Source of the DNA: Kushneria phosphatilytica
GTDB taxonomy: Bacteria > Pseudomonadota > Gammaproteobacteria > Pseudomonadales > Halomonadaceae
DNA: 64,000 nt
Assembly: GCF_008247605.1 (NCBI RefSeq)
Contig: NZ_CP043420.1
Location: 186,001 to 250,000, forward strand
Direction: 5' to 3'
The position numbers and the translations under genes are program-made. The notes below the pieces were generated by a model, which was given only the letters and a program-made list of their open reading frames with translations, was not told the DNA's origin and did not search any database. Shown here piece by piece: positions 1 through 64,000 of the stretch (position 1 is its first letter; each line of letters begins with the position of its first letter).

Positions 1-477
1 AGCGGGCAGCAGGCCACGATCGCCGGGACGACCTCGGGCAATCTGCAGCAGGCATCCGATCTGATTTCGACCCTGACCGGCCAACTGGGGGTGACCCGCC
101 AGCAGGCGATCGGTGGCTCGGCGGCACTACTGGCGTCGGCGAAGAATCAGCTCAGCAGCGATCAGTTCAATCAGCTGAGCAATCAGGCGCCGGGCATTGA
201 TGGCCTGCTCTCCAGCGCCCGCGCCGCGTCTTCGGCTTCCGGCGGTTCGGGATCGGTGCTCTCGACGCTCTCCGGGCTGACTGGTGGCTCGAACGCTGCC
301 AGCGGCAACGGTTCACTGACCAGTGCCGCCTTCAACGCGCTGGGGATCAGCTCCTCGGTAGCGAGTCAGTTTGCTCCGACCCTGCTGCAGTATTTCAGTG
401 GCCAGGGCGTCGGCAGTGGACTGCTGAGCCAGCTGGCCGGCATCTGGAACACCACTCTGCCGACCAGCGGTCAATAA
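1..477 (+). CDS. DUF2780 (VcgC/VcgE-like) protein, 5' end outside window
   Basis: The frame is open from the first base to a TAA at 475-477, so only the C-terminal 158 residues are seen. The visible part starts with a segment of the type LISTLTGQLGVTRQQAIGG, followed by helices and low-complexity Gly/Ser/Ala linkers. This is the pattern of DUF2780 (VcgC/VcgE) proteins, small secreted or periplasmic helical proteins of unknown function. An internal ATG at 91 would give 128 residues but would cut the conserved opening helix, so it is not taken as the start. The signal peptide, if any, lies outside the window. Family call is good; function unknown. Confidence 0.7.
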   Translation, partial: SGQQATIAGTTSGNLQQASDLISTLTGQLGVTRQQAIGGSAALLASAKNQLSSDQFNQLSNQAPGIDGLLSSARAASSASGGSGSVLSTLSGLTGGSNAASGNGSLTSAAFNALGISSSVASQFAPTLLQYFSGQGVGSGLLSQLAGIWNTTLPTSGQ

Positions 478-541
478 CGCTGTCAGCGTCGACCGGCAGA
501 GGTGTGCCAGGGTAGTCTGAGGGCTTCTCCGAGTCTTCCGG

Positions 542-1450
542 ATGGCTTTCATGACTGCGACTGCGACCTCTGCCGTGCCCGCTACTGGCGCGACTACCGA
601 CACCCTGCTCTGGCAGTGGCAGGGGCGGAATATCGAGCTCGGTCTCACCCGCCAGGGCAGCGGCCCGGCCCTCCTGATGCTGCCGGCGCTCTCCACCATC
701 TCGACTCGCCAGGAGTTTGCGGCGCTGCAGGAGATGCTGGCCGATCGCTTCACCACACTGGCTGTGGACTGGCCGGGCTTTGGTGATCGGCCCCGCCCCT
801 TCATCGATTGGAGCGCCGAGACGTTGCTGGCGTTCGTGGATCATTTGCTCACGGCCACCGATATACGCCCGGCCGGGGTGGTCGCGGCAGGCCATGCCGG
901 GGGGCTGATGATGCGCTATCTGGGTGATCACCCCGGGTCGGTCGAGCGTCTGATCCTGGTCGCGCCGACCTGGCGCGGGCCGCTGCCGACGATGACCCGG
1001 GGCGATTACAAGCCATGGTTTGCGCGGGTGCGGCGCTGGTTCGATCAACCCTTTGGGCGCACCCTCTATTGGCTCAATACCCGCGAGTGGTGCATCCACA
1101 GGATGGCCGATGAGCACGTCTACGCAACGCCGCGCTACCTGAATGCCGAGCGCATGGCCATCAAGCGACGGGTTCCGGCCTCGCCAGGGGCCCGCCACGC
1201 CTCGATTCGCTTCGTCACCGGGGCGCTGGATGCCTTTCGTACGCGCGATACCGCACTGGCGGCGATGCGTCGTGTTTCAGCACGCACCCTGATGCTCACC
1301 ACGCCTCACATGCCGCGCCGTTCGAGCGAAAACATGGAGGCCCTGGCGACGCTGGAAAACGTCGAGACCCGCCGCCTGCCACACGGCAAGCTCCTGGTGC
1401 ACGAGGAGTATCCCGCTGATGTCGCTGAGGTGATCCGCAGCTGGTGGTAA
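542..1450 (+). CDS. alpha/beta-hydrolase fold protein with Ala at the nucleophile position
   Basis: A 302-residue protein with alpha/beta-hydrolase architecture: an early strand with PALLMLPALS (oxyanion-hole region), DWPGFGDR around residue 77, a nucleophile elbow at about 115-121 and a C-terminal LPHGKLLVHEE that would hold the catalytic His. The elbow reads GHAGG, so the usual Gly-X-Ser-X-Gly Ser is Ala119. Such proteins may act as non-hydrolytic binding proteins, or chemistry may use another residue; this is inference. The start is uncertain: ATG at 542 or ATG at 551, neither with a strong ribosome site. It converges on the parA-like gene, with a GC hairpin between them. No signal peptide is seen. 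Confidence 0.75.
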   Translation: MAFMTATATSAVPATGATTDTLLWQWQGRNIELGLTRQGSGPALLMLPALSTISTRQEFAALQEMLADRFTTLAVDWPGFGDRPRPFIDWSAETLLAFVDHLLTATDIRPAGVVAAGHAGGLMMRYLGDHPGSVERLILVAPTWRGPLPTMTRGDYKPWFARVRRWFDQPFGRTLYWLNTREWCIHRMADEHVYATPRYLNAERMAIKRRVPASPGARHASIRFVTGALDAFRTRDTALAAMRRVSARTLMLTTPHMPRRSSENMEALATLENVETRRLPHGKLLVHEEYPADVAEVIRSWW

Positions 1451-1484
1451 CCGGACAGGCATGTCATGACACCGGAAAGAGCAT

Positions 1485-1503
1485 CGAGCGCGTACAGCGC
1501 TCG
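1485..1503. terminator. hairpin between convergent genes
   Basis: Perfect 7-bp inverted repeat CGAGCGC / GCGCTCG with a 5-base loop (1485-1491 and 1497-1503), lying between two convergent stop codons. No T-run follows on either strand, so a terminator role is only plausible. Confidence 0.35.
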
Positions 1504-1511
1504 GGCCCGGC

Positions 1512-2252
1512 TCAGCCCATGCGCCGACTGATCTCATCCCACAGGGTGCTATAGGCCTTGCCAGCGTTGGTTCGGGCGGCGAATCGGGCAATCGGCGCCT
1601 GCTTCAGCCCCATCTGCTCAACCGCGCTGGCATAGGGGATATGGGTGGAAAGCTGGGCGGGCCACTGTTCGCGCAGCGAGCCCATGACCTCGTTGTGCAG
1701 CTTCTTGCGCCGATCAACCAGCGTGAAGAAGGGCCAGATCGGCGTTTCGTGATCCTGCTTGTCGAGATGCTGACGCAGCTGATCAAGGGTGCGCAGCGAT
1801 AGCGTGGTCGGCACGATCGGCACCAGCAGCGCATTGACGCTGGAAAAGATCTGCTCGGAGAGCGTCGAAATGCTCGGCGGGCAGTCGAGGATGATCAGGT
1901 CGTACTCATCGAACACCGGCTTGAGGATCTTGCGCAGGCGGCTGTTCTTGCGACCCTCCAGCAGTTGGTCCAGCTCGCGCGAGTCGAAGGCGGCCGGCAG
2001 CAGGTCGAGACCCTCGATCTCGGTATTGCGAATGGCCTTCTCGAGTGCGGCCTTGCCCTTGACCAGCTTGTCGACGCCACCGCCACGCACCTTGGCCTTC
2101 TCGCGCAGATAGTAGGTCGTGGCGGCCTGGGGATCGAGATCCCAGAGCAGCACCCGGCGCCCGCTCAGACTCGCCTCGGCAGCCAGATTGACGGCCGAGG
2201 CCGTCTTGCCCACGCCGCCCTTGATACTGTAAAGCGCCAGCATCTGCATCAA
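1512..2252 (-). CDS. ParA/MinD-family P-loop ATPase, orphan
   Basis: A 246-residue ParA-type ATPase. The deviant Walker A KGGVGKT lies at residues 11-17, the A' motif DLDPQAA follows at about 38-44 and Walker B is LIILDCPPS near residue 124. The length and absence of an N-terminal DNA-binding domain match small chromosomal type Ib-like ParA proteins. Such proteins position DNA, chemoreceptor arrays or other cargo by nucleoid-bound ATPase cycling. No parB-like gene is next to it on either side, so it is an orphan. The gene is monocistronic, convergent with the hydrolase gene and followed upstream by a 235-base gap. The cargo cannot be told from the sequence. Confidence 0.85.
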   Translation of the reverse strand: MMQMLALYSIKGGVGKTASAVNLAAEASLSGRRVLLWDLDPQAATTYYLREKAKVRGGGVDKLVKGKAALEKAIRNTEIEGLDLLPAAFDSRELDQLLEGRKNSRLRKILKPVFDEYDLIILDCPPSISTLSEQIFSSVNALLVPIVPTTLSLRTLDQLRQHLDKQDHETPIWPFFTLVDRRKKLHNEVMGSLREQWPAQLSTHIPYASAVEQMGLKQAPIARFAARTNAGKAYSTLWDEISRRMG

Positions 2253-2440
2253 CGATCTCCCGCAGTGGTTGTCGGTTCGTGAGGCAGGGTGTGCGTCTAC
2301 CGTGACGAATCGATGACAGCACGTTGCGAATGATCAGATTAGAGCGGGTGGGGCCGGCGGACAATGCGGCGAATGTGCAGCAGGAACCACTTGTGCGGCG
2401 TGGCCATGTTCACGTGTTGTCTTTTGGCCTGAGAGTTATC

Positions 2441-2467
2441 AAAAAACGCCGGCCTCGCAAGGCCGGC
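2441..2467 (-). terminator. Rho-independent terminator of the pentapeptide-repeat gene
   Basis: On the minus strand an 8-bp stem GCCGGCCT / AGGCCGGC with a 4-base loop is followed by a G and then six T (plus-strand A-run at 2441-2446). It lies about 20 bases past the stop of the gene ending at 2489. Confidence 0.85.
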
Positions 2468-2488
2468 AATTAATATAAGGTAATCATT

Positions 2489-3082
2489 TTAATGGTGAAG
2501 CTCGATATCCAGCCCATCAAGTAGAGCGACTGCTTCCGGAAGCGAGAATCTGGCGTTTTTTATATCGTTCTCAAGGATATTGATACTGTAATGGGTGGCA
2601 TCAATAAAATTGGCGCCGCGAAGACGGGTTCTGTTGAAAATAGTGTCTTCAAGGTCACTGCCCGAGAAGTCTATCTGTTCACAATTGGCTTCGCTGAAAT
2701 CGACCCTGTGAATGCGGCAGCTGATCATTGTTGTTTCTGCCAGATAAAGTCCAAAGAACGAACTGTCATCCAACACGCACTCTTCAAAAGAAAGAACGCC
2801 CGGGATCTGAATCGACGGGCAACGCATGCGGGGCCAATCAATACCCATCATTTTGCAAAGGTTGAATGCCACGCCCTGTAAAAGCGTGCAGGGAAACTGG
2901 GTCACGCTCAGGTTGGAATTGTCAAAAGAACAATCCGTGAATCTGCAATTTCTGAATGTTGCATGAGAAAAATCGCAGTTTTTAAAGGAACAGTTATCGA
3001 AGCGGCTGGCTTCAAGGGTTTGATCATCCACTTTTTCGCCTTCGAAGGCGATATCGTCGTAATCCCTGTTGCTGGCCATCAT
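2489..3082 (-). CDS. pentapeptide-repeat protein
   Basis: A 197-residue protein made of A(D/N)LXX-type pentapeptide repeats such as FDNCSFKNCDFSHATFRNCR near residues 28-47 and SDLEDTIFNRTRLRGANF near 140-157. These repeats fold into a right-handed quadrilateral beta-helix. The middle third is less regular. Known members include DNA-mimicking gyrase protectors and effector-associated proteins, but nothing here picks one role. Start is the first of two near ATG codons (MMASN), so it could be three bases shorter. Base composition is clearly more AT-rich than the flanking genes, and it sits beside a gene remnant, so recent acquisition is likely. It ends at a strong terminator. Confidence 0.8.
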   Translation of the reverse strand: MMASNRDYDDIAFEGEKVDDQTLEASRFDNCSFKNCDFSHATFRNCRFTDCSFDNSNLSVTQFPCTLLQGVAFNLCKMMGIDWPRMRCPSIQIPGVLSFEECVLDDSSFFGLYLAETTMISCRIHRVDFSEANCEQIDFSGSDLEDTIFNRTRLRGANFIDATHYSINILENDIKNARFSLPEAVALLDGLDIELHH

Positions 3083-3174
3083 GATCGCTTACCTGTTCCT
3101 GTTGAATGCATGCCGATTGCAGGCGTTATTGCTGGACCTCATCAGGTTACATGTTTATCGGGTCATGCCAGTGA

Positions 3175-3375
3175 CCTTTCAGACAGGCTTCGGCCCTCTT
3201 CGGTTCGATAGGCGCTCTGGCGCTCACCTCTCCTTTGATGGTTTCGGTGGTCCGTGCCGCCAAATACGACCTGCGCTACCAACCCGACTACAGCGACCCC
3301 GAAATCAGCATCGAAGAGTTTCCGCGTCACGATCCCTGGACAGAAAAAGGCGACTGGGAACAGCCCGGTTCCTGA
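3175..3375 (+). pseudogene. 3' remnant of an unidentified membrane-protein gene
   Basis: From just after a TGA at 3172 this frame is open to a TGA at 3373-3375. It encodes a hydrophobic segment (FGSIGALALTSPLMVSVV) followed by a hydrophilic tail with KYDLRYQPDYSD and FPRHDPWTEKGDW. The tail looks like genuine protein, and a strong terminator starts 20 bases after the stop, as expected for a real gene end. No start codon with a ribosome site precedes it; the first ATG is at 3238, inside the hydrophobic part. The likeliest reading is the C-terminal end of a decayed gene in the same low-GC islet as the pentapeptide-repeat gene. A short intact gene starting at a GTG/TTG is the alternative. I do not recognise the family. 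Confidence 0.4.
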
Positions 3376-3395
3376 AAAAAGTGATTCTCTTGCAT

Positions 3396-3436
3396 AACGG
3401 CCACTGCCCGGCTTATCCCGGTCAGTGGCCGTTTTT
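3396..3436 (+). terminator. Rho-independent terminator
   Basis: An 11-bp stem AACGGCCACTG / CAGTGGCCGTT (3396-3406 and 3423-3433) is followed by further T residues. It sits 20 bases after the stop of the gene remnant and insulates the sugar transporter operon downstream. Confidence 0.9.
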
Positions 3437-3616
3437 GGCAGGGCCTGCCCACTGTGCTTATCCGCTGCGCTTCGCCCTTGGTTGTATTGTGGCTCAAACA
3501 GGGGTGCGCAATATTCGGCAGAAGCCTGAACAAAGTCTTACAAATGCTCGGGCCTTCGAATTCATAAAGAAACGTATTCGGTTGCGGATCGGATCAGATC
3601 ACGGGGAATGCACGCC

Positions 3617-4900
3617 ATGATTGCAAGACGTCTTATCGGTGGAATCGGTTGTACGCTGTTGCCGCTCGCGATGGCCATGCCATCGTCGTCGTGGGCTGCA
3701 GATCAGCAGAGCGACAAGCAGGTTGAAGTGCTCAACTGGTGGACCTCGGGCAGTGAGGCCAAGGCGCTGGGCGTGCTCAAGAGTGATCTGGCCGAGCAGG
3801 GGATAGGCTGGAAGAACATGCCGGTCGCCGGCGGCGCGGGCACCAACGCCATGGCGGTACTGCGTTCGCGTATCACTTCCGGCAACCCCCCAACGGCTGC
3901 TCAGGTACTGGGTTTCGATGCGCGCGACTGGGCCCAGCGTGGTGCGCTGAGTTATCTGGATGAGGTCGCCCAGTCGGAGAAATGGGGCGAGGTCTTCCCC
4001 GCCGCAATCAAGAATTTCGCTCAGTACGAAGGCCACTGGATCGGTGCGCCCTTCGAGATCCACTCCACCAACTGGGTGTGGGCCAACAAGTCTCTGATGG
4101 ACAAGCTGGGCATCGAGCAGCCCAAAACCTGGGATGACTTCATCGCTTCGATGAAAAAGGCGAAGGACGCCGGCTATCTCGGCCTGGCGTACGGCGGTCA
4201 GCCGTGGCAGGACGCCACCGTCTTCGAGAACGTGGTACTGGCGACCGGCGGTGCGGATTTCTATCGCAAGGCGTTTATCGATCTGGATGAGTCGGCGCTG
4301 AAGTCGGACACCATGGTCAAGGCGTTTGATCGCATGCGCGAGCTGCTGAAATACAAGGATGACAACTCTCCGGGACGGGACTGGAACCTGGCCACGGCGA
4401 TGGTCATCAACGGCAAGGCGCTCTATCAGATCATGGGCGACTGGGCGAAGGGCGAATTCCTCAACGGCAATCTCAAGCCGGAGCAGGACTTCATGTGTTT
4501 CCGTACCCCCGGCACCCAGGATGCGGTCACCTTCAACAGCGATCTGATGATCATGTTCAAGACCGACGACAAGCAGCAGATCGAGCTGCAAAAGACCATG
4601 GCACGCGCCATCGGTTCGCCCGAGTTCCAGATCGCCTTCAGCCAGGTCAAGGGCTCGGTGCCGGCGCGCATGGACCTCTCGGCTGACAAGCTCGATGCCT
4701 GTGCCGAGAAGGGCTACAAGCAGGTCAAGGCGGCGGCCGATAACAATACCCTGATGGGCAGCATGGCCCATGGCTACGCCGCTCAGGCCTCGGTCAAGAA
4801 CGCGGTATTCGACATCGTGTCTTCCTTCGTCAACAGCAGCATGCCCAGCCAGACGGCTGCCGAGCAGCTGGCAATGGCAGTGCAGGGCGCAAAGTCCTGA
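3617..4900 (+). CDS. gtsA: glucose/mannose-type ABC transporter substrate-binding protein
   Basis: Periplasmic sugar-binding protein (about 427 residues) of the CUT1 family, strongly like pseudomonad GtsA. After a signal peptide ending near SSSWAA, the mature protein opens with VEVLNWWTSGSEAKALGVL and continues with PVAGGAG and SGNPPTAAQVLGFD, all hallmark stretches of this subgroup. The ATG at 3617 is chosen because GGGGA ends nine bases before it; an ATG at 3608 would leave no spacing. The ligand is probably glucose or a related hexose. It is the first gene of a four-gene operon, separated from the permease gene by a stable hairpin, which fits higher expression of the binding protein. Confidence 0.9.
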   Translation: MIARRLIGGIGCTLLPLAMAMPSSSWAADQQSDKQVEVLNWWTSGSEAKALGVLKSDLAEQGIGWKNMPVAGGAGTNAMAVLRSRITSGNPPTAAQVLGFDARDWAQRGALSYLDEVAQSEKWGEVFPAAIKNFAQYEGHWIGAPFEIHSTNWVWANKSLMDKLGIEQPKTWDDFIASMKKAKDAGYLGLAYGGQPWQDATVFENVVLATGGADFYRKAFIDLDESALKSDTMVKAFDRMRELLKYKDDNSPGRDWNLATAMVINGKALYQIMGDWAKGEFLNGNLKPEQDFMCFRTPGTQDAVTFNSDLMIMFKTDDKQQIELQKTMARAIGSPEFQIAFSQVKGSVPARMDLSADKLDACAEKGYKQVKAAADNNTLMGSMAHGYAAQASVKNAVFDIVSSFVNSSMPSQTAAEQLAMAVQGAKS

Positions 4901-4908
4901 TGCGCTCG

Positions 4909-4929
4909 GGCCCCGGTAATACCGGGGCC
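4909..4929 (+). promoter_or_regulatory. intercistronic hairpin after gtsA
   Basis: Perfect 9-bp stem GGCCCCGGT / ACCGGGGCC around a 3-base loop, between the binding-protein stop and the permease gene. A weak T-rich tail follows. Such hairpins commonly protect the upstream message or partly terminate, giving more binding protein than permease. Confidence 0.6.
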
Positions 4930-4955
4930 TTACTGTTTACTCGGAGGTTATCGTA

Positions 4956-5861
4956 ATGCCGAATTCGCCCTCCCGTCAGGGTGGCGGGGCGCGAGCTCAT
5001 CTGCAGCGCTGGCTGCCGAAGCTGGTGCTGTCGCCCTCATTCGTGCTGGTCCTGTTCTTTGTCTACGGTTTTATCCTGTGGACGACCTATATCTCCTTCA
5101 GCAACTCCGGCATGCTGCCCGATTACAGCTGGGCCGGGTTGCGCCAGTGGTCCCGACTGTGGAACTCCTGGACCTGGGGGATCGCACTGCACAATATCTG
5201 GGTCTTCGGGCTGCTTTATATCGTGTCCTGCATCACGCTCGGTCTGCTGCTGGCGATCCTGCTGGATCAACGCATTCGTGCCGAGGGTGCGCTGCGCACC
5301 ATATATCTCTATCCGATGGCGCTCTCCTTCATCGTGACCGGCACCGCCTGGCAGTGGTTTCTCAATCCGGGACTGGGGCTGGAAAAAACGATGCATGAGC
5401 TGGGCTGGACGAGTTTCAGCTTCAACTGGCTGATCAACTCGGAGATGGCGATCTATACCATCGTGATTGCGGCGGTGTGGCAGGCGACCGGTTTCATCAT
5501 GGCGATGTTCCTGGCCGGGTTGCGGGGTATCGATGGCGAGATGATCAAGGCCGCGCAGATCGATGGCGCCCCGACCTGGAAGATCTACCTGCGTATCATC
5601 ATTCCGCAGCTGCGTCCGGTCTTTCTCAGTGCCGTGGTGGTACTGGCGCACCTGGCGATCAAGAGCTTTGACCTGATCGTGGCGATGACCGGTGGTGGCC
5701 CCGGCAACTCGACAGCGGTGCCGGCGACCTTCATGTATTCCTATGCCTTCTCGCGCAACGAGATGGGCATCGCCGCGGCCAGTGCGGTGTTCATGCTGGC
5801 GGTGATCGCGGCGCTGATCATTCCCTATCTGTATTCCGAGCTGAGAGAGTCCCGTTCATGA
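4956..5861 (+). CDS. gtsB: sugar ABC transporter permease, GtsB type
   Basis: A 301-residue inner-membrane permease with about six helices, the first at LVLSPSFVLVLFFVYGFILW. The cytoplasmic EAA loop, which docks the ATPase, reads EMIKAAQIDGAPTWKIYLRI near residues 196-215. Stretches such as IYLYPMALSFIVTGTAWQW and AVWQATGFIMAMFLAGLRG match GtsB of pseudomonads closely. RBS GGAGG lies upstream of the ATG at 4956. It pairs with the next permease, whose start overlaps its stop by four bases (ATGA), indicating translational coupling. Confidence 0.9.
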   Translation: MPNSPSRQGGGARAHLQRWLPKLVLSPSFVLVLFFVYGFILWTTYISFSNSGMLPDYSWAGLRQWSRLWNSWTWGIALHNIWVFGLLYIVSCITLGLLLAILLDQRIRAEGALRTIYLYPMALSFIVTGTAWQWFLNPGLGLEKTMHELGWTSFSFNWLINSEMAIYTIVIAAVWQATGFIMAMFLAGLRGIDGEMIKAAQIDGAPTWKIYLRIIIPQLRPVFLSAVVVLAHLAIKSFDLIVAMTGGGPGNSTAVPATFMYSYAFSRNEMGIAAASAVFMLAVIAALIIPYLYSELRESRS

Positions 5862-6733
5862 GTGCCGCACCTCCCACAGCGCGTGCCGGGACCCTCTCGC
5901 GCGCGATTCTCTACGCGATCCTGGCGGTTTTCGCGATCATCTATCTGATGCCGCTGTATGTGATGCTGACCACCTCGTTCAAGACGCTGGACGAGATTCA
6001 CCAGGGCAACATGCTGGCGCTGCCCAGCAACTGGACCATCCAGCCCTGGCTCGAAGCCTGGGGCAGCGCCTGTATCGGGCTCGAGTGCAACGGCGTACAT
6101 GGCTACTTCTTCAACAGCATCAGGATTGTGGTACCGGCGGTGCTGATCTCCGGATTGCTGGGGGCGTTCAATGGTTACGTGCTGACCAAATGGCGCTTCC
6201 GCGGCCACAAGATCGTTTTCGGTCTGATCCTGTTCAGCTGCTTTATCCCGTTTCAGATCATCCTGCTGCCAATGGCGCGGGTCCTGGGCATTCTGCATGT
6301 CGCCAACAGCACCACCGGACTGGTGCTGGTGCACATCGTCTACGGGATCGGCTTTACCACGCTGTTCTTTCGCAACTACTACGAGACCTTTCCCAACGAA
6401 CTGATCCGTGCGGCGCAGCTCGATGGTGCCGGATTCTTCACCATCTTCTTCCGCATTCTGCTGCCGGCGTCCACGCCGATCATCGTGGTCACCATCATCT
6501 GGCAGTTTACCAACGTCTGGAACGACTTCCTGTTCGGGGTTTCCTTTGCATCGGGTGACAGCGCGCCGATCACGGTGGCGCTCAACAATCTGGTCAACAG
6601 TTCCACCGGCGTGAAGGCCTACAACGTCAACATGGCGGCTGCCATGGTGGCGGCGGTACCCACGCTGATTGTCTACATCCTGGCGGGCAAGTATTTCCTC
6701 CGGGGCCTGATGTCGGGTTCGGTCAAGGGCTGA
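5858..6733 (+). CDS. gtsC: sugar ABC transporter permease, GtsC type
   Basis: A 291-residue MalG-type permease, the second half of the membrane channel. It has six predicted helices, a long periplasmic loop after the first helix, and an EAA loop reading [20 protein letters not shown] at about residues 180-199. The [10 protein letters not shown] stretch near residue 223 is typical of MalG-like subunits. It overlaps gtsB by four bases and is followed seven bases later by the ATPase gene. Confidence 0.9.
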
Positions 6734-6740
6734 GAATTAC

Positions 6741-7853
6741 ATGAGTTTTCTGCATATCAACAACATCCGAAAGCACTTTGGCGAGACGACCGTACTCAAG
6801 GGGATCGATATCGCCATCGAGCAAGGGGATTTTCTGGTACTGGTGGGGCCGTCGGGCTGCGGCAAGTCGACCCTGCTCAACATGATCGCCGGCCTCGATT
6901 CGATCAGTGACGGTGAGCTGCTGCTCAACGGTGAGCGCATCAACGAGGTGCATCCCGCGCAGCGCGATATCGCCATGGTATTCCAGTCCTATGCGCTCTA
7001 TCCCAGCATGACAGTCGCCGGCAATATCGGCTTCGGTCTCGAGATGCGCAAGGTCCCGAAGGCGGAGCGACGCGAGGCGATCGAGCGGGTAGCGAAGATG
7101 CTGCAGATCGAGAATCTGCTGGAGCGCAAGCCGGGGCAGCTCTCCGGTGGTCAGCGCCAGCGTGTAGCGATGGGACGGGCGCTGGTGCGCGAGCCACAGC
7201 TGTTTCTGTTCGATGAGCCGCTCTCCAACCTGGATGCCAAGCTGCGCGTCGATATGCGCACCGAGATCAAGCAGCTCCATCAGCGTCTCGGTGCCACCAT
7301 CGTTTATGTGACGCACGATCAGATCGAAGCGATGACGCTGGCGACACGCATCGCGGTCATGCGTGCCGGTGAGCTGCAGCAGCTGGGTACCCCTCATCAG
7401 GTATACGACGACCCCAACAATCTGTTCGTGGCCGGTTTCATGGGTTCACCGTCGATGAACCTGCTCAATGCCCGAATGGTGATGGATAACGGTAAGCTGG
7501 TGGCACGAATCCCGGTGGAAGATACCAGCCTGGATCTGCCGGTGGTGCGCGATCACGAAGCATTGCTCGAGTGGCAGGACCGAGAGGTGATCATCGGCTT
7601 GCGACCCGAGGCGATTACCGATCCGGCCAGCGCCAATCAGCAGGATGGCGTCATCCATGAAGCCTCGCTGACAGTCAGTCTGGTCGAGCCGACCGGGGCT
7701 GATGTCTATGCTGTAACCCACCTGGGGGGGCGTGATATCAACGCCCGCATGCGCCCGGGTACGGCGCTCTCGCCGGGTGAACAGACCCGCTTTGCCTTCG
7801 ATGTGTCACGCATGGTGGCGTTCGATCCACAGAGTGAAGCGCGTATTCGCTGA
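6741..7853 (+). CDS. sugar ABC transporter ATP-binding protein (MalK/UgpC type)
   Basis: A 370-residue CUT1 ATPase. Walker A is GPSGCGKST (about 36-44), the signature is LSGGQRQR (about 134-141), Walker B is [16 protein letters not shown] and the switch His lies in VTHDQIEAM. The C-terminal 130 residues form the MalK-type TOBE/regulatory domain. It completes the GtsABCD-type glucose importer. MalK-type ATPases can be shared between transporters, so other sugars are possible. It is the last gene of the operon. Confidence 0.9.
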
Positions 7854-7866
7854 CGCATGAACGGTC

Positions 7867-7921
7867 GCCGCGCCGAGCTTCAGATCATCGAAAGATCAGT
7901 AGTCTGAAATATCGGCGCGGC
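7867..7921 (+). terminator. possible long hairpin after the sugar transporter operon
   Basis: A 10-bp outer stem GCCGCGCCGA / TCGGCGCGGC (7867-7876 and 7912-7921) encloses a weaker inner stem TTCAGA / TCTGAA. No T-run follows, so it may act as a message-stabilising structure instead. Confidence 0.4.
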
Positions 7922-8027
7922 CCTCGGACCGGCCATACGCTCTTCAATGCCTTTTGAGCCAGAATCTGGTTGCCCGGAAAATCCGCCATGGTTTTCCGGG
8001 CATTCATACGTCGGCCGCCCGATCACG

Positions 8028-10070
8028 TCAGCGTCGATGGACAGGCGGTTGACCCGACAGATAAGCAATCATGTTGTCTTCAAGACGCTGGCGTGCTTCG
8101 CTTTGACAGTCGATCTTATCCAGCGCTGGCTGAAACCGTTTGGCTACCCTTGCCCAGCCGAGCTCGCCGGGCAGGGGATTGTCGATATATTGACGAATAA
8201 CTCTGGCAAATCTGGCAGGTGCTTCGAATGTCATCCGGTAGGAGTTGTCCTGTTCTCCTATGATGAGCCCCGAGAGGGTTTTTGTCTGAATCCGTTTCAT
8301 GACCACCTTGGTAATGTTTGTGGTCGTTTCACCGCAAGCGCCATGACGCCATATTCTGGCCTTGGCATAGCCGGCAATCAGAGGGGTAAAGCGTGGTTCC
8401 GGCCCTGCGGGATCATAGCGCCCGATTCTCGATACCTTTTCTTCGGCATGTAGAGAGAGCATGTCCTCAATGGCCAGGGTCTCCAGCATTTCAAACGCGC
8501 CATTCGCCATTAATCCGAGTCGGTAGCTGATGGCATTATCGGTTGGGCCGAAGGTCTCATCCCGTTGAGCCGCTCTCGCCTGTGCCAGCATCGTATTGTT
8601 CTCTCTCGTTGATCTGACGCCATCACAATCGATAAAAGCCTTGTCATGCTCAAAGAGGGCAGTGGTGAAGTCACAGCGCATTTGAGCGTACTGTTTTTGC
8701 GTTTCATGAGTGAGATTGAAATGGGAAAGAACCGTCGGATTGATACGTTTCGGTTGAAGATGTGCCGGAAAGGATGGGTCGACAGGGCGTAGCTCAAGCG
8801 TCTCCGGTTTGGCTCCGAAGCGGTGATTCCAGGCGTCGTATCGCACCTTGTCAAACAGCAGACTGGCCCTTTTGCAATCCATGCTGGCTATGGCCTCGAC
8901 ATTCCTGCTTTTGCCCTCACCAGTGAGGCGCTGCTGTATACGATGTTGCATCGCCTGGCAATCGCTGTCGTCCAGTTCGAAGTAGGCATTGAAGAGATCG
9001 TCCGGATGCGGATTCAGGTGACCGTTGGCGATGGCTTCGGAGATGCCATCTTCCGGAATGCCCAAAGCATCTGCCAGGGCGATCAGTTGTGGCAGGGCCG
9101 GGCGCTTCTGATCGAAACGTCCGGACTCACGGGAGAGAACCTCTTTTACCCGGGCAGCATCCCTGACAGTGACTTCGGCACCACTGGCGGTCCGTGCAGG
9201 GGGTACAAGCCGAACCATGGATTGCTCCCCGTCAGGATGTTCGAGCAATACCCTGACCGTGTTACCGCGACTGAAACCACGATGGATCAGGCTGAGATGG
9301 CCGGCTGGATCTGCTGCTGCCTGATCGACCATCAGGATCAGGTCCTTTTGCCGTACGCCGGCGCCATGGGCCGAGCTGCCGGGGGTGACACCCGTCACCA
9401 GGGAGGTTGGACCGAATCCCCGGCGCCCCGGGCCCTTGGCAAGGCTCAGGCCCGTTCGCTCATCCCGAAGAATCTCGCTCTCTGCTGGCGGGGAGGAAGC
9501 CAGCATCAGCCTGGGCTTTGCCCGTGAGTTCTGCCTGAGCGTCAGACGCCCCTTTCGCCAGTCAGGGCCCCCGGGAACATTTGACCAACGAAAATCCCAC
9601 CGGTTGGCGCGCACCTGTTTCAGGGAGATGTAGCCTCCCTTGCAACGACCGTAAAGGATCTGCTCCTGGAGCTGTATCTGGCCGTGTTTCTCGCGCAGCA
9701 CGGAAGCCGTCCCACCACACTGCCAGGCGGGATAATCGATATATATTCGGTCATTTCGACCCCGAATGCGTACCGGGTATGTCGTGCGCGAGGTCATGCC
9801 CTGCTTCGTAGTTCCGGTAAACTCGAAGTCTACGGGGGCATCCTCGGGCAGGGGCGAGGAGGAAACGGTTTGCGTTTTATTCTGCGCAGCCGTCGATTCG
9901 GTGGATGGCCGTGCTGGTGGGGGGCGAGGGGCCCCTTGAGGCGTATCTGCGAGAAAGTCATCAGATCGCATTGAGAAATGCTCGTCGTTCGAAGAGAGCA
10001 TCCGGGTCAGTGAATCGACAGGCGGCTGCTGCGCCAACAGGAAAACGGCAAAGAGCATCTCGTGGATCAT
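8028..10070 (-). CDS. secreted PDZ-domain protein of unknown function
   Basis: A 680-residue protein with a short N-terminal hydrophobic leader (MIHEMLFAVFLLAQ), a Pro/Ser/Thr-rich linker to about residue 80, and a beta-rich region with a Cys pair (118 and 143) to about 185. A PDZ-like domain spans about 205-292 (TGLSLAKGP, then VTGVTPGSSAHGAGVRQKDL). The remaining 390 residues, helical with scattered Cys, match nothing I recognise. No protease triad is visible, so it is probably a scaffold or sensor in the periplasm. The start is supported by GGAGA seven bases upstream. The gene stands alone, divergent from the barrel operon. A 10-bp hairpin without a T-run lies 27 bases past the stop. GC is a little lower than the surroundings. 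Confidence 0.6.
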   Translation of the reverse strand: MIHEMLFAVFLLAQQPPVDSLTRMLSSNDEHFSMRSDDFLADTPQGAPRPPPARPSTESTAAQNKTQTVSSSPLPEDAPVDFEFTGTTKQGMTSRTTYPVRIRGRNDRIYIDYPAWQCGGTASVLREKHGQIQLQEQILYGRCKGGYISLKQVRANRWDFRWSNVPGGPDWRKGRLTLRQNSRAKPRLMLASSPPAESEILRDERTGLSLAKGPGRRGFGPTSLVTGVTPGSSAHGAGVRQKDLILMVDQAAADPAGHLSLIHRGFSRGNTVRVLLEHPDGEQSMVRLVPPARTASGAEVTVRDAARVKEVLSRESGRFDQKRPALPQLIALADALGIPEDGISEAIANGHLNPHPDDLFNAYFELDDSDCQAMQHRIQQRLTGEGKSRNVEAIASMDCKRASLLFDKVRYDAWNHRFGAKPETLELRPVDPSFPAHLQPKRINPTVLSHFNLTHETQKQYAQMRCDFTTALFEHDKAFIDCDGVRSTRENNTMLAQARAAQRDETFGPTDNAISYRLGLMANGAFEMLETLAIEDMLSLHAEEKVSRIGRYDPAGPEPRFTPLIAGYAKARIWRHGACGETTTNITKVVMKRIQTKTLSGLIIGEQDNSYRMTFEAPARFARVIRQYIDNPLPGELGWARVAKRFQPALDKIDCQSEARQRLEDNMIAYLSGQPPVHRR

Positions 10071-10373
10071 GAGTCTTCTCCCGATGATGAACGCCCTACA
10101 CTGTTAATAGCACACTGGCTCGACGGCCGACTTTTCCTCTAACGAATCAGCTCTTCTGCAGCATTTTCCGCATAGTGTGGAACGCAAGCGGTATATGCTC
10201 ATGAAGCCTTGCTGGAGCTGCGCTTTTTCTCCCGATCCTCAGTTTACTTAAAGTGTTTGGCGACCCGGCCGAGATTATCCCTGTTACGTTAAATTACATC
10301 CCGTCTCGGACATGCGTGTCCCGGAACACTGCCGTGGATGTGAATCGGTACATGGATGGCCGAGATCCGATCT
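10071..10373. promoter_or_regulatory. divergent intergenic region with duplicated upstream module, copy 1
   Basis: This 303-base gap separates the PDZ gene (minus) from the first barrel gene (plus). Its last 130 bases are repeated before the second barrel gene: GTTTACTTAAAG near 10245, then CTGTTACGTTAAATTACAT at 10281-10299, then GTGGATGTGAATCGGTACA before the start. Shared spacing suggests a conserved promoter or operator module. No coding sequence is seen here. Confidence 0.6.
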
Positions 10374-11528
10374 ATGAGTCCATTGCATTATCTGGTGATT
10401 GCACTGCTGATCCTGATGCCTGCATCTTCACAGGCGCAGGGAGTGGCCGATGGCGATCGTTTGACCTTCAGCGGATTTGGCACCCTTGGACTGATTCACA
10501 ATAGCAGCGACGAAGCAGCGTTCGTTCGCGATCTGGGGCAGCCGAAGGGGGCGCAAGAGGGTTGGAGTGCTCGTACCGATTCGCTGCTGGGTGCCCAGGC
10601 CGCTCTAAAACTGAATGACAGATTTGATGTAACGCTACAGGGCATCAGTCGTTATCACTACAGTGGCGATTTCAGCCCGCAACTGACCTGGGCCTTTGTT
10701 CGCTATACACCTTCTCCTGCCTGGCAGTGGCGGGCCGGTCGACTGGGCTGGGATACCTATATGCTGTCCGATTCCCAGTATGTGGGTTATACCTATTCCT
10801 GGATTCGCCCGCCGGTCGATCATTACGGCATCCTGCAGCTGGCTTGCATTGATGGCGTTGATGTTACCTTCCGTCATCCACTTGGGGGCGGGTTGGCATG
10901 GGTCAAGCTGTTCGCCGGCCGCTCTGATAGCCATCTTGTGCTGTCAGAGGCACTCTCCGCCGAAATGGAGGTCAGCCATCTTTATGGCGGCCATCTCAAC
11001 TACGCCATAGGCCCGTGGCAGTTTCGAGCGAGCTATGCGCAGGCGGATAACGCATCGGATTTTTCCGTGGATCGTGACGCTGCCGCCAAAACGCCGAGCA
11101 CGCTGCTGCTCAACACCCTGCTTGAACAGGCCTTCACTTATGACTCCATCCAGCTCTACTCGTTGGGAGCGACCTATGAGCAGAACAGTTGGCAGCTGCA
11201 GGCAATGCAAAACCGGAGTGTAACCGATCAGGATGGGCGGATTGATTCCGGTTTCATCTCTGCCGGTTATCGAGTGGGCCAGGCAACACCCTATGTCATG
11301 TACTCCCGAATTCAGACCAGCTTTCCCGACATCCCCGCAGGCGAAAGCTTCAGGCAGCAGACCTGGTCGCTTGGGCTGCGCTATGACGTGGCTACCAACC
11401 TGGCCCTGAAGACTCAGCTTGATCGCATTCATGTGCTTGAGCCGGGGCTGCTGTGGCGGAATACCGATGCCGACTGGGAAGGTGAGCGGATCACATTGGT
11501 CAGTCTTGGCCTGGATTTTATCTTCTAG
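10374..11528 (+). CDS. outer-membrane beta-barrel (porin-like) protein, paralogue 1
   Basis: A 384-residue secreted protein. The start at 10374 gives a clean signal peptide (MSPLHYLVIALLILMPASSQ, cleavage near AQG); an in-frame ATG at 10356 would add six residues before it. The mature part begins RLTFSGFGTLGLIHN, shows alternating amphipathic strands and ends LVSLGLDFIF with the terminal Phe needed for outer-membrane insertion. It is about 60% identical by eye to the next gene. A phosphate-binding-like protein and a diguanylate cyclase follow, so the barrel may be the outer-membrane part of a sensing or uptake system for an anion. The ligand is unknown. Confidence 0.75.
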   Translation: MSPLHYLVIALLILMPASSQAQGVADGDRLTFSGFGTLGLIHNSSDEAAFVRDLGQPKGAQEGWSARTDSLLGAQAALKLNDRFDVTLQGISRYHYSGDFSPQLTWAFVRYTPSPAWQWRAGRLGWDTYMLSDSQYVGYTYSWIRPPVDHYGILQLACIDGVDVTFRHPLGGGLAWVKLFAGRSDSHLVLSEALSAEMEVSHLYGGHLNYAIGPWQFRASYAQADNASDFSVDRDAAAKTPSTLLLNTLLEQAFTYDSIQLYSLGATYEQNSWQLQAMQNRSVTDQDGRIDSGFISAGYRVGQATPYVMYSRIQTSFPDIPAGESFRQQTWSLGLRYDVATNLALKTQLDRIHVLEPGLLWRNTDADWEGERITLVSLGLDFIF

Positions 11529-11844
11529 CGTCACGCTGATAGCCCGATCCTCTGCTTGCACTGGTACTGCGGCTGATCAGGACGAGTAGCCTTCCGAAAG
11601 GCATCTTGAGCAATGGCTTCGGTTTTACTGTTTCCTGAATGGGTGCCGAGGGTCTGATGACAGGCTTGCACGGCGTGCCAGTACCTCGCTCATCCGACTG
11701 ATACTTTCCCAGGTTTACTTAAAGATAAACGCGGTTTGGCCGAAACTAGCACTGTTACGTTAATTTACATGCCGGCTTCGGACATTCGCATTTGTCAGAA
11801 CTGCAGCGGCGTGGATCGGTACACGGACGGCCGAGGCGCGATCG
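11529..11844 (+). promoter_or_regulatory. intergenic region with duplicated upstream module, copy 2
   Basis: This 316-base gap between the two barrel genes holds no gene. From about 11712 it repeats the module seen before the first barrel gene: GTTTACTTAAAG (11713-11724), CTGTTACGTTAATTTACAT (11752-11770) and GTGGATCGGTACACGGACGG before the start. The duplication therefore covered both coding and control sequence, so the second gene can be transcribed on its own. Confidence 0.6.
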
Positions 11845-13005
11845 ATGATGACATTGCGATATCTGCTGGTGATTCTGCTGATACTGCTTCCCGTCTCGGC
11901 AGGAGCGCACACGCTGCCCGTCAATGACCGCTTTACCTTCAGCGGCTTCGGTACCCTGGGGTTGATTCACAATAACCTGGCAGAGGCCGATGCCGTACGC
12001 GATACCAGCCAGCCGAAAGGCGCCGATGAAGGTTGGAGTGGCAGGATTGATACAAGGTTGGGGCTACAGGCCGGCCTGAAGTTCACCAACCAACTGGACG
12101 CTGTCGTTCAGGGGATGAGCCAGTATCACGACACCGGGGATTTCAGCCCCGAACTGATGCAGGCCTTTCTGCGTTATTCACCCGATCCGGCCCTTCAGAT
12201 GCGTTTTGGGCGACTGGGCTGGGATGTCGACCTGGTCTCCGACTCGCGTTATGTCGGCTATGCCTATCCCTGGGTGCGGCCCCCTGTCGATCATTTCGGG
12301 ATATTGCAGCTGACGCACATCGATGGCGCCGATGTCACCTACAAGCGGCCCTTCGGCAGCGATCTGGTCTGGCTCAAGCTGTTTGCCGGTCAGACGGACA
12401 GTCGCTTTTACATGTCGGACGATCTGAAGGCAGATTTCGATGCCGATCGTGTTTACGGCAGCCACATCAATTATGAAACCGGCGCGTGGCATTTTCGCCT
12501 GGGATATACCCGGGTTGAATCCGACGTCACCTTTGGTGGCTTTTATACAACACTCATTGAGCAGAACCATGGCATGGATGCCGACCTGTTTCTCAATCAC
12601 CTGATCGGTTTCGATCGTTTGCAACTTTATTCGATCGGCGCCATCTACAATCCGGGTGCGCTCCAGCTGCAAGCCATCTGGAATCGCAATGTACTGGCGA
12701 GTGGCGATACATGGATCGATTCGGGATTTGTCTCGGCGGCCTGGCGCTTCGGCAGCCTCACGCCCTATGTCATTCACTCCCGTGTCGATACGCACGATGA
12801 ACGGGAAGATCCCATCGGCTCCAACGTGAAACAGCGCACCTGGTCGCTGGGGTTGCGCTACGACGTTGCCACCAATGTGGCACTCAAGACCCAGATTGAT
12901 CGCGTACATACATTATCGCCCGGCCTGCTCTGGCGTGATGTTGATGATGACTGGAACGGCGGTTGGGCCACCATGGTCAGCCTCGGGCTGGACTTCGTTT
13001 TCTAG
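11845..13005 (+). CDS. outer-membrane beta-barrel (porin-like) protein, paralogue 2
   Basis: A 386-residue paralogue of the preceding gene with signal peptide MMTLRYLLVILLILLPVSAG, mature start FTFSGFGTLGLIHNN and terminal LGLDFVF. Blocks shared with paralogue 1 include RPPVDHFGILQL, QRTWSLGLRYDVATN and PGLLWR, while the middle (residues 185-260) is more divergent and holds an extra acidic loop. This pattern fits conserved strands with variable surface loops, so the two may differ in ligand or phage exposure. Its stop codon overlaps the ribosome site of the next gene, indicating one transcript with the binding protein and cyclase. Confidence 0.75.
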   Translation: MMTLRYLLVILLILLPVSAGAHTLPVNDRFTFSGFGTLGLIHNNLAEADAVRDTSQPKGADEGWSGRIDTRLGLQAGLKFTNQLDAVVQGMSQYHDTGDFSPELMQAFLRYSPDPALQMRFGRLGWDVDLVSDSRYVGYAYPWVRPPVDHFGILQLTHIDGADVTYKRPFGSDLVWLKLFAGQTDSRFYMSDDLKADFDADRVYGSHINYETGAWHFRLGYTRVESDVTFGGFYTTLIEQNHGMDADLFLNHLIGFDRLQLYSIGAIYNPGALQLQAIWNRNVLASGDTWIDSGFVSAAWRFGSLTPYVIHSRVDTHDEREDPIGSNVKQRTWSLGLRYDVATNVALKTQIDRVHTLSPGLLWRDVDDDWNGGWATMVSLGLDFVF

Positions 13006-13015
13006 GAGTATGGCC

Positions 13016-13432
13016 ATGACCCGATTTCGTTATCTCATCGCTGCATCCCTGTTGCTGACTGGTGGGCTGGCCCAGGCCGATATCGCCGTGGTAGCCAATG
13101 CCCACAGTGGAGTGAGTCAGCTGAGTCGCAGTGATGCCATCAATATCTTCATGGGTCGTTATCGCAAGCTGCCCGGAGGAGCGCTGGCGCTGCCGATCGA
13201 CCTGGCGCCTCTCAAGGCGCGCTTCTATCAGGTATTGGTCAACAAGGATCTGGCCGAAATCAATTCCTATTGGGCACGTCTGGTCTTCTCCGGCCAGGGG
13301 ACGCCGCCGCAGCAGGCCGATACGACAACCGAAGTAACGGCGCTGGTGCTTCATAACCCCAGTGCGCTCGGCTATGTCGATATCGATCACGTCACTCCCG
13401 AGCTGCATGTCGTGCTCGTGTTGCACGAGTAA
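13016..13432 (+). CDS. small PstS-like periplasmic phosphate-binding-family protein
   Basis: A 138-residue protein with signal peptide MTRFRYLIAASLLLTGGLAQA and a body reading IAVVANAHSGVSQLSRSDAINIFMGRYRKLPGG, the signature of short PstS-like binding proteins. Full PstS is about 320 residues, so this is a single-lobe relative. AGGAG at 13004-13008, overlapping the previous stop, fits ATG 13016 (seven-base spacing) better than ATG 13010. It sits between a barrel gene and a sensor cyclase, so a role as ligand-sensing partner of the cyclase is plausible; this is inference. Confidence 0.75.
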   Translation: MTRFRYLIAASLLLTGGLAQADIAVVANAHSGVSQLSRSDAINIFMGRYRKLPGGALALPIDLAPLKARFYQVLVNKDLAEINSYWARLVFSGQGTPPQQADTTTEVTALVLHNPSALGYVDIDHVTPELHVVLVLHE

Positions 13433-13437
13433 CTCCC

Positions 13438-15036
13438 ATGGGACGCCTTTTTGAGCTTTTTCGTACCCGCCTGGCGTTGCGTGCAGCGGCCATCATCCTG
13501 GTGATGGTGGCGTTGCTGGGCATTGGATTTCTGCAGCTGGCAATTCATGTTCGCGCCGATAGCGAACAGCAAACCCAGGCGAAGCGGCTGGAGCAATTGC
13601 TCTCTACCGTGGAGCGCACCACCCAGATCGCCTGTTTTCTGGGCGATCGACAGCTGGCGGGTGAGGTGGCTGATGGCCTGCTGAGCAATCGGATTGTCAG
13701 CGAGGTGCGTATCGTGCGCCAAAATGGTGATGTGCTTGCGGACAGTCGCTCCGCTGTTGCGTCTCGGGAGGGGGCGCCGGTCAGCCGAATCGTGCACTCT
13801 CCCTTCGAACCTGACAAGACGATGTGTCATATCGCTCTGATACCCGATCAGGAGCGCATCGATGCCGTGGTCGCCGAAGCCTCACGCTTTCTGGCAGTTG
13901 CACTGCTGATACAGCTGGCGGGTGTCGGTATCTGTGTGGTGATGGTGGTGGTGTATTTTGTCACCCGTCCGATCACCGGTATCTCGCATCGCCTGAGCGA
14001 ACTGGAAGCGGAGACCGGTCATAAACTGCAGGCGCCGCGTGGCAATCGTCATGATGAAATCGGCCAACTGGTGGCCAGTGTCAACGCCATGATTGATCAT
14101 CTGGTTACCAGTCTGAGCGAAGAGCGGCGCCTGCGGATGGAGCGTGAAGTTGAAGAGCGGCGCTATCGCACCATCTTCGACAATGTCGAGGCGGGTATTT
14201 TCGAGCTCGATGGCGAGGGACGGGTCATGGTCGCGAATCCTGCCTTTCGACGCCTGTTTCAGCTTTCCGAGGAGTTCGATCCACGTCAGCGCCGGGTGGC
14301 ACTGGCCGAACTGGCCGGCAAGGGAGGTCCGACAGCAGAAGAGCTGAGCCGATACAGAGAGCCCGGGCGAACACGTGAGTGGGAGATCGCGCTTGATGGT
14401 GGGGCCATCAAACGCTGGGTCAGTGTTCTGCTGAGTCGTTTGGAAGAAGGTCGGCTACAGGGTGTGGCGCACGACATTACAGAGCGCAAACTGGCGACCG
14501 ACGCGGCTGAGCAACTGGCCATGACCGATCCACTGACAGGGTTGGGTAATCGGCTGGGGCTGGAGCGGCGGCTGGCCGTGATAACCCGTCACCATCGACT
14601 TTATCCCGAGCGCGCTCATGCGCTGGTACTGCTCGACTTCGATCACTTCAAGCATGTCAACGATACCTGGGGGCACCAGGCCGGTGACCGAGTGCTCAGG
14701 CATGTGGCCGATCTGTTGTCCGGGCTGGTTAGCCAGCGGGACTATCTGGCCCGGCTGGGGGGTGACGAGTTCGTCATGGTGCTCGATGGCTACGGCCAGC
14801 GTGAACCGGTAGCGGCGCTGTTGGTACGATTTCTGGAAGAACTGGGCGACCCCATTGTCCTGAATGAAACCACCCGGATTCGGATGGGGGCCAGTATCGG
14901 AGTGGCAATGCTGGGACCGGACACGGTGGATGCCCAGGAAGCCATGCGTTTTGCCGACCAGGCGATGTACCGCGCCAAGCGTGCCGGTCGCAACACCTGG
15001 CGGTTCCATCAGACAGCCTCCGAGCTGCACTCCTGA
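13438..15036 (+). CDS. membrane diguanylate cyclase with HAMP and PAS domains
   Basis: A 532-residue sensor cyclase that would make cyclic di-GMP from two GTP. Order: helix 1 (about 14-37), periplasmic sensor (38-150), helix 2 (about 152-176), HAMP (177-230), PAS (235-352) and GGDEF domain (360-525). The active loop is an intact GGDEF at 441-445. The inhibitory RxxD site five residues before it reads SQRD, so the usual product-inhibition Arg is missing. It starts five bases after the PstS-like gene, so the two are coupled. The periplasmic domain probably receives the signal from that protein, in the way YfiR acts on YfiN; this is inference by analogy. It converges on the TRAP operon. Confidence 0.85.
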   Translation: MGRLFELFRTRLALRAAAIILVMVALLGIGFLQLAIHVRADSEQQTQAKRLEQLLSTVERTTQIACFLGDRQLAGEVADGLLSNRIVSEVRIVRQNGDVLADSRSAVASREGAPVSRIVHSPFEPDKTMCHIALIPDQERIDAVVAEASRFLAVALLIQLAGVGICVVMVVVYFVTRPITGISHRLSELEAETGHKLQAPRGNRHDEIGQLVASVNAMIDHLVTSLSEERRLRMEREVEERRYRTIFDNVEAGIFELDGEGRVMVANPAFRRLFQLSEEFDPRQRRVALAELAGKGGPTAEELSRYREPGRTREWEIALDGGAIKRWVSVLLSRLEEGRLQGVAHDITERKLATDAAEQLAMTDPLTGLGNRLGLERRLAVITRHHRLYPERAHALVLLDFDHFKHVNDTWGHQAGDRVLRHVADLLSGLVSQRDYLARLGGDEFVMVLDGYGQREPVAALLVRFLEELGDPIVLNETTRIRMGASIGVAMLGPDTVDAQEAMRFADQAMYRAKRAGRNTWRFHQTASELHS

Positions 15037-15055
15037 TGCTCGGAGGCCGCAAGGG

Positions 15056-17659
15056 TCAGCTACTGGCGGCTGCCGCTTGTGGAGATTGCGGGGATCGACG
15101 GCGGCGCTGGAGCAGAATGATCAGCCCCAGCACCAGCAATGCCGGGATCCACAGCCACTCCTTGGCGAAACGGTCGGCAGGCAGGCGCACTGCAGTAATG
15201 GTCTGATCGAGATCAAAACCGAGCTCCTTTGCCTGGCTGCCCCAGGTGACCATATCCACCAGGGTGTTGCCTTCTTCCTCGCGCAACATCAGCCCCAGAT
15301 TTTCGAGCCGGGCCTGACCGGTGTCGCCTTCGACGGCGGGCACTTCCACCACGAAATGCGTCGGCTCGCCATAATCATCGGTGCCATCCACTGCCACCCG
15401 CAGATGCTGGCCGTCTTCCAGTTGCCCATAAGCCTCGGCCAGCTGGGCCGGCGGCATATTGTCATATGGCGGTACGATCATGTCCTGCCAGAACCCCGGG
15501 CGGAACAGGGTGAAGGCCACCAGCAGCAGCAGGAGGGTTTCGTACCAGCGGTTGCGGGTGATGAACCAGCCCTGGGTGGCGGCAGCGAAAATCAGCATCG
15601 CCACCGTCGCGACCACGAAGATCAGTATGCCGTGCCAGAGATCAACATTGATCAGCAACAGATCGGTGTTGAAGATGAACAAAAACGGCAGTGCGGCGGT
15701 ACGCAGGCTGTACCAGAAGGCCTGGGCACCGGTTCGGATCGGGTCTGCCCCCGAGATGGCGGCGGCCGCGAACGAGGCCAGACCCACCGGTGGTGTGACG
15801 TCCGCCATGATGCCGAAATAGAAGACAAACAGATGCACGGCGATCAGCGGCACCAGCAGCCCCTGCTGCTGGCCGAGCTGCACGATCACCGGGGCCAGCA
15901 GCGCCGAGACAACAATGTAGTTGGCAGTAGTCGGCAGGCCCATGCCGAGGATCAGGCTGAGCACGGCCGTGAGCATCAGCATCAGCAGCAGGCTGCCCAT
16001 GGAGAGCTGCTCGACCAGATCAGCGAGTACCAGCCCTACGCCGGTCTGGGAGACCGCACCGACGATAATGCCGGCAGTAGCGGTGGCGATGCCGATGCCG
16101 ACCATGTTGCGGGCGCCATCGGTCAGGCCGCCCCACAGGTCGTGGAAGCCCTCGGCAATATCGGCGCGCAGGTTGAGGCGGCCGCGGAAGAGGGCATCCA
16201 GCGGGCGCTGGGTGACCATGATCACCATCATCAGCACCGTCGCCCAGAAAGCCGACAGGCCGGGTGAGAGTCGCTCGACCATCAGACACCAGACCAGTAC
16301 CACCACCGGCAGCAGAAAGTGCAGGCCGACCATCACGGTCGGTTTGGTACGCGGCAGGACGGTAATGTCACTGTCCGGCGTGTCATGTTCCAGCTCGGGA
16401 TAGTTCGCGCCAAGACGCAGCAGCGCCACATAGGCTATGGCCAGGATCACGGCGACGACCCAGGGCGTGGCTTCACCGAGCACCGGTTTGAGCCAGCCCA
16501 GGCCGTAATAGACCGCGGCACACAATGCCATCAGACCGACCAGTCCGGTCAGAAAACCGGTGATCTTCACCAGCCAGGGGCGTACCGGGTTGCTGCTTTC
16601 GAGCCCCTGCATACCGGCCTTCATGGCCTCCAGGTGCACGATATAAAGCAGGGCGATGTAAGAGATGACTGCCGGCAGGAAGGCGTGTTTGATGACTTCG
16701 ACGTAGGGAATGCCGACATATTCCACCATCAGGAAGGCGGCAGCCCCCATGACCGGTGGCATGATCTGACCGTTGACCGAGGCAGCCACTTCCACGGCGC
16801 CGGCCTTGGTAGAAGGAAAGCCCACCCGCTTCATCAGCGGAATGGTGAACGTACCGGTGGTGACGGTGTTGGCAATCGAGGAGCCCGAAATCAGCCCGGT
16901 CAGACCGGAAGCGACGACTGCGGCCTTGGCGGGGCCGCCACGATAATGCCCCAGCAGCGAGAAGGCGACCTTGATGAAGTAATTGCCGGCCCCGGCTTTC
17001 TCCAGCAGCGCACCGAACAGCACGAACAGGAAGACAAAGCTGGTGGAGACACCAAGCGCGATGCCAAAGACGCCCTGGGTGGTCAGCCACTGATGATTGA
17101 CCAGTGCCTCGAAGCTGACGCCGCGATGCGCCAGCATGCCGGGCATGTACGGCCCGGCCAGCGAGTAACCGAGAAAGACCAGTGCCACGATGGTCAGTGG
17201 TGGTCCCAGAGAACGTCGGGTGCCTTCCAGTAGCAGCAGCAGGCCGATGATACCGACCACGACATCCTGGGTAATGGGATTGCCCGGACGATTGGCCAGC
17301 TGATCGTAGAAGACATAGATATAAAGCGCGCAAAAGGCCCCGATCAGTGCCATCGCCCAGTCGGTCAGTGGAATCCGATCGGAAGGGGAGCGGTTGAGCG
17401 CCGGATAGGAAAGAAAGGCCAGAAACAGGGCAAATGCCAGGTGGACCGAACGGGCTTCGGTAGCGCTGAATACGCCGAAGCCAAGCTGATAAGGCAGCGG
17501 TGAAGTGATCCACAGCTGAAACAGCGACCAGGCCAGCGCCACGCACAACAACAGGCGAGCGCTGAAGCCATGCAGCTGGCGACCACCGGTATCGGCGGTT
17601 GCCGCCATCTCCTGAGCGCTGGGGCGTGACTCGTCATCGCGAGACGCAGAGTTGTTCAT
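15056..17659 (-). CDS. TRAP transporter fused DctQM permease (TAXI type)
   Basis: An 867-residue inner-membrane protein with about 18-20 helices. It carries a fused small-subunit region at the N-terminus and a DctM-type large subunit with GGPAKAAVVASGLTGLISGS near residue 240 and LGMGLPTTANYIVVSALLAP near 570. Length and fusion are typical of the TAXI subfamily. The last 200 residues hold a soluble, probably periplasmic segment and a final helix before the RRRR tail. It uses ion gradients to import the ligand delivered by the TAXI binding protein encoded just upstream. The substrate is unknown; related systems are linked to organic and amino acids. Confidence 0.9.
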   Translation of the reverse strand: MNNSASRDDESRPSAQEMAATADTGGRQLHGFSARLLLCVALAWSLFQLWITSPLPYQLGFGVFSATEARSVHLAFALFLAFLSYPALNRSPSDRIPLTDWAMALIGAFCALYIYVFYDQLANRPGNPITQDVVVGIIGLLLLLEGTRRSLGPPLTIVALVFLGYSLAGPYMPGMLAHRGVSFEALVNHQWLTTQGVFGIALGVSTSFVFLFVLFGALLEKAGAGNYFIKVAFSLLGHYRGGPAKAAVVASGLTGLISGSSIANTVTTGTFTIPLMKRVGFPSTKAGAVEVAASVNGQIMPPVMGAAAFLMVEYVGIPYVEVIKHAFLPAVISYIALLYIVHLEAMKAGMQGLESSNPVRPWLVKITGFLTGLVGLMALCAAVYYGLGWLKPVLGEATPWVVAVILAIAYVALLRLGANYPELEHDTPDSDITVLPRTKPTVMVGLHFLLPVVVLVWCLMVERLSPGLSAFWATVLMMVIMVTQRPLDALFRGRLNLRADIAEGFHDLWGGLTDGARNMVGIGIATATAGIIVGAVSQTGVGLVLADLVEQLSMGSLLLMLMLTAVLSLILGMGLPTTANYIVVSALLAPVIVQLGQQQGLLVPLIAVHLFVFYFGIMADVTPPVGLASFAAAAISGADPIRTGAQAFWYSLRTAALPFLFIFNTDLLLINVDLWHGILIFVVATVAMLIFAAATQGWFITRNRWYETLLLLLVAFTLFRPGFWQDMIVPPYDNMPPAQLAEAYGQLEDGQHLRVAVDGTDDYGEPTHFVVEVPAVEGDTGQARLENLGLMLREEEGNTLVDMVTWGSQAKELGFDLDQTITAVRLPADRFAKEWLWIPALLVLGLIILLQRRRRSPQSPQAAAASS

Positions 17660-17703
17660 GTTCGAACCCTCGGGCGATGGGCAGGGCCATCATGACGACG
17701 TAA

Positions 17704-17726
17704 CGCCCCCGAGAGCATCGGAGGCG
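17704..17726 (-). promoter_or_regulatory. intercistronic hairpin between TAXI binding protein and permease
   Basis: On the minus strand CGCCTCCGA pairs with TCGGGGGCG around a 5-base loop, with one G-T pair. It lies between the binding-protein stop (17777) and the permease start (17659) and has no T-run, so it probably favours more binding protein than permease. Confidence 0.5.
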
Positions 17727-17776
17727 TCATGAAGAACAGGCAGGGTGAACCGGCCCGGAGCCGGTCACCGTGGGCA

Positions 17777-18775
17777 TTACTGTGATTGCTGCTCGTCGAG
17801 CCAGCCCTGCTCCTGGAAGTAGCGCCTGGCGCCTTCATGTAGCGGTGCGGTCAGGCCTTCGCTGATCATGGTCTTCGGCTCCAGATTGCCAAAGGCCGGA
17901 TGCAGCTTCTTGAAGCGATCGAAGTTCTCGAATACGGCGCTGGTGGCGGCATAGACCAGATCAGGGCTGACTTTCTCGGAACTGATCAGGGTGGCGCCAA
18001 CACCGAAGGTCTTCACGTCATCCGGATTGCCCTTGTACATGCCACCGGGCACGGTATAGAAGCTGTAATACGGGTTGTCTTCAACCAGCTTCTGGATGGC
18101 CGGGCCGTCCAGCGGAATGATGCGGGCATCGGTGGTGGTCGCCGCCTCCTGGATCGAGCCGTTGGGGTGGCCGGCGACGAAGATCATTGCATCGATATTG
18201 TTGTCGGCCAGTGCAGAGGCCTGCTCGGCGCTATCGAGTTCGGAGGCCAGCGCGAAGTCATCAGTGGTCCAGCCCTTGGCCTTCATAATGACTTCCATGG
18301 TGGCGCGGTTGCCGGAACCGGGATTCCCGATATTGACCCGCTTGCCCTTCAGATCATCCAGCGACTTGATGCCGGAGTCGGCACGGGCAACCAGGGTAGC
18401 CGGCTCGCCATGCAGGGCGAAGACACTGCGCAGATCCTTGTGTGCCTTGCCTTCGAACTGGCCCTCGCCACGATAGGCATTGTACTGCACGTCGGACTGG
18501 GCCACGCCGAGATCCAGATCGCCGTTTTCGATGCCGTTGACGTTGGCGACCGAGGCGCCGGTGGAGGGAGCATTACACTTGTAGCCGCTGTCGCCCTGGT
18601 TGACGAAGCGACAGATGGACTGGCCGACCACGTAGTAGACGCCGGTCTGGCCGCCGGTGCCAATGGTCATGAACTGGTTGTCGGCCGCCTGGGCGCTACC
18701 TGTCGAGGCGGCAAGTGTCCCCAGCGTCATGACGGTCGCCGATAACAGCGCAGTGAGTGTCTGTCGTTTGATCAT
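17777..18775 (-). CDS. TAXI-family TRAP transporter solute-binding protein
   Basis: A 332-residue periplasmic protein. The start at 18775 gives the signal peptide MIKRQTLTALLSATVMTLGT with cleavage near AQAA; an ATG at 18856 adds 27 unlikely residues. The mature protein opens with FMTIGTGGQTGVYYVVGQSI, the TAXI signature, and continues with LDLGVAQSDVQYNAY and VNIGNPGSGNR. It binds the substrate for the fused permease downstream. It is preceded, in the same direction, by genes for a CocE hydrolase and an ATP-grasp enzyme, so the imported compound may be their substrate or product. Confidence 0.9.
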   Translation of the reverse strand: MIKRQTLTALLSATVMTLGTLAASTGSAQAADNQFMTIGTGGQTGVYYVVGQSICRFVNQGDSGYKCNAPSTGASVANVNGIENGDLDLGVAQSDVQYNAYRGEGQFEGKAHKDLRSVFALHGEPATLVARADSGIKSLDDLKGKRVNIGNPGSGNRATMEVIMKAKGWTTDDFALASELDSAEQASALADNNIDAMIFVAGHPNGSIQEAATTTDARIIPLDGPAIQKLVEDNPYYSFYTVPGGMYKGNPDDVKTFGVGATLISSEKVSPDLVYAATSAVFENFDRFKKLHPAFGNLEPKTMISEGLTAPLHEGARRYFQEQGWLDEQQSQ

Positions 18776-18910
18776 GGGTGAGATCCTTGTTGTCCCTTGT
18801 AATCGAGTCCTGCTCAACCGTGCCGACAAGTTACTGGCCCGGCGTGAATGCTGCAAAACGACACTGGTCTAATCTTAAGCCTGACGAAAGTTTCATGGCC
18901 AATTCGATGA

Positions 18911-20968
18911 CTAGACCAGATCCCTGGGGATACGCTCATCCCAGCTCTGGGCGTGAAGTCGGGTTTCGCCTTCCCACGCGTCGAGTGTTGCCCGAATTCT
19001 GAAATGCGTCGGATCGGACGTCATCAGGGTGCGAGTCACGGTCCTGACGCTCCAGTCGCCGCGACGGAAATGGCGCTCCCACTCGGTCCACCCCTCGACA
19101 CTGTCATAATCGCCATAGGCGTAGCCGTAGCGCTCGGTGACCCGGGCGGCGATCTCCATGCCGGTATCGTCGAAGCGGTACCGCCCTTCATCGTTGACGA
19201 TTTCAAGCGTCGTGCGGTCATTGGCGAGATCGCGAATCACCTGCCAGGCCTCATGCCCCGACTGCAGTACCGTGGTGGGCAGGGATTCGGCAGCTTCAGG
19301 CAGTTCGAAGGCCGGCAGGCTGTTTTCTTCTTCCGGCCGGGGCTCGCGAAAGGGCAGATGCAGCCGGCAACTGGCCGGATGGAGCGTCAGTCTGACCGGT
19401 TTGGGCGCCGGCCAGGCGAGCGGCCAGTAGCTGGTCGAGATGGACAGCCGGATGCAGTGGCCCACCGGAAACTGCTGGGCAATATGCTTGAGCGGCACAC
19501 GGACCCGGTAACGCTCGCCCGGCACCAGTGGCTCGGGGTGCTCATCACTCTCGCGGTGGGTGAGATTGAGCAGGCCGTAGGAGACGCGGGTGGCCTTGTC
19601 ATCATGATTGATATCGATCAGACGCACCGCCACCATCGCGACCGGCTCATCGGCGGAGAGCTCCAGCTCGACTGCCGGCTGACCACAGATCTCGATCGCC
19701 CGGCTCAGTGCTGCCGTCTGGAAGACCAGCGATCCGCCATCCTCCTCGCGCTGGTCATGGGGCAGGTCAGGCGGGGCGTTATAGGAGCACCACTTGCCGG
19801 CATAGAGTCCGACCGATAGCGATGAGCGGATGGTCAGCGGAATCGAGTCGTCATCCTCACTGGCGCGCCGACCGCTGGTATTGGCATCAACCGACTCGGG
19901 GATCAGATCGTGTCCGCTGGTCAGCCGGAATATCTGTGGCACGATATTGGACGAGGGCCAGCTCGGCTCCGCAATCCAGCGCCCGGGACGGGTGTCATAA
20001 CGGGTCGAGGGCGGCACCGACTCCTGCATCCAGACCCGCAGCATGGGTTCTTCCATGATGCCGGTGTCGATACCCTTGAGCCAGTAATCCCACCAGCGCA
20101 ACGACTCCTGTAGAAAGCCAATGGCCGGCCCCGGGACACCCAGGTGCGGGTATTTGTGCGCCCAGGGGCCCACCAGTCCCTTGCGCGGCACGTCGAGACC
20201 TTCCAGCAAGCGGAAGACGGCATTGCAGTAGCCATCCGCCCAGCCACTGACGGCATAGACCGGACAGCGGATGCGCGAAAAATCCTCACAGACCGAACCA
20301 TGTTTCCAGTAGGCGTCGCGACGCTGATGGGCGAGCCATTTCGAGAGCCACAGCCCGCTGCCTTCCAGGCGTTGCTGCCACATGTCGCGCCAGCGATCGC
20401 CTACCAGTGCCGGATCCGGTGGGCAGGCGTTGCCATCGAACATGGTCGAGGCCCAGGAGAGATTGTCGGCCAGCAGACATCCCCCCATGTGATGCACATC
20501 GTCGGCGTAACGGTCATCGGTGGAACACAGCGTGATTACCGCCTTGAGCTCGGGCGGTTGCAGGGCGGCAATCTGCAGACCGTTGAAGCCGCCCCATGAG
20601 ATACCGACCATGCCGACATCGCCGGTGCACCAGGGTTGATTGCCCAGCCAGCGCAGGATTTCCACACCATCATCAAGCTCTTCCTGCAGATATTCATCAC
20701 GCAGTACGCCATCCGATTCACCGGTCCCACGAATATCCACGCGGACCCCGGCATAGCCGTGACCGGCCCACCAGCGATGTGTACCGGCATCGCGCTGGGC
20801 GGTCAGATCGCGCTTGCGATAGGGCAGGTATTCCAGAATGGCCGGGACGGGGGCCGTCTCGGCATCTTCCGGTCGCCAGATACGCACTGCCAGACGACAG
20901 CCGTCAGCCAGCTCGATCCAGCTTTCTTCTTCCACAATCCGACATGGCAGATCGCGCACGATGCGCAT
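18911..20968 (-). CDS. CocE/NonD-family serine hydrolase (X-Pro dipeptidyl-peptidase-like)
   Basis: A 685-residue alpha/beta hydrolase with a C-terminal jelly-roll (X-Pro dipeptidyl-peptidase C-terminal domain, from about residue 340). The catalytic triad looks intact: Ser in GISWGGF near residue 123, Asp in SGWADGY near 243 and His in GPWAHKYPH near 273. The oxyanion Tyr lies in EYLPYRKRD. Family members cleave esters or amides (cocaine esterase, glutaryl-acylase, X-Pro peptidases). No signal peptide is seen, so it should act in the cytoplasm. It starts 45 bases after the ATP-grasp stop, so the two are probably one transcript. The substrate is unknown. Confidence 0.85.
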   Translation of the reverse strand: MRIVRDLPCRIVEEESWIELADGCRLAVRIWRPEDAETAPVPAILEYLPYRKRDLTAQRDAGTHRWWAGHGYAGVRVDIRGTGESDGVLRDEYLQEELDDGVEILRWLGNQPWCTGDVGMVGISWGGFNGLQIAALQPPELKAVITLCSTDDRYADDVHHMGGCLLADNLSWASTMFDGNACPPDPALVGDRWRDMWQQRLEGSGLWLSKWLAHQRRDAYWKHGSVCEDFSRIRCPVYAVSGWADGYCNAVFRLLEGLDVPRKGLVGPWAHKYPHLGVPGPAIGFLQESLRWWDYWLKGIDTGIMEEPMLRVWMQESVPPSTRYDTRPGRWIAEPSWPSSNIVPQIFRLTSGHDLIPESVDANTSGRRASEDDDSIPLTIRSSLSVGLYAGKWCSYNAPPDLPHDQREEDGGSLVFQTAALSRAIEICGQPAVELELSADEPVAMVAVRLIDINHDDKATRVSYGLLNLTHRESDEHPEPLVPGERYRVRVPLKHIAQQFPVGHCIRLSISTSYWPLAWPAPKPVRLTLHPASCRLHLPFREPRPEEENSLPAFELPEAAESLPTTVLQSGHEAWQVIRDLANDRTTLEIVNDEGRYRFDDTGMEIAARVTERYGYAYGDYDSVEGWTEWERHFRRGDWSVRTVTRTLMTSDPTHFRIRATLDAWEGETRLHAQSWDERIPRDLV

Positions 20969-21013
20969 CAGCAGTACTCCCCAGACCGGCGCGGTGCGGC
21001 GCTGTTTGCAGGT

Positions 21014-22315
21014 TCAGCCGATGATATCGGTGAACTCGAATGTCAGTCGCTCGGCAAGTTGCGCATAGTTGTTTTCCAGCGCTTCGGCGGTATCGGCCCC
21101 CATCCAGACATAGGCCAGCGCGAAGCTGTAACTGTCCTGCTCGGGCAGCGCTGACAGCCGCTGACCGGCCTCGACCTGCAAGGCAATGTAAGTCCCGGGA
21201 AAGTCCTGTTGCAGCGTCTCGATTTCGCGCTCGCTGGGCACCCGGGTCACCGTCGCATCGACAAAGAATACCCGGTAGAAGAACTTGGCGGCCACTGCGA
21301 AATCGCCTTCACGATGCGGCATGTCCGGCCTTTGGCCAAGTGCCAGGTCGACCGTGACCTGCTGGTGGCTGACCCCGTCGACCTTGGCAAACAGATCACA
21401 GTGCGACTGGGAGATTCGGGTATTGATCTCCAGCAGCCAGACACGGTTTTGCACTTCATCCCAGAAGAACTCGATGTTGAAGGCAGCATTGTCGTAGCCG
21501 ATGTGCGCCATGACCGTCTGCGTCAGATCAAGCATGCGTGCCTGGATGGCCTCCGGGAGGAGGGAGGGATAGCGATAGTAAAAGAAGCTCAGTACCTGGG
21601 GATAACGGATGGAGTCGACGATGCCATAGGACACTACTTCTCCCTCGAAGACGTAGCCTTCCACGGTGCACTGCCAGCCGCCGATGATCTCTTCGGCCAT
21701 ACAGTAGCCGCCATCCACGGCACGCACTTCCTCGGGCAGGCTGGCCTGCTCGAGCACGTAGTTGAATGGCTCGGAGATCAGGCCGATATCCTCGCGCAGC
21801 CGGGTGGTTGCCAGTTGAAAATCCTCCGGACTGTCGATGCGAAAGCCCAGGCGCGAGCCCGAGGACTTGATCGGTTTGACGAAGAAGGGGAAGTAGAGTC
21901 CTGCCTCACCGATCTTCGATAGCGCTTGTTCATCGAACGGATCGAAGGCCGTGAAGCGAGGAATGTAATTGCCGATGACTTCGCGTTGCGTCAACCGGCT
22001 CCAGTATTTGTGCTCGCACCGCAGCAGGCTCTCCAGACTCGTGGTGCGGGTGCCGAAGCGGTTGCAGAGAATCGGCAGCATGGTGGACACCGGGAAGTCC
22101 ATGTAGCCGATGATGGCATCGATCGGTTCGCCGAACGCTTTCAGGGTGTCATCGGCGCGACGCACCATGTCCTCGATCGGAAAGACTTCGGTGTCATAGA
22201 CCTCGGCGGGATCGATCACGCCGTGAAAGCGATATTCCGACGCGCCGCGCAGTTGTTGCAGGCGCTGGCGATTGAACTCGTTAAGACCGACCACAAAGAT
22301 GTTGCGCTGTGTCAT
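21014..22315 (-). CDS. ATP-grasp domain ligase
   Basis: A 433-residue protein. The start at 22315 is supported by GGAGG seven bases upstream; the frame continues to 22519 without a better site. After a Rossmann-like N-terminal lobe (MTQRNIFVVGLNEFNR) comes an ATP-grasp fold with FPFFVKPIKSSGSRLGFRI near 155 and the metal-binding LLEINTRISQS near residue 304. ATP-grasp ligases join a carboxylate, activated as acyl phosphate, to an amine, thiol or carbon. The product is unknown. Together with the downstream CocE amidase-like gene it could form a make-and-cleave pair for an amide-linked small molecule; this is inference. It is divergent from the M20-family gene. Confidence 0.85.
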   Translation of the reverse strand: MTQRNIFVVGLNEFNRQRLQQLRGASEYRFHGVIDPAEVYDTEVFPIEDMVRRADDTLKAFGEPIDAIIGYMDFPVSTMLPILCNRFGTRTTSLESLLRCEHKYWSRLTQREVIGNYIPRFTAFDPFDEQALSKIGEAGLYFPFFVKPIKSSGSRLGFRIDSPEDFQLATTRLREDIGLISEPFNYVLEQASLPEEVRAVDGGYCMAEEIIGGWQCTVEGYVFEGEVVSYGIVDSIRYPQVLSFFYYRYPSLLPEAIQARMLDLTQTVMAHIGYDNAAFNIEFFWDEVQNRVWLLEINTRISQSHCDLFAKVDGVSHQQVTVDLALGQRPDMPHREGDFAVAAKFFYRVFFVDATVTRVPSEREIETLQQDFPGTYIALQVEAGQRLSALPEQDSYSFALAYVWMGADTAEALENNYAQLAERLTFEFTDIIG

Positions 22316-22541
22316 GAAAGGCCTCCGACTCACAGGCTGAGTGGATGACCTCCGGTCGGCCGACAAGCTGCCGGACCTCGGGTCGCAGGGCGCACTGCAT
22401 GTTTCGAGCATAGACGCCAAATGGATGTCGGGGGCCGACATGACACCGGACTTTGGTGGCGGGAGGCGGATTTGCCTGAAACTACGGTATCGCGCAATGT
22501 GGGCCTGAAGAACCGACAATGACAGGAACAGGGGACAAGTG
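22316..22541. promoter_or_regulatory. divergent promoter region between ATP-grasp and M20 genes
   Basis: A 226-base non-coding gap between divergent starts that should hold promoters for both genes. I see no clear palindromic operator. Confidence 0.4.
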
Positions 22542-23810
22542 ATGACCGGTCAGGCCAGAGGAGAACGCAATCCGGTGCAGGATGGCGCTACGATCATGGA
22601 GGCCTGTGAAGTGCTGGCCGGTATTTCGGCTGATACGGAGCGGCTGGTGCGGCGCTACCTGTCTCCCGAGCATGCGCGCGCCAACGCAATGATTGCCTCC
22701 TGGATGGCCGCGGTCGGAATGCGTACCTGGCAGGACAGCGTTGGCAACCAGTGGGGGCGCTATGAGGGTGAAGATCCCGAAGCACCGGCACTGGTGCTCG
22801 GGTCGCATCTGGACGCCGGTGGCGACAATGATCGTTTCGATGGCGTACTGGGGATACTGCTCGGTATCGCAGTGGTCACTCGGTTGAATGCCCAGGGCAA
22901 GCGGCCTGCACGCCCGATCGAAGTGGTCGCCTTCGGGGACGGCCTCGGGAAGCGCTTCGGTAACGCCCTGTTTACCAGTCGGGCCATGGCTGGTGAGAAA
23001 ATGCCCGACCCATGGCAGTCCATCGATAATGACGGTATTACGCTTGCTCAGGCGCTACATGATTTCGGCCTCGATCCTGCCAGGGTATCAGAGGCTGCCC
23101 GTGATCCCGCGTCCCTGGCCGGCTACCTGGAGGTTCATACCGAACAGGGGCCGGTACTGGAAGCCGAGCGACAGTCACTGGGTGTGGGTACCGGAATAAT
23201 GGGAGAGCGCTGTTTCGCAATCACCCTTTGCGGGCAGGCCGGTCATGCTGGTACCACGCCGTTCGAGCTGCGCCGTGATGCCCTCACAGGTGCTGCCGAA
23301 GCCATTCTGGCTATCGAGACACTGGCACGGGCGGCGGGGGTCGTGGCCACTGTCGGGCATCTGGCCACCCACCCCGGTGTGAGCGATACCATTGTCGGCC
23401 AGATCCATATGAGTCTCGATATTCGCGCCGAACACGATGAGGATCGTGATCGTACCCTGGAAGCCATCCGGACCACCTGTGACAGTATCGGTGAGACACG
23501 TGGTCTGGCCTGGCAGTGGGAAGAGTTACGTCACATCCCTGCGAAGCGTTGTGCCCCTCGGCTGCTTGACGCCCTGACCGCCGCTGTATCTTCTGAGCAA
23601 CACTCTGCGTTCCAGCTTTCCGGAGGCATTGACTGCGATGCGCGGGCGGTCGCGGCAGTGACCGATATCGGCCTGCTGTTCGTGCGTTGCCGTGGTTTTA
23701 TAGGAGAACGTGTCAGCGAGTCGGTGCATGTGGAGGATATTGATGCCGCACTGAACGCTCTGAGCGAAACCGTGGCGCGTCTTGATCGGGAAACTGCCAC
23801 GCCTGTCTGA
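22542..23810 (+). CDS. M20-family (AllC/carbamoylase-like) protein lacking key catalytic residues
   Basis: A 422-residue protein that aligns along its length with allantoate amidohydrolase and N-carbamoyl-L-amino-acid hydrolase. GSHLD (His89) and RFDG (Asp100) keep two metal ligands, HTEQG (His199) a third, and GHAGTTPF the dimer-domain motif. The usual EEEG, which supplies the catalytic base and a metal-bridging Glu, reads GDGLG at 132-136. The usual GHDA reads DCDA near 364, and the final GISH reads FIGE at 386-389, losing the last His ligand. It is therefore probably not a normal metallohydrolase. The ATG at 22542 follows GGGG at seven bases. It is divergent from the ATP-grasp/CocE genes. 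Confidence 0.8.
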   Translation: MTGQARGERNPVQDGATIMEACEVLAGISADTERLVRRYLSPEHARANAMIASWMAAVGMRTWQDSVGNQWGRYEGEDPEAPALVLGSHLDAGGDNDRFDGVLGILLGIAVVTRLNAQGKRPARPIEVVAFGDGLGKRFGNALFTSRAMAGEKMPDPWQSIDNDGITLAQALHDFGLDPARVSEAARDPASLAGYLEVHTEQGPVLEAERQSLGVGTGIMGERCFAITLCGQAGHAGTTPFELRRDALTGAAEAILAIETLARAAGVVATVGHLATHPGVSDTIVGQIHMSLDIRAEHDEDRDRTLEAIRTTCDSIGETRGLAWQWEELRHIPAKRCAPRLLDALTAAVSSEQHSAFQLSGGIDCDARAVAAVTDIGLLFVRCRGFIGERVSESVHVEDIDAALNALSETVARLDRETATPV

Positions 23811-24045
23811 GACCGGCCCCATGGCCGACGTACCCTGCGTCGGCCGTTATCGTTTGTGCTGGTTGTGCCTTCCATTATCCGCTACGCCTGGATGGCATCC
23901 CGTTGCTGCTGGGCCTGAAAGCTCATTCGGTAGTTTTACAACATGGCTTTCAACCAAGGTCGAGTATCTCGTGGAGTGTCAGACTGTACGATGTTATCGC
24001 TAACACGCTTACGCCCACCCTGTGGGAACGGTTCCGGAGAGCACA
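23811..24045 (+). promoter_or_regulatory. promoter region of the gluconate/idonate operon
   Basis: A 235-base gap with no gene. It carries the GntR-like palindrome reported separately and TTTACA near 23935 as a possible -35 element. Confidence 0.4.
23991..24006 (+). promoter_or_regulatory. GntR/IdnR-like operator
   Basis: ATGTTATCGCTAACAC contains the perfect inverted repeat TGTTA-N4-TAACA and closely resembles the E. coli GntR/IdnR box (ATGTTACCGGTAACAT-like). It lies 40 bases before the permease start, a position suited to repression by a LacI-family regulator. No such regulator gene lies in the window. Confidence 0.65.
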
Positions 24046-25425
24046 ATGGAAGGATGGACCCAGACAATGTCGGCCGGTCCGCTGCTGGGCATAGCGGCGG
24101 CGGCCATTGCAGTACTGCTGGTGATGGTAATCAAATTCAGGGTGCACGCATTTCTGACCCTGATTCTGGTCAGTCTGCTGACCGCCTTTGCAACCGGCAT
24201 TCCGGCTGATCAGATTGTCCCCACGATGGTGGACAAGTTTGGCGGTACGCTGGGCTCGGTCGCACTGCTGGTCGGTCTGGGCGCCATGCTCGGCAAGCTG
24301 GTCGAATATTCCGGTGGTGCCGGGGTGCTGGCCGATCGCATGATTTCGATCTTCGGCGAAAAACGGGCGCCGTTCGCGCTGGGCGTTGCCTCGCTGTTCA
24401 TGGGTTTCCCGATCTTCTTTGATGCCGGGCTGATCGTCATGCTGCCGGTCATCTTCGCCGTGGCCAAACGGCTGGGCGGGCCCGTACTGCTCTATGCCAT
24501 TCCTGCGGCGGCGGCCTTCTCGGTCATGCACGTTTTCGTGCCGCCTCACCCAGGTCCGGTCACTGCCTCCGAACTCTATAACGCCAACCTCGGCCTGCTG
24601 TTACTGGTGGGCGTCATCATTGCTTTCCCGATGTGGCTGATCTCCGGTTACTTCTGGGGCCGGGTGACCGCCAAACAGCACCCTTTCAAGCTCTCCGACG
24701 CGCTGTTCGGCGAAGTGGATGACAATGAAGTCACCAATCCGCCGACGGTCGGTACGGTACTGGCCATGCTGCTGCTGCCGATGGTGTTGATCTTCATGAA
24801 CACCGGGCTCGACTTTCTGCGCTCGCTGGGCATGGTCGACAGCAGTCAGGGCTGGTATCACGTGCTCTCCGCGCTGGGCAAAACGCCGATCGCGCTGCTG
24901 ATCTCGACGCTGGTGGCGATGTGGGTGCTGGGGACTCGCCGGGGTGAGAGCGGCAACGCACTGCAGAAACTGCTCGACTCCGCGCTGGGTCCGATCTGTT
25001 CGGTGGTCCTGATTACCGGTGCAGGCGGCATGTTCGGTGGTGTACTGCAGGCATCAGGCATTGGTGATGCCCTCTCCGATTCACTCAATAACATTGGTCT
25101 GCCGGTGATCGTGGCGGCCTACCTGGTCGCTGTCATTATCCGACTCGCTCAGGGCTCGGCCACGGTGGCGCTGGTCACTGCAGCGGGCCTGATGGCGCCA
25201 GCGGTCTCCGGCGGCGATTTCTCCTCTCTGCAGGTGGTGGCGATTACCCTGGCCACGGCTGCCGGTTCGGTTTTTGCCGGTCACGTCAACGACTCCGGCT
25301 TCTGGCTGGTAGGCCGACTGCTGGGGATGGACGTCAAGACCACCCTGCAGACCTGGACCGTACAGCAGGCGATCGAGTCGGTGGTCGGCTTTGTCTTCGC
25401 CTGTATCGTTTTCGTGATTTTCTGA
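24046..25425 (+). CDS. GntP-family gluconate/idonate permease
   Basis: A 459-residue inner-membrane permease of the GntP family with about 12-14 helices. Diagnostic stretches are GLGAMLGKLVEYSGGA near 86-101, FPIFFDAGLIVMLPV near 127 and HVFVPPHPGPV near 170. The ATG at 24046 has GGAGA at five bases; a GTG at 24022 would lengthen the protein without a ribosome site. Family members carry gluconate, idonate or ketogluconates with protons. The two genes behind it encode idonate-pathway dehydrogenases, so an IdnT-like role is likely. First gene of a four-gene operon. Confidence 0.85.
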   Translation: MEGWTQTMSAGPLLGIAAAAIAVLLVMVIKFRVHAFLTLILVSLLTAFATGIPADQIVPTMVDKFGGTLGSVALLVGLGAMLGKLVEYSGGAGVLADRMISIFGEKRAPFALGVASLFMGFPIFFDAGLIVMLPVIFAVAKRLGGPVLLYAIPAAAAFSVMHVFVPPHPGPVTASELYNANLGLLLLVGVIIAFPMWLISGYFWGRVTAKQHPFKLSDALFGEVDDNEVTNPPTVGTVLAMLLLPMVLIFMNTGLDFLRSLGMVDSSQGWYHVLSALGKTPIALLISTLVAMWVLGTRRGESGNALQKLLDSALGPICSVVLITGAGGMFGGVLQASGIGDALSDSLNNIGLPVIVAAYLVAVIIRLAQGSATVALVTAAGLMAPAVSGGDFSSLQVVAITLATAAGSVFAGHVNDSGFWLVGRLLGMDVKTTLQTWTVQQAIESVVGFVFACIVFVIF

Positions 25426-25438
25426 GCAGGAGGCTGGC

Positions 25439-26209
25439 ATGGCGAGCAATCCTTTCGATATCAGCGGTCGCCTGGCACTGGTGACCGGTTCCTCGCGCGG
25501 ATTGGGCAATGCCCTGGCGCGCGGGTTGGCGGAGCAGGGCGCGAAAGTGATCATTCACGGCCGCTCACGCGACACCGTTGATGCCGCCGCCCGCGACATC
25601 GCGAACGCCACCGGCGCTGAGGTCAGCGGCGTCACCTTTGATGTCACCGACGCCGAGGAGGTTCGTTCACAGCTGACGGCCCTCATCGAGCAGCACGGCG
25701 TGCCGGATATTCTGGTCAACAACGCCGGTCTGCAGCGGCGCGCGCCCTTTACCGAGTTCGATCCCGAAGACTGGGATGCCGTACTGGCCACCAACCTCTC
25801 CAGTGCCTTTTATGTATCGCGAGCCATTACCCCGGCCATGGCCGAGCGGGGCTCGGGCAAGGTCGTCAATATCGGCTCGGTACAGTCGAAACTGGCCCGC
25901 CAGACCATTGCGCCCTACGGTGCCTCCAAGGGCGGGGTGGTCATGCTCACTCAGGGCATGGCCGCTGATCTGGCGCGCTACAATATCCAGGTCAACTGCA
26001 TCTCGCCGGGTTATTTCAGGACCGATATGAATACGGCACTGTGGCAGGATGACGACTTCAATGCCTGGATCGAGAAACGCACCCCGGCCGCGCGCTGGGG
26101 CGAGGTCGAAGAGTTGGTCGGTACGCTGCTCTATCTCTGCTCGAACGCCTCCAGCTTTGTGTCCGGGCAGAACATTCTGGTCGACGGTGGCATGACCTCC
26201 GTGGTTTGA
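25439..26209 (+). CDS. idnO: gluconate 5-dehydrogenase (5-keto-D-gluconate reductase), SDR
   Basis: A 256-residue short-chain dehydrogenase. The cofactor motif is TGSSRGLG (about 16-23), the structural NNAGLQRR lies at about 91-98, and the catalytic Ser-Tyr-Lys set is in NIGSVQSKLAR and YGASKGG near 160. The stretches LQRRAPFTEF, NIQVNCISPGYFRTDM and RTPAARWGEVEEL match E. coli IdnO closely. It interconverts 5-ketogluconate and gluconate. The start has AGGAGG seven bases upstream, 13 bases after the permease stop. Confidence 0.88.
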   Translation: MASNPFDISGRLALVTGSSRGLGNALARGLAEQGAKVIIHGRSRDTVDAAARDIANATGAEVSGVTFDVTDAEEVRSQLTALIEQHGVPDILVNNAGLQRRAPFTEFDPEDWDAVLATNLSSAFYVSRAITPAMAERGSGKVVNIGSVQSKLARQTIAPYGASKGGVVMLTQGMAADLARYNIQVNCISPGYFRTDMNTALWQDDDFNAWIEKRTPAARWGEVEELVGTLLYLCSNASSFVSGQNILVDGGMTSVV

Positions 26210-26247
26210 ACCTCTCTGAGGTACGTTCCTGACGAAAGGACGGTGAA

Positions 26248-27273
26248 ATGAAAGCCCTGTTCATTCACGGCAAGCAGGATCTGCGGGAAAGCAATGTTGA
26301 GACGCCCGAGCCGGGCGAGGGTCAGGTGCGGCTGCGCATGGCCTTCGGCGGCATCTGTGGCTCCGATCTGCATTACTATCACGAAGGCGCCAACGGCGCC
26401 TTCGTGGTACGTGAGCCGCTGATTCCCGGGCACGAGATGTCCGGCGTGGTGGATCACGATCCCTCCGGGCGGCTGGCACCCGGCACGCCGGTCACCCTGC
26501 ATCCGGCAACCTTTGGTGACTCGCAGCCGGGCATCGAGGCAATGCCGCACCTGTGGCCCAACGGTGCCTATCTCGGCTCCGCTTCGACCTGGCCGCACAC
26601 CCAGGGCGGCATGAGCGAATATCTGATTGTTGATGCCGGCATGATTCGCCAACTCCCCGAAGGACTATCGCTGAAGCGGGCGGCACTGGCCGAGCCGTTG
26701 GCGGTCGGCCTGCACGGCATCAACATTGCCGGCGGTGTCGAAGGCAAACGAGTGCTGGTCTGTGGCTCCGGTCCGATCGGGCTGCTGGCAGCGGCAGCTG
26801 CGCTGGCAAAGGGCGCAGCCGAAGTGACTGCGACCGACGTGCTCGAAGGGCCGCTCGAGCGGGCGCGCGAGCTGGGGGTTACACGCACGCTGCAGATCGG
26901 CGTGGATGAACTGCCCGCGGAAGCCTTTGATGTGGTGCTGGAGTGCTCCGGGGTGCCGGCGTCCATCGATGGCGCCATTACCGCTGTGCGCCGCGCTGGA
27001 GTGATCGCCCAGATCGGCATGATGGGCGCTGGTCCTCAACCGGTATCGCTGGCGGCGCTGATCTCGAAGGAGGTGCAGCTGCGTGGCTGTTTCCGCTTCA
27101 ATCAGGAGATCGATGAGGCGATCGAGCTGCTGGCAACCGATGAGCGCTTCGATCGGGTAATTACCCATGTATTGCCGGCGACCGATGCCGAGGCGGCCTT
27201 TGCCGCGGCAAAGGATTCGCAGGCTTCCGGCAAGGTGCTGGTCGAGTTGTGGCCGGCCGAAGGTCAGCGCTGA
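26248..27273 (+). CDS. idnD: L-idonate 5-dehydrogenase, medium-chain family
   Basis: A 341-residue zinc-type alcohol dehydrogenase. Catalytic zinc ligands are visible as Cys in GGICGSDLHYYHEG and His-Glu in PGHEMSG; the cofactor motif is GSGPIGLLAAA near 174. The order with idnO and a GntP permease supports oxidation of L-idonate to 5-ketogluconate. The structural-zinc lobe, four Cys in E. coli IdnD, is replaced by a Cys-free segment (TLHPATFGDSQPGIEAMPHL), so that zinc is absent. GAAAGGA precedes the ATG. Confidence 0.82.
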   Translation: MKALFIHGKQDLRESNVETPEPGEGQVRLRMAFGGICGSDLHYYHEGANGAFVVREPLIPGHEMSGVVDHDPSGRLAPGTPVTLHPATFGDSQPGIEAMPHLWPNGAYLGSASTWPHTQGGMSEYLIVDAGMIRQLPEGLSLKRAALAEPLAVGLHGINIAGGVEGKRVLVCGSGPIGLLAAAAALAKGAAEVTATDVLEGPLERARELGVTRTLQIGVDELPAEAFDVVLECSGVPASIDGAITAVRRAGVIAQIGMMGAGPQPVSLAALISKEVQLRGCFRFNQEIDEAIELLATDERFDRVITHVLPATDAEAAFAAAKDSQASGKVLVELWPAEGQR

Positions 27274-27295
27274 CACTGAGTCTGGAGAGCAGGCC

Positions 27296-28270
27296 ATGAA
27301 GATCGTCATCACCGACTGTGACCATGCCGATGTCGAGATCGAACGTGATGTTATCGACCGGTCCGGCGGCACGTGTGAGCTCTATCAGGACGTCTCGCCG
27401 GAAGGCATCATTGCCAACGCCCACGGTGCCGATGGTCTGCTGGTTCAGTATGGCCGGATTACCGGGGAGGTACTCGATGCGCTGCCGAGCGTACGAGTAC
27501 TTTCCCGCTACGGCGTGGGCGTCGATACTCTTGATGTTCAGGCGGCGACAGAGCGGGGTGTGGCGGTCTGCAATGTGCCGGATTACGGCACGGAAGCGGT
27601 TTCCGATCACGCCATTGCGCTGGCACTGACCGTGGCGCGTGATACGGCCGGCATGGATCGGCGCATGCGCGACGGCCAGCCGGATCTTGCCGCTTCATGG
27701 CCGATTCATGGGTTTGCCGGGCGTCGCTTCGGTGTGGTCGGCGCTGGCGCCATCGGCAGCGCCACGGCGCGCAAGGCGGCCGGGCTGGGATTTGATGTTG
27801 TGGTATTCGACAGTCGTTACCCTCCCGGGAGCACTACTGCCGAAGGCTGGCCCGTCATCAGCCTCGATGAGCTGTTGGTCTCATCTCATGTAGTTTCAAT
27901 ACATGTGCCGCTTACCGAGCAGACTCATCACCTGATCGATGCCGAGGCGCTGTCTCGCATGCGCTCCGATGCCGTGCTCATCAATACCGCCCGCGGCGGC
28001 GTGGTGGATACTGCTGCGCTGGTAACGGCACTGCAGTCCCGGCAAGTGCTGGGCGCCGGGCTCGATGTGCTGGAGGAGGAGCCGCTACCGGCGGATCACC
28101 CGCTGATGGCGTGTTCACGGGTAGTCCTTACGCCCCATGCGGGCTTCTATACCGAGGAGTCCTATGCCGAGCTCAAGCGACGCACGGTGCAGAACGCCGT
28201 CGATGTCATCCAGGGGCGCCGGCCCGGCAATCTGCTCAATCCCGAAGTGCTGCATTCATTCGGGCAATGA
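27296..28270 (+). CDS. D-2-hydroxyacid dehydrogenase (CtBP-like), fourth gene of the operon
   Basis: A 324-residue NAD(P)-dependent D-2-hydroxyacid dehydrogenase. The cofactor motif is GAGAIGSATARKA near 149-161; the catalytic Arg lies in NTARGGVVD, the Glu in LDVLEEEPLP and the His in LTPHAGFYTEE. The start at 27296 follows GGAGA and lies 22 bases after idnD; the frame is open much further upstream inside idnD. In this operon it could reduce 2-keto-gluconate or a related 2-keto acid, as GhrB does in E. coli. The CtBP-like subgroup is diverse, so substrate is not fixed. Confidence 0.82.
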   Translation: MKIVITDCDHADVEIERDVIDRSGGTCELYQDVSPEGIIANAHGADGLLVQYGRITGEVLDALPSVRVLSRYGVGVDTLDVQAATERGVAVCNVPDYGTEAVSDHAIALALTVARDTAGMDRRMRDGQPDLAASWPIHGFAGRRFGVVGAGAIGSATARKAAGLGFDVVVFDSRYPPGSTTAEGWPVISLDELLVSSHVVSIHVPLTEQTHHLIDAEALSRMRSDAVLINTARGGVVDTAALVTALQSRQVLGAGLDVLEEEPLPADHPLMACSRVVLTPHAGFYTEESYAELKRRTVQNAVDVIQGRRPGNLLNPEVLHSFGQ

Positions 28271-28438
28271 CTCGACTCATCTGCCGCTGTCATCTCTACC
28301 ACTTTCATCGAAGTGGTCCATTGCTGTGACGACAGGGCTGGAATAGCGCTGATAAGCTGAAGTGGAACTGAACGAAGGGCGCGGGCCGTCCACGTTCGGC
28401 GCCGACGACATTCAGCCGCCGACGCCAGGAGGAGCGGC

Positions 28439-28897
28439 ATGACTCCGAGACATTCGAATCGAACCCTGATGGGTCTGCTGACGGTCGCTGCATTGACCCT
28501 GCCCAATACGGCGACTGCTGATGGTGTTACGCCATCGCTGAGTGTGCAGGATCAGAGTGAGAGCTTTGGACATGTCACCGTACGCAATATCGACATTCCC
28601 GAAGATGGTTTCGTCATCATTCATGACGCTTCTGCCAGTCACGGCAGCGGTCACGGGCCGGTGGTGGGCCGAGCCTTCCTGCAGGCCGGCCATCATGCCC
28701 GGGTCAGCGTTGGGCTGAGTGACAGCGTCCAGCAGGGCGAACAGCTTACGGCGATGCTGCACCGGGATACGGGGGATCGGTACAGCTTCGAGCGGGGCAG
28801 CGACCATCCGCGTCTGGATCCGCCCGTGATGCTGAAGGGACATCAGGTGACCCGCAGTTTTACCGTCACCGATGTGCTGGGCAGTGCGAGCGGCTGA
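28439..28897 (+). CDS. small secreted DUF7282-like protein
   Basis: A 152-residue protein with an N-terminal signal segment (LMGLLTVAALTLPNTATA) and a body rich in beta-strands: VQDQSESFGHVTVRNIDIPEDGFVIIHDA, VGLSDSVQQGEQLTAMLH, and RSFTV at the end. The pattern resembles DUF7282 domains, found in archaeal and bacterial surface proteins. Function is unknown. GGAGGAG lies seven bases before the ATG. It is a single gene closed by a strong terminator. Confidence 0.65.
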   Translation: MTPRHSNRTLMGLLTVAALTLPNTATADGVTPSLSVQDQSESFGHVTVRNIDIPEDGFVIIHDASASHGSGHGPVVGRAFLQAGHHARVSVGLSDSVQQGEQLTAMLHRDTGDRYSFERGSDHPRLDPPVMLKGHQVTRSFTVTDVLGSASG

Positions 28898-28937
28898 TAC
28901 CGCCTGCGTTTTTGGATTTCATGTTACTGTCTCATGG

Positions 28938-28965
28938 ACCCCGGGCCTTGCCCCCGGGGTTTTTT
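28938..28965 (+). terminator. Rho-independent terminator
   Basis: An 8-bp stem ACCCCGGG / CCCGGGGT with a 7-base loop is followed by five more T. It lies 40 bases past the DUF7282-like gene. Confidence 0.9.
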
Positions 28966-29050
28966 ATCGCAGGTTACCGCGGTGCGATAGACGAATCACG
29001 AGGTACAGTGTGCCGAGACCTGCCGGTGCATGACGCCTGGAGACTCCTGC

Positions 29051-29950
29051 ATGGTTGCCGTCTGGGCCATCCTGCCGATTTTCGGCCTGATCGTTCTGGG
29101 ATATCTGCTGGGATGGCGCGGCTGGCTCTCGCCGGAAGGCATGGGTGGGCTGTCGACGATCACCTTCCGGCTGTTCATGCCCTGTCTGCTGTTTACCGGG
29201 ATTGCCCGGGCGCCGCTGGGGGATGCGCTTTCGCCGCTTCTGATCGCGCTCTACTTCCTGCCTGCGCTGATCATCTTCACCCTTGTCAATACGCTCATTG
29301 ACCGCCGACGCCATCAGGCCAGCGCGCTGGGTCTGGCCGGCAGCTACTCCAACAACGTGCTGGTCGGACTGCCACTGGTGGCGGCACTGTTCGGCGACCA
29401 GGGGCTGGTCTATCTCTACGCCATCCTGGCCGCGCACAGCCTGATCCTGTTTACCGCGCAATCGGTGCATGTGGCACTGGCCAATGCCGAAGGGCGCCGC
29501 CCCGGCCTCGGTTCGATCCTGGCGACGCTGAAGAATCCGCTGGTGATTGCGTTGCTACTCGGCATGGTGATGAATGCACTGGGGCTCGGCCTGCCGGAGA
29601 CGGTGTGGCAGATGCTGGACTGGCTGTCGCGGGCGGCGCTGCCCTGTGCCCTGCTGGTGCTGGGGATTGGCCTGACACGCTACCGGCTGCGTTCGAATCG
29701 GCTGGTGTGGAGTATCTGTGCGCTCAAGCTGATCGGTTTTCCGTTGCTGGTAGCGCTGGCGACGACGCTGGCGGGGGTCGGGGCCGTCGAGCAGCAGGTG
29801 CTGGTACTGCTGGCAGCGGGCCCGATCGGCGTCAATGCGCTGGCCTTTGCCACCACCGCCGAGGATCAGCGTACCGTGGGGGGCCTGGTCTTTCTCTCTA
29901 CCCTGCTGGCGGCCCTGACCCTGCCGCTCTGGATGGCGGTGATGGCTTGA
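29051..29950 (+). CDS. AEC-family transporter (auxin efflux carrier type)
   Basis: A 299-residue inner-membrane protein with about ten helices arranged as two inverted halves, as in the AEC/bile-acid-sodium transporter superfamily. Typical stretches are FGLIVLGYLLGWRGWLSPEG, LAGSYSNNVLVGLPLV near 103 and GPIGVNALAFA near 263. ATG 29051 has GGAGA seven bases upstream; the frame opens at 29030. AEC members export or exchange organic acids such as malate or malonate; the substrate is not evident here. Confidence 0.8.
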   Translation: MVAVWAILPIFGLIVLGYLLGWRGWLSPEGMGGLSTITFRLFMPCLLFTGIARAPLGDALSPLLIALYFLPALIIFTLVNTLIDRRRHQASALGLAGSYSNNVLVGLPLVAALFGDQGLVYLYAILAAHSLILFTAQSVHVALANAEGRRPGLGSILATLKNPLVIALLLGMVMNALGLGLPETVWQMLDWLSRAALPCALLVLGIGLTRYRLRSNRLVWSICALKLIGFPLLVALATTLAGVGAVEQQVLVLLAAGPIGVNALAFATTAEDQRTVGGLVFLSTLLAALTLPLWMAVMA

Positions 29951-30014
29951 ATAATACTTTTTAGCGGAGTGTATTAATTAAAAAGTCTCCATGGAATTAT
30001 TATTCCTCAGACTC

Positions 30015-30042
30015 TAAAGAATGGCTTTTCCTGAACCGATAG
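30015..30042 (+). promoter_or_regulatory. sigma-28 (FliA)-like promoter of chemoreceptor 1
   Basis: TAAAGAAT, 12 bases, ACCGATAG, compared with TAAAGTTT-N11-GCCGATAA. It lies 68 bases before the receptor start. An AT-only inverted repeat, ACTTTTTA / TAAAAAGT (29956-29986), lies just upstream. Confidence 0.65.
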
Positions 30043-30109
30043 TGCAGCAACGCGGTGACTCGAACGGGGGCGGTCACGCGCACTGACAAGAGACCGGGGG
30101 AAGGCAGAG

Positions 30110-31837
30110 ATGGGATTACTGAACAGGAGTGTGGGCACCCGCCTGGTAGTAACACTGACATTCATGGCAGCACTGTTGCTGCTGGTGGGCGGGATGGGCG
30201 TGACGGCGCTGGGCAAGTCCAATGAGTCGCTGGGCGATGTCTACCGGCGCAATGTACTGCCCATGGAGGCTATCAGTGAGGTCATGAGCAGTGTCCTCAA
30301 TCTGCGCGGTCAGCTGCTGACGCCGGCCCTGATTCGCAACGAAGAGGAGATGACCCGGGCACGTGACAACCTGGCCGAATACCGCGAGCACTTTGAACAC
30401 GGCTGGCCGATCTACATGGCTTCGGTCCCCGCGAGCGGTCAGGAGCGTGAGCTGGCTGACAAGGTGGCCCGGGAGCACCAGGCATTCTCGGAGAAGCTGG
30501 AGCACTATTTTGCGCTGTTGGCCTCCAGGGATTTCGAGCGAGCGGTCGACTACAACAATTCGATTCTGCGAGACGAGTTCCAGGCATTGCGCGAGGATCT
30601 TACCCAACTGTTCGGGATTCAGACCGGTTCCGTACTGACTGCCTATCAGCATGGTCAGCAGGCCTATCAACATCAGCGCCTGCTCGTCTCCGGCATCATC
30701 CTGGTGGCGCTGGTCGCGCTGACACTGGTTGGCTGGCGACTGACCCGAGGTATTCTGCTGCCGCTGCGCCGCGCCCGAAGCTTTACCGCAGAGATCGCGC
30801 AGGGGCGTCTGGACATTCGCATTGAACATGGGTATCGCGATGAATTCGGCCAGGTGCTCGATGCACTGGCTGATATGCGCCATCGGCTTGCCGATATCGT
30901 CCTCCAGGCAAGGCTCAGCGCCGAAACCGTGGGTAATGCCTCGTCTCAGCTCTCCAGCGGCAACGATGAGCTCTCCCAGCGGACCCAGGAACAGGCCGCC
31001 AGTCTTGAGGAAACCGCCTCCTCGATGGAAGAAATGACCGCCACGGTGCGCCAGAATGCCGATAACGCTGGCGAGGCCGATCAGACAGCGGGGCAGGCAT
31101 GTAATCAGGCGATGGCCGGTGGTGAGGTGATCAATCAGGCGGTCAGTGCCATGGAAGAGATCAGTGCTTCCAGTCGTCAGATCAGCGAGATTGTATCGCT
31201 GATCGACGATATCGCCTTCCAGACCAATTTGCTGGCACTCAATGCGGCGGTCGAGGCCGCTCGCGCCGGGGAACAGGGTCGGGGCTTCGCAGTGGTCGCC
31301 GGTGAGGTGCGAACCCTGGCAACCCGGTCGGCGGAAGCCGCCCGTGAGATCAAGACACTGGTCAATACCAGCGTCGAACGAGTGGAGAAGGGCAATGCAC
31401 TGGTAACGCGCTCGGGGGAGACGCTGCGAGACATCGTGACCAGCGTGCAGCGTACCACCGAGCTGGTCTCCGCGATTGCCATGGCTGGTCGTGAACAGTC
31501 CGCTGGCATCGAACAGGTCAACATGGCGGTCTCGCAGATGGATGAAATTACCCAGCGCAACGCTGCCATGGTCGAAGAGGCCTCCAGTGCCAGCCGGCTG
31601 CTGCAGGAGCAGGCCGAGACGCTGCTGGAGAAACTGTCCTTCTTCCAGCTGGATACACGGCAGGGGCGTGCAGAACACGAACAGCCGCGTCATGAAGACC
31701 GCAGTGCTCATCACCTGATGACGACCGCCGTGCGCCAGTCGACCCGTTCTTCCGGTACGGCGACCCGGCATACCGATCGCAGACCTGCGCCGGCTCTGGC
31801 GACTGCCTCGACCGAGGGGGAGTGGGAGAGTTTCTGA
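30110..31837 (+). CDS. methyl-accepting chemotaxis protein 1
   Basis: A 575-residue receptor. Helix 1 spans about 9-31, a four-helix-bundle-type periplasmic ligand domain about 32-190, helix 2 about 191-212 and HAMP about 213-265. The cytoplasmic hairpin tip carries [20 protein letters not shown] and the adjacent [20 protein letters not shown], which contact CheA and CheW. The C-terminus ends GEWESF, resembling the NWETF tail that recruits CheR and CheB. Methylation sites should be the Glu/Gln pairs in [20 protein letters not shown]. It is the first of three tandem paralogues, each with its own promoter and terminator. The ligand is unknown. Confidence 0.92.
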
Positions 31838-31857
31838 CGTTATCGCTGTTTTCCTTC

Positions 31858-31881
31858 AAGCCGCCTCCGGGCGGCTTTTTT
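31858..31881 (+). terminator. Rho-independent terminator
   Basis: AGCCGCC / GGCGGCT stem (31859-31865, 31870-31876) followed by a run of T, 20 bases past receptor 1. Confidence 0.92.
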
Positions 31882-31908
31882 CATGGGTGCTCAGCAGGCA
31901 AGCAATGC

Positions 31909-31936
31909 TCAAGTTCTCTGCACGGGCGGCCGTTAA
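31909..31936 (+). promoter_or_regulatory. sigma-28-like promoter of chemoreceptor 2
   Basis: TCAAGTTC, 12 bases, GCCGTTAA; the -10 part differs from GCCGATAA at one base. It lies 69 bases before the receptor start, the same distance as for receptor 1. Confidence 0.6.
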
Positions 31937-32005
31937 CCGCCATTAAGCGGAACTTCAACCAGTCGCCGGTGGGCTGGTCAACAATAAACGCAGGGAGATG
32001 AACCA

Positions 32006-33766
32006 ATGCGGTTCTGGAACAGAAGTGTGGGCACCCGATTGGTGCTGACCCTGGCCTTGCTGGCCGCGCTGCTGCTGGCGGTCGGCGGGCTGGGCATCAT
32101 GGCGCTGTATCAATCGAACAGTTCGATGGGGCGTGTCTATCAACGCAATGTCATTCCCATGCGAGCCCTTTCCGCAGTACTCGGTGACACCCTGGAACTG
32201 CGTGGCAAGCTGCTGACACCGGCCCTGTTTCACTCCGACGAGACCATGGCGGCGAACAGGCAGGCACTGGCGCACTATCAGCAGAGCTCTGCTCGGCAGT
32301 GGCAGCACTATCTGGCAACCAGTCAGCGTAGTGCACAGGAACAGGCGCTGATCGATCAGGTCGAGCAGGGACGCGCCGAACTCGATAAACAACTGAAGAC
32401 CTATCGCCAGCAGCTCGAGTTCAATCAGCGAGGCGATGCGATCGACTTTTACAACGATACCCTGCGTGGGCAGTTCGATACCCTGCGCCAGGATCTTTCC
32501 GGTCTGCTGGATCTGCAACAGCAGCAGACCGAGAGCGCCTGGGGGCAGAGTCAATCACGCTTCGGGCAGCTGGTCTGGCTGATTGGCGCCATGGTGATCG
32601 GTGCCCTGGCCGCACTGGCACTGGTCGGCTGGCGACTGACCCGCGGCATTCTGCATCCCCTGCATCGGGCGCAGCGGTTCACTGAAGAGATCGCTCAGGG
32701 GCATCTTGATACACGTATCGAGCATCAATATCGCGATGAATTCGGCCGGGTGCTCGATGCTCTGGTCAGCATGCGCGATCAGCTTGCCGATATCGTTCGC
32801 CAGGCACGGCGCAATGCCGAAAGTGTGGGGGCAACTTCTGCACAGCTGGCCAGCGGTAACGATGAACTCTCCCGCAGAACCCAGGAGCAGGCGGCCAGCC
32901 TCGAACAGACGGCGGCCTCGATGGAAGAGATTACCGCCACGGTACGCCAGAATGCCGATAATGCCGGTCAGGCCGATCAGCTGGCCGGTAGTGCCCGTGA
33001 TCAGGCGGTCGCCGGTGGTGACGTGGTCAACGAGGCCATCAGTGCGATGGGTGAGATCAACGAATCCAGCCATCAGATCAGCGAGATCGTGTCACTGATC
33101 GACAATATCGCTTTCCAGACCAATCTGCTGGCGCTCAATGCCGCGGTCGAGGCCGCCCGGGCGGGTGAGCAGGGGCGGGGATTTGCCGTGGTCGCCGGAG
33201 AAGTGCGCTCGCTGGCGACCCGCTCTGCTGAAGCCGCTCGCGAGATCAAGGCGCTGGTCCATACCAGTGTCGAGCGGGTGGAAAACGGTAGTGTGCTGGT
33301 CAAGCGCTCCGGCGAGACGCTGGCCGGCATCGTGACCAGTGTGCGGCGGACAACCGATCTGGTGTCCGAAATCGCCATGGCCAGCCGCGAGCAGACCAGC
33401 GGTATCGATCAGGTCAACACCGCCATCAGCCAGCTCGATGAAATCACTCAACGTAACGCCGCCATGGTGGAAAAGGCCACGGGCGCCAGTCGTACGCTAC
33501 AGGAACAGGCCGAAGCGCTGCTCGAACGCATGGCCTTTTTCCAGCTGGCACATGACGCCGAACCGGCTCATGCCCCAAAGGGCAAGTCTCACCACTTCAC
33601 TGCGATGAGTAGCGACAAACAGCCTGGCCCTCACGTTGAAAAGGCCACCCCGCAACCTGCTGAATCGTCAGCGGCGGCCTCAACAGGGGCCTCCTCAGTG
33701 ACGAAGACACAGGCGCGTCCCCGCGCCGCCGAAGCTGAACTCAGCGATGACTGGGAAAGCTTCTGA
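32006..33766 (+). CDS. methyl-accepting chemotaxis protein 2
   Basis: A 586-residue paralogue of receptor 1 with the same order of parts: helix 1 (about 9-31), periplasmic four-helix bundle, helix 2 near 192-213, HAMP, and a signalling domain with [20 protein letters not shown]. The tip and methylation regions are nearly identical to the neighbours. The periplasmic domain is strongly diverged ([19 protein letters not shown] near the second helix), so it should bind a different ligand. The linker before the end is longer and Ala/Ser-rich, and the tail is DDWESF. GGGAGA precedes the ATG. Confidence 0.92.
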
Positions 33767-33793
33767 AGTGCGCCTCTGATATGTCGCTGATAG

Positions 33794-33819
33794 GACCGCC
33801 TCCCGGGGCGGTCTTTTTT
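33794..33819 (+). terminator. Rho-independent terminator
   Basis: GACCGCC / GGCGGTC stem (33794-33800, 33807-33813) followed by six T, after receptor 2. Confidence 0.92.
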
Positions 33820-33837
33820 ATCCCTGAATCGCCTGAT

Positions 33838-33864
33838 TCAAGTTTGTTCGAAGTGGGGCGATAA
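33838..33864 (+). promoter_or_regulatory. sigma-28-like promoter of chemoreceptor 3
   Basis: TCAAGTTT, 11 bases, GGCGATAA: seven of eight matches in each half to TAAAGTTT-N11-GCCGATAA. It lies 84 bases before the receptor start. Confidence 0.7.
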
Positions 33865-33948
33865 CGCCTTCGAACGGCCGGGCCCCGTCAGGCATCGGCG
33901 CAGGTGTGAGGGCAGCGGTCAGCCGATGCCGGGCAGGGGGAAAGTATC

Positions 33949-35694
33949 ATGCTGGGATTGAAACGAAGCGTCAGGGCCAGGTTGGCGGCGACCCTGGGGT
34001 TCTGTGCATTGCTATTGGCCGCCGTAGGCGGATTGGGCGTTCATGCCCTGAATGAAGCGGATAGCGAAGTCGAGCACATCTACGAAGGCAATGTTGAACC
34101 AATGCAGGCGCTGGCGGATGTGCGAAGCCATCTGCTGGCATTACAGTCCCAACTGCTACGTGCCACGCTCGAACGCAGCCCAACCGCCACGACCGAAGCC
34201 GGACAGCAGCTCGATGCCTTCCTTGAGACCTTCGAGCAGGACTGGCCGCGCTACCTGCATGGTCAGCCGACCGGTCAGGAGCGGGTGCTGGCGGATCGTG
34301 TCATCGAGGAGCGCCAGACACTGGAAGGCAGCCTGGAGCGCTATCGTGAACTGCTGAACGAGGGACGTTTTGATCAGGCGCTGACACTGGGCAATGAACG
34401 TCTACAGCCCGGTTTTACCACCCTGAGCGCCGACCTGACCGAATTGATGAATGCGCAGGCGGCCAAGACCCTGAGTGCCTATCAGGCCGGTCAGGCGGCG
34501 CATGATGCACAGCGCTGGGTGATTCTGTCACTGCTGGGGGTTGCCCTGCTGGCACTGGGTCTGGCGGGCTGGCGGCTGACGCGAGGTATTATCCGTCCGT
34601 TGAATCGAGCCTGTGATTTCTCGGCCGAGATTGCCCGCGGCCATCTGGATGCCCGGATCGAGCACCGTTATCAGGATGAGTTCGGGCGCATGCTCAACGC
34701 CCTGGCCGGCATGCGCGATCGGCTGGTGGAGATCGTTAGTCAGGCACGGCGCAATGCTGAAACCGTCAGCGCTACTTCTGCCCAGCTGGCCAGCAGCAGC
34801 GATGAACTCTCCCAGCGTACTCAGGAGCAGGCCGCCAGCCTCGAAGAGACCGCCGCCTCCATGGAAGAGATGACCGCTACCGTGCGCCAGAACGCCGACA
34901 ATGCCGAGCAGGCCGATCAGTTGGCCAGTGGCGTGCGCGCTCAGGCGGTCGCCGGCGGGGAAGTGGCCGGTCGGGCAGTCTCGGCCATGGAAGACATTCA
35001 TCGCTCCAGCCAGCAGATTGCCGAGTTCATTACCATGATCGACGGCATCGCCTTCCAGACCAACCTGCTGGCACTCAACGCGGCAGTCGAAGCGGCCCGC
35101 GCTGGCGAGCAGGGGCGTGGATTTGCGGTAGTGGCGGGGGAGGTGCGCAACCTCGCCAGTCGCAGCGCCGAGGCCGCGCGCGAGGTCAAATCGCTGGTCG
35201 AAACCAGTGTGCACTCCGTGGAAAACGGCAGCCAGCTGGTGCGACAGTCCGGCGAAGCGCTGGCCGAGATCGTTACCAGCGTACGGCGCACCACCGATAT
35301 CGTCTCTGAAATGGCGCTCGCCAATCGCGAACAGTCCACCGGGATCGATCAGGTCAACCTGGCGGTCAGCCAGATGGATGAGATCACCCAGCGTAATGCC
35401 ACCATGGTCGAGCAGGCGGCAGAGGCCAGTCGGCTCTTGCAGGAGCAGGCCGAAGCGCTGCTCGAACGCATGGCCTTCTTCCGCCTGGAGCATGCCGGCA
35501 GCGAACTGACCCCGGCGACCGCCATGGGCCGCACGAAGCGGCTGGCCGCTGTGAAGGCCGCCAATAACGAACACTCACCCCGAATTCGCAGCACTCACCC
35601 GGCCAAGGGTACGTCATCACAGCAGCACCTCCATCGGCCACAGGCATCGAGCTCTCGCACATCCACCACCGAGGATGAGTGGGAAAGCTTCTGA
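33949..35694 (+). CDS. methyl-accepting chemotaxis protein 3
   Basis: A 581-residue receptor, third of the tandem set. Helix 1 spans about 9-31 and helix 2 about 185-206; the periplasmic bundle is again the most variable part. The signalling tip reads [20 protein letters not shown], and the tail is DEWESF. Here the segment before the tip is [12 protein letters not shown] instead of [21 protein letters not shown] precedes the ATG. A 10-bp hairpin without T-run (35720-35743) follows the stop, directly before the CRISPR-like repeats. Confidence 0.92.
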
Positions 35695-35719
35695 CACCTG
35701 TAACAGGCCTCAAAAGCGA

Positions 35720-35743
35720 GGAGCGCTCGACCTCGAGCGCTCC
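35720..35743 (+). terminator. perfect hairpin after chemoreceptor 3
   Basis: GGAGCGCTCG / CGAGCGCTCC, a 10-bp perfect stem with a 4-base loop. No T-run follows. It touches the degenerate end of the CRISPR mini-array. Confidence 0.5.
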
Positions 35744-35889
35744 CTGAAGCTGCCTGCTCGGCAGTAAAGCCGCGCCCAACCCCACGCGTTTCGGCCCTTC
35801 GTTGCTGAGCTGCCTGCACGGCAGCGAACCGGGCGATGGCGGCGGAGCGGCGGGTTTCGGCTTTCTGAGCTGCCTGCACGGCAGCGAAC
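35742..35889 (-). CRISPR. orphan type I-F CRISPR mini-array: 3 repeats, 2 spacers
   Basis: Three 28-base repeats lie exactly 60 bases apart at 35862-35889, 35802-35829 and 35742-35769, separated by two different 32-base spacers (35830-35861 and 35770-35801). Read on the minus strand, the first repeat begins GTTCGCTGCCGTGCAGGCAG and ends CTCAGAAA. It differs from the known type I-F repeat of E. coli and P. aeruginosa (GTTCACTGCCGTGTAGGCAG, then CTAAGAAA) at three positions. The second repeat differs from the first at one base. The third, distal one is degenerate (CTTTACTGCCGAGCAGGCAG, ending CTTCAGGG), as trailer-end repeats often are. Repeat and spacer sizes are exactly those of subtype I-F. 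No cas gene lies in the window and no AT-rich leader is visible on the expected side. Both spacers contain GCCGAAAC. Confidence 0.85.
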
Positions 35890-35907
35890 TCCATGCAGGC
35901 AGTTAGT

Positions 35908-35929
35908 GAAGCGGCCATCGGGCCGCTTC
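35908..35929 (-). terminator. hairpin at the 3' end of the small gene
   Basis: GAAGCGGCC / GGCCGCTTC, a 9-bp perfect stem with a 4-base loop, overlapping the stop codon of the gene ending at 35928. No T-run follows on the minus strand. Confidence 0.5.
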
Positions 35930-36146
35930 AGTCATCGTCCTCGGGTTCGAGGGTGAACTGGCTATAACGTACCGCGGCCTGGAGCCTTTCAAGACGGTTG
36001 ACGCCGGGCTCTTCGATAAAGGCGCTGGCGGCTTCCAGTAACCGGCGATGGGCAATGCGCTCGGCACGAGAGCGTGTGAAGGCGGCCAGCAGGGTGGCCA
36101 GCCTGCCATGATGATGAGGCTGGGCTGATCTGAAAGAAGGTAGCAT
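35928..36146 (-). CDS. small hypothetical protein, 72 residues
   Basis: A 72-residue basic, helical protein: LATLLAAFTRSRAERIAHRR near the middle, then VNRLERLQAAVRYSQFTLEP and an acidic EDDD tail. GGGAGAGGATC lies before the ATG at 36146. No family is recognised, and no membrane segment or signal peptide is seen. It follows the autotransporter gene in the same direction after 65 bases that hold a hairpin (AGCCGGG / CCCGGCT, 36167-36189). A real gene is likely because of its ribosome site, composition and clean fit between flanking elements. Confidence 0.55.
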   Translation of the reverse strand: MLPSFRSAQPHHHGRLATLLAAFTRSRAERIAHRRLLEAASAFIEEPGVNRLERLQAAVRYSQFTLEPEDDD

Positions 36147-36211
36147 GATCGATCCTCTCCCGATGAAGCCGGGCCGCTCGGACCCGGCTGTGATGATGGG
36201 GGGCGGTGTGC

Positions 36212-37315
36212 TTACCAGAGCTTGATGTTCATGCCCGCGCCGTAGGCGTTGTTGCCGCGTGAATCGTGCGACCAGTTGGCATTGACGAACAGACGATCGT
36301 TGAGCGGCGCACCGAGGGCGAGAGAGGCAGCGTTTTCTCCCTTGTAGGAGCCTCCGGCAATGCTCAGCTGACCGCCTGCATCGGCGCCCAGGTAGAACTG
36401 ATGCGAAGCGGCTGCGATGGCTGCGGCCACGCCAGCCTCAAGGTCGTCCACGTCGCCACGAATGTCGGCAATATCCGCCCGGTTCTGCTGGATGTCTGCG
36501 GTATTGCGATTGATCGCTTCCGAGTGCTGCGCAAGGCTGGCACTGGTCTGGCGCTGATAGTCGCGAAGCTCGACCGCATTGCGATTGATGACGTTAGCGT
36601 GCTGGTTCAGTGCTTCGTCCTGACGATCATTGGTGCTGGCATTGGCCTGGATGGCGCTATCCTGCTGTTCGTTGAGCTGTGCATTGGCCAGAATGCCCTG
36701 CCGGTTGGTTTCGATGTTTTTGGTATTGGTCTGACCGGTTGCCGTATTGCGGTCGGCCTGCGCCGAGACGCTATCAATGCGTTGCCCGTTGCGGCTGATA
36801 TCACTGTCCTGGCGCACATTGGTCTGCGTGTTGGCGGTAATGTCGCTGTCCTGGCGTACATTGGTCTGCGTGTTGGCAGCAATATTTCCGCTGTTGGTAT
36901 CGGTACGCTGGCCGAGGTCGCTCATGGCGTCGTCTTGGGCCTGGTCGTGCGCCTTGATGCCGCCGATCTGGGCGAATGTGTTGTCGATGGCGCTGTCCTG
37001 GCGCTGGTTGTGCGCGTCCATGTCATCAAGGCGGCCGCGGTTCTGACGAATAACGCCTTCCTGGCGATCATTCCAGGCAGCCTGCTCATCGATTCTGCGC
37101 TGATTGCCTTCGCCCAGTCCGGTATTGCGATCAGCGTGTGCCGAGACCTCGCTGATGGCGTTGCGGTTGTCTTCGATCTGTTGACTATTGTTGGCAATAT
37201 CCTGCTGCATGTCCTCGACGATGCAGCCGCAATTGTCATAAGGGCTGGCATAAGCCGAAGTGAATGACGTCATCAGAGCAGCGGATACGGCAGAGGCGAT
37301 CAGCGTCTTTTTCAT
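36212..37315 (-). CDS. small trimeric autotransporter adhesin (YadA-type anchor)
   Basis: A 367-residue protein: signal peptide MKKTLIASAVSAALMTSFTS, a stalk of heptad and 14-residue repeats (about 30-280), and a C-terminal YadA-type membrane anchor of about 75 residues (from QFYLGADAGGQ to GAGMNIKLW). The stalk is full of N-rich units such as ANTQTNVRQDSDI, typical of trimeric coiled-coil stalks. There is no globular head, and at 367 residues it is much shorter than most family members. Three chains should form one barrel in the outer membrane and display the stalk. A Cys pair (NCGCI) near residue 30, just after the signal peptide, is unusual. Ligand unknown. Confidence 0.8.
   Translation of the reverse strand: MKKTLIASAVSAALMTSFTSAYASPYDNCGCIVEDMQQDIANNSQQIEDNRNAISEVSAHADRNTGLGEGNQRRIDEQAAWNDRQEGVIRQNRGRLDDMDAHNQRQDSAIDNTFAQIGGIKAHDQAQDDAMSDLGQRTDTNSGNIAANTQTNVRQDSDITANTQTNVRQDSDISRNGQRIDSVSAQADRNTATGQTNTKNIETNRQGILANAQLNEQQDSAIQANASTNDRQDEALNQHANVINRNAVELRDYQRQTSASLAQHSEAINRNTADIQQNRADIADIRGDVDDLEAGVAAAIAAASHQFYLGADAGGQLSIAGGSYKGENAASLALGAPLNDRLFVNANWSHDSRGNNAYGAGMNIKLW
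36798..36881. repeat. 42-base tandem repeat, two copies, inside the autotransporter stalk
   Basis: Two near-identical 42-base units (36798-36839, 36840-36881) encode the 14-residue unit ANTQTNVRQDSDI plus S or T. The third base differences are few, so the duplication is recent and the stalk length could vary by slippage. Confidence 0.8.
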
Positions 37316-38184
37316 GATGAATCTTCCCTGATTGGTTCCCTGAAGCGGCCCTCTCCGGTAATCGGGTAGTGACCGTTTTCTGTCAGCTTTCCGGGGTGAT
37401 TCAGCGAGATGCGAATCAATGTTTCCGGAAGAAACTGTTTGTAATTCTGGCGGGAAGAGACGGTGATGATTGTGCCATTGGAAGTGCGACGTACTGCTGA
37501 TATCAGCAATGTCATCGGCTGATAGAGAGATGTCTGTCTGTTTAAACCCCCTTGAAGAATTAGATTTCTGATGCTGCTGATATCAAGTATTTAATTTTTC
37601 AAAGCACCATGAACCATAAGACATGATTTTTATGGTGTGTCCGATTTCGATGGAGTTTTCCCATTGTGAACAGTGCGCTTGCTCGCGATGATAAAAGAAT
37701 GATGGTCGCACTGATGATGGTTCGGACCGTCATTGGGAAAAGCGCTGGATGGGCCTCGCCGAAGGTGAATATTCGAAATTCTGATGGTGTGTGGTGATGA
37801 TCCAGATGGCACAATTATTGGCAGGATCATGAGAAAAGAATGAATTCGGCCCCATGGAACAGGTTTACAATATGCAGCTTTTGGGGGTGAATATTTAACC
37901 GCGTGAGAAGCTGTGGCACTGCAAAAGCAGTGGGAGTAGTGGAAGTTTGTGCCGATAAGGATTCGTTACGTTAACGTGAAATGATGGTGGCTATAGAGGA
38001 TTTTCTGCTTTCCGGTATCGCTGTGATGACAGCCAAAAGGGCGGTTTTGGCAGGTATCAGACGAATAAATAACGTTGGATAAACAGATCTGCATATTAGT
38101 TTGCGCCGCTTTGTGTCACTTTTTGTTACATCGCCGGCAGCGAAGGTACAGACCGAGCCGGTAGAACAGGCAAGGGGCGCAAAC
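37316..38184. other. AT-rich intergenic region without a supportable gene
   Basis: This 869-base gap between divergent genes is clearly more AT-rich than its flanks. Short minus-strand frames (37599-37814, 37630-37830, 37971-38186) overlap each other, lack ribosome sites and look random. It should hold the promoters of the adhesin and of the TupA-like gene. The palindrome ACGTTAACGT (37968-37977) sits inside GTTACGTTAACGTGAA and shares GTTACGTTAA with both barrel-gene upstream modules. The size and composition suggest a heavily regulated or horizontally acquired locus. Confidence 0.6.
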
Positions 38185-39150
38185 ATGACTGAGGTAACGG
38201 CAACCTATCCGCATTCTCGCAGTCAGGGCCGGGGACGATCACGTCTTTTCCATGCACTTCGTCATGCCGTGACCAGCAGGCTGTCTGATCGGCAGTACGT
38301 GGCCATGGTGTATCGGCGTGAGTTCGGTTACTGGCCGAATCTGAAGGCGCCGCGCACCTTCAATGAAAAGATATGCCGCCGGCGCATTGACCCCGATCCG
38401 ATCTTTACGCCGCTGAGCGACAAGGTGCTGGCGCGCGACTACGTTCGCTCCATCGTGGGCGAGCAGTACCTGATCCCGTGTCATGGGGTTTGCAAACAGC
38501 TGAACAATGAGTTGTATCACGCCCTGCCAGAGCAGTTCGTGATGAAGGCCAATCACGGTTCGGGCTTCAATCTGCTGGTACGCGACAAGCATGACTATCC
38601 GCTGCATATGTTGAATGCGCTGGGTGCCCAGTGGCTGGCCAATGATTTTGCTGCCAGTAGTCGAGAGCGCCATTACAGGGGCATCGACCCGCAGCTGATG
38701 TTCGAAAAGTTGCTGCTGGATGAACGGGGCAGGGCACCAAAGGACTACAAGTTCTACTGCTTTCGCAAACCGGGTGAAGCGCCTCGGGTGTTCATTGAAG
38801 TCGATCACGATCGGTTCGAACATCTGGCGTTCGATTATTACACCAGCGACTGGCAGCTGGTCGATATCGTTGAAGAGCAGTTTACCACCGGTGTGCCGTT
38901 GCCTCGGCCGGCCAGGCTCAACGAGGCATTGAACGTTGCGCTGAAACTGTCGGAAGGATTCGGTTTCGCTCGGGTCGATCTGTATCTGACCGAGCACCGT
39001 GTCTACTTCGGCGAGATCACGTTCACGCCGACCGGTGGACTGAAGCACTTCCGCTCGCATGAACAGGATCTTGCCTGGGGGCAGCTGTTCGAGGAGTGCC
39101 GTTATCAGACACCCGCGCTGGTCGAGCGCGATCGGCAATACGCCAGCTGA
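38185..39150 (+). CDS. TupA-like ATP-grasp protein (polysaccharide/polymer amino-acid ligase family)
   Basis: A 321-residue protein of the TupA-like ATP-grasp family. Signature stretches are FNEKICRRRIDPDP near 52, FVMKANHGSGFNLLV near 120, KDYKFYCF near 188, FGFARVDLYL near 268 and the metal-binding FGEITFTPTGG near 283. Members are found in teichuronopeptide, capsule and exopolysaccharide clusters, where they are thought to attach amino acids to the polymer or act as glycosyl-modifying ligases. The start at 38185 follows AAGGGG; the frame is open to 38101 but without a site. It stands alone, away from the sugar transferase at 56.3 kb. Confidence 0.8.
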   Translation: MTEVTATYPHSRSQGRGRSRLFHALRHAVTSRLSDRQYVAMVYRREFGYWPNLKAPRTFNEKICRRRIDPDPIFTPLSDKVLARDYVRSIVGEQYLIPCHGVCKQLNNELYHALPEQFVMKANHGSGFNLLVRDKHDYPLHMLNALGAQWLANDFAASSRERHYRGIDPQLMFEKLLLDERGRAPKDYKFYCFRKPGEAPRVFIEVDHDRFEHLAFDYYTSDWQLVDIVEEQFTTGVPLPRPARLNEALNVALKLSEGFGFARVDLYLTEHRVYFGEITFTPTGGLKHFRSHEQDLAWGQLFEECRYQTPALVERDRQYAS

Positions 39151-39202
39151 GCCGCCCTCATTGGAAAATACCGGCGTTCTTCCCGAGTGAACTGCCGGTG
39201 TT

Positions 39203-40618
39203 TTACCAGCCCACGAACATCAGCCACCAGGCCAGACCCACCAGCCCGAGTGCCAGGCCCACGCCAGCCAGCATGCCTGACCGTCGTCCCGGGTGCGTTG
39301 TGTACTCGCCCGCGATACGCCAGGCCAGCCGAAGCGACCAGAACATGGCCAGCGCCAGCAGCAGGGCGCGGAACTCGTTGATCCAGTAAAGTTGCAGACC
39401 ATCACCTCTCAGCAGCGTCACGGTCGTGGCGGAAAGTCCGAGGAAGACGCCAATGCCGCCTACCGGGATCAGGGCGTGTGAAAGGTGCCAGAGCCTCTGC
39501 CATGACCAGCGTCCGAGACAGGCGTTACCCAGTGCCAGTGCCAGGCTGATGGCCGAGCCCAGCAGTATGCTCGTCGTCAGGATATAACTGATCAGCACTG
39601 CGCCATCGAGCAGATTGAAAACGTCGTTATGGGCCGGGTAGTTGGTCAGTAGCCACCAGGGGGCGGTGGTCTCGAGCGGCCACAGCCAGCCGTGATTGAC
39701 CAGCCAGAGTGCCACGGCCTGCTTGAGGGCCACGAACCATGGGCTGACGGTCCAGTGGAAGGCGCCAATGGCCACGCCCAGCAACCCATGAATCAGCAGA
39801 ATAAACTCCCACCGGGTCGCTCGCTGCGCGCTCTCTTCGATGACTTCCACACCTGGCATGCGGGTCGACAGGAAGATGGCCTCCTTGTAGCCACTGCACC
39901 GGGCGCACATGTGACATGGGCTGGTGCTCTGCATCTGCTTGAGGGGCACCAGCGGAGGGCAGTGTGGTGCGTGGTGGCGTACCTCGCTGCCACGGTGCTC
40001 ATGATTGAAGCGCTCCCAGGCACTGCGATCAGTCAGGAAAGCCAGTGGCGAGAGTTTGGAGAGCAGTGAGAACACGCCATTGACCGGGCACAGATGGCGA
40101 CACCAGACGCGTGTGCCGCGCTTGCCGTAGATCAGCCCCACCAGCACCGCAGCGACGGTAGAACCGCCCAGCACTACCAGTGCGCCGGTCGGATACTGGT
40201 AGACACTGGCCATCTGGCCGTAGAGGGTCGTGCCGAGAAAGGCCACGAAGGGCCAGCCCGGCCAGCGCATCCAGCGTGGAATGGGGCGGCCCAGGCCGAT
40301 ATGCGTGGCTGCCTCGGTCAGGGTGCCCTCCGGGCAGAAAACCCCACACCAGACCCGCCCCAGCAGCACCATGCTGATCAGCACGAAGGGCCACCAGAGC
40401 CCCCAGAAGATGAACTCGGCCAGCACTGTCAGATTGGTCAGGATATGGGCCTGATCGTCAGGCAGCGGTAGCAGGGCCGGCACCAGCAGCAGGAATCCGT
40501 AAAGACCGACCACACTCCATTGAATGGTCTGGATGACACCGCGATGATCGCGCATCCAGTGGCCAAGGGCTGCCACACGGGGAGCGGCGGGGCGCGAATG
40601 GGTATGGCAGCCTGACAT
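39203..40618 (-). CDS. membrane 4Fe-4S protein of the FTR1/Tpd iron uptake operon
   Basis: A 471-residue membrane protein with about eight helices and NapH-like ferredoxin parts. Cys clusters are WCGVFCPEGT near 90, WCRHLCPVNG near 172 and CHMCARCSGY near 237. In FTR1/P19-type iron systems this subunit is thought to move electrons across the membrane to support iron reduction or oxidation cycles. Its start codon overlaps the FTR1 stop by one base (TAATG), so the two are coupled. It is the last gene of the operon. The N-terminus is His/Cys-containing (MSGCHTHS). Confidence 0.82.
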   Translation of the reverse strand: MSGCHTHSRPAAPRVAALGHWMRDHRGVIQTIQWSVVGLYGFLLLVPALLPLPDDQAHILTNLTVLAEFIFWGLWWPFVLISMVLLGRVWCGVFCPEGTLTEAATHIGLGRPIPRWMRWPGWPFVAFLGTTLYGQMASVYQYPTGALVVLGGSTVAAVLVGLIYGKRGTRVWCRHLCPVNGVFSLLSKLSPLAFLTDRSAWERFNHEHRGSEVRHHAPHCPPLVPLKQMQSTSPCHMCARCSGYKEAIFLSTRMPGVEVIEESAQRATRWEFILLIHGLLGVAIGAFHWTVSPWFVALKQAVALWLVNHGWLWPLETTAPWWLLTNYPAHNDVFNLLDGAVLISYILTTSILLGSAISLALALGNACLGRWSWQRLWHLSHALIPVGGIGVFLGLSATTVTLLRGDGLQLYWINEFRALLLALAMFWSLRLAWRIAGEYTTHPGRRSGMLAGVGLALGLVGLAWWLMFVGW

Positions 40619-41481
40619 TACGGTGCCTGCATGCCGTTTGATGTGTCATGCCTGACAGTCATTGGAATGCGGCGGCGCTGCCAGCGTAGCAGGGTCGCTA
40701 TCACGCCCCAGTAGAGTACCCAGCCGACCACAGCGGTCAGTGGCGGCATGGCACGATAACCGGCGAAGGTCGCCAGTAATCCGCCGAGGCCCTCGCTGTC
40801 GTTGAGTAGTGCACTGCTGTCCCAGAGAGGGTCGGGGCCGGCCGGCAGCACGCCGAGATCGATCAGACGCTCAATGCCACCGACCAGCAGCGAGGCGGCC
40901 AGTAGCAGTAACAGCACTTCGGTGACCGCAAAGAAGCGGCGCCAGGAGAACAGGCGATTTCCCAGCTGCATGATCTGAAAGGTCAGCACGGCAAGCCCGA
41001 AGCCGGAGGCGGCGGCGATCAGGAAGGGCGTCATCGCGCCGCTGTACCACTGCGCCATGCCCATGCCGTACAGGAATACCACGGTTTCCGAGCCCTCACG
41101 GGCGACCGCAATGGCCACCAGCGTGGCAATACCCCAGTAATGGGCATTACCCACCGAGTGGGCCAGGCCGCTTTCCAGCTCGGTTTTAAGGGTTCGCGCA
41201 TGCGTTCGCATCCAGAACACCATCTGAACGATCAGGATGCAGGCCGTGAGGACCATGACGGTCTGGAAGATGCCTTGTGCCGAACCGCTCAGCCAGCTGG
41301 CGGCGCTCATCAGTGCCATGCCGATGAGGCCGGCCAGCCCCAGCCCGGCCAGTACGCCCAGCCACATGTAACGCAACCCCACCCGTGCACCGGATTGACT
41401 CAGCCAGGCATGCACGATACCGATGATAAGGATGGCTTCGACACTTTCTCGCCAGACAATGAGGAGAACCTGATTGAACAT
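40618..41481 (-). CDS. FTR1-family iron permease
   Basis: A 287-residue, seven-helix permease. The two REXXE motifs needed for iron transport are REGSE within AVAREGSETV near 126 and the N-terminal RESVE within VWRESVEAI near residue 10. The product carries iron across the inner membrane. It lies between the cupredoxin gene (40 bases upstream) and the Fe-S gene (one-base overlap). Together with the Tpd protein at the head of the operon it forms a P19/FTR1-type system. Confidence 0.9.
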   Translation of the reverse strand: MFNQVLLIVWRESVEAILIIGIVHAWLSQSGARVGLRYMWLGVLAGLGLAGLIGMALMSAASWLSGSAQGIFQTVMVLTACILIVQMVFWMRTHARTLKTELESGLAHSVGNAHYWGIATLVAIAVAREGSETVVFLYGMGMAQWYSGAMTPFLIAAASGFGLAVLTFQIMQLGNRLFSWRRFFAVTEVLLLLLAASLLVGGIERLIDLGVLPAGPDPLWDSSALLNDSEGLGGLLATFAGYRAMPPLTAVVGWVLYWGVIATLLRWQRRRIPMTVRHDTSNGMQAP

Positions 41482-41521
41482 GAGTGGATTCCTGCTGCAG
41501 TGAACGCCGGCGCCTGGCGGC

Positions 41522-41869
41522 TCATTCGGGGGTGGCCGCTTCAGCGATCAGCGAGCCACGGGCATCGGGATGAAAGTCGTCGAAGAAGTCGTAGCTGCCC
41601 GGCTTCAGAGGGTGTATGACGACAAACGATGTGACCGACGGTCCCAGTACTTTTTCCTTGCGCAATGAAGTGCTCTCGAATTCGGCGGGGGTATTGCCGG
41701 TATTCTTCAGAGTGATTTTGAATCGTTCGCCCGCCTTGACGTGCAGGGTCCGGGGAGAGAGCGTGCCGTTGTGCAGGGTCAGCGTGTATTCGGTCAGCTC
41801 GCTGGCGTAGGCAGTGCTGGCCAGACTCAGACTCGTCAGCAGGGCCAGCAGTCGGAGCATGTGTTTCAT
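41522..41869 (-). CDS. periplasmic cupredoxin-like protein of the iron operon
   Basis: A 115-residue protein with signal peptide ending near STAYAS and a cupredoxin_1-type domain (YTLTLHNGTLSPRTLHVKAG, GSYDFFDDFHPDARG). It resembles the EfeO-type cupredoxin domain found in FTR1 operons. The usual copper Cys is absent, so it may bind iron or act as a partner of Tpd. It lies 61 bases after the Tpd gene and 40 bases before the FTR1 gene. Confidence 0.82.
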   Translation of the reverse strand: MKHMLRLLALLTSLSLASTAYASELTEYTLTLHNGTLSPRTLHVKAGERFKITLKNTGNTPAEFESTSLRKEKVLGPSVTSFVVIHPLKPGSYDFFDDFHPDARGSLIAEAATPE

Positions 41870-41930
41870 GGGAACTCCCTCGTCACGGATCGCCTGCCCC
41901 GATACGGCGGGACAGGCATTGCTGCAAGTG

Positions 41931-42452
41931 TCAGTAACCGCCTTTCTTGCCCACCCCGGCGTAGACGAAATCGTAATCCACAGTGAACGGCTTGTACCAC
42001 GGCCCTACGCCGGTCTCCTTGTCGATATGACGCATCATCTGCGGATGATGCACGGTCAGGGTCAAATGATATTTGCCCGGACCTGCCAGGCGGACATTGT
42101 CGCCGTAGTGCGGGCCGTCATTGGCCACCATGGCGTCCATGGTGCCGCTGATGCTCTGGTCGCTGCCCTGCTTGCGGAGGGTGTAATCGACCTGCAGATA
42201 GGGCATCCAGTCACCGGGGGCGAAGCCGTTGGGGTTGTTTTCCAGTGAGTGAATATCGGCTTCCAGATGAATGTCGGCCTGGGCGGCGGGGGTCTGTCCT
42301 GCCGGCTCCATGCTGACCGGCTGCAGATAAACCGCAGCGACTTCCATGCCATGCTCATGCTTCGGTTTGCCGATCGGATATTCGAGGGCGTAGGCAGATG
42401 TGGAGAGGAAGGCGAGAGTGGGGAGTGTCCAGAGCCAGCGAAAGGGTGTCAT
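41931..42452 (-). CDS. Tpd/P19-family periplasmic iron-binding protein
   Basis: A 173-residue periplasmic protein with signal peptide MTPFRWLWTLPTLAFLSTSA and the Tpd/P19 stretches YPIGKPKHEHGMEVAAVYL, ADIHLEADIHSLENNPNGF and LTVHHPQMMRHID, rich in His and Met metal ligands. ATG 42452 follows GGGAAA; the in-frame ATG at 42494 has no ribosome site and overlaps the Fur box, so it is rejected. It is the first gene of a four-gene iron uptake operon. Confidence 0.88.
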   Translation of the reverse strand: MTPFRWLWTLPTLAFLSTSAYALEYPIGKPKHEHGMEVAAVYLQPVSMEPAGQTPAAQADIHLEADIHSLENNPNGFAPGDWMPYLQVDYTLRKQGSDQSISGTMDAMVANDGPHYGDNVRLAGPGKYHLTLTVHHPQMMRHIDKETGVGPWYKPFTVDYDFVYAGVGKKGGY

Positions 42453-42492
42453 CGTGCTGTTTCCCGAGAGATGATGAAGAGTGGGTTTGTTC

Positions 42493-42511
42493 ATGAATGA
42501 TAATCAATCTC
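42493..42511 (-). promoter_or_regulatory. Fur box
   Basis: The plus-strand 19-mer ATGAATGATAATCAATCTC matches the Fur consensus GATAATGATAATCATTATC at 14 of 19 positions, including the whole core AATGATAATCA. It lies 40 bases before the start of the Tpd gene, so the operon should be repressed by Fur with iron. Confidence 0.75.
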
Positions 42512-42602
42512 ATCGCATGATACTCACTTGCGGCCGGCAGGCAAGTGGCACTCGGTCGCATCACCCTCATTTCAGGGAAGGGCACCGTTTCGAAACGCTG
42601 AT

Positions 42603-44369
42603 TCAGCTCGGCTGCAGAGCGTAGTGCTCGGGCTGGACAAGCCCTTCCAGACGGCCCAGCTGAGGAAAATCCACTCGGCTCAGAACATCGTTCATGGTCA
42701 TCCGGTTGCGAGCGATATTCAGTACCACTCTGATCCGCTCGGGCTGACCCTGCTGGTCCAGCTCCATCACCCAGGCGAGAAAGCCCCGCGAGAATCTGAT
42801 CAGGCTACCGATGGGGTAGAAGCCGTGCCGTTGGATGTAGCGGGTGACCCACCACTTGTCGAAGCGGTCGGGACGATTATAGAGGAAGCGGTAGGCTTCT
42901 ATGGCGGTATAGGACTGGCGGTCGCCGCGGGGGCGCCGCATGGCATCGAGGGCATCGATCACGCTGGCCATGCGGGTGACCGGGGTCAGTGCTTCAGCGG
43001 TCAGACCATGCGGATAGCCGCTGCCATCGAGGCGTTCATTGATGCAGCCGACAATCTCGTGACACAGGGTGGCATCGAGCCACGCCACCGGGGCGAGGGC
43101 CTCGATCATGATATCGACATGGCGACGCAGATAGTGCTTCTGCTCTTCTGTCAGCTGGCCTTCCAGACTGGTCAGCTCCTCGCTGATCAACATCGCCTTG
43201 CCCATGTCGTGCAGCAGGGCGGCCATCACCGCTTCCCGGACCCGGTCGGCATGCTCGGTTTCCGCCAGCATCAGATCGGCGAGATGGCCGGCAACGGTCA
43301 GCGAGTGCTGAATCCATTGCGGCTCTTCATCCATGCAGCAGAGGGCGTACAGGAACACCGGGCGATTCTTCTTCAGCAGTCTCAGCAGGGTGGTGGCGCC
43401 ATTGTGCAGGGTGTTGGCCGGGATCGGTTGCTGGTTCAGCAGTGCCAGATGGGCGATGTGCAGCTGGCGTGCCACCTCGCGGATGGCCGTCACCATGGGC
43501 TGGCGGTCGCCTCGGCCACTCTGGCGACGCTGGTAGCCACTGCGTTGATACCCTGGCTCATCGGCTATAAACAAGGGCGAGGGCCAGGCCATGCGGCCGC
43601 CTTCGCCGGTTCGATAGGTCCCTTCGCGTTCCACTTCGTTGATGAAGTAGATCAGGCGATTTTCATCCCCGGAAGCCAGCTCGCGAAAGGCGACCCCCAC
43701 GGCCGCAAAGTGCGAACGTCCGGCCGGGCGAACATGGCGGACCTGGCCGGCAATTTTCAGCTGGGCGCCATTCGGGAAAGTGATGGCAATTTCCGGCAGC
43801 CATATATCGCGGCGAAACGGCGCACTGTGACTCAGTGGTACTTCCAGCTGACAGCCGCTGGCGGAGAGATCACGAATCCCCGCTTCAATGGCAGGTTGAT
43901 CGGTAAATATCCTGACTCGGACGCTGGCCTGCATGCCTCGAATGAAGGGCATGCGCACATTGCGTCGTTTGGAGCTGGTAGACATTCGACCGGGAAAATG
44001 ACACCGCAGCTCCAGAGTGTCAGCGTTGCGGTGGGCGGCGAGCACTTCGAAGGCGTCGAATTGCAGCGCCTCGGAGGCGGTTTCGGCGCGCAGGATCAGA
44101 TCGGTCAGATTCAGCTCACTGGCATCGAGCGCCTGGGCATCTGTCAGCGCAAGTGTCAGCGTATTGTGCTCCGGCTCGATCTGGCTGATCGAGGCGGGAA
44201 AGGCGATTGCCGCCGCAGACAGGGTGATCGACAGCACATGCGTCTCATCGCTCAGCGACTCGACCACCGTGGCGATATGATGGGTATCGCTGATTTCTAT
44301 CTGCTGGCGAGGCTGACTTTCGCGCGTCTCCATGACATCGTCCGTGGCTTGCGGGGCAGGGGGCGACAA
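42603..44369 (-). CDS. PilZ-type plus HD-GYP domain protein (cyclic di-GMP related)
   Basis: A 588-residue soluble protein. The N-terminal 110 residues resemble YcgR-type flagellar-brake domains; a PilZ-like part follows, with KRRNVRMPFIRGM near 133 and DLSASGCQLEV near 167. The HD-GYP domain covers about 340-530, with LLHDMGKAML near 391 and RLDGSGYPHGL near 445. In active HD-GYP enzymes the Tyr-Pro loop is preceded by HHE; here it is INE, so two metal-ligand His are missing. The protein may be a cyclic di-GMP-binding effector, or a weak phosphodiesterase. Single gene; no flagellar or pilus genes adjoin it. Confidence 0.8.
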   Translation of the reverse strand: MSPPAPQATDDVMETRESQPRQQIEISDTHHIATVVESLSDETHVLSITLSAAAIAFPASISQIEPEHNTLTLALTDAQALDASELNLTDLILRAETASEALQFDAFEVLAAHRNADTLELRCHFPGRMSTSSKRRNVRMPFIRGMQASVRVRIFTDQPAIEAGIRDLSASGCQLEVPLSHSAPFRRDIWLPEIAITFPNGAQLKIAGQVRHVRPAGRSHFAAVGVAFRELASGDENRLIYFINEVEREGTYRTGEGGRMAWPSPLFIADEPGYQRSGYQRRQSGRGDRQPMVTAIREVARQLHIAHLALLNQQPIPANTLHNGATTLLRLLKKNRPVFLYALCCMDEEPQWIQHSLTVAGHLADLMLAETEHADRVREAVMAALLHDMGKAMLISEELTSLEGQLTEEQKHYLRRHVDIMIEALAPVAWLDATLCHEIVGCINERLDGSGYPHGLTAEALTPVTRMASVIDALDAMRRPRGDRQSYTAIEAYRFLYNRPDRFDKWWVTRYIQRHGFYPIGSLIRFSRGFLAWVMELDQQGQPERIRVVLNIARNRMTMNDVLSRVDFPQLGRLEGLVQPEHYALQPS

Positions 44370-44427
44370 AGACCCCGAACAGTTTTATCGGCCGATGACA
44401 GCAGTACTTTAAACGCCGGGTAAACGA

Positions 44428-44859
44428 TTATTGGGTCGACCAGCTCCTGCCACCGGAGGGTGTCTGTCCGGTGGGACATTGGATGCCGCTGGTGGAGTAT
44501 TCCACCGAACCATCGGGATGTCGGCAGACTTTGGCGCCTCCCCGGGATTGGCCGTCATACCCCTTGAGGCGATAGCTGTCGGGGATATGGTTCGAGCGCC
44601 AGTGCTCGAGCTGGGAAGGCGGCAGCACCACGCCGATGTCGACATCACGACGGGGGTCGAAATGACGATAGCCGTGCGTGCCGAAGTGACGATGTCTCGG
44701 TTGTTTCCAGGTGGGGCGCTCGAGCGGCGATGCGGGTGGCAGTATGCCTCCCTCGGTGACCACGACCTGCTGGGCGCTCGCCTGAAGGGGCAGCACAAGC
44801 AGCAGAGCAGTCAGCAGCGATAGACCGTAACGGTGGGAGGGACCCGATGACATCGGCAT
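44428..44859 (-). CDS. small secreted hypothetical protein
   Basis: A 143-residue protein. The start at 44859 has GGAGA five bases upstream and yields a signal peptide (HRYGLSLLTALLLVLPLQAS, cleavage near AQQ). The mature part is rich in Pro, Arg, His and Gly (RPTWKQPRHRHFGTHGYRHF), with two Cys near the end (VCRHPDGS, IQCPTGQ) that could pair. No family is recognised. It stands alone between the PilZ/HD-GYP gene and the divergent tmcA. Confidence 0.6.
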   Translation of the reverse strand: MPMSSGPSHRYGLSLLTALLLVLPLQASAQQVVVTEGGILPPASPLERPTWKQPRHRHFGTHGYRHFDPRRDVDIGVVLPPSQLEHWRSNHIPDSYRLKGYDGQSRGGAKVCRHPDGSVEYSTSGIQCPTGQTPSGGRSWSTQ

Positions 44860-45037
44860 GGTGTTCTCCATGAAGAGTGACCGTCGAACGAGGGCGGTCC
44901 ATGAGTGCATGATCGGCCGCCGCGGGCGCACCTTGAGCCTGAATGGCCGCGATGGTCTGCCATGATCCGCAAAGGGACATGTTACCCTGGCGCATGGCGC
45001 TGCGTGACGCCGTGAAAGTCTACGTCGGAAATTTCTC

Positions 45038-47227
45038 ATGAATGTGCAATCTCCCCAGTCGGAACCTCTGTGGCAGTGGCGTTATCGATTGAGCCTGGCC
45101 CATCACCGTGGGCTGCTGTGGCTGTCGGGGTCACCGCACTGGACGCGACAGCAGGCCCGGTTACTGGCCGGGGAAGCGCATGTGCTCTGGGTCGGGGGAC
45201 AGCCACCGGCAGATGGCGGGATCGAGGCACTCGCTCCGGGGCAGGCCCGGTCACGGCTGGGGGGCGAAAATGATCTGGTGGTGTTCGATGCGCATGACGA
45301 CCAGGGCAGTGGATTCGATCCTGATGCCTTTGGCGCACTGGCGGGCACCGTGCGCGCTGGCGGCCTGCTGTTGCTGCTCACGCCTGCACACTGGGGCAGT
45401 CGGGCCGATGCTGATCACCTCCGGCTCTGCGACGAGGCAACGCCACCTGAGACGCTGAGTCCGCGCTACCTTGCGCGACTGGCGCGGCTGCTGAGGCACT
45501 CGCCCAAAGTGGCCCGCTGGCAGCAAGGGGAGGCCACGCTTCATCTGCCGGTCGTGGCGGAGGCCTCCAGACCGGGCGACCAACCCACTGATACGGACTG
45601 CCTGACAGCGGATCAGGCCGAGGCCGTACGACTGCTGGGGCGGTTGAGGCGTCGGCGGCCACTGGTGCTGACCGCCGATCGCGGCCGCGGCAAGAGTGCC
45701 GCGCTTGGCATCGCTGCGGCCCGGCGACTGCAGGCGGGCGAGAGAGAGCTGCTGGTCACTGCGCCACGCCCGGCAGCGGTTGAACCGCTGTTCGAACGCC
45801 TGATGGCACTGCTGCCCACCGGGCAGCGTGAGGGCAATGCGTTCTGCTGGCCGTCGCCGGATGGCACACTTCACCAGGTGCGCTTCATTGCCCCTGATGC
45901 GCTGACCGAACAGCTCGAGAGCCTGGGGGGCGCGGGCGCCACACTCCTGGTCGATGAAGCGGCCGCACTGCCGGCACAGCTGCTGACCCGCTGGCTCAGG
46001 GCCTTTCCACGCATCGTCTTTGCCACCACCGTGCATGGTTATGAAGGCAGTGGGCGCGGCTTTGCCCTGCGCTTTCGTGATCAGCTTGATCGCCATGCGC
46101 CGCAGTGGCGCCATTTTGAAATGACAATCCCGGTGCGCTGGGCGCCCGAGGATCCACTGGAACAGCTCACCGCCGAACTGCTCTGTCTGGATGCGACCGT
46201 GACGCCGCTGCCGTGGCCTGTCGAGCTGGAAGCCGTGACGACTCGCCGGCTGGATCGCGACGATCTGGCGCATCACGAAGCTGAATTGCGACGCCTGTTC
46301 GGCCTGCTGGTACAGGCCCACTATCGCACCACGCCGGCTGATCTGCGCACTTTGCTGGTGGCGCCCGGGGTCAGTCTGGAGGTGATCGAGCAGCAGGATG
46401 TATTGCTGGGCGTGGCGGTATGCAGCGATGAGGGCGGCTTTGAAGCGTCCCTGGCCGAACGGATCGCCCGGGGCGAGCGGCGACCGCGCGGGCATCTGCT
46501 GCCACAGTCGCTGGCGGTGCATGCTGGTGTGCAAGAAGCTGCCGAGCAGCGCTGGCGTCGTGTAATGCGGATTGCCGTCCATCCCGAGGCTCGCCACGGC
46601 GGTCTCGGACAGGCACTGTTGCAAGCCGTCGCCTGCCGGGCCCGCGACGAAGGGATAGCACTGCTGGGGGCAAGTTTCGGTGCCGAACCCGGGTTGATGC
46701 GCTTCTGGCAGCGGGCGGGATTTGCGCCGCTGCGCCCTGGGCTGACGGCGGAAACCTCCACCGGAGAGCATGCGCTGATGGTGGCGCGTGCGCTGACGAC
46801 TGAGGGTGAGACGCTGCTGGCGGCGCTGCAAGACGCACTGCGTGAGCAGTTGGGCGAGCTGCTGCTGATTGAGCTGGCTGGGCTCGATCCCGGTGTGGCG
46901 GCCACGCTGCTGGCGCAGGTCGCCGTGACGCCCGACCCCCTGACTTCAGCTGAGCGCACTCGCCTGACACGTTTTACGCAGGGTCGCGCGCCGCTGGTGC
47001 CGGTGCGACCGCTGCTGCGTCGTATCCTGTTGATGGCGCTGATCAGGCACGCACAAGACGCGACTACGAGCGAAGATGACTCGATACAGCTGGCCTCATT
47101 GACCGGTGTGCTCTGGCAGGGACGCTCGCTTGACTGGCTGGCCTCGCAGCACGGACTGGCCGGACGGCAGGCAGCGCTGGACTGGTTGCGGGCACGCAGC
47201 GGCGAATTGACGGTGTCACCTGTCTGA
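45038..47227 (+). CDS. tmcA: tRNA(Met) cytidine acetyltransferase
   Basis: A 729-residue enzyme that makes N4-acetylcytidine at the wobble base of elongator tRNA-Met, using acetyl-CoA and ATP. Order: DUF1726-type N-terminal domain (to about 180), RecD-like ATPase with Walker A ADRGRGKSAALG (213-224) and Walker B LLVDEAAALP near 302-311, GNAT domain (about 390-560, with VHPEARHGGLGQALLQAV) and a C-terminal tRNA-binding tail. Length fits the family. The start codon follows the divergent small secreted gene by 178 bases. Confidence 0.92.
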   Translation: MNVQSPQSEPLWQWRYRLSLAHHRGLLWLSGSPHWTRQQARLLAGEAHVLWVGGQPPADGGIEALAPGQARSRLGGENDLVVFDAHDDQGSGFDPDAFGALAGTVRAGGLLLLLTPAHWGSRADADHLRLCDEATPPETLSPRYLARLARLLRHSPKVARWQQGEATLHLPVVAEASRPGDQPTDTDCLTADQAEAVRLLGRLRRRRPLVLTADRGRGKSAALGIAAARRLQAGERELLVTAPRPAAVEPLFERLMALLPTGQREGNAFCWPSPDGTLHQVRFIAPDALTEQLESLGGAGATLLVDEAAALPAQLLTRWLRAFPRIVFATTVHGYEGSGRGFALRFRDQLDRHAPQWRHFEMTIPVRWAPEDPLEQLTAELLCLDATVTPLPWPVELEAVTTRRLDRDDLAHHEAELRRLFGLLVQAHYRTTPADLRTLLVAPGVSLEVIEQQDVLLGVAVCSDEGGFEASLAERIARGERRPRGHLLPQSLAVHAGVQEAAEQRWRRVMRIAVHPEARHGGLGQALLQAVACRARDEGIALLGASFGAEPGLMRFWQRAGFAPLRPGLTAETSTGEHALMVARALTTEGETLLAALQDALREQLGELLLIELAGLDPGVAATLLAQVAVTPDPLTSAERTRLTRFTQGRAPLVPVRPLLRRILLMALIRHAQDATTSEDDSIQLASLTGVLWQGRSLDWLASQHGLAGRQAALDWLRARSGELTVSPV

Positions 47228-47334
47228 GTGGGCGGGGCTGATGATGCCTGCGGGATGGCGTATTCTGACATCACCATGGCTGGCACACGGTTGTCGGCCT
47301 GTCCAGTCACCCATACCGGTAGCCAGGAGACGGC

Positions 47335-48789
47335 GTGAACGAACATCTCGAAACCATGGAACCGACGCTGCTGTGGCGTCACTTTCGCACCTTCTGCAAT
47401 ACCCCACGCCCCTCGGGCAAGGAAGAGGCCCTGGCCAGGAAGATTGAAGCCTGGGCCGATGAGCGCGGGCTTCACCACGAGCGTGACGAGGCCGGCAATC
47501 TGCTGCTGCGCAAGCCGGCCTCGCCGGGATATGAGCAGGCATCAGGTGTGGTGTTGCAGGGCCATCTCGACATGGTTTCCCAGGCCGCTCCCGGCGTTGA
47601 GCATGATTTCGAGCGTGATCCCATCGAAACTCATGAGGAAGGTGGCTGGCTGCACGCACGCGGCACCACCCTGGGGGCCGACAATGGCATTGGTGCGGCC
47701 GCCGGACTGGCGATTCTCGATGATGAGCAGCTCACTCACGGGCCGCTGGAAGTGCTGCTGACGGTCGAGGAAGAAGCGTCACTGGTCGGCGCCATCAAAC
47801 TGCGCGAACAGTGGCTGCAGGGTCGTCTGTTGCTCAATCTCGACTCCGAGGATGAGGGACAGGTCTATATCGGCTGTGCCGGTGGGGCGAGCGTTTCGAC
47901 CGAGGTCACGTTCGATGAAGCCCCGCTGGGCGAGGGCATGGCCGGCCTGAAGATTGGTGTCCATGGGCTTCAGGGCGGCCACTCCGGGCTCGATATCCAC
48001 AAGGGGCTGGGCAACGCCAATCGGCTGCTGGCCCGGCTACTCAACCATCTCGCTGTCGAAGGGCTGCAACTGGCCGATTACGACGGTGGCACCATGGGCA
48101 ATGCCATCACTCGTGAGGCGTGGGCGACGGTAGCGTTCCCCCGAGACCGGCTCGATTACGTGACCGATGAGATCGAGCGCTTCGGCCGGCTGTATCGCGA
48201 GGAGCTGGAAGGCGTCGATGAGGGGGTGACGGTCAGCCACGAGCCGGCTGCACCTGACCGGGCGGTTGCCGCTGATGACAGCCGCCGGATCGTGGGGGTC
48301 ATGCATGCCCTGCCCTACGGTGTGGCGGGGATGAGCCGCTCCGCGCCAGGCGTGGTGGAAACTTCCAACAATATGGGCATCGTGCGGCTGGCGCAGGGGA
48401 AATTCCGGCTACAGCTGATGGTGCGCTCGCTGCGTGACAGCGCCCGTGACGAACTGGTGGCGCGGTTGTGCACACTGTTGACCCTCACCGGCTTCGAGCC
48501 CCACACCAACCAGGGCTATCCGGGCTGGACCCCGGATCCGCAGGCGCCACTGCTGGCACGATTCGAGCGGGTGCACGAAGCGACCACCGGCGAGGCACCC
48601 GAGGTGAAGGTCGTCCATGCCGGGCTGGAGTGCGGCCTGATCGGGGCCAAACACCCCGAAATGCAGATGATCTCGTTCGGCCCCACCATCCGTGGCGCGC
48701 ACTCGCCGGATGAGCGGGTTGATATCGGCGCGGTGCAGAACTTTTACGCCGTGCTGCGAGCGATGATCGAGGATCTCGCGCAGCAGTAA
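47335..48789 (+). CDS. pepD: aminoacyl-histidine dipeptidase (M20)
   Basis: A 484-residue di-zinc dipeptidase that cleaves Xaa-His dipeptides such as carnosine. Metal motifs are GHLDMVSQ near 81, TTLGADNGIGAAAGLAIL near 111-128, TVEEEASLVGA near 144 and the C-terminal HAGLECGLIG near 430. The lid-domain GLQGGHSGLDIH is intact. The start is GTG at 47335 with AGGAG five bases upstream. All expected catalytic residues are present, in contrast to the M20-type protein at 22.5 kb. Confidence 0.9.
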   Translation: MNEHLETMEPTLLWRHFRTFCNTPRPSGKEEALARKIEAWADERGLHHERDEAGNLLLRKPASPGYEQASGVVLQGHLDMVSQAAPGVEHDFERDPIETHEEGGWLHARGTTLGADNGIGAAAGLAILDDEQLTHGPLEVLLTVEEEASLVGAIKLREQWLQGRLLLNLDSEDEGQVYIGCAGGASVSTEVTFDEAPLGEGMAGLKIGVHGLQGGHSGLDIHKGLGNANRLLARLLNHLAVEGLQLADYDGGTMGNAITREAWATVAFPRDRLDYVTDEIERFGRLYREELEGVDEGVTVSHEPAAPDRAVAADDSRRIVGVMHALPYGVAGMSRSAPGVVETSNNMGIVRLAQGKFRLQLMVRSLRDSARDELVARLCTLLTLTGFEPHTNQGYPGWTPDPQAPLLARFERVHEATTGEAPEVKVVHAGLECGLIGAKHPEMQMISFGPTIRGAHSPDERVDIGAVQNFYAVLRAMIEDLAQQ

Positions 48790-48797
48790 CCGCCGTT

Positions 48798-48832
48798 CAG
48801 CGACCCGGTGCCTGAGCCGCGTCGGGTCGCTG
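48798..48832 (+). terminator. hairpin after pepD
   Basis: CAGCGACCC / GGGTCGCTG stem (48798-48806, 48824-48832), 9 bp, 9 bases past the stop. No T-run, so Rho or processing may be involved. Confidence 0.5.
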
Positions 48833-49047
48833 GCGCTGCCTGCTGAGTCACCAGGCCGGGCCCGCCCTCGGCAGTCATGGGCGAAACTTTAGGGTGAAAG
48901 CGGAATAAGCCGCAAAATCCTGCCCATTCTCTCTCATGCCATTGCCCTGACTCATGCCAGGCTGTGCATCATCGAACGCTGTCGGTCCGTACCTGTCGTC
49001 GGCGGGCATCCGGCGCAGGTCGCTTGTGACAAGTCATGGAGAGAGGC

Positions 49048-51432
49048 ATGGGGGTACAACGTTTCATCGGGATCAATGGGCGTGATGCCATGCGGCAGGT
49101 ACGCGCCACGCTGGGCGATGATGCCCTGATCCTCTCCAATCGTCCGGTCGAGGGCGGCGTGGAGATCATTGCCATGCCGGAGCAGGATCACGCCCAGTCA
49201 CTGTCGCAGTTCGAAACGCCACCACCGCCTTCGGACGAAACCCCGCCCTCCGAGCCTCCGCCCAGCGAGGCACCGGTGCCCGTGGAAGCGCCCGCACAGA
49301 GCGATCCGGCCCCGCCTGAACCGATACCGCCTTCCGGTGAAGACGACAGCACGCTCGGCATGATGCAGGCGATGAACCGCCAGTTGCTCGAGGAGATGCG
49401 CAGCATGCTGCGCGAGCAGGGTAACCCTGCGAGGCAGACGGCTGCCGATGCGCGTCAGCGGCTGGTGGGGGCATTGCGTCGACGACTGATCAATGCCGGT
49501 TTCAGCGCTGCGTTGGCCGGTGAACTGCTCGAAGGCCTTCCCGAGGAGCTGCTGACCCCACCGGAGGACGAGCAGGATGAGGCGGCGACCGCGCCGCTGA
49601 TGGCCTGGCTGGTGCGTCAGCTGGGCGAGCGATTGACCACCCTCGATGACGAGGGCGAGCTGTTTGACGAGGCCGGCGTGTTCGCCCTGGTGGGGCCGAC
49701 CGGGGTGGGCAAGACCACGACCACTGCCAAGCTGGCGTCGCGTTATGTGATGCGCCATGGTCCCAAAGAGGCGGCGCTGGTGACCACTGACAGCTACCGG
49801 ATCGGCGCCGCCGAGCAGCTGCGTATTTATGCCCGGCTGCTGGGGGTGGAGGTGCATGCGCTTGATGCCGAAGGTGATCTCGGCGCCCTGCTGGAACGCC
49901 TGGCCCAGCCGCGTCGGGCTCTGCTGTCGCGGGGGGCCGGTAAACGCATGATGGTGATCGATACCGTTGGCATGAGTCAGCGCGATCAGCGTCTGATGGG
50001 CGAAATCGCCCGCCTGGGCGCCTCTACGGTACCGACGCGGCGGGTACTGGTGCTCGATGCCGCTCGCCATGGTGACACTCTGGAGCAGGTCATCGATGCC
50101 TGGCAGCAGGCTTCGACCCGAGCCGGCGCGCCGCTGTGGGGCTGTATTCTGACCAAGCTCGACGAGGCGGCACGACTGGGCAGCGTGCTGGATGTGGTGA
50201 TTCGCCATCGTCTGCGACTGTGTTATGTCTCCCGCGGTCAGCGCGTGCCCGAGGACCTGGAACCCATTGATGGGGAGGCACTGTTGCGTGAGGCCCTGTC
50301 GCTGGATCAGGCCTCTCCCTTTGCCTTCGATGAGGTCGATCTGGCGGCACATCCCCAGGAGAGCCGCCAGCGTTCGCTCTCGCGTGATGTGTTGCGTGAG
50401 GGCAGTGCGCTGGAAGCCACTTTTGAAACATTGCGCACCCACAATCTCGGTATGACCCTGCTGGAGCAGGGCTGGCGGCAGGCCGATCGTGATGCGGGCA
50501 GTGAGGGCCGCTCCGGATTTGCCCGGCTGATGGCGGCGACGACCCAGCAGACGTTGTTGGCCAGTAGTGATCGGCCTCATGCGCTCTGGTGGTCGAAGGA
50601 GAGCTCGGTCAGTGGGGCGGATCAGATGATGCCGCTGGTGACGCTGGATCAACATGGCATGCCTCAGCCGCTGGTGTGGCCGCGGCATGCGCTGCCGGCC
50701 GGGGCGCCCGAGCAACTGGCCTGGGCTGAACAACTGGGGGTGGAGTGGCAGCTTTTGATGCAGTTGCCGGATATTGTCGAACTTGATCGACTGGATGGGC
50801 AGGGCTGCGCCTGGCTGGCGCCGGTCAGCGGCAGCCGACGTGTACTGCATGGCGGCGCGCGTCAGCCGCTGTCGAAGTTGATGGCGCTGGGCGAGGCGGA
50901 CGAGCCAATCATGGTGCGCCACCAGGGGAAGCGGGCGGCGCTGCAGCTGACCCGGCTGGAGGTTACCCTGACACCGAATCGCGAGGCCTCGCATGGGCTG
51001 CCGGTTACGGCCTGGTATGGAGAGCTGCGTGATCCGGATGAGGGGCGTCGACTGGCGCGTCGTTACTGGCTGGGCACCAGCCGGACGGGGCGTGATGCTG
51101 TCTCTCGGATACGCTGCTCGCTGGCACTGGAGCAGTTGCCACTGCTCACCCGTCAGGCATGGCAGGCACTGGAGGCACGCGGCATGGCGCGCGCTGATCG
51201 CGAGCAGCGCTGGCAACTGGCCGCGGCACTGGCATCGTTGGCGTTGCGGCTGGGTCTTGAGGAAGCCGACTGGGCCATGGACGTACGGGCGCGCCTTTCA
51301 CGAGTGGCGCAGCGGCGTTGCGGCCGGCGTCCGAAAGCGCTGCTGGAAGGCCTGCTGGATGCCTTCAATGCCCGCGAGGCTCTGAGTCGCGCAGGCGCGG
51401 TACAGCCGATTACGGCAGCGGCTTCGGCATGA
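49048..51432 (+). CDS. flhF: FlhF-like SRP-type GTPase with a long C-terminal extension
   Basis: A 794-residue protein. The first 425 residues match FlhF, which fixes flagellum number and place at the pole: FIGINGRDAMRQVRATLGDD at the N-terminus, a Pro/Glu-rich linker (55-100), an N-domain, and the G domain with GPTGVGKTTTTAKLA (216-230), VTTDSYRIGAAEQLRIY, MVIDTVGMSQRD and LTKLDEA. Usual FlhF is about 430 residues, so the last 370 are additional. They hold MTLLEQGWRQADRD, long polar helices and LAAALASLALRLGLEEADWA near the end, with no domain I recognise. ATG 49048 is chosen for the GGAGAGAG before it; an in-frame ATG lies 12 bases upstream. No other flagellar gene is nearby. Confidence 0.85.
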   Translation: MGVQRFIGINGRDAMRQVRATLGDDALILSNRPVEGGVEIIAMPEQDHAQSLSQFETPPPPSDETPPSEPPPSEAPVPVEAPAQSDPAPPEPIPPSGEDDSTLGMMQAMNRQLLEEMRSMLREQGNPARQTAADARQRLVGALRRRLINAGFSAALAGELLEGLPEELLTPPEDEQDEAATAPLMAWLVRQLGERLTTLDDEGELFDEAGVFALVGPTGVGKTTTTAKLASRYVMRHGPKEAALVTTDSYRIGAAEQLRIYARLLGVEVHALDAEGDLGALLERLAQPRRALLSRGAGKRMMVIDTVGMSQRDQRLMGEIARLGASTVPTRRVLVLDAARHGDTLEQVIDAWQQASTRAGAPLWGCILTKLDEAARLGSVLDVVIRHRLRLCYVSRGQRVPEDLEPIDGEALLREALSLDQASPFAFDEVDLAAHPQESRQRSLSRDVLREGSALEATFETLRTHNLGMTLLEQGWRQADRDAGSEGRSGFARLMAATTQQTLLASSDRPHALWWSKESSVSGADQMMPLVTLDQHGMPQPLVWPRHALPAGAPEQLAWAEQLGVEWQLLMQLPDIVELDRLDGQGCAWLAPVSGSRRVLHGGARQPLSKLMALGEADEPIMVRHQGKRAALQLTRLEVTLTPNREASHGLPVTAWYGELRDPDEGRRLARRYWLGTSRTGRDAVSRIRCSLALEQLPLLTRQAWQALEARGMARADREQRWQLAAALASLALRLGLEEADWAMDVRARLSRVAQRRCGRRPKALLEGLLDAFNAREALSRAGAVQPITAAASA

Positions 51433-51839
51433 GCGATCAGGCCGCAGGACTGAGGGCCTGGCATCAGCGCCAGCGCAGTGCGACACCGGCCACCCCGGTG
51501 GTGGTGCTGGGAGATCCGACCACTGATGAAATCGATCGGGCGCTGGCGACGCTGCCCAGCCCGGGCGGCCAGGGCTGGAGACCGGTGACGATCGAGGCAG
51601 CGGGCGGCGGCTATCGACTGCTATGGTTTGATGCCTTCTCCTCTGATGTCGCCGAGATCTACCGCTTGCTCAAACGTTTGCCCGGTGAGTATTCGCAATC
51701 ACCGGTGCTGCTTCTGGTCAGCGCCGAGCCGGATGCGGCGACGTCGCAAATGCTCTCCAATCTGATGGAGACCGCCCATCGTTTTCTCGGGCTGACCCTG
51801 ACCCGCGACAGCGCGCGCTGGCTGGCGGCCCATCGCTGA
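51429..51839 (+). CDS. hypothetical protein co-translated with flhF
   Basis: A 136-residue soluble protein whose ATG overlaps the FlhF stop (ATGA), so it is translationally coupled. It starts MSDQAAGLRAWHQRQR, has a core strand TPVVVLGDPTTDEIDRAL, then RLLWFDAFSSDVAEIYRLLK and VLLLVSAEPDAATSQMLSNL, suggesting an alternating alpha/beta fold. It does not have a Walker A, so it is not a FleN/ParA protein. No family recognised; a partner of the oversized FlhF is the simplest guess. Confidence 0.7.
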   Translation: MSDQAAGLRAWHQRQRSATPATPVVVLGDPTTDEIDRALATLPSPGGQGWRPVTIEAAGGGYRLLWFDAFSSDVAEIYRLLKRLPGEYSQSPVLLLVSAEPDAATSQMLSNLMETAHRFLGLTLTRDSARWLAAHR

Positions 51840-51991
51840 ATGTCCTGTCATCGGCTGATGGGGTAGACGGCTCGGCAGTTTGATGGAATACTTCGCAGCC
51901 TCAGTATTAACGACAAATGCATTCTCCATTCATCCTGCCGACGGATGGCACTGCCGGGCGTTCACGAACGGCAGGCCGGCGGACTCTCTTC

Positions 51992-54067
51992 ATGCAACGC
52001 ATACCTTTCGATCACTGGCTGCTGGCACTGCGGACGGTACTGGCTGTCTGGCTGGCCCTTTATGTGTCATTGCGACTGGATCTCTCCCAGCCCGCCTGGG
52101 CGATCCTGGCGGTCATGATCGTGACCCTGCAGCCGGTCATGTTTACCGGCGGTACGCCGCCGATCGGCATCATTATCGGCCGCAGTCTGGCGCGCTTCTT
52201 CGGTACCCTGTTCGGTGCCATCGCCGGACTGGTGCTGATTGCCTGCTTTGCCCAGCAGCCCATGCTCTATCTGCTCTTTGCAGGGGGGTGGCTGGCGCTG
52301 TGTACCTATTATGTGATGCTCGAGGCGGATGAAACGGTCGCCTATGTAATGATGCTCAGTGGCTATACCGCGACGCTGGTATCGCTGACCGCCATTGGCA
52401 CCGGGGTTGATCAGATCTGGTCGGTTGCCCTGTCGCGCTTTACCGAAACCTCGGTGGGTATTGGCGCAGGGTTGTTGATGCATATCGTGATTGCCCCACG
52501 CTTCGGTAGCCGCAGCCTGCCGGAGGCGTTGTCCACACTGCTGAGCGAGGCGGCCGGTGATAGCCTGGTGGCGCTGGAGGGTGAGCGTTCACGGGAGACT
52601 CGGGATCGGCATTTCACGGCGCTGCTCGGGCACTATCAGCAGTTCGAAAAACTCTGTGGCCTGACCCGGCGTGAAACACGCCGTTATCGGCAGTTCATTC
52701 CGGCTCTGGATCGCTTTGCCAGCGACAGTCTGGCACTGATTACGGCTCTGCGGGAGCTGGATGAGGCGCTGCGCCGATTGCGGGCGCGGCCAGGGGGCGA
52801 AGACCGGCTCGCGCAGCTGACCGAATACGTCACCCCGCTATTGCATGACATTCGTCACCGACCCGACGGTGAGCCCGCCACCCGGCTGGCGCTGCCCGAG
52901 TTCGACTGGTCGCAGGCGGTGCAGGGAGATGCCGATCTGCGCATTGATGCCGAACTGGTTCATCAGCGGCTGAATGAGGTGCTGGGGCTGTTGCAGCATG
53001 GACGGCGGCTGCGACATGCGCTGGATAACCCTGGCCAGTCACGCGTCAAGAGTCTGCCCCGGGAGCGGCGTCCGCGCGCTCCTCATAACGAGCATTTCGT
53101 GGCTCGCTACAACGCGCTGCGGGTCTTTATTGCCTTCGAGCTACTGGGACAGTTCTGGATTCACAGTGGCTGGCACTCGGGCTATCTGGCCATGATGCTG
53201 CTGAGCGTCTTCACCGTGCTCTTTGCCCGGGCGCCCAACCCGGCGGCGATCGTCTATCAGTTCATGTGGGGGTCGATTGCGGCAGTGGTGCTGGGCGGCA
53301 TTATCCTCTTTCTGATCCTGCCGGTGATCAACGGCTTCCCGCTACTGGCGCTCACACTCGGCCTGCCGGTGATGATCGGGACCCTGGTCACGCCCTATCC
53401 CCGCTGGTCATTGCTGGGGCTGTCCGGGGCCGTGACGATGATGACCCTGCTCAATCTGCATACCACCTACAGTTTTACACCGGCGCGCTACATCAACGGT
53501 GGCCTGGCATCGATCATTGGCACCATTGTCACCATGATCACCTACTCGCTGTTTCGTCAGCGTACCCCTGCCGAGCGCATGGCCACGCTGCTGGAGGCGT
53601 ACTGGGCGGGGCTGGCACGCATCGCCGGCACCCGGTGGCTGCCCAATCGGGCACGGCTGGAGAGCCGGCTCTATGATCGTCTCGGTCGGCTGGTGGCGCT
53701 GGGAGGAAACGAGCAGTGCCTGCGTGAGGCCATCGATCTGCATGCGCTGGCGCTATGCGTCTGGCGGCTGCGTCATCTGCGCAACACGCTGGGAGAACAT
53801 CAGACGGCCATCGAAACCTGGCTGCGTGAAGTCAGCGCCCAGCTGGAACGAACGTCACGACATGAGCCGGCACTGTGGCATCGTTTCGCCGCCCAGGCCG
53901 AGGCGTGGGCCGCCCGACTGCATCATGAAACACAGCTGCCGGTGGCAGTCATCGGGGAGCTGGTCATGCTGGCACACCTGATGCGAAACGCACCCGGTAC
54001 CCGATTGGAAGCGGACAGTCGTCGGGGCGCCACCACCGGCGCAACAGTCGCCGGGGGAGAGGCGTAA
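51992..54067 (+). CDS. FUSC-family inner-membrane exporter (AaeB-like)
   Basis: A 691-residue protein with two hydrophobic blocks of about six helices each (residues 10-170 and about 375-520) flanking cytoplasmic helical domains, the AaeB/YccS plan. Stretches include LRLDLSQPAWAILAVMIVTL near 28 and SGWHSGYLAMMLLSVFTVLF near 383. AaeB-type proteins export aromatic carboxylates with a HlyD partner. The start at 51992 is chosen because helix 1 begins soon after; the frame opens at 51917. Its stop overlaps the DUF1656 start (TAATG). Confidence 0.85.
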   Translation: MQRIPFDHWLLALRTVLAVWLALYVSLRLDLSQPAWAILAVMIVTLQPVMFTGGTPPIGIIIGRSLARFFGTLFGAIAGLVLIACFAQQPMLYLLFAGGWLALCTYYVMLEADETVAYVMMLSGYTATLVSLTAIGTGVDQIWSVALSRFTETSVGIGAGLLMHIVIAPRFGSRSLPEALSTLLSEAAGDSLVALEGERSRETRDRHFTALLGHYQQFEKLCGLTRRETRRYRQFIPALDRFASDSLALITALRELDEALRRLRARPGGEDRLAQLTEYVTPLLHDIRHRPDGEPATRLALPEFDWSQAVQGDADLRIDAELVHQRLNEVLGLLQHGRRLRHALDNPGQSRVKSLPRERRPRAPHNEHFVARYNALRVFIAFELLGQFWIHSGWHSGYLAMMLLSVFTVLFARAPNPAAIVYQFMWGSIAAVVLGGIILFLILPVINGFPLLALTLGLPVMIGTLVTPYPRWSLLGLSGAVTMMTLLNLHTTYSFTPARYINGGLASIIGTIVTMITYSLFRQRTPAERMATLLEAYWAGLARIAGTRWLPNRARLESRLYDRLGRLVALGGNEQCLREAIDLHALALCVWRLRHLRNTLGEHQTAIETWLREVSAQLERTSRHEPALWHRFAAQAEAWAARLHHETQLPVAVIGELVMLAHLMRNAPGTRLEADSRRGATTGATVAGGEA

Positions 54068-54294
54068 TGTTCGACGAATGGGCCTTCATGGGGTTTCTGA
54101 TACCGCCGCTGGCCGTGCCGGTCTTCGTGGCGCTGGCGCTCTATCTGCTCACCCGGCGACTGCTCGTGCGGCTGGGGTGTTATCGCTGGCTGTGGCATCC
54201 CGCACTGGTGGATGTCGCACTTTATGCATTATTGCTGTGGGCAGTACTGGCGCTCTCCGGTGCGCTGCCCATTGCCGGTACCGGAGAGGGATAA
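54067..54294 (+). CDS. DUF1656 (AaeX-like) small membrane protein
   Basis: A 75-residue protein with two transmembrane helices (LIPPLAVPVFVALALYLLT and ALVDVALYALLLWAVLALS). It is the usual middle gene of FUSC/HlyD efflux operons. Start overlaps the exporter stop by one base, and the HlyD gene begins right after its stop. Confidence 0.88.
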   Translation: MFDEWAFMGFLIPPLAVPVFVALALYLLTRRLLVRLGCYRWLWHPALVDVALYALLLWAVLALSGALPIAGTGEG

Positions 54295-54295
54295 A

Positions 54296-55255
54296 ATGAT
54301 GGCCTTGCCCCTGAAACTGCGACGCATGCTGCGCATTCTGCTGACCGTGGTCATAGTCCTGGCCGCGCTGCTGGCTGTACGTCAGATCTGGCAGCACTAC
54401 ATGCATGACCCCTGGACCCGTGATGGTCGTATCCGCGCCGATGTCATTCATCTGAGCACGGATGTCTCCGGGCTGGTAGGCACCATCAGCGTCAGGGACA
54501 ACGACTTTGTCCACCAGGGCGATGTGCTGTTTACCATTGATCGACAGCGCTACCAGCTGGCACTGGATCAGGCACAGGCCAATCTCGAACAGCTCGGTCA
54601 GGAGCGTGATGAGGCGAAGGCCAACTACGAGCGGCGGCGTCGACTGCAGAATTATGTCTCCGACGAGGATCGCCAGAACGCCCGCTTTACCATGCTGGCC
54701 GACGAGGCGGCGGTGCGTCAGGCGAGGGTCAAGGTCCGTCAGGCGAAGCTTGATCTTGAGCGTGCCACGGTTGAGGCACCGGTGGATGGCTATATCACCA
54801 ATCAGCATCTGCGGGTCGGTGAGTATGTCACCGCCGGCAGCAATGCCATGACGCTGGTCGATGCACACAGCTTTTACGCGCTGGGCTACTTCGAGGAGAC
54901 CAAACTTTCCCGGGTTCATGTCGGGGCCCCGGCGCGGGTGCAGTTGCTCTCCAGCGATCAGCCGATTCGTGGTCATGTGGAAAGCTATGCCCACGGCATT
55001 ACCGATAACAGCCTGAGCAGCCAGTCCGGTGCTCAATCCAGTGGTCTGGCTTCGGTGAATGCGTCATTCGACTGGGTGCGTCTCTCCCAGCGTATCCCGG
55101 TAAGGATTGCGTTCGATCAGGTGCCCGAGAATATCAAGCTTTCCAATGGGCTGACGGCGACCATTTATCTGGATGCCGGTGCGGCCGCGCGCAATGACTT
55201 TCCTGACTGGCTCAAGCCGTTGCGCCATCTGTGGGAAGCGCTGATCAGCATTTGA
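54296..55255 (+). CDS. HlyD-family periplasmic adaptor (AaeA-like)
   Basis: A 319-residue membrane-fusion protein with one N-terminal helix (RILLTVVIVLAALLAVRQIW), a lipoyl/barrel-sandwich domain (STDVSGLVGTISVRDNDFVHQGD), a short helical hairpin (about 95-150) and a beta-barrel with VEAPVDGYITNQHLRVGEYV. GAGAGGGA lies before ATG 54296. With the FUSC and DUF1656 proteins it forms an AaeAB-type efflux pump, probably working with a separate outer-membrane channel. Substrate unknown. Confidence 0.88.
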   Translation: MMALPLKLRRMLRILLTVVIVLAALLAVRQIWQHYMHDPWTRDGRIRADVIHLSTDVSGLVGTISVRDNDFVHQGDVLFTIDRQRYQLALDQAQANLEQLGQERDEAKANYERRRRLQNYVSDEDRQNARFTMLADEAAVRQARVKVRQAKLDLERATVEAPVDGYITNQHLRVGEYVTAGSNAMTLVDAHSFYALGYFEETKLSRVHVGAPARVQLLSSDQPIRGHVESYAHGITDNSLSSQSGAQSSGLASVNASFDWVRLSQRIPVRIAFDQVPENIKLSNGLTATIYLDAGAAARNDFPDWLKPLRHLWEALISI

Positions 55256-55482
55256 GTCGATTCTGATAAAAGCACTTGTTGTCTTGCAGGGTGTTTAAAA
55301 ACGCACCCTCATGATCAGCATGGCGGGTTGACCCTGGTGGCGGCTGCACAGGTACGCGGCTTTTATCCTGTGGCTACCAGGATGGCTATGGCAGGGCCGC
55401 TGTGCCGGTCATGGAGGACCGGTAATTTCAGTCTGGGGAATACAATATCTTTTAATGTATGTCTTTAATATCCGGCGAGTTT

Positions 55483-55689
55483 CTATTCCCGGTTGATACC
55501 ATCAGCAGCATACGCAGTATCCTTGCGCTCGGTCACTTTCCCGGAAGAGGAAGACACGACTCCTGAATTTTCGATGTCAGGAACAGAGGTTCCAACCAGC
55601 CAATCACTATTCGAAGATGCTCTGATAGCGCCCAACAGGAAGAGAAGCGCCAGAAGGGTCAGTGTTAGATAGATGATGAGAATGGTCAA
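55483..55689 (-). CDS. small single-helix membrane protein
   Basis: A 68-residue protein if started at TTG 55689, which has GGGGG seven bases upstream; the frame opens at ATG 55782 with a poor site. It has one strong helix (ILIIYLTLTLLALLFLLGAI) followed by a polar, Ser-rich tail (SNSDWLVGTSVPDIENSGVV, KVTERKDTAYAADG). It lies in an AT-rich stretch next to the sugar transferase gene. Function unknown; expression uncertain. Confidence 0.4.
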   Translation of the reverse strand: MTILIIYLTLTLLALLFLLGAIRASSNSDWLVGTSVPDIENSGVVSSSSGKVTERKDTAYAADGINRE

Positions 55690-56302
55690 TGTAACACCCC
55701 CGATTTTTAATTGATGCAGGAATGCAGTGCGAATTGAACCCGGCGATTTTTCTGAAACAGAAAACAATACTCTGTATTTCAAACGTTATGCCGTTCCGAC
55801 CTTTTATTATAAAACGATGTTTCTGTATTATTTAATGTAGCTGGGCGGCGCGTTGTATTAATTTTTCATTTTATAAAAAATAACCGTAAATTGATTCTTC
55901 AGTTTTAAATCTTTGGTCGTAAGGTTTGACCTTTTCCCTGTTTTTTTAAACCTCTGGTATGAGTCTCGCATTGCTTTTGCACATTGCCGGGTGTTATCAG
56001 CACCCGCGCCGGATTGAAGATATGCCAATTGTGCTTTTCGTTTGTATGCCTCTTTTTTTGGCGTCCCTGATGAGTCTATCTTTCAAAGAGTGCGGCTCGC
56101 CCGTATGAGTTCGAAGAACAGCAGCTGGCTTTATAAGTAAGCGTCATGAAAAAAGTCCGGGTCGATAATCGACCTGATTTTTCATCATGCCAAAAATATT
56201 ACCAGCGTACGCCTTTGGCCCATTATTTCCGGGCTTCAGGCAGTCACCGAACATTATCCGAACAAGGGATTCGGCCTAGGGGATAGCCTGAGGATTGACA
56301 CA
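55690..56302 (+). promoter_or_regulatory. AT-rich leader region of the sugar transferase gene
   Basis: This 613-base stretch is the most AT-rich of the window and has no supportable full-length gene. An 11-codon frame (56105-56140, MSSKNSSWLYK) is followed by a terminator-like hairpin (56146-56185) and then 117 bases to the sugar transferase start. That order is compatible with a controlled leader. No JUMPstart/ops element is seen. Confidence 0.4.
56146..56185. terminator. symmetric terminator-like hairpin in the leader
   Basis: GGTCGAT / ATCGACC (56160-56166, 56168-56174) is flanked by ATGAAAAA before and TTTTTCAT after (56178-56185), so it can act on either strand. It sits upstream of, not after, a known gene. 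Confidence 0.65.
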
Positions 56303-57580
56303 ATGCAAATGACCTTTCAATCAAGCTATGGCAGGCTGCGCCACTCTCGATGGTATGAACGGATATTGCTGAGTTTCCGTACCAATCTCGTGTTGGGCTT
56401 TATACTCACCACGATCGTACCGGCTTTTTGGGAATGGGGAAGGGACTGGAATGCCCTGGGGGCGGTGACCACTATCGTGGCGAGCGGTATCGCTTATCTG
56501 GTGGCGATTAGTGCGGTACATGCCATTTCCCGTTTTCCCGGAACTTCCGCCTTTTTTTATATACTACCTTTCATGACAGTAGCCTACCTTTTGATGGGCA
56601 TACTGCTGGCGGCTTGCCAACTCGCCTTTTCCCCGGAACCCATGATCGTTTCGTATGTGATTTCACTGGTGGCTGTTTACACTGGTTATCTGATCGGAAA
56701 TCGTTATCGTGTGCGCAAGATCGCAATTGTACCCAGAGGACGGGTTGAGGATTTCTGTAAACAGCACGTTGTAGATTGGCGTTGGTTAAGGGAGCCTGAC
56801 CTGAAGGATTTGCGTGTTAATGGTATTGTTGCAGACCTGAAAAGTGAGATGACGCCTGAGTGGCAGCGTTTTCTGGCAGATTGCATGATTCGGCGTATTC
56901 CCGTTCATGATGCCCAGCGTTTTCATGAAGAGCTGACTGGCAAGGTAGGGCTCGATCATATTTATCAGAATCCGTATGGATTGCTGGTGACCAATAATAA
57001 TTATGAAATTTTCAAGAGAGCTGTCGATTTTTTTGTAGCGCTGCTGATGCTGCCAGTGATTCTACCTGTAATTGGTATTGCTGCCGTGTTAATCAAGCGT
57101 GATGATCCGGGTCCCATATTCTTCAGACAGACAAGGTCGGGGTTTCAGGGGCGTGAGTTTGATGTTTACAAATTACGCAGCATGTATGTAAATCCGGGTG
57201 ATCAGACACCTACGGCCGATGGAGAAGATCCCAGGATTACGCGTATTGGCAAAAAACTGCGCAAGTATCGAATTGATGAGTTGCCACAGCTTTTCAACGT
57301 GTTGAAAGGCGATATGAGTCTTATCGGGCCTCGCCCCGAAACACCTTCGTTGACAGCAGCTTATGAAAGAGACATTCCTTTTTTCCGCTATCGACATGTG
57401 GTGCGTCCGGGAATCACCGGATGGGCACAAATAGAGCAGGGATACGTTTCTGAAGTAGAGGGATCAAAACGCAAGCTTGAATACGATTTTTACTACATCA
57501 GGAATTTTTCCTTCTGGATCGATATCCTGATTCTGATACGCACTATAAAGACAGTATTTACCGGCTCAGGTGCCCGTTAG
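56303..57580 (+). CDS. polyprenyl-phosphate sugar-1-phosphate transferase (exopolysaccharide initiation)
   Basis: A 425-residue membrane protein. The N-terminal half has four helices (about 25-140) and a small cytoplasmic domain; the second half is the bacterial sugar transferase catalytic domain. Marker stretches are FKRAVDFFVALLMLPVILPV near 237, DDPGPIFFRQTRSGFQGREF near 266, VYKLRSM, LRKYRIDELPQLFNVLKGDM near 318 and GPRPE. It places the first sugar phosphate on the lipid carrier for exopolysaccharide. Low GC compared with neighbours suggests transfer. No other polysaccharide genes adjoin it here; the gene ends exactly at the edge of a MITE-like element. Confidence 0.85.
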   Translation: MQMTFQSSYGRLRHSRWYERILLSFRTNLVLGFILTTIVPAFWEWGRDWNALGAVTTIVASGIAYLVAISAVHAISRFPGTSAFFYILPFMTVAYLLMGILLAACQLAFSPEPMIVSYVISLVAVYTGYLIGNRYRVRKIAIVPRGRVEDFCKQHVVDWRWLREPDLKDLRVNGIVADLKSEMTPEWQRFLADCMIRRIPVHDAQRFHEELTGKVGLDHIYQNPYGLLVTNNNYEIFKRAVDFFVALLMLPVILPVIGIAAVLIKRDDPGPIFFRQTRSGFQGREFDVYKLRSMYVNPGDQTPTADGEDPRITRIGKKLRKYRIDELPQLFNVLKGDMSLIGPRPETPSLTAAYERDIPFFRYRHVVRPGITGWAQIEQGYVSEVEGSKRKLEYDFYYIRNFSFWIDILILIRTIKTVFTGSGAR

Positions 57581-57736
57581 GTCCTGTCTGAAAATTACTG
57601 CGCTCGGCAATACGGCGTTAAAATTCGGCTCAAGATGCTCATTTGCACGGTGTGAACGGGCACGCCAGCCCGGTCGTGCCTTCGCCGTTTTTTTGCCTTG
57701 CCTGGCCATCGCTCGACGGCTTTTCAGACAGGGTCT
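57579..57736. mobile_element. MITE-like element of about 155 bases
   Basis: CCTGTCTGAAAA (57583-57594) and its reverse complement TTTTCAGACAGG (57721-57732) bound a non-coding segment with an inner hairpin (GGCACG / CGTGCC, 57659-57680) followed by a seven-T run. Terminal repeats of this kind flank known insertion sequences and their derivatives. No transposase fragment is visible, and I cannot fix a target duplication, so the outer edges are approximate. The inner hairpin may serve as terminator for the sugar transferase gene. Confidence 0.55.
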
Positions 57737-58112
57737 GGGACGCATGGTTGACGTTTCAAACAGGCAGAGGTCAGTTAGGCATTATCGACTCTGAAAGACT
57801 GTTGATAGTGCATCGGGCGGTGTCGTTATCGGAACTTCCTTGGCAACTACGGCAAAGCCGCGCCTCTGTTGCCGGCATGAGCTGCCTTGACTGAGGCATT
57901 CAATGCAGGCGTCTGACCTTCGTCGTGAGATTTGGCTGCATCCTGTGCAGTGTTACGCGCTTGAGTACCACCTGATAGGCATCGGGAGGCTGCAGACAGG
58001 TCTGCAAGGCAGTGTGACGGGTGACTGGCAGGGGCAGAAGTCGGCAAGGCCTTGATGGACCTGCCAGCATGGGCGCCGATAAGCGATATAAGTCGCTGTG
58101 CAGGGCGGAAGG
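57737..58112. other. intergenic stretch without a convincing gene
   Basis: A 376-base region between the MITE-like element and the glycosylase pair. A minus-strand frame (57847-58137) encodes a polar Ala-rich tail (ARNTAQDAAKSHDEGQ) and overlaps the glycosylase gene end; it has no ribosome site. It may be the remains of a gene. Nothing else is seen. Confidence 0.4.
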
Positions 58113-58709
58113 TCAACCAATCAAACGAAAACGCCACGGTGCATCGCGATCCACTGGCTCGGCGTAGTCGATACCCACTCGTGGGCCGGTGCGCACCGCA
58201 CTGTCTGACACAGGCGTGCCGGCTGCAAACCAGAGTCCCTGGCCGCTGCAGAGATCGGCGCGATTGAAGGCCGAGCGGGTGATGCCCAATGCCTGGGAGA
58301 GCTTGCCCGGCCCGTTGCCCAGCTCGCGTCCGGCGCGGCCATTGCGTCGGGCGATCATTGCCGCTTCACCGTGGACCGGCACGATGGCGCGCAGCAGCAC
58401 CGCACCCGGCTGGCCATCGGCGTCGGTGACCACATTGAGCAGTTCATGCAGGCCATAGATCAGATAGACATAGGCGTGTCCGGGCGGGCCGTAGAGCACT
58501 CCGTTGCGCGGCGTGCGCCCGCGCGACACATGGCAGGCGCTGTCGCGCTCGTCGCCGTAGGCTTCGGTTTCGACAATCCGCGCAATCAGCATGCCTTCAG
58601 CGCTGTCATGCACCAGCTCACGACCCATCAGGTCGCGCGCTACCGTGAGCGAGTCGCGGGCAAAGAAACTGCGCGGCAGTGGTGTCGGGCGAGCGTCGGG
58701 CTCCTGCAT
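58113..58709 (-). CDS. DNA-3-methyladenine glycosylase (AAG/MPG family), copy 1
   Basis: A 198-residue base-excision glycosylase that removes alkylated purines. The catalytic Glu lies in RIVETEAYGDERDSACHVSRG (about 45-65), with the base-stacking Tyr and His of human AAG conserved (ETEAY, CH). TPRNGVLYGPPGHAYVYLIYG follows, then GNGPGKLSQALGI near 131. This copy is canonical. It is the last gene of a four-gene minus-strand run, 32 bases after copy 2. Confidence 0.88.
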   Translation of the reverse strand: MQEPDARPTPLPRSFFARDSLTVARDLMGRELVHDSAEGMLIARIVETEAYGDERDSACHVSRGRTPRNGVLYGPPGHAYVYLIYGLHELLNVVTDADGQPGAVLLRAIVPVHGEAAMIARRNGRAGRELGNGPGKLSQALGITRSAFNRADLCSGQGLWFAAGTPVSDSAVRTGPRVGIDYAEPVDRDAPWRFRLIG

Positions 58710-58741
58710 GCGTGGCTCCGTAACGCGGAAGGTGAGTCGTT

Positions 58742-59341
58742 TCAGTGGTCGATGAGGCGAAAGCGCCGCGGTGCATCGCGATCGATCGGATCAGCGTAGT
58801 CGATACCGATGCGCGGCCCGGTGGTCACGGCACACTCTGTTATCGGTTCGCCGGCGGTGAAAAAGAGCGCGCCCTGGCAGCAGAGATCAGCACGGTCGAA
58901 ACACGCACGCTCGATCCCCATTGCCCGGGTCAGCTTGCCGGGGCCATTGGCCAGTTCGCGTCCGCTGCGACCACTGCGCCGGGCCACCATCAAGGCCTTG
59001 CCGGCCAGCGGTGTCACGGCCCGAATCAGTACGGCACCGGGTGTACCCTCGGGGGCGACGACCACATTGAGCAGCGTGTGACCGTAGACGCAGTAGACAT
59101 GTCCATGACCCGGCGGACCGTAAATGGTGGCATGTCGCCGTCGACTGCCCCGGGCAGCGTAGCAGGCGCTGTCCGCTTCGGTGCCGTAGGCCTCGGTTTC
59201 GGTGATCCGGCCCACCAGCAGTCCGTCGGCACTGTCATGGACCAGTTCGTGGCCCAGCAGATCGCGCGCGATCCGGTCGGGATCACGATCGAAAAAGGCC
59301 GTGCCGAGGGCGCGCCCCCTGAGTGTCGCAACATCGACCAT
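58742..59341 (-). CDS. DNA-3-methyladenine glycosylase (AAG/MPG family), divergent copy 2
   Basis: A 199-residue paralogue of copy 1. The catalytic ETEAYG is kept, but the base-stacking His is Tyr (SACYAARG), the TPRN motif is RRH, and AYVYLIYG is GHVYCVYG, changing the second stacking Tyr to His. These sit in the pocket that holds the flipped base, so specificity or activity may differ from copy 1. ANGPGKLTRAMGI is normal. It starts 14 bases after the aspartoacylase-family gene. Confidence 0.85.
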   Translation of the reverse strand: MVDVATLRGRALGTAFFDRDPDRIARDLLGHELVHDSADGLLVGRITETEAYGTEADSACYAARGSRRRHATIYGPPGHGHVYCVYGHTLLNVVVAPEGTPGAVLIRAVTPLAGKALMVARRSGRSGRELANGPGKLTRAMGIERACFDRADLCCQGALFFTAGEPITECAVTTGPRIGIDYADPIDRDAPRRFRLIDH

Positions 59342-59355
59342 CCGTGGCGGCCGGC

Positions 59356-60474
59356 TCAGGGCGCCAGCAGATAGCCGCTGCGATGACTGTGATGCCCGGC
59401 AATGTCGGCCACAATCATGCCGCGGGTGGCCATGCGTCGCTGGCTGCGAGCATACATCATGCCTCCCTGAGGCGCGCGCAGTGCGTGCACCGTGTCATCG
59501 ATCGGATCGATGATCTCGGCGAGCAACTGATCCTGTTCGACCACATCGCCGGGTGTGGCATGAAAGACCAGTACGCCAGCGGCCGGTGCCTTGAGAAAGT
59601 CCATGGCTGCCAGCTCGGTCGCCGGATAGCACAATTCGGGCAGTACCGGAGCGTCGCCATCAATCAGGCCGGCGTGCATCAGCCAGTGAATGATCGCCTC
59701 GGCATCCCGCTCGGCCAGTTCATGGCTGACATCGTCCTGCCCACGTAATTCGAGAGTGATCGACTCGCTGCCATAGGGGATCGGAAAGCGGTCGCCGAAG
59801 CGCGTACGCAGCTGCTCCCATACCAGTGTGAAGCACTCATCGAATGACTGGCCGCCGGAATCGGTCGCCAGCATGCTCGCCTTCGAGCCGAAGTAGCGTG
59901 CCAACGGCTCGAAGGTCGGCCAGGCGGCGGGCGTGGTATAGAGATGCTCGACGGCGTTGAAGTCGCAGTGCAGGTCAACGATGTAGTCGGACGCGAACGC
60001 CAGTTGCTGCAGGGTCAGTTGCATCGCGCCCAGCGCGGATTCCGGCGCGATGGCATTCAGTGCCGCGCCGAAGCGCTCACGAATGATGGTGCGGTTGTGC
60101 TCGGCATCATCGCTCAGCCGGGTCTCCAGACCCTCGGCAATGGTATCGACCACATCGATGAAGTGGCGGTTGAAATTGGTCAGGGTTTCCAGCTCGTAGC
60201 GTCCCAGCGGCGTATCCATCAGCTGCTGATCAAGGCCGATGGGATTGGCGACCGGTACGACACAGATACGCGCGTGCAATCGATCATGCGCTTCCAGCTC
60301 GGCAAGACGCTGTCGCAGCTTCCAGGCCACCAGCATGCCGGGTAGCTCGTCGGCATGCAGTGAGGCCTGAAAGTAGACGCTGCGCTCGGCGTTGGCCGGT
60401 CCATAGTGAAAGCTGTCGAGCTGGCGTCGGGTGCCGGGGGTTTGGCCCGGTAGCGGATGGCGGCGATGTTCCAC
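59356..60474 (-). CDS. succinylglutamate desuccinylase/aspartoacylase-family protein
   Basis: A 372-residue M14-type zinc amidohydrolase. Zinc ligands are HADE within YFQASLHADELPGM near 39 and the His of IVDLHCDFNAVEH near 168; the catalytic Glu is probably in SITLELRGQDD near 242. The family deacylates N-acyl amino acids or related amides. The GTG at 60474 is preferred because AGGA lies seven bases upstream; a GTG at 60531 has a C-rich sequence instead. It follows an amino-acid binding-protein gene in the same direction, so it may process the imported compound. Confidence 0.82.
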   Translation of the reverse strand: MEHRRHPLPGQTPGTRRQLDSFHYGPANAERSVYFQASLHADELPGMLVAWKLRQRLAELEAHDRLHARICVVPVANPIGLDQQLMDTPLGRYELETLTNFNRHFIDVVDTIAEGLETRLSDDAEHNRTIIRERFGAALNAIAPESALGAMQLTLQQLAFASDYIVDLHCDFNAVEHLYTTPAAWPTFEPLARYFGSKASMLATDSGGQSFDECFTLVWEQLRTRFGDRFPIPYGSESITLELRGQDDVSHELAERDAEAIIHWLMHAGLIDGDAPVLPELCYPATELAAMDFLKAPAAGVLVFHATPGDVVEQDQLLAEIIDPIDDTVHALRAPQGGMMYARSQRRMATRGMIVADIAGHHSHRSGYLLAP

Positions 60475-60540
60475 AATAAGTCCTGTCGGGAATGCAAGGT
60501 AGGCGGCGAGCCGGCTCTGGCCGACTCGCACCGGGGAGGG

Positions 60541-61338
60541 TTACTGCTTCGCTTGTGGCGGGGTCGAAAGGTCGTAATCGAAATACTGATGCATCAGCTT
60601 GTCGAAGGTGCCATCGGCGTAGACATCGCGAATCGCCTGATTGAATTTTGCTGCCAGATCCTTGTCGCGTGGACGGAAGGCCATTGCGGCACCACGACCG
60701 AAGATCGAGGTGGGCGTCTTGATGGACGGTCCGACCTGCTTGAAGGGGGCGTCATCGCCGCGGAAATCGAAATTGGCAATCGCCAGCGGGAAGTCCTCGA
60801 AGGCCAGATCGATTCGCCCGGTCTTGAGATCGTTGTCGACATCCTCCGATGAGCTGTAGCGGCGGATATCGAGCACATCGCCATACTCCTGGGTCACGTA
60901 GACATCACGGATCGAGCCGCGTTGCACGCCGACTGATAGCCCTTTCAGCGAGGCCTTGTCGCTGATGTCGATATCGCTGTCACGCGGGGCAATCCAGACA
61001 CTGGGCGTGTTGTAGTAGGGAATCGAGAACAGCACCTGGCGCTCGCGCTCCGGCGTAATCGCCATCGACGAAAGAATGGCGTCATACTTGCGCGCCAGCA
61101 GGCCGGGAATGATGCCATCCCAGGATTGCTCGACCCACTTGCAGTTGAGCTCGGCGTGCTCACAAAGTGCATTGCCGAGATCGATTTCAAAGCCCTTCAG
61201 CTGGCCATCCGGAGCGCGCTCGACAAAGGGTTTGTAGGGCACATCAATGGCGAGTCTGACGGTATCGGGGATGCGGGCCAGAGCCACTGTCGGCAGCATC
61301 ATGGCGGTGATCAGTGTCGCGGTAAGAAGGCGTTTCAT
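60541..61338 (-). CDS. polar amino-acid ABC transporter substrate-binding protein, orphan
   Basis: A 265-residue periplasmic protein of the ArgT/HisJ family. After signal peptide MKRLLTATLITAMMLPTVAL come VRLAIDVPYKPFVERAPDG, KGFEIDLGNALCEHAELNC (with the conserved two Cys), AILSSMAITPERERQVLFS and GVQRGSIRDVYV. It binds basic or other polar amino acids. No permease or ATPase gene lies next to it, so it must use another transporter's subunits. It leads a minus-strand run with an aspartoacylase-family gene and two AAG genes. Confidence 0.85.
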   Translation of the reverse strand: MKRLLTATLITAMMLPTVALARIPDTVRLAIDVPYKPFVERAPDGQLKGFEIDLGNALCEHAELNCKWVEQSWDGIIPGLLARKYDAILSSMAITPERERQVLFSIPYYNTPSVWIAPRDSDIDISDKASLKGLSVGVQRGSIRDVYVTQEYGDVLDIRRYSSSEDVDNDLKTGRIDLAFEDFPLAIANFDFRGDDAPFKQVGPSIKTPTSIFGRGAAMAFRPRDKDLAAKFNQAIRDVYADGTFDKLMHQYFDYDLSTPPQAKQ

Positions 61339-61496
61339 CGGGGTTCCTTGTTATGGGATCAACCTGCGTTGCGTGTCGTTGGCTTTCGTCAGCAGGACAA
61401 AAGGAACGAGGGCAGATCGCCATCCTCGCCCAGTGGGCCGGCTTTTTCCAGAGCGGGCAATGGCCGGCTTAGTGAAGCGTTGTGTGATGCTGTAGC

Positions 61497-62945
61497 ATGT
61501 CCGACCAGAAGAGACGAACGCCCGGCGGAGCGTCCATGATCCCGTTTTTCACCGACACATCCGATGATGACAGCGCCCGGGGCTACGGTCGGCGGGGCGC
61601 CTGTCCGACACTGAGTGCGCCGATGGCAACCGGTGACGGCTATCTGGCCCGTCTGCCGCCGCTGCCACGCGGGCTCGACGTGGAGGAGACGCTCGTGCTG
61701 TGTGAAGCTGCCGAGCGGCTGGGTAATGGCATTATCGAGTTGACCCGACGCGGCAATCTGCAGCTGCGTGGTCTGACGGCGTTGACGGTGGGGCGGTTGC
61801 CCCGTGAACTGATGGGGCCCTCCGGCCACGCCTCGGCCTCGAGGCTGGGGCCCGAGCTGCTCGATCAGCGCGTGCCGGCGATCACGCTCGATCCGCTGAT
61901 GAATCGTGATGGGGCGCTTGATGACACTGATCGGGCTGTGGTGGTTCGGCTGCGTGAGCGACTGCTGGCGGCCGGTGTTGAAGGTCTGGCGCCCAAGCTG
62001 GCGGTGGTGATTGATGCCGGTGGCGAGTGGGCCGGGCTGGATCAGCTGAGCGCTGATCTGCGTATTCGCCTGGCGCGTGACAGTGACGGCGAGCGACGCG
62101 GTTGGCTGGGCCTGGCCGGTGAGGCTTCAAGCGTGACCTGGCTGGGCGATATCGGTCTGGCACGACTGGCCGAAAGCGCCGAGGCGTTGCTCGAGGCGGT
62201 GGCTGCCTGTGGCACACAGGCCCGTGGCCGCGATCTGCTGGACCGATGCGCACCGCTACAGCTGTGTGACGTGCTGGGGTTGCGTCCGGCCATTGCCTGG
62301 GTGCGGGCGCAGCCGTCTGCGCGCCCCGTGGCGATGGCTGATCATCATCAGCTCGAGATTCACTGGCCGTTCGGTCAGATCGAGGCGACCACGCTACTAC
62401 AGCTGACCCGGGCCGCGCGGCAGTGTGGTGCCGACACCTTTGCCCCGGCGCCGGGACGGCGCTGGCGGGTGGCGGGTAACGGCTCGCTGGATGTGGCGAC
62501 GCTCGCCCGCCGGGCCCGGGCCCTGGGGCTGATTGTCGATCCCGACGATCCGCGTCTGGTACTGGAAACCTGCGTGGGGGCTGCCGGCTGCGCCAGCGGG
62601 CATCTGATGACCCGGTCGCTGGCAGCGGATATTGCCACAGCCGCCGCGCCACTGTGTGATGGCAGCGTCTCACTGCATCTGTCCGGCTGTGCCAAGGGAT
62701 GTGCGCGGCCGACTCCGGCAACACTGACGCTGACCGGTACTCCCGATGGGGTGACGCTGGGGCTGGAAGCTCGCGCCGATGATTCGGGCCGGCTCGTGGT
62801 GTTGGCGTCCGAGCGGCTGCCGCAGGCAATGGCGCAGCTGGCCGAGCGGGTACAGCGGCGGCATCTTCATGGCGAAACCATGCGTGAAACGCTGGTGCGA
62901 CTGGGTGAGGCACGGTTGGCAAGGTGGCTTTCGCAAGCCGATTGA
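61497..62945 (+). CDS. cobG: precorrin-3B synthase
   Basis: A 482-residue protein of the nitrite/sulfite reductase family. It oxidises precorrin-3A with oxygen in the aerobic cobalamin route. The Fe-S/sirohaem-type Cys set is ETCVGAAGCASG near 361-372 and SGCAKGCARP near 400; RRGNLQLRGL near 83-92 is also typical. It heads the cob operon with cobH and cobI. No cobalamin riboswitch is recognisable in the 158 bases upstream. Confidence 0.85.
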   Translation: MSDQKRRTPGGASMIPFFTDTSDDDSARGYGRRGACPTLSAPMATGDGYLARLPPLPRGLDVEETLVLCEAAERLGNGIIELTRRGNLQLRGLTALTVGRLPRELMGPSGHASASRLGPELLDQRVPAITLDPLMNRDGALDDTDRAVVVRLRERLLAAGVEGLAPKLAVVIDAGGEWAGLDQLSADLRIRLARDSDGERRGWLGLAGEASSVTWLGDIGLARLAESAEALLEAVAACGTQARGRDLLDRCAPLQLCDVLGLRPAIAWVRAQPSARPVAMADHHQLEIHWPFGQIEATTLLQLTRAARQCGADTFAPAPGRRWRVAGNGSLDVATLARRARALGLIVDPDDPRLVLETCVGAAGCASGHLMTRSLAADIATAAAPLCDGSVSLHLSGCAKGCARPTPATLTLTGTPDGVTLGLEARADDSGRLVVLASERLPQAMAQLAERVQRRHLHGETMRETLVRLGEARLARWLSQAD

Positions 62946-62990
62946 ACAATGACAGCTCCGCATGGCGGACAGTAGACAGGGCAGGGGCGC

Positions 62991-63641
62991 ATGACGCAGA
63001 GCCTGAACGGTGAGTTCGATTACATCCGCGACGGGCGTGAGATCTACCGTCGTTCGTTCGCGATCATTCGCGAGGAGGCGGATCTCGAGCGCTTCAGCGC
63101 GCCCGAGGCCGAGATTGCCATTCGCATGATCCACGCCTGTGGGCTGGTTGAACTGGCCGGGCACATCGAGTTCGGTGGTGATGCAGCGGTCGTGGGGCGT
63201 CGCGTACTGCAAAGCGGTATGCCGATCCTGTGCGATGCCGAAATGGTGGATCGCGGTATTACCCGCAAGCGGTTGCCGGCCGACAACCCGGTTGTCTGCA
63301 CGCTGCGCGACGAGCGCACACCCCAACTGGCGGCCGAGCTTGGCAATACGCGCTCGGCAGCGGCGCTGGAATTGTGGGGCATGCAGCTGGCCGGTGCCGT
63401 GGTAGTGATCGGCAATGCCCCAACCGCCCTGTTTCATCTGCTCGAGCGGCTTGAACAGGGGGCTCTGCCACGCCCTGCGCTGATTGTCGGCGTGCCGGTG
63501 GGGTTTGTGGGGGCTCGCGAGTCGAAGCAGGCCCTGGCCGAGAGCCAGCTGGGCATTCCCTTTATTACGGTGCACGGGCGTATGGGGGGCAGCGCCATCG
63601 CATCGGCCACTGTCAATGCTCTGGCGAGTGCGGCGTTATGA
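62991..63641 (+). CDS. cobH: precorrin-8X methylmutase
   Basis: A 216-residue enzyme that moves a methyl group from C-11 to C-12 to give hydrogenobyrinate. The N-terminal YIRDGREIYRRSFAIIREEA, the catalytic His in RMIHACG near 43-49 and GNAPTALFHLLE near 142 are diagnostic. Its stop overlaps the cobI start by four bases. Confidence 0.92.
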   Translation: MTQSLNGEFDYIRDGREIYRRSFAIIREEADLERFSAPEAEIAIRMIHACGLVELAGHIEFGGDAAVVGRRVLQSGMPILCDAEMVDRGITRKRLPADNPVVCTLRDERTPQLAAELGNTRSAAALELWGMQLAGAVVVIGNAPTALFHLLERLEQGALPRPALIVGVPVGFVGARESKQALAESQLGIPFITVHGRMGGSAIASATVNALASAAL

Positions 63642-64000
63642 AACCGCTGACCGAGGCCGCCATTCCGAGTGGCGTTCGTCATCCCGAGGGGACGACAGGC
63701 CGGTTATTCGGCGTGGGCACCGGTCCGGGTGACCCGGAGCTGCTGACCCTCAAGGCCGTACGCGTGATCGAGCAGGCCGATGTAGTGGCCTGGTTTGCCA
63801 AGGCGGGCAATGTCAGCAATGCGCGCCGGGTGGTGGCCGAGCAGCTGCGCCCCGGTCAGCCCGAGCTGGCACTCTATTATCCGGTGACCACCGAACTGCC
63901 GCGTCATTCGAGCGCCTATCGTGATGCCATTACCGCCTTCTATGACGAGAGTGCCGTGCGTATCGCCGAGCATCTCGAACGCGGTGAGCAGGTTGCCGTG
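63638..64000 (+). CDS. cobI: precorrin-2 C20-methyltransferase, 3' end outside window
   Basis: The first 121 codons of an S-adenosylmethionine-dependent tetrapyrrole methylase; the frame runs off the window end. LFGVGTGPGDPELLTLKAVR (about 23-42) is the SAM-binding loop and ADVVAWFAKAGNVSNARRV follows. It methylates precorrin-2 at C-20. The start overlaps the cobH stop (ATGA). Gene order cobG-cobH-cobI is that of aerobic cobalamin clusters. Confidence 0.85.
   Translation, partial: MKPLTEAAIPSGVRHPEGTTGRLFGVGTGPGDPELLTLKAVRVIEQADVVAWFAKAGNVSNARRVVAEQLRPGQPELALYYPVTTELPRHSSAYRDAITAFYDESAVRIAEHLERGEQVAV

Follow-up and report, generated by a model that had tools for sequence, protein, structure and literature searches.

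The window, i.e. the complete 64,000-nucleotide stretch analysed here of DNA from the salt-loving bacterium Kushneria phosphatilytica (Halomonadaceae), contains three 28-nt repeat copies which start at 35742, 35802 and 35862 at an exact 60-nt spacing and which, read on the minus strand, give the order repeat 1, spacer 1, repeat 2, spacer 2 and a degenerate terminal repeat (35742-35889; Table 1). Repeats 1 and 2 are identical at 27/28 positions, one base being different, and the terminal copy at 35742-35769 retains 64% identity to the reference copy. Terminal repeats of arrays are usually degenerate. The Rfam family CRISPR-DR4 matches 35862-35889 on the minus strand with an E value of 1.2e-5 and 39.8 bits (gathering score 35). 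In the whole genome (G000), which consists of one contig of 3,624,619 bases, this family finds two repeats, both belonging to the array and the second remaining under the cut-off with 32.2 bits. Hence, the three I-F repeats, the 60-base period and the 32-base spacers described in the initial annotation are confirmed by repeat scan and Rfam, and the CRISPR-DR4 scan answers its question about other I-F arrays in the genome, as none was found beyond 35742-35889. The sequence it had noticed in both 32-nt spacers is likewise present, GCCGAAAC occupying positions 1-8 of spacer 1 and, at a different offset, positions 7-14 of spacer 2; no common source of this 8-mer was found for the two spacers (35770-35861). 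With its CRISPR-DR4 repeats, 28-nt repeats and 32-nt spacers at a 60-nt period, and a mobile-element match of spacer 1 flanked by a CC PAM, the locus has the features of a genuine type I-F array and, as an object, is fairly ordinary: the relic of a type I-F locus.

Table 1 Array components and neighbouring genes in the window
Feature	Position	Strand	Basis or remark
Methyl-accepting chemotaxis protein, left neighbour of the array	33949..35694	+	gene annotation
Repeat 3, degenerate terminal repeat of array 1	35742..35769	-	repeat comparison
Spacer 2, without credible target	35770..35801	-	phage, plasmid and viral-contig searches
Repeat 2, one base off repeat 1	35802..35829	-	repeat comparison
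Spacer 1, probably newest; matches resident P2-like prophage	35830..35861	-	28/32, CC PAM
Repeat 1, taken as leader-proximal repeat of array 1	35862..35889	-	Rfam and repeat comparison
Half-repeat in opposite orientation, probable stump of array 2 terminal repeat	35891..35910	+	aligned with array-2 end of K. sinocarnis
Small gene of 72 aa without Pfam match, flank of array-2 stump	35928..36146	-	71 aa in K. sinocarnis
Gene with YadA-like membrane anchor domain, beside the array	36212-37315		domain match
HD/PilZ-domain gene; orthologues near Kushneria I-F arrays	42603..44369	-	domain and neighbourhood comparison

Among the neighbouring genes, the YadA-like anchor gene (36212-37315) has a relative at the equivalent place in K. 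sinocarnis. In all seven array-bearing Kushneria genomes (7/7), at most about 13 kb, measured edge to edge, separates the arrays from the HD/PilZ-domain gene, and given this proximity array placement is not random. In the clade of the window, the array is found on the opposite side of this gene compared with the arrays of other species, so that the locus may have been rearranged or may be an independent one. Among the tested neighbours of the array, none was recognised as a mobile gene.

The search for cas genes in the G000 genome comprised Csy4 and Cas1 and gave no match to either protein in the 3.62-Mb contig; the combination of Csy4 (Cas6f) and Cas1 that would mark a functional type I-F system is thus lacking. 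For the leader, a motif composed of GACCCTTTTTTG and AGCTCTTTAAAAA, with at most one mismatch each, was drawn from the Csy4-bearing sister loci. All four Csy4-bearing Kushneria loci have it close to one or more of their arrays, and neither part (GACCCTTTTTTG, AGCTCTTTAAAAA) is present in the window or in K. sinocarnis, leaving the first repeat of the window array without a leader as defined by this motif. In the 11-kb stretch of G005, the first part GACCCTTTTTTG occurs once, nearly 5 kb off the array. No promoter-like site was found within 35500-36400. The statement in the initial annotation that cas genes are missing therefore holds for Csy4 and Cas1, and its statement on the missing leader holds for the window.

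The flanking half-repeat and the sister loci

Directly behind the array, separated from repeat 1 by a single T at 35890, lies the half-repeat at 35891-35910, whose first part (35891-35902) is a 12-nt inverted match to the repeat at 92%. A half-repeat of opposite orientation had been suspected here from the letters alone and considered unexpected in an ordinary array; its presence stands, while the oddity finds an explanation in the alignment with K. sinocarnis (G008). There, a second array closes with a terminal repeat, the adjoining flank can be aligned to the window starting at about 35891, and the half-repeat of the window falls where K. sinocarnis has this array-2 terminal repeat. Hence, the window appears to retain the end of array 2 next to the start of array 1, and the half-repeat is, as judged from this alignment, probably the second-half remnant of the last repeat of the opposed array 2. 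The boundary of the feature should accordingly be set at 35910 rather than at 35889. Of eight stretches upstream of arrays, five carry the leader motif, and three of these five end in A; such a terminal A would correspond to the T at 35890, which is weak evidence in agreement with repeat 1 being leader-proximal and spacer 1 being the newest. A clean palindromic hybrid repeat gave no match in G000 with up to one mismatch, and the window junction thus consists of a half-repeat stump only and not of a palindromic array fusion of the K. sinocarnis type.

Arrays were found in 7/10 Kushneria genomes and Cas1 matches in 6/10. Four of the ten combine Csy4 with arrays, and three, G000 among them, have arrays without Csy4. 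In G003, G004 (taken as K. konosiri) and G009, Csy4 and Cas1 are located between two arrays pointing apart; in G001, repeats were found on one side of the cas genes only. The three twin-array loci share with the window the repeat family, the 60-nt period and the same HD/PilZ gene nearby, whereas they possess Csy4, Cas1, the leader motif and dozens of repeats, none of which is found in the window with its two spacers. K. sinocarnis (G008, locus L121) resembles the window in lacking Csy4, Cas1 and the leader motif at the same chromosomal place. In contrast to the window, however, parts of both arrays have been kept and are joined by a clean palindromic hybrid, and the spacers differ: a left array, the hybrid repeat TTTCTGAGCTGCC-GCACA-GGCAGCTCAGAAA (L121:3602-3626) and a right array follow one another, each side in its own 60-nt register. 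As nothing in the K. sinocarnis array corresponds to the spacers of the window, the losses look independent. A similar hybrid repeat is present in G005, where the left array is gone. This genome, without Csy4, also carries an I-F-like Cas1 gene (L101:8531-9451; G005:C1 near 1393.5-1394.5 kb) about 103 kb from its orphan array. Two more genomes hold a single decayed repeat (G007 24/28, G002 21/28) adjoining a gene which also neighbours the arrays of G005 and other species and which was taken by eye as a putative symporter; no repeat-like site was found in G006. Close relatives thus display the same kind of CRISPR-Cas loss.

Hybrid repeats beyond the genus

The exact hybrid pattern was found at 19 loci among 84,980 species genomes, 17 of which (L103-L107, L109-L117, L119, L120 and L121) lie in I-F context, L115 and L116 with degenerate neighbour repeats only. 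The hybrid matches at L108 and L118 were dropped, being without I-F context. Hybrids either join opposed arrays or flank inverted blocks, and according to the record titles the genera bearing them are Pseudomonas, Azoarcus, Pseudothauera, Stenotrophomonas, Azotobacter, Pantoea, Frateuria and Kushneria. An inversion-type companion hybrid accompanies the first in 5/17 cases (L103, L104, L109, L113, L120), with Csy4 in three of these five genomes. At L104, L109, L113 and L120, array units switch orientation and both kinds of hybrid occur (Csy4 in 3/4 genomes), and these switches have the look of block inversions at the palindromic stems. The remaining 12/17 hybrids were called fusion-like, L115 being ambiguous and L107 being cut near its left end, and none of these 12 genomes has Csy4. 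As a yardstick, 104 of 275 genomes of the family gave CRISPR-DR4 matches, 92 of them at least two, and Csy4 was found in 82 of these 92. Fisher's test of 0/11 fusions (L115 left out) against 82/92 gives p ~2e-9, a contrast which is indicative only, since the taxa differ and the completeness of the scar genomes is unstated.

Scanning the family with up to one mismatch gave hybrid matches in 8/275 genomes, compared to one genome (G013) for the backward control. After exclusion of G043 and G092, where the matches recur at 60-nt steps in variant-repeat arrays, of G023, where the match lies within an ordinary array, and of G062, G144 and G149, where neighbouring repeats are absent, G005 and G008 were left. 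In 5,426 E. coli genomes, the palindromic hybrid, searched with one loop sequence on both strands, was not covered at 80% or more in any. Two further genomes, G046 and G111, hold I-F-like arrays of the same repeat type without Csy4 (L139:5379-5826, L140:5114-5201); neither hybrid nor opposed array was found in the L139 and L140 stretches read. A partial search of the literature yielded no description of fused opposed I-F arrays, and novelty is thus not proven.

Targets of the spacers

Spacer 1 matches the organism's own chromosome (G000:C1:3134728-3134759) over exactly 32 bases, 28 of which are identical. The mismatches are located at positions 16, 19, 20 and 30, leaving a perfect 15-base seed with CC on the PAM side, and the chance expectation for such a match is about 2e-5 in a simple composition model. 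The matched gene has a role in tail-fibre assembly (Pfam Caudo_TAP; PHROG 188) and lies amid P2-like tail genes, and a site in K. sinocarnis matches at 29/32, also with CC. The best explanation for this match is that spacer 1 recorded a P2-like phage whose relative would be the present resident prophage. Phage DSL-LC05, matched at 27/32, is disfavoured as target by its AAC flank and by the hypothetical protein encoded at this position. Among viral contigs, a stricter spacer 1 pattern found nothing, a single contig of 36,999 bp matched a pattern adapted to the prophage variants, and a protein-based locus search found no relative of the target protein. A spacer resembling spacer 1 at 23/32 in the same register occurs in an array of another genus (G012, L047); it may be an independent capture of the same phage region, but the likeness is suggestive only. 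Comparison of 188 further spacers from seven genomes with the DSL-LC05 stretch and the two prophage stretches gave three matches of 24-26/32, all against the prophage of the window genome and none with a CC flank; the spacers of G004 and G005 match in the tail-sheath gene and that of G012 elsewhere.

For spacer 2, no match to phages was obtained, plasmid matches appeared only at E 0.7 or worse in unrelated genera, and two patterns found nothing among viral contigs. The alignment of both spacers to phages, plasmids and host chromosome, suggested earlier as a check, has thus been informative for spacer 1 with its host prophage (28/32, CC), and for spacer 2 it was negative against phages, plasmids and viral contigs. 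Furthermore, 13 spacers (two from G000, six from G008 and five from G005) were compared with four Kushneria cas regions, giving best values of 19-23/32, which for 12 of them, including both G000 spacers, fall among the scores of 60 shuffles. In G005, the fourth spacer reached 23 against cas, above its shuffles (maximum 21), and had a better prophage match of 25. An anti-cas orphan array of the E. coli type was therefore rejected for the window, both of whose spacers are at shuffled level against the cas regions.

Origin of the array and orphan-array precedents

The array is best read as what is left of a type I-F CRISPR-Cas locus on the chromosome after its loss by deletion, a reading to which we assign a probability of roughly 0.85. 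The ancestral locus would have carried its cas genes between two arrays facing apart, as in three sister species. A deletion would then have taken the cas genes together with the leaders and, of array 2, everything save the second half of its last repeat, so that the start of array 1, with two spacers and a degenerate last repeat, would have come to abut the array-2 stump. This reading accommodates the observed absence of Csy4, Cas1 and the leader motif, the position of the stump and the intact as well as decaying loci of the sister species. That the loss in the window lineage was a deletion, and that such losses may be driven by recombination between the palindromic stems of opposed repeats, is what we infer; stem recombination is clear in two sister species and not demonstrable at the window junction. 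Here, GCTGCC or GGCAGC stem halves of opposed repeats would be joined and the intervening DNA deleted, resulting in a hybrid repeat, and the hybrids in K. sinocarnis and G005 are as expected from such joining. Counted against the relic are the window junction, which is not the clean palindromic hybrid, the G001 arrays on one side of the cas genes only, and the 27/28 identity of repeats 1 and 2, according to which decay is slight. At present, the array most likely has no function and is probably inert; for the earlier idea of a regulator or decoy no positive evidence was obtained, as there is neither a promoter-like site nor an anti-cas spacer. Self-targeting by an I-F system is reported to be toxic and relieved by cas mutation (PMC3630108), and a resident prophage matching the newest spacer hence offers a reason for cas loss. 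That self-targeting favoured the loss is plausible, though unproven, and the prophage may also have entered after cas was already gone.

The initial annotation had placed use in trans by Cas proteins encoded elsewhere beside the relic; the relic is the better branch, and Cas proteins encoded elsewhere are disfavoured by a genome without Csy4 and Cas1. A live orphan array which is transcribed and then used by an incoming I-F Cas set is unlikely on the same account, and neither a promoter-like site at 35500-36400 nor the leader motif is present, although repeats 1 and 2 are only one base apart, spacer 1 keeps its PAM and perfect 15-base seed against the prophage, and E. coli orphan arrays are reported to behave in this way (PMC8616872). 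Given this PAM and seed, trans use would punish the uptake of I-F cas genes, while mismatches 16, 19, 20 and 30 may weaken targeting. With quite a small chance of being right, the array could even act as a trap, in which read-through array transcripts carrying spacer 1 would arm an incoming I-F Cas set against the prophage. In that case, the cell would be damaged and the newcomer lost, and relic memory and prophage together would keep the host CRISPR-free and shield the prophage, an exclusion through self-targeting and not through anti-cas spacers. Very improbable is a stand-alone mini-array brought by a mobile element without a complete locus ever being present here: while the small size and the position across the HD/PilZ gene from where the other species have their arrays would fit, no mobile gene was recognised among the tested neighbours, and K. 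sinocarnis has, at the same place, a larger form with two arrays, whose array-2 end aligns to the half-repeat. Finally, a 60-nt periodic coding or REP-like repeat is almost certainly wrong, since the 107-aa minus-strand frame across 35595-35918, which the 60-nt period preserves and which would be its product, is outweighed by the CRISPR-DR4 match, the prophage match over exactly the 32 spacer bases with its CC flank and the I-F arrays at the same place in K. sinocarnis.

Why CRISPR systems are frequently lost is still an open question. One small genus here displays the loss in graded stages: some loci are intact, some arrays are fused and lack Csy4, one is a stub of two spacers, and elsewhere a lone decayed repeat or no trace is left. 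What is added is an explanation of the odd flank, a newest spacer directed against the resident prophage and, in related as well as unrelated genomes, a hybrid-repeat signature which recurs with this kind of loss. The occurrence of the palindromic hybrid in sister species and in other bacteria suggests that I-F loci, by their very design with twin arrays and palindromic repeats, provide a route for cas deletion, and as the hybrid repeat is short and searchable, rate and timing of I-F loss could be measured across genomes.

In E. coli, orphan I-F arrays are reported whose spacers match cas genes and which counteract the entry of such genes (PMC8616872, PMC4489801). As in the window genome, one small I-F array (in E. 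coli, CRISPR4.1-2) is retained by cas-less strains, at a site where the cas genes of other strains stand between two arrays (PMC4489801). While the CRISPR4.1-2 spacers match I-F cas genes (PMC8616872), those of the window do not, one of them matching a resident prophage instead. A collapse similar to the one proposed here is described for a Legionella I-F array, where recombination between repeats strips spacers and the last repeat stays (PMC7056967). The Legionella collapse, however, takes place within one array, whereas the event inferred for the window would join two opposed arrays and remove the cas genes between them.
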